Below, piece by piece: positions 1 to 20,896 of a stretch of DNA of 20,896 nt (position 1 is its first letter; every line of letters begins with the position of its first letter). The translations under genes were made by a program, and so were the position numbers. The notes below the pieces were generated by a model, which saw only the letters and a list, made by a program, of their open reading frames with translations, did no database searches and was not told where the DNA came from. This stretch comes from a virus. The stretch spans positions 1 through 20,896 of IMG/VR virus record IMGVR_UViG_3300042539_000805. One strand, given 5' to 3'.

Positions 1-108
1 ATGGCCACTTTGGATCAGGAAAATCGCCTGCTCGCCGAAGATCGAGATTTCGATGAGCGGGTTCGTATCAACACACAATCACCAACGGAGAACGAAGAAA
101 ATGAATAG
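1..108 (+). CDS. C-terminal end of an upstream gene, probably portal protein (partial)
   Basis: Frame 1 is open from the first base and ends at TAG 106-108, giving 35 charged residues (it starts MATLDQENRLLAEDRDFDER). The tail is hydrophilic and rich in Glu, Asn and Arg, as the C-termini of podovirus portal proteins often are. Base 1 happens to be an ATG, but the gene most likely continues to the left of the window. The identification rests only on position: in P22-like phages the portal gene lies directly before the scaffold gene. The stop overlaps the start of the next gene by 8 bases, suggesting translational coupling. It could instead be a short gene of its own. Confidence 0.5.
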   Translation: MATLDQENRLLAEDRDFDERVRINTQSPTENEENE

Positions 109-1138
109 TTTGGATAACAGGGTGCGACTGAGAATGACGGCCAGCGAAATTGCAATGGGTCGCTTCATGCGCGCGCCTGACCACAGTAGCACCGACGATT
201 TCGCTGAGTTCGAAAAGTCTGGCGAAGTTGAGGTAGGAGACAGCAATCTCGCGTCCGAGAAGGAAGAAAAGTCCGCCAAGCGCGCGCCGAAAGTCGAGCC
301 CGATCCGGTCGAAGATGAAGCCGACGATCAGGACGATCAGGACGATCAGGACGACGCAGACGAGGGCGATGATCAGGACGACGCCGAAGATGAAGGCGAC
401 AAGCCGAAGAAGTCGGCCAAGGATCACCAGATCGAACGCCTCAAGCGGGAAAAAGCCGATCTCGCGCGCCAGCTTCGCGCACGGGCGGATACTGAATTGC
501 TCGAACGGATCGACCGGCTCGAAAAGGGCTTGCCCGCTGCAAATGCCGGTGCTAATCAGGAAACCGGGACACCGGCTCCTGATCCGAACGATCTTGAGAA
601 GTATCCCCTCGGGCACCTCGATCCCGAATATATCGAGGACATGGTTGATTGGCGGGTTGAAAAACGAGCCGCCGCTCAAGCCGATGCGGTCCTGCAACGT
701 CAGCAGGAAATCGACCAGCTAACTCCCGTACTCGAAAAAGTTGATAACCTCACTCAGCGAGGCATCGAACTTTACGATGATTTTCAGGAAAGCGTGGTCG
801 ATTCCGGCATGCGAGGCGATTGGGATTTGTCCCAAACGACTTTCGAGGCGGCTCACGATGCCGATAACGGCGTCCAAATCCTCTACGAACTCTCGCAGGA
901 CAAGAAGGAAGCCAGCCGCGTTGCGAAGCTTTCACCTTTCCAGCAATTGAAGTTCGTCGCGGATCGGGATGCTGAGATCAGCAAGAGCAAGACGCCCCGA
1001 CGCATTCCGAAGGCAGGCACTCCGCCTGAGAATACCGCGCGCGGGGCGAATTCCCGAACGCAGATCAATCCGGCCACCGACAATCTCGACGATTTTGAGA
1101 AAGCCTGGGAAGCCGACGCAAAGCGAAGCAGACGTTAA
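101..1138 (+). CDS. Scaffolding protein (P22 gp8-like role)
   Basis: This 345-aa, strongly charged protein lies directly before the coat gene, where the scaffold that guides procapsid assembly is expected. Residues about 66-100 are almost entirely Asp/Glu/Gln and include three exact DDQ units. Residues about 108-143 (IERLKREKADLARQLRARAD) look like a coiled coil. The last residues (KAWEADAKRSRR) form a short basic helix, reminiscent of the coat-binding C-terminus of P22 scaffold. The frame is open back to an ATG at 53. I prefer ATG 101 because it overlaps the upstream stop at 106-108 and has purine-rich sequence (GGAG, GAAGAAA) just before it. Assignment is from composition and position, not from recognised family residues. 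Confidence 0.7.
   Translation: MNSLDNRVRLRMTASEIAMGRFMRAPDHSSTDDFAEFEKSGEVEVGDSNLASEKEEKSAKRAPKVEPDPVEDEADDQDDQDDQDDADEGDDQDDAEDEGDKPKKSAKDHQIERLKREKADLARQLRARADTELLERIDRLEKGLPAANAGANQETGTPAPDPNDLEKYPLGHLDPEYIEDMVDWRVEKRAAAQADAVLQRQQEIDQLTPVLEKVDNLTQRGIELYDDFQESVVDSGMRGDWDLSQTTFEAAHDADNGVQILYELSQDKKEASRVAKLSPFQQLKFVADRDAEISKSKTPRRIPKAGTPPENTARGANSRTQINPATDNLDDFEKAWEADAKRSRR
323..349 (+). repeat. Three tandem 9-bp repeats (GACGATCAG) in the scaffold acidic tract
   Basis: GACGATCAG occurs three times in perfect tandem, in phase with the codons, encoding (Asp-Asp-Gln)3. The following bases are degenerate further copies (GAC GAC GCA, then GAT CAG GAC GAC). It is likely slippage-prone, so the length of the acidic tract may vary between related phages. 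Confidence 0.85.
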
Positions 1139-1144
1139 TTTCGG

Positions 1145-1191
1145 CATCGGGATATTCCGATCCGTGCAAGTGAGAAAGGAATATCCCGATG
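1145..1191 (+). promoter_or_regulatory. 14-bp inverted repeat that pairs over the coat-gene ribosome binding site
   Basis: CATCGGGATATTCC at 1145-1158 is the exact reverse complement of GGAATATCCCGATG at 1178-1191. The 19-base loop is 1159-1177. The right arm contains the coat start codon ATG (1189-1191) and the end of its Shine-Dalgarno (GAAAGGA, 1174-1180). In mRNA the hairpin would hide the start. The left arm can also fold on itself (ATCGG 1146-1150 with CCGAT 1157-1161), which would release the start. No T-run follows, so it is not a terminator. The base pairing is seen directly; regulation is inferred. Confidence 0.65.
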
Positions 1192-2499
1192 GGTGCCGTT
1201 ACTGTTGAACAGCAAAAGCTGGTTCTCAACACCTTTGCGATGGTGTTGCAGAATAACCTTGTCACCGCGAATGCGATGACTTGGAACGAATACGATGGGG
1301 AAATGGACGACCGCAACGGGCTCCAGGTTCTCGAACAAGTCACGCCGCGCTTCACCATCACTCGCACCGAAAACGGCGTGAAGGATCTTTCGACCGGCAC
1401 TGACGGCACCGTGTTTGGCTCGGAACTGTTCGAAGTGACCGGCACCTTCAACGCCAACATGGGTTGGGGCGATTTCGTCAAGATCAAGGATATCGGCTCG
1501 GCTCGCGAAAGCAAGGCGCTCATGGGTGCCGCAACGTCGATGGCCGAACAGATCGACGCCTATGTGCTTGGTCGGTCTGTCAACGCTTCGGCCGATTGGC
1601 TTGGCGACGGCTCAACCTCGATCGACGAATGGGTTGATGCGGCTGCGGCCTATGCCCGCCTCAAGGAAAATGGTGTCGGCGACAACGATCTGTGCTACAT
1701 CATGAACCACACCGACGAAGTTCGCTTGGGTGATCAGGTGGTGAAGCTGCCGGCTCCCGATGGTATGTCCACCACGGCTTTCCGTGAAGGCTTCTCGGGC
1801 CGGCTCAATGGTCGCCCGACCATGTTCACCAACCAGCTTCCGGTGCTCACGGTCGGTACTCGCTTGGCGACGGGTGAAGCTGCGATCAATGGTGCAAACC
1901 AGAACGTCAACTATGCGGCTGTTGCCAAGGCCGGGACCGTCAACGGTCGCCGGATGACGCAGAACCTCGTGCTTGATGCGGCGGGCACCAAAACCTACCG
2001 GGCTGGCGAAGTTTTCACCATTCCCGGCGTGTTCGCTTTCGACAACCGCAAGCAGGCTGCCGTCACTCCGGCGCGGCTCCAGCAGTTTACGGTTGTGGCG
2101 GACGCCACCGCGGTTGCCGGTGCTGTCACCCTGATCATCTACCCGGCGATTATCGTCCCCGGCTCGGGTGCAGGCGACAACATCAACATCAACACCGCGC
2201 ACGCCACCGTGACGGCTGCACCGGCTGACAATGCGGTCCTGACCTTCCTCGGCGCTGCGGGCGCGACCCTGTCGCCCCGCGTGCTGATCCAGAAGGAAGC
2301 GATCGTGGTCAATACCGTGCCGCTGATCCTGCCTGCCTCGGATACGTCGATGCGTCGTCGCCTGTCGAAGATCCCGCTGACTGTCCGCATGTGGCAGCAC
2401 AGCGATTTCGATACCGGCGCACACAGCGTTCGCTTCGACGTGGCATTGAACGTCAACGTGCGCGAGCGCATGCGGATCGCGCGCTTCAACGGCTCGTAA
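1189..2499 (+). CDS. Major capsid protein, P22 coat (gp5)-like
   Basis: This 436-aa protein is close to the 430 residues of P22 coat and sits between the scaffold and the neck genes. It probably forms the HK97-fold icosahedral shell. The order of elements fits the P22-type coat family: an N-terminal helix (VEQQKLVLNTFAMVLQNNLV), a segment near residues 80-100 (GTVFGSELFEVTGTFNANMG), and around 265-285 the stretch YRAGEVFTIPGVFAFDNRKQ, which resembles the P22 segment leading to the inserted beta-rich domain. The end is basic (NVRERMRIARFNGS). Start ATG 1189 follows the Shine-Dalgarno GAAAGGA and lies inside the inverted repeat described separately. A strong terminator follows the stop. This should be the most highly expressed gene in the window. 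Confidence 0.85.
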   Translation: MGAVTVEQQKLVLNTFAMVLQNNLVTANAMTWNEYDGEMDDRNGLQVLEQVTPRFTITRTENGVKDLSTGTDGTVFGSELFEVTGTFNANMGWGDFVKIKDIGSARESKALMGAATSMAEQIDAYVLGRSVNASADWLGDGSTSIDEWVDAAAAYARLKENGVGDNDLCYIMNHTDEVRLGDQVVKLPAPDGMSTTAFREGFSGRLNGRPTMFTNQLPVLTVGTRLATGEAAINGANQNVNYAAVAKAGTVNGRRMTQNLVLDAAGTKTYRAGEVFTIPGVFAFDNRKQAAVTPARLQQFTVVADATAVAGAVTLIIYPAIIVPGSGAGDNININTAHATVTAAPADNAVLTFLGAAGATLSPRVLIQKEAIVVNTVPLILPASDTSMRRRLSKIPLTVRMWQHSDFDTGAHSVRFDVALNVNVRERMRIARFNGS

Positions 2500-2535
2500 T
2501 CGGCTCGCTCGCCGTTCTCCGGAGCGCAAGCTGAT

Positions 2536-2572
2536 AATCCCCCTGTCGATACCCGCTCGGCAGGGGGATTTT
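2536..2572 (+). terminator. Intrinsic (rho-independent) terminator after the coat gene
   Basis: AATCCCCCTG at 2536-2545 pairs perfectly with CAGGGGGATT at 2561-2570. The stem continues inward through a T-G wobble and CGA/TCG (2547-2549 with 2557-2559), leaving a 7-base loop. Four T residues (2569-2572) end it. It lies 37 bases after the coat stop and would raise coat transcript relative to downstream genes. The U-run is short, so read-through to the tail genes is likely. Confidence 0.85.
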
Positions 2573-2591
2573 CCCAAATAAGGATTTTCCC

Positions 2592-2861
2592 ATGAGTTTC
2601 GTTCGTGAGCGTTTCAATCCGAAGCCGATGGCGGTGAACGCCAGTGAGCAAATTCGTGGAATTTATCTCGGCGGATTTCTTGCCAAGACCACAGGAACGA
2701 TCACGATTGTTGGCAAGAATTCAACGGGCGAAACGGACGTTACCTATGTCGATGCAGTGCCGGTGACGGCAGGCGTCTATACGCCGATCCCGATCACCCT
2801 TCCGACCCCGGAATTCACCGTTACGCTTTTGGGCGGTGCCAGCGGCACCTTGATGGTCTGA
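2592..2861 (+). CDS. Small virion-associated protein, function unknown
   Basis: This 89-aa protein lies just after the coat gene and its terminator. It is rich in Thr, Val and Gly, with alternating hydrophobic residues (GTITIVGKNSTGETDVTYVD) typical of a small beta-sandwich, so a head decoration or head-fibre role is possible. I recognise no family. Start ATG 2592 has a good Shine-Dalgarno (AAGGA at 2580-2584). It is probably co-transcribed with the next structural genes by read-through of the terminator. Confidence 0.75.
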   Translation: MSFVRERFNPKPMAVNASEQIRGIYLGGFLAKTTGTITIVGKNSTGETDVTYVDAVPVTAGVYTPIPITLPTPEFTVTLLGGASGTLMV

Positions 2862-2865
2862 TCCG

Positions 2866-2991
2866 ATGCTGATGATTTGGGCCTCTCAGCAGGAAAACGA
2901 CCCAGGGCCACCGCCGCCCTATGAACCGGCGACCAGATTCAACGATAATCGCAACAGCCAATATGTTGCTCTGATCATCGACGATATTTAA
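2866..2991 (+). CDS. Small 41-aa protein, hypothetical
   Basis: This open frame starts four bases after the previous stop (TGATCCGATG) and ends at TAA 2989-2991, just before the Shine-Dalgarno of the next gene. The product begins MLMIWASQQENDPGPPPPYE and ends VALIIDDI. It fills an otherwise empty 143-base gap in a densely packed operon. Its own Shine-Dalgarno is weak, so expression would depend on coupling. An alternative start is the ATG at 2872. No family is recognised. Confidence 0.5.
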   Translation: MLMIWASQQENDPGPPPPYEPATRFNDNRNSQYVALIIDDI

Positions 2992-3004
2992 GGAGCGCGA
3001 CTAA

Positions 3005-3994
3005 ATGCCGTCTATCAATGTTCTGGACGCCACAGGAGCTACCGTCTCAGTCAACACCCCGAACGCCGATGGGCAGCTTACGATGGCGAATTCGCGGTCG
3101 GTTGCGATCGCTTCGGATCAATCGCCCGTGCCGATTTTCGAAAAAGACGGACTTGTTATTGCTGTGACGCCGCAATCGGCTCTTGGCAACCTTTTCAGCG
3201 TGGACGCGATCGATTATCGTACGGCTGTCATTCAATTGCTTGGGACGTTCGTCGGGACGGTCACGTTCGAAGTCTCGAATGACAATGTCACCTTTACTCC
3301 TGCGATTGCGTTCCAGCCGGGGAATACCGGGTCTACCGCCCCCGCCACCACGGCAACGGCAGTTGGCATCTACATTATCCCGGTTACGGCACGCTATGTC
3401 CGTGCTCGTGTGTCCACCTATACCAGCGGCACCTTCACTGGATCGGCGATTTTGCGCACCGAGCCCGCACGGGCACTCGGCGTCAATGTGGTGGGTTCTG
3501 TCAGCCTGACTGGCACGCTCCCGGCGATCGTTGGACAGGCTGCGCACGATGCAGTGCTGGCGGGCAACCCGGTTCGTCTTGCAGGCCGTGCAATTACTGC
3601 CAACTATACGGCGGTCGCAACGGGAGATACTGCTGATCTGATCACCACGCTCGTTGGTGCGCAGGTGATAAAGCCCTACACGATCCCTGAACTCGAATGG
3701 GCATTTACCGCCGCACTGACTTTGACTACTGATGTTGCGGTGCAGACTGCGGCAGGCGCGGGCCTCAAACGGCACGTGACCTTGATCCAAGCGACCAATA
3801 CCGGCGCGTCGGCTGTCGATTTGCTGGTGCGCGACGGGACGACCACGCGTTTGCAGATCACCATTCCCGCAGGGCAGTCCGTGGTCATGCCTTTGGCAAC
3901 CGGCATCCCGCTCACGGCCAACACTGCACTCAACGTGCAGCTTTCAGTTGCGGGAACGGTTCGCGTCAATATGCTCGGCTACACTGCACCGTAA
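3005..3994 (+). CDS. Structural protein, probable virion surface or fibre component
   Basis: This 329-aa protein is rich in Thr, Ala, Val and Gly with an extended beta pattern. The N-terminal part contains NSRSVAIASDQSPVPI, a motif I associate with hypothetical phage structural proteins. Residues about 75-150 (GTVTFEVSNDNVTFTPAI, then YVRARVSTYTSGTF) look like a carbohydrate-binding-type beta-sandwich. The second half (AQVIKPYTIPELEWAFT, then IPAGQSVVMPLATGIPLTAN) looks like a second beta domain. Start ATG 3005 follows AAGGAG at 2990-2995. Its position between coat and neck genes suggests a head-fibre or decoration protein, but the exact role is not known. Confidence 0.7.
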   Translation: MPSINVLDATGATVSVNTPNADGQLTMANSRSVAIASDQSPVPIFEKDGLVIAVTPQSALGNLFSVDAIDYRTAVIQLLGTFVGTVTFEVSNDNVTFTPAIAFQPGNTGSTAPATTATAVGIYIIPVTARYVRARVSTYTSGTFTGSAILRTEPARALGVNVVGSVSLTGTLPAIVGQAAHDAVLAGNPVRLAGRAITANYTAVATGDTADLITTLVGAQVIKPYTIPELEWAFTAALTLTTDVAVQTAAGAGLKRHVTLIQATNTGASAVDLLVRDGTTTRLQITIPAGQSVVMPLATGIPLTANTALNVQLSVAGTVRVNMLGYTAP

Positions 3995-4012
3995 TTTTGA
4001 AGGAGAACGAAT

Positions 4013-4330
4013 ATGAGTGACACCCCCGCATGGTTCTACGGCCCGAATGGCGCTGCCGAGATTTTCGAGGATCTCGCCGATGTTCCGCCCGGCTGGAAGG
4101 ATCACCCCTCGAAGGTCGAGAACACTCCGGCCGCGCTGGAAAAGGCACCCGCAGCCCCGCAGTCGCTTTCGGGCGGCACCGATGTTGAACTCGACGCTGA
4201 CGGACATCCTTGGTCGGCAACGATCCACGCCGCCAGCAAGAGCAAGACGAACGCCGGCCTGTGGCGGATGAAGGTCGGCGCAATCCGACCGGCACCGATC
4301 ACCCCGGCACCTGCCCCGCTCGATCTCTGA
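4013..4330 (+). CDS. Small virion-region protein, hypothetical
   Basis: This 105-aa protein has an excellent Shine-Dalgarno (AAGGAG) before ATG 4013. The N-terminal part (PAWFYGPNGAAEIFEDLADV) is followed by a Pro/Ala linker. A motif around residues 58-88 (DADGHPWSATIHAASKSKTN, then GLWRMKVG) resembles a short conserved segment I have seen in small structural-region proteins of alphaproteobacterial phages. The end is Pro/Ala-rich. The function is not known. An overlapping frame starting at 4017 is a shadow of this gene. Confidence 0.7.
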   Translation: MSDTPAWFYGPNGAAEIFEDLADVPPGWKDHPSKVENTPAALEKAPAAPQSLSGGTDVELDADGHPWSATIHAASKSKTNAGLWRMKVGAIRPAPITPAPAPLDL

Positions 4331-4357
4331 TCGACCTTTGACGAAAGGAACTTCGCG

Positions 4358-4483
4358 ATGATGAAATATGGAAGCAGCAAGGGCGGCAAGATGCCCATGA
4401 AGAAAGCCATGTCGAAGTCGAAAAGCGGCTGCAAGACTTCGGGCAGCACATGTAACAAAAAGACGACTGCCCGCCGCAAGTAA
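4358..4483 (+). CDS. Very basic 41-aa protein with two cysteines
   Basis: ATG 4358 follows AAAGGAA with 8-base spacing, and TAA is at 4481-4483. The product is about one-third Lys/Arg, has five Met, and carries a Cys pair (GCKTSGSTCNKK). It fits exactly between two certain genes, so it is probably real. The high positive charge suggests binding to nucleic acid or to the acidic scaffold, but this is inference. The start could be the second ATG at 4361. Confidence 0.65.
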   Translation: MMKYGSSKGGKMPMKKAMSKSKSGCKTSGSTCNKKTTARRK

Positions 4484-4500
4484 GTTGATGGAGTGCTTCT

Positions 4501-5274
4501 GTGACCTTGGTATCGACAATTCTCAGTGACGCTTTCCGTGAAGGCAACATCATCCCGAACGGGAAGGCGCTGAATGTCAACCAGGAAACAGAAGCACTCC
4601 GCCTGCTCAACCAGCTTTTTTCGTCGATCTACGGAGACGACGCAGGCGAAACCCTGCAAGATTGGCCCCTTGGAAATTTCGGGCGGGAAAGCCCCGTCTA
4701 CGATCTCGGCTGGACTGACCAGCAGATTGATCGCCCGATGCTCAATCGGCGGCTGCTCGCACTGAATGAGGAAGCCAAGGAAATCTTCTTGTCGCTGGAG
4801 CCGCAAGACGGTTCGCGCATGGCTATCGCGGACCCGTTCGGACGCCTCGCAGCTTTCCCGGTCACACTCGACGGCAACGGTCGCACGATCGAGGGCGCTG
4901 CGACCTTGCTGCTCGATACCAATGGGCTCTATCGCGAATGGTTCTACCGCGCCGATCTCGGAAACTGGATGCGCCTCACAGGCGTGACCTTGACCGGCGA
5001 AATGCCGTTCCCGGCTGATTTCGATATCTTCTTCACCATCCTTCTCGCGATGCGGATCAATCCCCGCTACGGTCGTTCAATGGATGCGCAGACCGAAAAA
5101 ATGTTCAAGAGCGAGCGCAGCAAGTTCGTCGCCCGCTACCTGCAATCTCTGCCGCTCGAAATTCTCGATGATATCTCCTGGCCGTTCATGTCGATCCAAT
5201 CCTATGACCAGCAGCGGGAATTTTCATCCAATCGAGCATTCACGCGCGGCGGCTACTTCTTCGGTCAGGGATAG
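4501..5274 (+). CDS. Neck/head-completion adaptor, P22 gp4-like
   Basis: This 257-aa protein begins with the pattern typical of P22 gp4-type packaged-DNA stabilisation proteins: ILSDAFREGNIIPNGKAL followed by ETEALRLLNQLFSSIYGD. Those proteins bind under the portal after packaging and start the neck. In P22 gp4 is about 166 aa, so this one is longer and carries an extra C-terminal part with LAMRINPRYGRSMDAQTEKM, a pattern shared with larger phage adaptors. Translation starts at GTG 4501, supported by GGAG 8 bases upstream. It lies three bases before the gp10-like gene, as expected for cooperating neck proteins. Confidence 0.75.
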   Translation: MTLVSTILSDAFREGNIIPNGKALNVNQETEALRLLNQLFSSIYGDDAGETLQDWPLGNFGRESPVYDLGWTDQQIDRPMLNRRLLALNEEAKEIFLSLEPQDGSRMAIADPFGRLAAFPVTLDGNGRTIEGAATLLLDTNGLYREWFYRADLGNWMRLTGVTLTGEMPFPADFDIFFTILLAMRINPRYGRSMDAQTEKMFKSERSKFVARYLQSLPLEILDDISWPFMSIQSYDQQREFSSNRAFTRGGYFFGQG

Positions 5275-5277
5275 ATC

Positions 5278-6540
5278 ATGGTCGATATTCCTCTTTCCCG
5301 CAGCGATTATTTCCGAGGAGTGGCGAAGGCGGCGAAGATCATCACCCGCAACCGCTACTTCGAGCAAAACCCGGTCCTGACCGACACGCAAGCGGCACTG
5401 ATCGCACGTCCCGGCTTGCGTCGCTGGCTGACTGTCGGCACCGGCCCGATCCGCGGCATCTACAGTCAGGCGGGAAGCTTCGACGATGCTCTGTTCGCAG
5501 CTTCGGGCGATAGCCTCTATCGCATTGACACCGACCAGACTGTGACGCTTGTTGGGGTAATTCCCGGCTCAGGGGCGAGTTCTGACGTGCAGATGGCTGC
5601 GACAAGCAATATCGGCGACACACCGCAATTTCTGTTTGTCACCGCAGGCTCGTCGCTCATGTGCTACATCAGCAACGGATACTCGCGCGGAACGATCACA
5701 GGCACCCCGGCGAATACCAATGTCGTCCGGCTGGGGTCGGTCTATTACCAATTCACCAACGGAAGCGTTGACGCAGGGACACCAGCCGGAACTTTGGCAA
5801 ATCCGTGGCTGGTGGCTTTGGGAATTTCGGCGGCGCAGGCATGGACCAATCTTGCCGAAGCCATCAACGTATTCGGAGCGGCCGGCACAGGTTACAGCAC
5901 TGCTACCACCATAAATCCCGACGCGCAGGCGACCAATTACACCGCAACGGACGTGAACGTGCGGGCGAACGCTGTAGGCGTGCTCGGTGATAGTGTCATC
6001 ACCACCGAAACCGGCGCAGCGATCTCGTGGACCAATGGCGGCACTTTGATTGATGGCGGCGACCCTCTCTGGTTTCAGGTCCAGACGCCGGATGACGTGG
6101 GGATTATCGGGCTCGGCTATCTCGCGTCCTATGTCGTTGTCGTCCCTGCGCAGGGTCAAGGGATCAATGGCCGCTTCTTCTGGATTGAACCGGGCGAAAC
6201 GGTCATCGACCCGCTGAATTTTGCCACTGCCGAGCGCGCGCCTGATCCGATTTCCGATGTTGTGATTTTCGGGGATCAATTCTGGCTACCGGGTTCGAAC
6301 AATACCGAAGCCTGGTATTTCAGCGGTGACCCAGAAAGCCCGGTTCTGCGCGTCCAAGGCGTGATTTACGATCGAGGCGCTTGGGAAGGCACCGCTCTCC
6401 AAGTCAAGGAAAGCATGATCATTGTCGATAATGAAGGGGCTGTTTTTCAAATCGGCAGTGGTGTAAAGCGCATTTCTCGACCCGACATTCAGGAACGCAT
6501 TCGCGAAGCCATCCAGCTTCAAAAACTCCAAGGATTTTAA
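5278..6540 (+). CDS. Neck protein, P22 gp10-like, N-terminal portion
   Basis: This 420-aa protein has the features of P22 gp10 (packaged-DNA stabilisation/tail hub). Near the start it has TDTQAALIARPGLRRW, then GPIRGIYSQAGSFDDALFAA and SLYRIDTD, which look like beta-propeller blades. Around residue 255 onward come IGLGYLASYVVVV, WIEPGE, PDPISDVVIFGDQFWLPGS and TEAWYF. The C-terminus (GSGVKRISRPDIQERI) corresponds, from memory of the P22 protein, to a point about two-thirds along gp10, and then the protein stops. The remaining third seems to be encoded separately at 7621-8466. Start ATG 5278 is three bases after the previous stop and follows CAGGGATAG. Confidence 0.75.
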   Translation: MVDIPLSRSDYFRGVAKAAKIITRNRYFEQNPVLTDTQAALIARPGLRRWLTVGTGPIRGIYSQAGSFDDALFAASGDSLYRIDTDQTVTLVGVIPGSGASSDVQMAATSNIGDTPQFLFVTAGSSLMCYISNGYSRGTITGTPANTNVVRLGSVYYQFTNGSVDAGTPAGTLANPWLVALGISAAQAWTNLAEAINVFGAAGTGYSTATTINPDAQATNYTATDVNVRANAVGVLGDSVITTETGAAISWTNGGTLIDGGDPLWFQVQTPDDVGIIGLGYLASYVVVVPAQGQGINGRFFWIEPGETVIDPLNFATAERAPDPISDVVIFGDQFWLPGSNNTEAWYFSGDPESPVLRVQGVIYDRGAWEGTALQVKESMIIVDNEGAVFQIGSGVKRISRPDIQERIREAIQLQKLQGF

Positions 6541-6542
6541 CT

Positions 6543-7619
6543 ATGTCGATCCAGTGGGCAGATGATTTCAGCCGCTATGGCCTCGGCGCTCTCAGCGACA
6601 ATGCGATGCTCGAAGGGCTTCCGTATGCGGTCATCGGCACCACCGGGGACGGCGGCGAAGTTGTCAACGATCCTGACCCCAACGAAAGCGGACGGGCTTT
6701 TGAAGTCGGGCAGGGCGGAAGCAATGTCTCGGATTTCCGTATCGCATTGCCCACAGTGGTTACAGGAACACTGCGTTCGGCCTGTCGTTTCTGGTTGAGT
6801 AATCTGCCGACGAACAGCAATCAGCTTGCTCGACTCGTGGCGTTTCTCGAAGTCGATGCCGATACCCTCTTACGTGTGGTTCTCCAGCAAAACGGATCGG
6901 TCAAGGTTTTCGGCCCTGTATCAGGAACAGTCGTGCAGGTCGCAGACACGATCAATCCCGTTGTCAGCCCTTCCTCATGGAACCATTGGGAAGTCGAACA
7001 CAACATGCTGACCGGCGCAGGTGCGCTGTATATCAACGGCGTCAGCCGCTTGACATGGGCCGGCGTTGACGGTTCGAAATCTGCCGCACTGATCAATTAT
7101 AGTCACCGCGATCTTGCCAGCCCTTCCATTGACCTTTTCATGAAGGATCTTGTGATTGCGGACTCGCTCGGTAGCGTGAACAACACCACGATCGGAACCG
7201 TGATCGTGCGCCGCCTCAAGCCGAATGCAGACAGCACGCTTGGTGGATGGGTGCCGAGCACCGGACTGACCGGCTTCAATTTGCTGGCGAAGGATGCACC
7301 GAACGATGCAACCTATCTTTCGGCGACCCCGAGCGCTACTACACCGATGGTTTTCAATCTCGAAAATCTCCCGACCGATGTTACCAGTGTACGAGGTCTG
7401 ATTTCCGTAGTACGAATGCGGAAGGTGGACGGCGGGGATGCCACTGTGCAAACCGGACTTTCCCCGAACAATACCAATTGGGATGACGGCGCAGATCGTC
7501 CGATTACGAGCGCCTTCACCTATTCCTTCGACGTGTCAGAACTCGATCCCGCCACTGCAACCGCATGGAGCCCCGCAGCGGTCGATACGGCGCTGGTGAG
7601 GGTTGACCGGACAACCTGA
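6543..7619 (+). CDS. Virion protein with concanavalin/LamG-like fold, between the two gp10-like genes
   Basis: This 358-aa protein begins IQWADDFSRYG. It continues with beta-strand-rich sequence whose pattern (ACRFWLSNLPTNSNQLARLV, then LLRVVLQQNGSVKVFG, then WNHWEVEHNMLTGAGALYIN) fits a jelly-roll fold of the concanavalin/LamG type. Phages use such folds in tail-tip or fibre proteins that contact surface glycans. The second half (about 215-358) is a separate beta domain with VRGLISVVRMRKVDGGDATV. Start ATG 6543 follows AAGGA, with the previous stop at 6538-6540. The fold call is from pattern only and I recognise no specific family. Its location between the two gp10-like parts is unusual. Confidence 0.65.
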   Translation: MSIQWADDFSRYGLGALSDNAMLEGLPYAVIGTTGDGGEVVNDPDPNESGRAFEVGQGGSNVSDFRIALPTVVTGTLRSACRFWLSNLPTNSNQLARLVAFLEVDADTLLRVVLQQNGSVKVFGPVSGTVVQVADTINPVVSPSSWNHWEVEHNMLTGAGALYINGVSRLTWAGVDGSKSAALINYSHRDLASPSIDLFMKDLVIADSLGSVNNTTIGTVIVRRLKPNADSTLGGWVPSTGLTGFNLLAKDAPNDATYLSATPSATTPMVFNLENLPTDVTSVRGLISVVRMRKVDGGDATVQTGLSPNNTNWDDGADRPITSAFTYSFDVSELDPATATAWSPAAVDTALVRVDRTT

Positions 7620-7620
7620 T

Positions 7621-8466
7621 ATGGTCGCGTCTGTATCGGTCGAAGCCTCGCAAGGCGACATTGTCAGCATCTACTCGGCAACCGTCGCGGGTATTTTCGC
7701 GTCACAAGGCGACGTGACAGCGATTTTCAATTTTCCATCCGAGCAAATAGACGTTAGCCAAACCGATATCGTTTTTGCTGCTCAAAGCACCAGCGAAGTC
7801 GAAGTATCCCAAGCGGACGTGATTGCAATTTTCCGTGGCCGGGATCAGAACTCCCTTTTGCGTGCGTGGACGTTTTCGCTCGACGGACATGATTTCTATG
7901 TGCTCAGGCTCGGTAGCATGTCCACTCTGATCTATGACGTATATTCCGAACAATGGATCGAATGGCAGGGCAGCGATTTACCATTTTGGCGTTTGAATTG
8001 CGGGATCAATTGGATTGGCGGCGAAGCTTTGGCGGCAGTATTCGGCAGCAATGCCGTGGCGGGCGATGATTTTTTCGGTGTGATCTGGTTCCTCAATCCC
8101 GAGCAACCCTATGACGATCATCCGACCAACACCACAGCACTGCAATACTTCGAACGGATCACGATGGGGCAGATGGCGGTCAAAGGCCGCGAAGTCATGC
8201 CTTGCTATGCCGCGTGGCTTACAACCGACATGGGAGCGCCAGCTTACGAAGGTGCCGGCGTTACGTTGCTCACAAGCGACGATGGCGGCAAAACCTTCGA
8301 CGATCACGGATTGGTGACAGTCACAGCAGGCGAATTTTCTCCCGAAATCTCGTGGTATTCGCTTGGGCAAATTGGAGCTCCGGGCCGATTGTTCCGTATC
8401 GTCGATGACGGCGCAATCACACGGATCGACGGCCTAGAAATGAATGACCCTGACGATGGTGGGTAG
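7621..8466 (+). CDS. Neck/tail protein matching the C-terminal third of P22 gp10, with an N-terminal SQxD repeat
   Basis: This 281-aa protein starts with four imperfect repeats of about 18-22 residues: VEASQGDIVSIYS (7-19), GIFASQGDVTAIFN (24-37), IDVSQTDIVFAAQ (43-55) and VEVSQADVIAIFRG (60-73). The rest resembles the end of gp10: LDGHDFYVLRLGS, STLIYDVYSEQWIEW, then LTSDDGGKTFDDHG and ISWYSLGQIGAPGRLFRIV. Hydrophobic strands and a 'DDG..F' turn are characteristic. I chose ATG 7621, two bases after the previous stop, over the in-frame TTG at 7603 because the latter lacks a sensibly spaced Shine-Dalgarno. The protein probably assembles with the product of 5278-6540 in the neck. Confidence 0.7.
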   Translation: MVASVSVEASQGDIVSIYSATVAGIFASQGDVTAIFNFPSEQIDVSQTDIVFAAQSTSEVEVSQADVIAIFRGRDQNSLLRAWTFSLDGHDFYVLRLGSMSTLIYDVYSEQWIEWQGSDLPFWRLNCGINWIGGEALAAVFGSNAVAGDDFFGVIWFLNPEQPYDDHPTNTTALQYFERITMGQMAVKGREVMPCYAAWLTTDMGAPAYEGAGVTLLTSDDGGKTFDDHGLVTVTAGEFSPEISWYSLGQIGAPGRLFRIVDDGAITRIDGLEMNDPDDGG

Positions 8467-9310
8467 GCTTCAACCGCTCGACGAGAAGTTTGCAATCGTC
8501 GATGCCAACGGGCGTCCGACGCTCTATTTCACGCGATGGGCTCAGCAGCGGCAGATCGATATCGGTGAAGCTGTTACGGCGGCGCGCGCGCTGGAGATTG
8601 TACAGGAATTTCTCACTGCTCACCCTCTGATCGCGGGCAACGGCATCGATCTTGCTCCAAGCGGCGATATCGGTGCGGACGTGACGATATCGGCAGACGT
8701 GCAAGCAATTCTTGACCAGATCACCACCACACACGGATCGATCCTCTATCGGAGTGCCTCAGCATGGGCAGCACTCGCGCCGGGGACGGCAGGGGAGTTT
8801 CTGCAAACAGGCGGAGCGGGTGCTGATCCGGCATGGGCCGCAGGCGGCGGGGGCGGTTCTCTGGCGTGGACACTGATTGCAGCGACAACGATTGTCGGTA
8901 ATCCGACTTTCCTTGAGTTCGACTTGACAGGATATAACGAAATCTTCGGATTTGCGAGTGCTGTGACAACTACAGCAACTTCTCGTCGATCTTGGCAAGT
9001 CAGCACGAACGGCGGCGTTAGTTGGTTGACGGGTGCAACAGATTACGCCGCCTATAGTAGTTCCGGGGCAATTTCCAATACTCAGCTTATACTCGGAACT
9101 GATACCGACTCGGCTCTAGCAAGAAACACCTTGCTCGAATTGACTTTGGACAATCCGAGAATGTTCAAAATCCTCAACCGAAATCTTCTCAGCAACATTG
9201 TCACAGGCGCAGCAGCAAAGATCAATCGATTGCGCTTCGGGGCGTCGAATACAGTCACCCTCGGAACCACCACCCTTACCGGGGGCGTGGTGTCGGTGTG
9301 GGGTCGATGA
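8444..9310 (+). CDS. Tail fibre-like protein
   Basis: This 288-aa protein overlaps the previous gene by 23 bases. The N-terminal part (LQPLDEKFAIVDANGRPTLY, FTRWAQQRQIDIGEAV) matches the collar-like start seen in small fibre proteins of similar phages. The middle has a motif common in phage fibre shafts, GTAGEFLQTGGAGADPAW followed by a Gly-rich hinge. The last 145 residues are a beta-rich tip domain (WTLIAATTIVGNPTFLEFDL, then WQVSTNGGVSWLTGATDYAA). Start ATG 8444 has only a weak Shine-Dalgarno and ATG 8456 is a possible alternative. It probably joins the virion at the tail and takes part in host binding. Confidence 0.65.
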   Translation: MTLTMVGRLQPLDEKFAIVDANGRPTLYFTRWAQQRQIDIGEAVTAARALEIVQEFLTAHPLIAGNGIDLAPSGDIGADVTISADVQAILDQITTTHGSILYRSASAWAALAPGTAGEFLQTGGAGADPAWAAGGGGGSLAWTLIAATTIVGNPTFLEFDLTGYNEIFGFASAVTTTATSRRSWQVSTNGGVSWLTGATDYAAYSSSGAISNTQLILGTDTDSALARNTLLELTLDNPRMFKILNRNLLSNIVTGAAAKINRLRFGASNTVTLGTTTLTGGVVSVWGR

Positions 9311-9424
9311 CCTCTTGACCTTCGCCTGATCTCAAATTAAGACGAAGCCTCGTTCCCTCGCCGATGCGCGTTTCATCCACATAGCCCGACCGGGAACCTC
9401 GGGGCCATCTGGATACAGAAACGC

Positions 9425-9832
9425 ATGGCGCTCGCCGCACAATCCGTAATTGAAGCAATCGACACAGCCCCCCTCAACCGGGGACTGTCAGGCGCTGCTT
9501 GGCTGGCTTCTGCGGGCAATATCCCTGTGACCTTCGACAATGGCGACATTGCTTTGTTCGATCACGAGGACGGACGGAATTACCAGGTGCATTTCCTGTT
9601 TCAGTCGCGCGGCCGGGAAGCCATCGAGCATGCACGTGAAGCCTTCAAAATCATGTTCACGCAGCATGGCGCGGAATTGATCTTTGGGCTTGTTCCTGAC
9701 TTCCGCCGCGACGTGAAGTTGCTGGCGCGATGGGCAGGCGGTAAATTTGCGGGCAAAAGGAACACGCCGGAAGGCGTTTGCGAACTCTACGTTTTGTCAA
9801 ATCTCATGTTTTTCAAAGGCCAACCGCAATGA
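9425..9832 (+). CDS. Small acetyltransferase-like protein of the virion module
   Basis: This 135-aa protein has the layout of GNAT-like proteins that podoviruses carry next to internal-virion genes. It shows VHFLFQSRGREAIEHAREAF, then ELIFGLVPDFRRDVKLLARW, AGGKFAGKR and CELYVLS. The order (strand, helix with Arg/Gly, 'G.vP..' strand, helix, 'GF' strand) matches the C-terminal half of a GNAT fold. At this length it may lack a complete acetyl-CoA site, so a structural role in the virion is possible. A 114-base gap precedes it and holds no gene I can support. The end overlaps the next start as ATGA. Confidence 0.55.
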   Translation: MALAAQSVIEAIDTAPLNRGLSGAAWLASAGNIPVTFDNGDIALFDHEDGRNYQVHFLFQSRGREAIEHAREAFKIMFTQHGAELIFGLVPDFRRDVKLLARWAGGKFAGKRNTPEGVCELYVLSNLMFFKGQPQ

Positions 9833-10500
9833 GTTTCCTCAAGCCGAAACAGGCCAAATCGACTTCCGACAACGCGAACATGGGGATGATCAATTCTGCC
9901 TATAGTGGGCAGATTGGGCAAGGAACTGGTGCGAACAATTATCTGTCGGCGCTGCTCACCGGGCAGGGGGATACCGCAGGCGCGCAGGCAGGCATGAACA
10001 ACTATTTCCAGATGGCAGGCTATGCCCCGGCGATGCGTGAAATGTCGCGCGGCACGGTCGGCCAAGGTGCTGCGTCGGGATTGCTCAACAGCGGCACCAC
10101 AGCCCGGCGGCTGCAATCGCGCGGCGCGGAAATCAATCAAGGTTTCTTCAACAACTATCTCCAGCAGCTTTCCGGCCTGTCGGGCCTCGGCTTGCAGGCG
10201 GGCGGGCTCGTGGCAAACGTGGGGCAACGCTCGTCGAGCACAGGCGGTGGACCTTCGACGGCCGGCACGATCGCAAGCACGGTCGGCGGGCTCGCGTCGA
10301 TCTTCTCGGATCGCCGCCTGAAAACCGATATCGAGCGCGTGGACGAATTTGCCGATGGCCTTGGCATCTATCGGTTCCGCTATCTGCTCGGTAAATCAAC
10401 CGTGCTCGGCGTGATGGCCGACGAAGTCGCCAAGCTGCGGCCGTGGGCTCTCGGCCCCCGGCGCGAAGGCTATGCGACCGTGAACTACGGGGCGCTGTGA
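9829..10500 (+). CDS. Probable ejection protein with C-terminal peptidase_S74-like domain
   Basis: This 223-aa protein starts at ATG 9829, which overlaps the previous stop (ATGA) and follows AAAGG. The frame is open further upstream to 9778, but that part overlaps the previous gene. Residues 1-155 are rich in Gly, Ala, Ser, Gln and Asn (SAYSGQIGQGTGANNYLSAL), a composition often found in DNA-transfer proteins. The C-terminus is a recognisable S74 motif: FSDRRLKTDIERVDEFADGL, then IYRFRYL, LGVMADEVAKLRPWAL and YATVNYGAL. In endosialidases this domain is a self-cleaving folding chaperone. Here the helical tail that normally follows is missing. The next gene starts one base after its stop. Confidence 0.7.
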   Translation: MSFLKPKQAKSTSDNANMGMINSAYSGQIGQGTGANNYLSALLTGQGDTAGAQAGMNNYFQMAGYAPAMREMSRGTVGQGAASGLLNSGTTARRLQSRGAEINQGFFNNYLQQLSGLSGLGLQAGGLVANVGQRSSSTGGGPSTAGTIASTVGGLASIFSDRRLKTDIERVDEFADGLGIYRFRYLLGKSTVLGVMADEVAKLRPWALGPRREGYATVNYGAL

Positions 10501-10501
10501 T

Positions 10502-11914
10502 ATGGCGATCAATTTCCTTCGAGATTTGCTCAATCCGCAGCAGGCACCTTCGACGCCAATGATCGGACAATCACAAGCGCCGCAACCGCCCATGATGCCG
10601 CAAATGGGGGGAAATCTCCAGCGCATGACGGGCGGCGCGACCGATCCCCGGCTGGCGAACATCATGCAAGCGATTGGAGGAACACCTGACACAGCAGCCG
10701 TTCAGATGCCTGCTCAAATGTCGCAACCCAATGGTGCGCCAGCGCCGAAAAAGCGTCGTTCATTCCTCGACACGGTCGGCGGGATCGCGGACGTTATTGC
10801 GCGCGTCGGCGGTGCCGAAGCCCTCTATCAGCCGACGCTCGATGCCCGCGAAGATCGCGCGCGTGAAGTCGATCTTGAAGGGCTGCGCAAGCAATTGGTC
10901 GAACAGCAGATCACGCAGGGCGGGCAGACAATTCAGGCGGGCGAAGCGGAACTTGCCGACACCGAACGATCCCGACTAGGGACTGCTCTTGGCGCAATCG
11001 CGACCAATCCCGACGCGCTTGCGTTGTGGCCTCAGATCGCAGCAGAAGCCGGGATCGATCCACAGCGCGCCGCGCAGATTGGTGGTATTCTCCAGGCAAA
11101 TCCCGACGCAGCGGAAACCTTCGCCCGGTCGCTCGGTTGGTCGCCGGAAGCAAGCGGCGGCGGATCGCAGGCGAAGGAATTGCAGGTTTACGCACTGCTC
11201 AATTCGGAAAACCCCGAACTTGCGCAGTCGTATTTGCAGAGCATCGCCAACCCTGATTCCATGACGGAATACCAGCGTGGGCAGCTTGGTATTGCACTGG
11301 AAACGCTCGGACTGCGCCAGCAGGAAACCGAATTCGATCAAGGTATCGCGCTCGAAGAACTTGACATTAAGCAGGACAAGGCTGCGACGGGCGGTGCAGA
11401 TTTGACACCGAAAGATCGGAGTTCGATCACTCAAAAACTGAAAATGCTCCCGAATGTGCGCAGCCAATATAATCGCGTCCGCCAGCTATATGATGAAATG
11501 GTCGAAGAGGGTACTCTCGCGCGCGGCGCTGTCGGTGGCCTTTTGCCTGGACAGATCGCGGGCGGAAAAGCCGAAGTGTTCGACCGTGCCGTAGGTTCGC
11601 TGCGCAAGTCGATTTTGTCGATGACGCGCGTTCCCGGTGTTGGCTCCATGTCTGATTATGAAACCCGGCTTGACGAGGCTGCGCTTCCGAGCCGTTGGGG
11701 ATCGGATGAAGGTCGGGCCGAAGCCATCAACAACATCGGTTCGCTGATCGACAACTACGAAAGGGGCTACCGGGATATGCTCGGCACACCGCCTGCCGCT
11801 CCTGCACGTCCTGCACCCCGTCGCAGCGGCGCAGCCCCGGCGCGTCCTGCCGCTGGACGCCGTAGCGTGTCGCCGGCCGCAGCCGAAGCGCGCCGTAGGG
11901 GACTGATCCAGTAA
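10502..11914 (+). CDS. Internal virion/DNA ejection protein (candidate)
   Basis: This 470-aa protein has a Pro/Met/Gln-rich N-terminus (PPMMPQMGGNLQRM), a helical middle with charged heptad-like segments (REDRAREVDLEGLRKQLVEQ, then LGLRQQETEFDQGIALEELD), and a Pro/Ala/Arg-rich end (PAAPARPAPRRSGAAPARPA). Length, helical character and position just before the large peptidase-bearing protein fit the second member of a three-protein ejectosome as in P22 (gp7, gp20, gp16) or T7 (gp14, gp15, gp16). No family residue is recognised, so the role is inferred from context. The last codons overlap the next start as TAATG. Confidence 0.6.
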   Translation: MAINFLRDLLNPQQAPSTPMIGQSQAPQPPMMPQMGGNLQRMTGGATDPRLANIMQAIGGTPDTAAVQMPAQMSQPNGAPAPKKRRSFLDTVGGIADVIARVGGAEALYQPTLDAREDRAREVDLEGLRKQLVEQQITQGGQTIQAGEAELADTERSRLGTALGAIATNPDALALWPQIAAEAGIDPQRAAQIGGILQANPDAAETFARSLGWSPEASGGGSQAKELQVYALLNSENPELAQSYLQSIANPDSMTEYQRGQLGIALETLGLRQQETEFDQGIALEELDIKQDKAATGGADLTPKDRSSITQKLKMLPNVRSQYNRVRQLYDEMVEEGTLARGAVGGLLPGQIAGGKAEVFDRAVGSLRKSILSMTRVPGVGSMSDYETRLDEAALPSRWGSDEGRAEAINNIGSLIDNYERGYRDMLGTPPAAPARPAPRRSGAAPARPAAGRRSVSPAAAEARRRGLIQ

Positions 11915-14550
11915 TGGCAAAGCCGCCCGCCAAAAGCCCGAAGGCCACTCCGGCGCAAGCGCGCGCTGCTTACGAAAAGCAGCGACAACGTCTTGTCACG
12001 CGCTACGCCGACGATCCCGAAAAGCGCAAGGCTGCGCTCGCGGCGTATGAAAGCGATCCACGCATCCAGAATATCCGACGCATCGCGGGAATGCCGACCG
12101 TCACTACACGCCGCCAAGCGGTGAAGGAAACTGCGCGCCGAGTAATCGCCGAAGATCGTGCAGCCCCTTCGATCGTGCCAATGGCTTTGCGTGATGCAGG
12201 CGGGGCTTTGCTCGGCTCGGCGAATGATGCACTTTTCGGGCTTCCGGCGCGCGGCGCTGCGGCAATCCTTGGTATCGACAATGAGTTGATGCAGGAGTTT
12301 GCAGATCAGCAGGGGCAGCGCAATTCTCCCATAAATCTTGGGGGTACGCTTGGCGCAGGCTTTGTGACAGGTTCCGGCGTGGCAAGGGGTTTGGCGGCGG
12401 GCGGCGCGAAACTCGCAGCGACCGGCGCACCTTTGGCACAAGAAGCCGGAAACGTTCTCCAGAGCGTTTTCCAGCTTCGTCGCGGACAGAACGCCGCCAA
12501 TGCCGCAAAACTTGCCGGCACAGGCGCAGCATTCGGGGGTGCGACCGAAGCAGGCAAAGGTCGGAGCGTTGTCGAAGGTGCGGCTATTGGGGCTGGAACC
12601 GGACTTGCGTTGGGTGCAGGCTATAAAGGCGGGAAATTCCTCTACGGCAAAGCTTCGGACGTGCTGCGACTGACCGGCGCGGACGATATTCTGCGCAGCT
12701 ATACCAACACCACGCGCGAAGCATTGCAAAGCCGGATCGCCGCTTTTCGTAAGCAGACCGGCGCGGAACCGACGATGTACGAATTGCTGGATCTGAGTGA
12801 CCGGCAAAGCCTGCAAAAGGTGTTCGGTCGGCTGGATCGTGGGCAACAGGAGCGCGGCGCGGAACTCGCGAGGGCTCGTGTCGAAGCCATTCCTGGTGAA
12901 GTTGCGCAGTTAGCACGGAATGCCACGCGGGGACAGCGCAAGCGCAATATCTCCAACTTGGCTTCCGAACAAGCAGCGTCCCGCGGCGCACCGGCTGCGA
13001 CCACTGCCGAAGCACGCCTTGCCGTTGGTGCAGCGGACAATCCGACACGGCTTGCACAGCTTCGTCGGCAGGAAGCCCGCAACATCATGGGACCGTTCGA
13101 CGAACGCAAGGCAGTCGATAAATTCGGCGAACTGGTCCCGTCCGAGCCTCGCGCATTGAATCCCAAAAGGCCTGGTGAAATCACTGACGTACCAACCGAC
13201 CCCGAAATGGCAGCGGTGATCAAAGCTGCGGCCGGATCGGCTCGTATTCGCACGGAAGGCGGCGAAGGTTTGACCGTGCGCGAAGTCACCGGCATGATCC
13301 AAGAACTCAAGAGCGGGCTGACGCGTGGTAGCGTGATCGAGCGCGGCGTTGCGCAGCGAGCGATTGACCATCTGGAAGGTGTGATCGCGACACGTCATCC
13401 AGACGTTGCCCCGGCTCTCGCCCGCATGAATGAAGCATGGGCTGCACGCTCGCGCCAGATCGAGGGTATGCTGAGCACCCGCAATCAGGCTGATGTGAAT
13501 CCGAACACGGCACGCAATCTGCAACGCTCCGAAAACATCTATGAGACGCCGGAAGGTGCCGTAGGTCGCGCAGCGGGACAGCGTACCGAATTGCTCGACG
13601 ATCTCGGCGCAGCCAACTCCCCGGCGCTCGGCACAGTGCGAAATCTGGCTGAAAGCCAAACCGAAGCGCGCAGGATCGCGCAGAATATCGGGGTGCCTGC
13701 CACCCGCCAGATCACCGAAGCTGCACGAGCACAGAGCGAAAGCGCACGACGCTTGGCAACGGCAGTGCGCGATCCGAAGTTCGACGTGACGGAAATCGAG
13801 AGCGGCGACTTGGCCCTGCTTGCGGCTGGCCTCAATCCCTCGTCGATGGCCTACACCAAGGCCAAGGCTTTCACAGTCATGCTCGAAAGGTTCGGCAGCA
13901 GCATTCCTCAAACTCGATCGCGCGCAATTGTGGACATGCTGTTCTCTCGCGATCCGGCGATGACGCAACGTGCCATCAATGCCTTGCGCTCGCAACAGGA
14001 AGGTGGACGGGAAGCCCTGCGAGCGATCATCAACGCCGCGAGCACGGCAGTAGCTACCGGCACCGACCAGTCGAGCGACGAAGTCGCAACGCTGTCACCG
14101 GAAACGGCACCTGTCGAAGAAGCACAGGCAGAGGTCGATTATACGACCATGTCAGATGAAGAATTGCTCGCTGCACTCGAAGCCGAAGAAGCACAGGGCG
14201 AGACTGATTATTCGACTATGTCGGATGAAGAATTGCTCGCCGCGATAGAAGCCGAAGAAGCACAAGGTCCATATGGTCGGCGCGTGATCGAAAGCCTGTT
14301 TCCCGATGCAGTAATCACGGACGACAACCGCGATCCGGACAGCGATCTTGGTCGTAAAAACCCCGGCAGCTATCATGTCGGTACAGATGGCGCAGTGGAC
14401 GTTCGACCGATTCCCGGCATGACGTTCAACGAATTCGTCGAAACCCTGAAAGCCGAAGGCTACAACGTGGTGGAAGCCATCGACGAAACCGGCAAAGGTC
14501 GGTCAAAGCACGCTACCGGGCCGCATTGGCACGTAGTCATAGGAGAATAA
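11914..14550 (+). CDS. Large internal virion protein with C-terminal M15-type (D-Ala-D-Ala carboxypeptidase-like) domain
   Basis: This is the largest late gene (878 aa). The first 60 residues are basic and helical. Residues about 90-245 are Gly/Ala-rich with long hydrophobic stretches (GAAFGGATEAGKGRSVVEGA, AAIGAGTGLALGAGYKGGKF) that could cross a membrane during ejection. The middle (250-730) is helical. Residues about 742-787 hold two copies of a 23-residue acidic repeat (TMSDEELLAALEAEEAQ). The last 90 residues look like a zinc peptidase of the M15 type: NPGSYHVGTDGAVDVRPIPG gives the first His and the Asp, and HATGPHWHVVIG gives the final HxH. Virion enzymes like this open the peptidoglycan for DNA entry. 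The start at ATG 11914 overlaps the previous stop (TAATG). Confidence 0.8.
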   Translation: MAKPPAKSPKATPAQARAAYEKQRQRLVTRYADDPEKRKAALAAYESDPRIQNIRRIAGMPTVTTRRQAVKETARRVIAEDRAAPSIVPMALRDAGGALLGSANDALFGLPARGAAAILGIDNELMQEFADQQGQRNSPINLGGTLGAGFVTGSGVARGLAAGGAKLAATGAPLAQEAGNVLQSVFQLRRGQNAANAAKLAGTGAAFGGATEAGKGRSVVEGAAIGAGTGLALGAGYKGGKFLYGKASDVLRLTGADDILRSYTNTTREALQSRIAAFRKQTGAEPTMYELLDLSDRQSLQKVFGRLDRGQQERGAELARARVEAIPGEVAQLARNATRGQRKRNISNLASEQAASRGAPAATTAEARLAVGAADNPTRLAQLRRQEARNIMGPFDERKAVDKFGELVPSEPRALNPKRPGEITDVPTDPEMAAVIKAAAGSARIRTEGGEGLTVREVTGMIQELKSGLTRGSVIERGVAQRAIDHLEGVIATRHPDVAPALARMNEAWAARSRQIEGMLSTRNQADVNPNTARNLQRSENIYETPEGAVGRAAGQRTELLDDLGAANSPALGTVRNLAESQTEARRIAQNIGVPATRQITEAARAQSESARRLATAVRDPKFDVTEIESGDLALLAAGLNPSSMAYTKAKAFTVMLERFGSSIPQTRSRAIVDMLFSRDPAMTQRAINALRSQQEGGREALRAIINAASTAVATGTDQSSDEVATLSPETAPVEEAQAEVDYTTMSDEELLAALEAEEAQGETDYSTMSDEELLAAIEAEEAQGPYGRRVIESLFPDAVITDDNRDPDSDLGRKNPGSYHVGTDGAVDVRPIPGMTFNEFVETLKAEGYNVVEAIDETGKGRSKHATGPHWHVVIGE
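14137..14274 (+). repeat. Tandem 69-bp coding repeat, two copies
   Basis: Two in-phase copies begin at GATTATACG (14137) and GATTATTCG (14206). Each encodes a 23-residue unit with core TMSDEELLAALEAEEAQ or TMSDEELLAAIEAEEAQ. The copies differ at scattered bases, mostly silent, so protein sequence has been conserved since duplication. They form an acidic helical spacer between the helical body and the peptidase domain. Confidence 0.9.
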
Positions 14551-14552
14551 CC

Positions 14553-14651
14553 ATGTCTGATGATGTTCCTGATCCGCCCCCGGTGCCGACCCCAACTCCG
14601 ACTCCCACTCCAACTCCCACTCCAACACCTACCCCTGATAAGGACGGATAA
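14553..14651 (+). CDS. 32-aa peptide with eight Thr-Pro repeats
   Basis: ATG 14553 has a strong Shine-Dalgarno (AGGAG at 14541-14545), and TAA 14649-14651 overlaps the next start (TAATG). The product starts MSDDVPDPPPVP, continues with eight Thr-Pro pairs and ends DKDG. The codons for Thr and Pro vary (ACC, ACT, ACA; CCA, CCG, CCC, CCT), which argues for selection on the peptide rather than recent slippage. No membrane segment is present. It opens the lysis cassette; the function is unknown. It may act partly as a translated leader that couples translation to the membrane protein behind it. Confidence 0.7.
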   Translation: MSDDVPDPPPVPTPTPTPTPTPTPTPTPDKDG

Positions 14652-15067
14652 TGTTGACTACGTGGACACTTTCCCTGCTCGCGCTCGGCGTGCTTATGCG
14701 CGGGCCTGCTATGTGGCGCTCATGGGTCGCTTTGCTCGCCGCTTCGATAGCAGGGAAAGTGTTCGCTGATCCTGCGGCATGGGTTTTGATCGACCTTACC
14801 GCGGCCGCAATCGTGATATTTCCGCCACGTAAAGGTTTTCAGAAGGCCATCGCAGCCGGTTTTGCTGGTATGATGCTGTTCGAACTCGGGTGGCTTCTCT
14901 CGGAACGAATGAATTCCTTCTTCGTCGTCAATGCCGGTTCATTTTGTGGCTGGCTGCAACTCGCAGCACTGTTAATGTGGGGCATTGATGAACGATATGG
15001 AATCGCTCGTATTCTGGATTGGGTTATTGGGCCTGACTTGGCTCGTTCGCGAGTTGACGCGCAATGA
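14651..15067 (+). CDS. Multi-spanning membrane protein, holin candidate
   Basis: This 138-aa protein has about five hydrophobic segments, near residues 3-16, 21-39, 42-57, 65-82 and 89-110 (for example WRSWVALLAASIAGKVFA and AAWVLIDLTAAAIVIF). The C-terminus is charged. It starts at ATG 14651, overlapping the stop of the Thr-Pro peptide, with AAGGA six bases upstream. It ends by overlapping the next start (ATGA). Position at the head of a lysis cassette suggests a holin or holin regulator. Five segments are more than common holins have, so another membrane function is possible. Confidence 0.6.
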   Translation: MLTTWTLSLLALGVLMRGPAMWRSWVALLAASIAGKVFADPAAWVLIDLTAAAIVIFPPRKGFQKAIAAGFAGMMLFELGWLLSERMNSFFVVNAGSFCGWLQLAALLMWGIDERYGIARILDWVIGPDLARSRVDAQ

Positions 15068-15185
15068 CAATCCTGCAAGGCCTGGGTCAAAAGATACTCG
15101 AATGGGTAGTGATCGGCGCGCTCGTTGGTGTGATCGGTTATCTTATCGGGAACAGCGACGCGATGACGATGAAGGCCGAAATTGA
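14988..15185 (+). CDS. Candidate embedded 65-aa membrane protein overlapping two genes
   Basis: In a different frame from both neighbours, ATG 14988 follows GGGG with 5-base spacing and opens a 65-codon frame. It begins MNDMESLVFWIGLLGLTWLV, giving one plausible membrane segment, and continues with a strongly charged Arg-rich tail. It overlaps the end of the preceding membrane-protein gene and the first 40 codons of the next. Embedded small lysis genes are known in phages, and the N-terminus looks protein-like. The tail may simply be a shadow of the downstream gene. Low confidence. Confidence 0.3.
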   Translation: MNDMESLVFWIGLLGLTWLVRELTRNDNPARPGSKDTRMGSDRRARWCDRLSYREQRRDDDEGRN

Positions 15186-15318
15186 GCGTCTGCGCGAGAA
15201 TGACACGCGGCAGGACCGTGAGATTATCGAACTTGAGAAGCTAGGTGCGCGCGTTGAGCGACTAGATGCGCAGGTTGAAATTGAGCGCGACATGCGCCGG
15301 AAAGGTGACGAACGATGA
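15064..15318 (+). CDS. Membrane-anchored coiled-coil protein of the lysis cassette
   Basis: This 84-aa protein has one membrane segment at about residues 12-30 (LEWVVIGALVGVIGYLIG). A charged coiled coil from about 37 to the end follows (MKAEIERLRENDTRQDREII, with Leu/Ile/Val heptads). This is the layout of many phage holin-associated or i-spanin-like proteins. A conventional Rz is encoded further on, so this may be a holin or antiholin. The start overlaps the previous stop (ATGA), and the end overlaps the next start (ATGA). Confidence 0.7.
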   Translation: MTILQGLGQKILEWVVIGALVGVIGYLIGNSDAMTMKAEIERLRENDTRQDREIIELEKLGARVERLDAQVEIERDMRRKGDER

Positions 15319-15551
15319 AGGGCAAAGGATCTTCGCAAGCAAGTCTTGACGTGATGGCAAAGGAAAAAGGTTTCCCAAGCTACGCCGCGATGAAAGCGTG
15401 GAATGAGAAATACCGCAAGCCTCAGACCACACAGGCACCGCCGCCGAAGCGCAATTTCTTGCAGAACCTGATCGGCAGCATTCCCAACCCGATGAACTAT
15501 GCGGCGAGTACGATGCAGAAAGCCGTGCGCGGAAGGAAGAAGAAAAAATGA
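15315..15551 (+). CDS. Small basic protein, hypothetical
   Basis: This 78-aa protein is rich in Lys/Arg and ends in RGRKKKK. The N-terminal part (SLDVMAKEKGFPSYAAMKAW) is helical and resembles small hypothetical proteins near phage lysis genes. The middle is Pro-rich. It has no clear membrane segment. The start follows GGAAAGGTGA and overlaps the previous stop; the end overlaps the endolysin start (ATGA). Its function is unknown. Confidence 0.7.
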   Translation: MKGKGSSQASLDVMAKEKGFPSYAAMKAWNEKYRKPQTTQAPPPKRNFLQNLIGSIPNPMNYAASTMQKAVRGRKKKK

Positions 15552-16150
15552 GCATCCTGACCGACAAGGAAATTTTCGACGCGATCAAGGAACGGCGCGG
15601 CTCGGGCCTGACTCAAGCGCACGTCGATGCCATCAACGCGATCATGTATCCCGACAAGCAGGTTACGCCGCCCGCCGCGGTGCCGGCCGGGAGCGATCCG
15701 ATCCCTGCGGACTATTTCGATATCCTCGCGAAGATCGAGAGCGGCAACCGCCCTTACGTCAAGGCAAGCACATCGAGTGCCAGCGGGCTTTACCAATTCA
15801 TTCGTTCGACATGGCAAGGTGAAGGCGGCAAGTGGGGCTCGAACATGTCGCTCGCGTTCGGCGGCCTCAAGCCCTCGATCGAGGAACAAAAGCAGCGCGT
15901 CCGCAGCTTCACCATGAAAAACGTCAAGGTGCTCCAGAACGGCGGCGTTCCGATCAATAGCGCCACTCTCTATGCCTCGCACTTCCTTGGCGCCGGGACC
16001 GCGCTCAAAATGTTCAAGGCAGAACGAAACGCCCCAGCCGCGTCAATTGCTGGAGTCGCAGCCACGAAGGCCAACCCGTCGATCCTCGCAGGGAAAACCG
16101 TGCAGCAATTCCGTGATTGGCTGCAACGCAAAACAGGGGTCAAGCCGTGA
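15548..16150 (+). CDS. Endolysin, lytic transglycosylase/lysozyme-like
   Basis: This 200-aa enzyme has a short N-terminal helical region (1-35), a Pro/Ala linker and a lysozyme-like transglycosylase fold. The catalytic Glu is probably E64 in YFDILAKIESGN, followed by ASGLYQFIRSTWQ at about 78-90, the usual 'S.A.GLyQF...T' helix of such enzymes. It would cut the glycan backbone of host peptidoglycan at the end of infection. No signal peptide is seen, so export would depend on a holin encoded nearby. Start ATG 15548 follows GGAAGGAAG and overlaps the previous stop. The end overlaps the next gene as GTGA. Confidence 0.8.
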   Translation: MSILTDKEIFDAIKERRGSGLTQAHVDAINAIMYPDKQVTPPAAVPAGSDPIPADYFDILAKIESGNRPYVKASTSSASGLYQFIRSTWQGEGGKWGSNMSLAFGGLKPSIEEQKQRVRSFTMKNVKVLQNGGVPINSATLYASHFLGAGTALKMFKAERNAPAASIAGVAATKANPSILAGKTVQQFRDWLQRKTGVKP

Positions 16151-16482
16151 ACATCATGACGCATGACGGTCGCCGAGCATGGGCTTTTATGGCGATCGTC
16201 GGCGGCTGCATGGTGCAAACGCTTCACCTGTTTTGGATCACCTGGTTGCTCCAGACGCATGCGCAATATCTGTTCTACATGGCCGTGGGACTGATCTTTC
16301 TCTTGTTCGTCGGCTTCACCGCGCTCGGCTGGCAGATGGGGCGGCGGCTGCAACTCGAAGGCACCAGAGACGGCCTCAAGATTAACGACAATCAGCAGAT
16401 GGACATGCACCGGGAAACGCAGATCATTCAGACGATCGAGGAAGATACCGCCCCGGTCAAAGTGGAGGAATTGGACCTATGA
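16147..16482 (+). CDS. Two-helix membrane protein, holin candidate
   Basis: This 111-aa protein has two clear membrane helices (about 13-35, AFMAIVGGCMVQTLHLFWIT; about 42-65, YLFYMAVGLIFLLFVGFTAL) and a charged C-terminal tail with EEDTAPVKVEELDL. Size and layout fit a class II holin, placed between the endolysin and the spanins. I prefer GTG 16147: it overlaps the endolysin stop (GTGA) and AGGGG lies about 9 bases upstream. ATG 16156 is the alternative. The end overlaps the Rz start (ATGA). Confidence 0.65.
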   Translation: MNIMTHDGRRAWAFMAIVGGCMVQTLHLFWITWLLQTHAQYLFYMAVGLIFLLFVGFTALGWQMGRRLQLEGTRDGLKINDNQQMDMHRETQIIQTIEEDTAPVKVEELDL

Positions 16483-16853
16483 TCCCGCCCGCAATCCTTC
16501 TGATCCTCAAGAAATGGTGGCCTGCCATCGCCGCTGCGACGCTGTTCGGGGTGCTGCTCACCTTGGCGTATTGCAAAGGTGAAAGTGCCGGCAAAAGCGG
16601 TGAGATCGTCAAGCAGCAGGATCGCGAAATCGAAACTCAGCGCGACCTCAACGATGCCAGTGAAAACGCCGCAGCCGACCGGGTCGAAGATGCGACTCGC
16701 GCCGCACAACAGGAAAAGGAATTGACCGATGCGCTCGAAGCTACTGATGATCCCGATCGTCGCCGCACTATCCGTGGTTGTGTCATCCTGCGGCAGCAGG
16801 GTCGAGACCTTGCGGACATTCCCGCCTGTCGCGGATTTGCAGCCGACGATTGA
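16479..16853 (+). CDS. Rz: Inner-membrane spanin (Rz-like)
   Basis: This 124-aa protein has a single N-terminal membrane anchor (about 12-31, WWPAIAAATLFGVLLTLAYC) followed by a periplasmic charged coiled coil (QQDREIETQRDLNDASENAA). This is the i-spanin layout. It pairs with the lipoprotein encoded in another frame inside its own 3' part, and together they fuse inner and outer membranes at lysis. This implies a Gram-negative host. The Shine-Dalgarno GGAGG lies 10-11 bases before ATG 16479. Confidence 0.8.
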   Translation: MIPPAILLILKKWWPAIAAATLFGVLLTLAYCKGESAGKSGEIVKQQDREIETQRDLNDASENAAADRVEDATRAAQQEKELTDALEATDDPDRRRTIRGCVILRQQGRDLADIPACRGFAADD

Positions 16854-17028
16854 ACCGGCCTACCCCGACGAAGCACTGCAACCGGGACCGGCTGGTGAAG
16901 TTGCCGAAGATACCTGGTGGAACAGCGTACTCCTGTGGGGACGTGGCGAGCACGACAAGGTCGAACGTATCTGCAAATGGGCGGTCGATCTCGGGCTGGA
17001 AGTACCCGAAGGCTACTGCTCGTCCTGA
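16729..17028 (+). CDS. Rz1: Outer-membrane spanin lipoprotein (Rz1-like), overlapping Rz
   Basis: This 99-aa protein begins with a lipoprotein signal: MRSKLL, a hydrophobic run, then SVVVSSC with the lipidated Cys at residue 21. Pro residues follow. It starts inside Rz in the +1 frame (125 bases of overlap) and extends 175 bases beyond it, with AAAAGGA before the ATG. The overlap is the classic Rz/Rz1 arrangement. The extended C-terminus (WWNSVLLWGRGEHDKVERIC) is longer than in lambda Rz1 and contains two further Cys. Its last 16 bases overlap a small gene on the other strand. Confidence 0.8.
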   Translation: MRSKLLMIPIVAALSVVVSSCGSRVETLRTFPPVADLQPTIEPAYPDEALQPGPAGEVAEDTWWNSVLLWGRGEHDKVERICKWAVDLGLEVPEGYCSS

Positions 17029-17108
17029 TTGCGTGTCGCCCACCAAGCACCAAAGACGGTGCCAACATTCACACCGCACACGAAGCCGACGAATATCCAG
17101 ATCAACAC
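17013..17108 (-). CDS. 31-aa single-membrane-segment peptide
   Basis: On the - strand, GTG 17108-17106 (or TTG 17105-17103) opens a 31-codon frame ending at TAG 17015-17013. It overlaps the end of the RuvC-like gene and is preceded by AAGGAA. The product is one hydrophobic helix (LIWIFVGFVCGVNVGTVFGA) with a short charged tail (TRNQDEQ). Tiny membrane peptides like this are frequent in phage early operons. Its 3' end overlaps the Rz1 gene of the opposite strand by 16 bases. It fills the otherwise geneless convergent junction. Confidence 0.55.
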   Translation of the reverse strand: MLIWIFVGFVCGVNVGTVFGAWWATRNQDEQ

Positions 17109-17578
17109 AGGAATTTCCTTCCGTAATGGGCGAGCAATGCAGCTTCGGCCCTGCCATCATCCTTGACCCGTTCAAGGTGCGATGCTGTTTTCGGATAAAG
17201 TGACCGGCACTTTTCCCGGCTGGCACCCTTCCCGCTGTTGAGCAACCCTAGCTTGGCCTTCCAGACGCTAGGGGTGACAAAGTGGACCGGGCAAGACGTG
17301 GTCGCCTGCACCAGCCCATGCACGAAGCCAAGTGTTCGGCCGAACGTGAACATTGACGTGACGCCCTGCCCCGGCCGCGCTGCGATATCCTCGATCACGA
17401 TCATGTCAGGAACCGATAGGTCCAGAGCCATGCACCACTCGCGAGCCCACAGGCTCCAAGCGGGCTTGTCTTTGCCTTTCAGCTTGATCCGCGGCACGTC
17501 GAAGAACTCGGCGCTTCCGTCCGGATGCAGGATTGCGAGTGCGCCTGTCTTGCCGGGATCAATACCGGCGATAATCAT
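17102..17578 (-). CDS. RuvC-like Holliday-junction resolvase
   Basis: This 158-aa nuclease has the RNase H-like core of RuvC: MIIAGIDPGKTGALAIL with the first catalytic Asp at residue 7, IVIEDIAARPGQGV with Glu 63, and KDDGRAEAALLAHYG with Asp 141 and Glu 145. It would resolve branched replication and recombination DNA before packaging. I chose ATG 17578 because the product then starts at the core strand, the ATG overlaps the HNH stop (ATGA) and GGGAG lies 9 bases upstream. The frame is open 13 codons further back (to 17617), inside the HNH gene. Confidence 0.85.
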   Translation of the reverse strand: MIIAGIDPGKTGALAILHPDGSAEFFDVPRIKLKGKDKPAWSLWAREWCMALDLSVPDMIVIEDIAARPGQGVTSMFTFGRTLGFVHGLVQATTSCPVHFVTPSVWKAKLGLLNSGKGASREKCRSLYPKTASHLERVKDDGRAEAALLAHYGRKFLC

Positions 17579-18051
17579 GTTACCAACTCCCTTTCCAGCA
17601 AATAAGGATGCAGCCACCTAGGCGGGTCGAACCAAGGAATATCCAGAATTTCACGTTTCGGCGCTTCATACTGTTCGAAACCTCTTGTGACCAAAAGCCA
17701 GTGCTGACGGGTCAATGGGTTTTGCGCGCAGCGATGATCTTTGCGGATAGTCTGCAATTCGCGGTTCTCCGCGGACGTCACCACTTTGACATGCTCGACA
17801 CACAAAGTCGATGGTCCACAGGGGCAGCAATGATCGACTTGCAAATCTTCGATTTCGAAGCCGTGGATATGTAACACCGCCCATCTGTGAGCAAACCAAC
17901 GCCTTCCTTCGAACCAGAATGCGCCATAGGGCTGATTATGGCCATGACCGCTGGTAGTGCCACCAACCCACATGACGCAGCCGGTCACAGGATCAAAGGC
18001 GCATTTCTCGGCGAAGCGATCCAGTGCAGGGCGATCAATCCAGCGCGGCAT
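17575..18051 (-). CDS. HNH endonuclease, probably a free-standing homing-type enzyme
   Basis: This 158-aa protein has an HNH layout: GCVMWVGGTTSGHGHNQPYG (strand and turn), FAHRWAVLHIHG (His 55), QVDHCCPCGPSTLCVEHVKV with His 74 and His 87, and TSAENRELQ with Asn 96. Cys 75-84 may hold a structural zinc. This domain type is common in phage free-standing endonucleases of about 150-200 aa. It starts at the last base of the polymerase stop (TAATG) and ends overlapping the resolvase start, so it is inserted without gaps in the replication operon. GC in a line I counted is about 47%, lower than its neighbours, consistent with acquisition. Confidence 0.8.
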   Translation of the reverse strand: MPRWIDRPALDRFAEKCAFDPVTGCVMWVGGTTSGHGHNQPYGAFWFEGRRWFAHRWAVLHIHGFEIEDLQVDHCCPCGPSTLCVEHVKVVTSAENRELQTIRKDHRCAQNPLTRQHWLLVTRGFEQYEAPKREILDIPWFDPPRWLHPYLLERELVT

Positions 18052-20896
18052 TATTTCCGATACCTAACCATTTTGTCCACTTCGGCCTTAACCCGAAAGC
18101 GCCGCTCGATTGCCCACGGTGAGATATCCTCCATCACCTGCTTGACGACTTGGCAGATATCAGGCCGGTCGAATTCCTCGAAAACCAATTCATCGTGAAC
18201 CTTGAACACGGTATTGAGCCCCGCAGCTTCGGCGCGCTTCATCGCTTCCACCATGAGATCGCGCGCACTGCCCTGGATGCAGTCGGCGGTCAGCATACCG
18301 TGCCATGCCAGATGCCTGCGGAACTTCTTGCCCTGATAGGACATGAAGGTCCACGAAGGCCGCTCATCGCCACTAGGCGTGTAGCTGATGGCCTTGCGCG
18401 GTCGGTGATACCAAAGCTTCCGGCCGCTCGGCAAGCGCATGGTGAGAAAGTCGTTTTCCTTGCGAAATTCGATGCCTTCATAGCTGTAGGTTTTCGCGTG
18501 ATCGCAATAGACCGCCGACACGCTCGCGTCCCATAGGCCATACCAGAATTTCGGCACCTTTGGTGCGAATTCCCTGCGATAAGTGTTGATGGCGAGCATC
18601 GCGAGATCGATGCTGTCTTTCGGCGCGAACCGGGCACGGAAGCCGACCGGCCCAAGGCCATAGCCCGAGTTGTGGACGATCAGAGGCCCGTCAGAGGTCA
18701 TAACCGTGAAGCGGTTCCGAGGCCCTGCATTCACAAGATCGTAAACAGGCTCGCAACATTTCGATTTCTTGGAGCGCTTCATCCAATCGGCTTTGCAAGA
18801 CAGAAATTTGCCGCTTGTTCGAAGCATTTTCGGATTTTGTCGCAAATCGTAAATTTCCCGGCTCATAGCCTTTATCGTTGTCGATACGGTCGATTTCCAG
18901 AGCCGGATCATCCCAACCTTCAAGAGTGAGTAAATACGCGAGAAACTTGCGCTTAGGTTCCGTCGATCCAACACCCCATCGCGCACCTGTGGAATCCCAT
19001 TCCGGCCATACTCGAATACCTCGACCTGCATAATGCTTGGCGAGTTTGCTTGTGCTGCCAAGGCGACACCGAGATTGGATAGAGGAAATACGATTGAGCA
19101 GACGTGTCCGGACTGCGTCATTCGGACAAATTTCCGCGTATCGCCAATACTTCTTTTGCTGCGTGTTGATTGATTTTTTCTTGGCGCACTCATTGCATCC
19201 TTGAGAACGACCGCTGCGAAAATTATACTCTTCCACAAATTTTGGGCCTGTCCCACAATAGCATTGGCAGACAGGCCCATAAAAATATCCAAATTCGGTG
19301 TAGGCATACCCAAGCACGGTCCATGACCCTTGGCGTAGGCCAATGCTTGGGAAATCTTCGCTTCGGTCGCCTCGTCGGCGCGGAACCACGACACCCCATC
19401 GAACACCGCGTGATCGGTCGTGAGGCGAAGGCCGGAGATATTCAAAGTCTCCTTGAAGCCCTTGAATGCGAGTCCGTTGTGGGTAACCCACTCTATTCCG
19501 TCCCATAGCAAATCCTCAAGTCGCACATCAACAATGGCTTTCCAACCATTCGAAGTCAATACTTGAGTTGGGGCAGCTAGGCAACCTAAAACGGTGTTCT
19601 TCCCGATCTGTCCTTCCTTCGCCTGCGCTGGATCTTTTCGATTGATCGGGCGGCGAAAGATCATCGAAGCCGTCTCGGAATAAACATCAAGGCCGGCGTG
19701 CATCTGTTCGACGCGGTCATGCTGCCCTGCCATCGAAAGCAGGTTGCGCGCTTCGACCGCGGCGAAGTCCCCGGCCACCAGCACCTTGCCCTTCTCTGGC
19801 ACAATGCAGGAGCGCAGCGACGAGATTACGGCCGTGAAGATATCCGGACCCCAAATCTCGCGGATCAGTCCCACGTCGCGCGTTAGAATCGCGTCGGCGA
19901 GAATGTCAGCGGTAAGTCCTTGTCGATCTCCAATTTCCCCTCGTGGGTAGTTCTGGATTTGGATGAGTCGTCCAGCGTCTCGCCCGGTACGGGCACCATG
20001 ATATTGGGTTGCATACCGAACACGACCGTCACCGCCTGCACAGTCGAGCATTCGTTGAAGTTTCGCCACGGAACTTGAAGCGAGGCTTCGGCGCAAAGTG
20101 AGAACTTCGTGAACGTGGTAAGGAAGCGGTTCTCCGAAATCTTCAATTCCGAATTCGTCATCGGGATCAAGAATTGCATCGAGCGTGGCCTTTTTCATGT
20201 CTCCAAGGGCAATGCCTTGATCGTTTACCCAATTCAGCACCTTCTCGCGCTGTGTCGGCTTCAATCCTGTCAACTCGTGAAACCGCTCGACCATCGGGAC
20301 GCGCACCTGATTGAGTACGTCGATGCAGGCGTTCACGAATTCCGTATCGACCCTGATCCCGCGTTGATTAATGCGCTGATCCAGCACCCAGGTATGCCGC
20401 TCGGAAGGGCCGAGCCCTTGTGTCGAGACATAAACCCCATATTGTGCCTCAGCGTCGTCGCCGCAATAATCACCAAGCCGATTGAGGTTGTATTCATTGT
20501 GGTGCGACCAGCCACCGTCCCGATCAGGCTTGCACATGATCAGCATGTGCCTGTGACCGTCCATATCCTTCTTCACCGGCAGTTCGAGCGCCGTCACGAG
20601 CGCGTCCAGGCCAAGTGGCAGGGCTTTCATACCTGCAACCGCCATCGTATCGTGCCAGCGTTCGGGCGGCAATTCAGGATAGCCCATCGGAACCATGTGA
20701 AACTTCCACATGGCTTGCTCGAATCCGGCGTTGTGAGCGATGAAAATCACTTCGAGATCATTGGCGAGCGCCATCAATTCCGCATCGCGCGCGTGCATCT
20801 GCTTTTCGGTCAAAACACGAGTGCGCTGCGGCTTCTTGTCGATCACCACCTTGAGAGACAGGCACAGCGGAAAAGTCGTCGCGTCGGCGGCATACT
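18051..20896 (-). CDS. Family A DNA polymerase with 3'-5' exonuclease domain, interrupted by an intein (partial, N-terminus beyond window)
   Basis: The frame is open to the right edge and no start is visible. The edge begins in YAADATTFPL, a segment that normally follows the first exonuclease acid. Numbered from the Met at 20849: exonuclease motifs IFIAHNAGFEQAMW (35-48) and YCGDDAEAQYGVY (128-140), fingers-region RTGRDAGRLIQIQNYPRG (287-304), motif A VAGDFAAVEAR with Asp 361, motif B GKNTVLG (416-422) continuing as SGYGLG (728-733), and motif C VHDE (884-887). Without the intein the visible part is 627 aa plus 15 beyond the Met, near the size of phage replicative Pol A. The position equal to E. 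coli Phe762 is Leu 421. Stop TAA 18053-18051 overlaps the HNH start. Confidence 0.9.
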   Translation of the reverse strand, partial: YAADATTFPLCLSLKVVIDKKPQRTRVLTEKQMHARDAELMALANDLEVIFIAHNAGFEQAMWKFHMVPMGYPELPPERWHDTMAVAGMKALPLGLDALVTALELPVKKDMDGHRHMLIMCKPDRDGGWSHHNEYNLNRLGDYCGDDAEAQYGVYVSTQGLGPSERHTWVLDQRINQRGIRVDTEFVNACIDVLNQVRVPMVERFHELTGLKPTQREKVLNWVNDQGIALGDMKKATLDAILDPDDEFGIEDFGEPLPYHVHEVLTLRRSLASSSVAKLQRMLDCAGGDGRVRYATQYHGARTGRDAGRLIQIQNYPRGEIGDRQGLTADILADAILTRDVGLIREIWGPDIFTAVISSLRSCIVPEKGKVLVAGDFAAVEARNLLSMAGQHDRVEQMHAGLDVYSETASMIFRRPINRKDPAQAKEGQIGKNTVLGCLAAPTQVLTSNGWKAIVDVRLEDLLWDGIEWVTHNGLAFKGFKETLNISGLRLTTDHAVFDGVSWFRADEATEAKISQALAYAKGHGPCLGMPTPNLDIFMGLSANAIVGQAQNLWKSIIFAAVVLKDAMSAPRKNQSTRSKRSIGDTRKFVRMTQSGHVCSIVFPLSNLGVALAAQANSPSIMQVEVFEYGRNGIPQVRDGVLDRRNLSASFSRIYSLLKVGMIRLWKSTVSTTIKAMSREIYDLRQNPKMLRTSGKFLSCKADWMKRSKKSKCCEPVYDLVNAGPRNRFTVMTSDGPLIVHNSGYGLGPVGFRARFAPKDSIDLAMLAINTYRREFAPKVPKFWYGLWDASVSAVYCDHAKTYSYEGIEFRKENDFLTMRLPSGRKLWYHRPRKAISYTPSGDERPSWTFMSYQGKKFRRHLAWHGMLTADCIQGSARDLMVEAMKRAEAAGLNTVFKVHDELVFEEFDRPDICQVVKQVMEDISPWAIERRFRVKAEVDKMVRYRK
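18691..19506 (-). CDS. HNH homing endonuclease nested out of frame inside the polymerase intein
   Basis: This 271-codon frame lies entirely within the intein, one base behind the intein frame. From residue 60 it reads as a phage HNH homing enzyme: GSWTVLGYAYTEFGYF, a zinc-ribbon-like part with Cys 82/84 and Cys 104/107 (QCYCGTG, GCNEC), HYAGRGIRVWPEW (158-170), then ALEIDRIDNDKGYEPGNLRF (202-221) and SENASNKR (225-232), followed by an amphipathic helix. Residues 1-59 overlap splicing block B and look non-homologous. ATG 19506 is the first start after an in-frame TGA at 19518-19516 and has GAGGA six bases upstream. GTG 19389 is a later alternative. The stop (18693-18691) falls between blocks F and G. 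GC in lines I counted is about 42-53%, against about 57% around it. Confidence 0.82.
   Translation of the reverse strand: MGRNRVGYPQRTRIQGLQGDFEYLRPSPHDRSRGVRWGVVVPRRRGDRSEDFPSIGLRQGSWTVLGYAYTEFGYFYGPVCQCYCGTGPKFVEEYNFRSGRSQGCNECAKKKSINTQQKKYWRYAEICPNDAVRTRLLNRISSIQSRCRLGSTSKLAKHYAGRGIRVWPEWDSTGARWGVGSTEPKRKFLAYLLTLEGWDDPALEIDRIDNDKGYEPGNLRFATKSENASNKRQISVLQSRLDEALQEIEMLRACLRSCECRASEPLHGYDL
19507..19517 (-). promoter_or_regulatory. Internal Shine-Dalgarno for the nested endonuclease
   Basis: GAGGA at 19517-19513 on the - strand, a 6-base spacer TTTGCT, then ATG 19506. It lies within intein codons for LEDLLW, which follow block A. The TGA closing the endonuclease frame upstream overlaps this Shine-Dalgarno. 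Part of the match could be accidental, since LEDLLWDG-like sequence is common in this type of intein. Confidence 0.55.

Follow-up and report, generated by a model that had tools for sequence, protein, structure and literature searches.

The polymerase locus and its intein

The window, that is, the whole stretch of viral DNA analysed here (20,896 nucleotides, IMG/VR record IMGVR_UViG_3300042539_000805), carries on its minus strand the open reading frame of a family A DNA polymerase precursor (18051..20849), which runs past the window edge and matches Pfam DNA_pol_A (2.4e-14) and PHROG phrog_17 (9.6e-59). All features described below lie on the same strand unless stated otherwise. The N-extein (19584..20849) ends with ...GQIGKNTVLG in the O-helix (motif B), which is unbroken in relatives with an empty site, and the C-extein (18051..18668) starts with SGYGLG. 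Between them lies an intein of 915 bases and 305 residues (18669..19583), which forms a single open reading frame with the polymerase in the window and in its relatives, with one exception (L191, see below). It is composed of a Hint N part (19314..19583, residues 1-90), a stop-free spacer predicted to be disordered (18771..19310, residues 92-271) and a Hint C part containing blocks F and G (18669..18770, residues 272-305).

Residues C1, T55, H58, D282, G299, H304 and N305 are invariant in 51 intein sequences, and the features expected of a class 1 cis-splicing intein are all present: Cys1, TxxH in block B, a terminal His-Asn and, in the window, a +1 Ser. AlphaFold2 models the intein frame with a pLDDT of about 97 at residues 1-90 and 272-305, and mostly below 50 at residues 92-271. 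Both ends meet the expectation for a Hint fold (pLDDT 91-98), and the top Foldseek matches are the solved inteins gp41-1, Npu DnaB and RecA (probability about 1.00, best E 2.5e-3); moreover, the intein profile matches NEQ068 at 6.5e-4.

The same insert could be read as a group I self-splicing intron carrying an HNH open reading frame. Group I introns often carry HNH genes, and the GenBank record of Sodalis SO-1 calls its polA insert an intron, the notes of gp38 and gp39 reading "type I self-splicing intron". Against this, an Rfam search gave no family, and hence no intron, at the gathering threshold, the catalytic residues of the intein are invariant, its Hint parts are under purifying selection and the frame is open throughout, so that an intron can be practically ruled out.

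A free-standing HNH endonuclease gene (17575-18051) is found directly downstream, touching the polymerase stop; an endonuclease gene just after polA is also present in SO-1, SETP3 and APSE-1. A RuvC-like Holliday junction resolvase (17102-17617; phrog_1770, 8.8e-29) is also encoded in the window, as is a large protein on the plus strand (11914-14550) with a duplicated acidic motif, TMSDEELLAALEAEEAQG, and a C-terminal stretch resembling a peptidoglycan peptidase, for which the PHROG search gave no match.

The nested endonuclease gene

An open reading frame of 816 bases and 271 codons (18691..19506) lies entirely within the intein in the -1 frame relative to the polymerase, each of its codons starting one base before a polymerase codon. 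It matches the HNH family phrog_374 of PHROGs (4.9e-26), whereas a Pfam search that detected the polymerase gave no match for it. Its predicted folded part (18727..19359, approximately residues 50-260), delimited by AlphaFold2 and by alignments, contains the motifs CxC...CxxC, GRGI..W, DRIDxDxxYEPGNLRF and SENxxN and a C-terminal helix. Eighteen residues, including four Cys, are invariant in 47 homologues; C82, C84, C104, C107 and N218 are among the invariant positions, and both the motif and the zinc-binding Cys expected of an HNH enzyme are therefore in place. In the branch of the window, what we take to be the first His of the HNH consensus is an Arg (R207, invariant), so HNH catalysis cannot be assumed.

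In the AlphaFold2 model of this frame, residues 1-33 score below 50 and most of residues 50-260 about 90. The ordered regions of the two frames are thus predicted to be largely complementary, and the first 33-50 codons would be a mere shadow of the splicing block of the intein, the endonuclease proper being confined to about residues 50-260. Foldseek matches of the model to the PacI and Gme HNH structures are weak (E 0.2-0.5), and a profile search of the PDB with the HNH gave no match.

An earlier note on this DNA had placed the endonuclease at 18691-19506 (816 bases), one base out of frame and wholly inside a continuous intein of 915 bases and 305 residues, and had named its HNH motifs; all these claims held.

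Recurrence of the layout

Since two compensating indels could displace an ordinary in-frame endonuclease and mimic the picture seen here, a sequencing or assembly error is the most immediate objection, and one of the loci described below, L024, does have a break in its polymerase frame. The earlier note had named two results that would refute its reading: raw reads with such indels, or homologues with the endonuclease motifs in the intein frame. Neither was found. Contig L167, from a separate assembly, differs from the window by 3 mismatches and no gaps over 3877 bp (99.92% identity), and the HNH is in the intein frame in 0 of 80 inteins of the family.

A tblastn search of phage records with the HNH frame returned polymerase inteins with about 40% identity in Salmonella phages SETP3 and Ent1, Sodalis SO-1, Shigella EP23, Vibrio 97.13 and EBPR siphovirus 2. 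The nesting is identical in the extracted frames of SO-1, 97.13, SETP3, EBPR siphovirus 2, VT223 and Ent1; for EP23 it was deduced from the match coordinates. The deposited record of Ent1 (L007, 2690-3586) describes the intein only as "splicing domains" and has no entry for the nested HNH.

A scan with the HNH alignment yielded 80 loci, to which six phage records were added. The HNH region is nested in a polymerase frame at a constant offset in all 35 loci L002-L036, with two breaks, one in the HNH frame (L032) and one upstream in the polymerase frame (L024); across the HNH of 51 more distant relatives (L037-L087) neither a polymerase nor any other long frame was found. A second scan, with the N block of the intein, gave the 80 inteins mentioned above: 53 carry the HNH in the frame used by the window (f2), 21 carry a different HNH in the other alternative frame (f1), and six have no HNH match, these including mini-inteins of about 135 residues, the remnant L196 and the split case L191. 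Scanning with the f1 HNH, which is of the APSE-1 type and occurs in related inteins inserted elsewhere in PolA, added 38 further nested loci, all in polymerases, and two that are cut short. These three sets of loci overlap in some contigs. Within each type the offset is constant in all nested relatives, and among the endonuclease relatives fetched no nesting was found in host genes other than polymerases. The layout is therefore genuine and not a sequencing error, being conserved in many other phages; the search for PolA inteins with both frames that the earlier note proposed finds it in dozens of diverged phage polymerases. Together with the gap-free independent contig, the exact empty site in close relatives, the constant offset of each type and the stop avoidance reported below, this leaves almost no room for the error hypothesis.

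Two insertion sites fall in the O-helix (GKxxxLG^CGYG and GKA^CELGLG) and several near ENxxQAxAR. The polymerases of L019 and of L029/L197 have two inteins each, one with an f2 and the other with an f1 HNH. Few forks are resolved in a tree of the Hint parts; the mini-inteins are scattered in it (6 changes for 6 rows), which would be compatible with repeated loss of the HNH. The f1 label is clustered and not monophyletic, partly because the c-site inteins of L019 and L029 are labelled f2 though they carry f1 HNHs.

Selection on the two frames

The stops to be expected in the polymerase frame were counted after shuffling synonymous codons of the HNH. No intein-frame stop was observed against 112.4 expected in 29 nested loci, none against 132.9 in 37 f2 loci and none against 86.8 in 16 f1 loci. 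Stops in the third frame, used as control, are at expectation (406 against 392.7, 486 against 459.8 and 133 against 137.7), and 49 free-standing relatives show no avoidance (263 against 257.0). The overlap far exceeds chance.

In pairs with unsaturated dS, dN/dS in the HNH frame is 0.05-0.28, and 0.07 between L167, which is near-identical to the window, and L171. Over the same DNA the intein frame gives ratios between 0.66 and 6.7, most of which exceed 1. Pooled over 11 pairs, these are 0.21 for residues 1-25, 0.42 for residues 26-90, 1.45 for the middle and 0.12 for the last 34 residues. The method ignores the overlap and inflates the intein-frame ratio wherever synonymous sites of the HNH are nonsynonymous sites of the intein, so an open frame without constraint, and not positive selection, is the best reading of the middle. 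The dN/dS of both frames, which the earlier note had suggested computing, thus comes to 0.05-0.28 for the HNH and, for the intein, to about 1.4 in the same DNA and 0.12-0.42 in the splicing blocks. Both frames are under selection: the HNH for its amino acids, the intein for its amino acids where it forms the Hint parts and for an open frame in between.

Loss and decay of the HNH, and inferred mobility

The insertion site is without intein in 34 of 39 close C-extein relatives and occupied in 5. Empty sites occur at up to 93% protein identity; for example, in L248, whose protein is 93% identical, the site reads GQIGKNTVLG|SGYGLG. The HNH can also be missing while the intein frame stays intact: L174 corresponds to L175 minus exactly 531 bases, which removes the HNH and leaves a mini-intein of 135 residues with flanks 99.6-100% identical. 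These two near-identical contigs come from one metagenome and represent a natural, exact removal of the nested HNH. Furthermore, L032 and L183 have a broken HNH frame, and in L234 and L236 this frame has an internal deletion, the polymerase remaining open. Patchy occupancy and decay on the HNH side are the pattern of a homing cycle, in which cleavage and homing themselves are inferred.

Decayed and deleted copies could also suggest that the HNH is a relic, once active and now persisting by recent descent alone in what is effectively a mini-intein. The low HNH dN/dS in many pairs, L167 and L171 included, speaks strongly against it, and we regard this reading as very improbable.

In the split member of the family, L191 (3844-5817), the polymerase frame ends once the N part is complete, and the C part is encoded together with the C-extein in another open reading frame that follows; the gap is overlapped by a GIY-YIG open reading frame. 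This locus may be a link between nested and split inteins.

Putative start site and inferred expression

In the window, an ATG preceded at 6 bases by GAGGA (19513..19517; anti-Shine-Dalgarno duplex -6.0 kcal/mol), the use of which is not proven, lies at the first Trp of the motif WDGxxW (ATG 19506), and a GTG (19489..19491) at the second, where most homologues have ATG. At this second Trp the f2 members have mostly ATG and in some cases GTG, preceded by the Shine-Dalgarno-like GGGAYGGN. Shine-Dalgarno strength was considered as proof of initiation and rejected, because the run follows from the codons for WDGxxW, and members with another HNH or none have it at the same strength. Judged from sequence alone, the most it can be is a start site that was already there.

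Programmed -1 frameshifting would give a fusion of N-extein, Hint and HNH instead of a separate enzyme, and the HNH of the window type does sit in the -1 frame. No conserved slippery site was found: in the stretch where a shift would be possible, just 9 of 69 window-type inteins have any heptamer X_XXY_YYZ, at scattered positions, and the other type would require a +1 shift, which makes frameshifting an improbable alternative to internal initiation.

Proposed mechanism

The architecture, its conservation, selection on both frames, the empty-site alleles and the decay or loss of the HNH with an intact intein frame are shown. We interpret them as a continuous mobile PolA intein that contains the endonuclease as a separate gene in an alternative frame; we consider this likely (about 0.85), with splicing, internal initiation, cleavage and homing being inferred. 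According to this model, the polymerase frame would be translated through the whole insert, and the two folded ends would form a Hint domain that splices out of the O-helix, the 180 residues in the middle being a disordered spacer. The best reading is that this spacer stays free of stops because the same DNA also codes for an endonuclease with a translation start of its own. The HNH enzyme would be produced from the -1 frame, most likely by internal initiation at the ATG or GTG overlapping the WDGxxW codons, and would be predicted to cleave the insertion site in polA genes that lack the intein; repair would then copy the intein together with the nested gene.

A bolder reading, which we favour by a narrow margin, is that these are a third, unrecognised class: PolA inteins with a fully overlapping endonuclease gene that would have arisen separately in both frames and at several sites, with a meaningless spacer held open by selection and the WDGxxW codons providing the start.

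The earlier note's claim of a third design held and is widened to several sites, both alternative frames and mini-inteins without HNH, with splicing, separate translation and cleavage still inferred. Its statement that no description was known held only in part: overlapping CDS were already in GenBank, and a hidden HNH was published in 2025 (PMC11855218). No text recognising an intein with a nested out-of-frame endonuclease was found in the open-access literature searched, which did not reach bioRxiv 2025.01.02.630785 ("...Non-Canonical Architecture"); priority is uncertain because of these GenBank entries and of this preprint.

The arrangement is a third way of encoding a mobile intein. It uncouples the enzyme from splicing, so that enzyme level and decay can change without preventing maturation of the host protein. 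The natural nested, deleted, decayed and split cases are clean material for testing how endonucleases enter and leave inteins, and for asking if split inteins arise from out-of-frame capture. Annotated inteins with a long unexplained middle and no recognised endonuclease, such as that of Ent1, may conceal one out of frame.

Comparison with known systems

In the standard description, the endonuclease is a domain inside the intein protein (PMC6801210). Large inteins with an in-frame LAGLIDADG or HNH endonuclease resemble the polA intein in that the Hint domain is interrupted between its N and C parts and in being mobile and patchily distributed; they differ because in polA the enzyme is in another frame, outside the intein protein, whose middle is predicted to be disordered. 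NEQ068 (the N. equitans Pol intein), gp41-1, Npu DnaB and RecA inteins share a Hint fold or profile match with the polA intein and are not known to have an overlapping endonuclease. In split inteins with a free-standing endonuclease ("fractured genes") a separate enzyme is likewise encoded between the Hint parts, whereas here intein and host gene are one continuous open reading frame.

An out-of-frame HNH has been described in an actinophage methylase insertion, the ShiLan domain (PMC11855218). This "hidden HNH" is similar in that the insertion is open in the host frame, but it has no intein splicing blocks; in the polA insert these are complete and conserved, so it is not of the ShiLan type. 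The same architecture as in the window is found in APSE-1 P45/P46, where the overlap (offset 2254) is in the +1 frame, and in Sodalis SO-1 gp38/gp39, both entered in GenBank as overlapping CDS.
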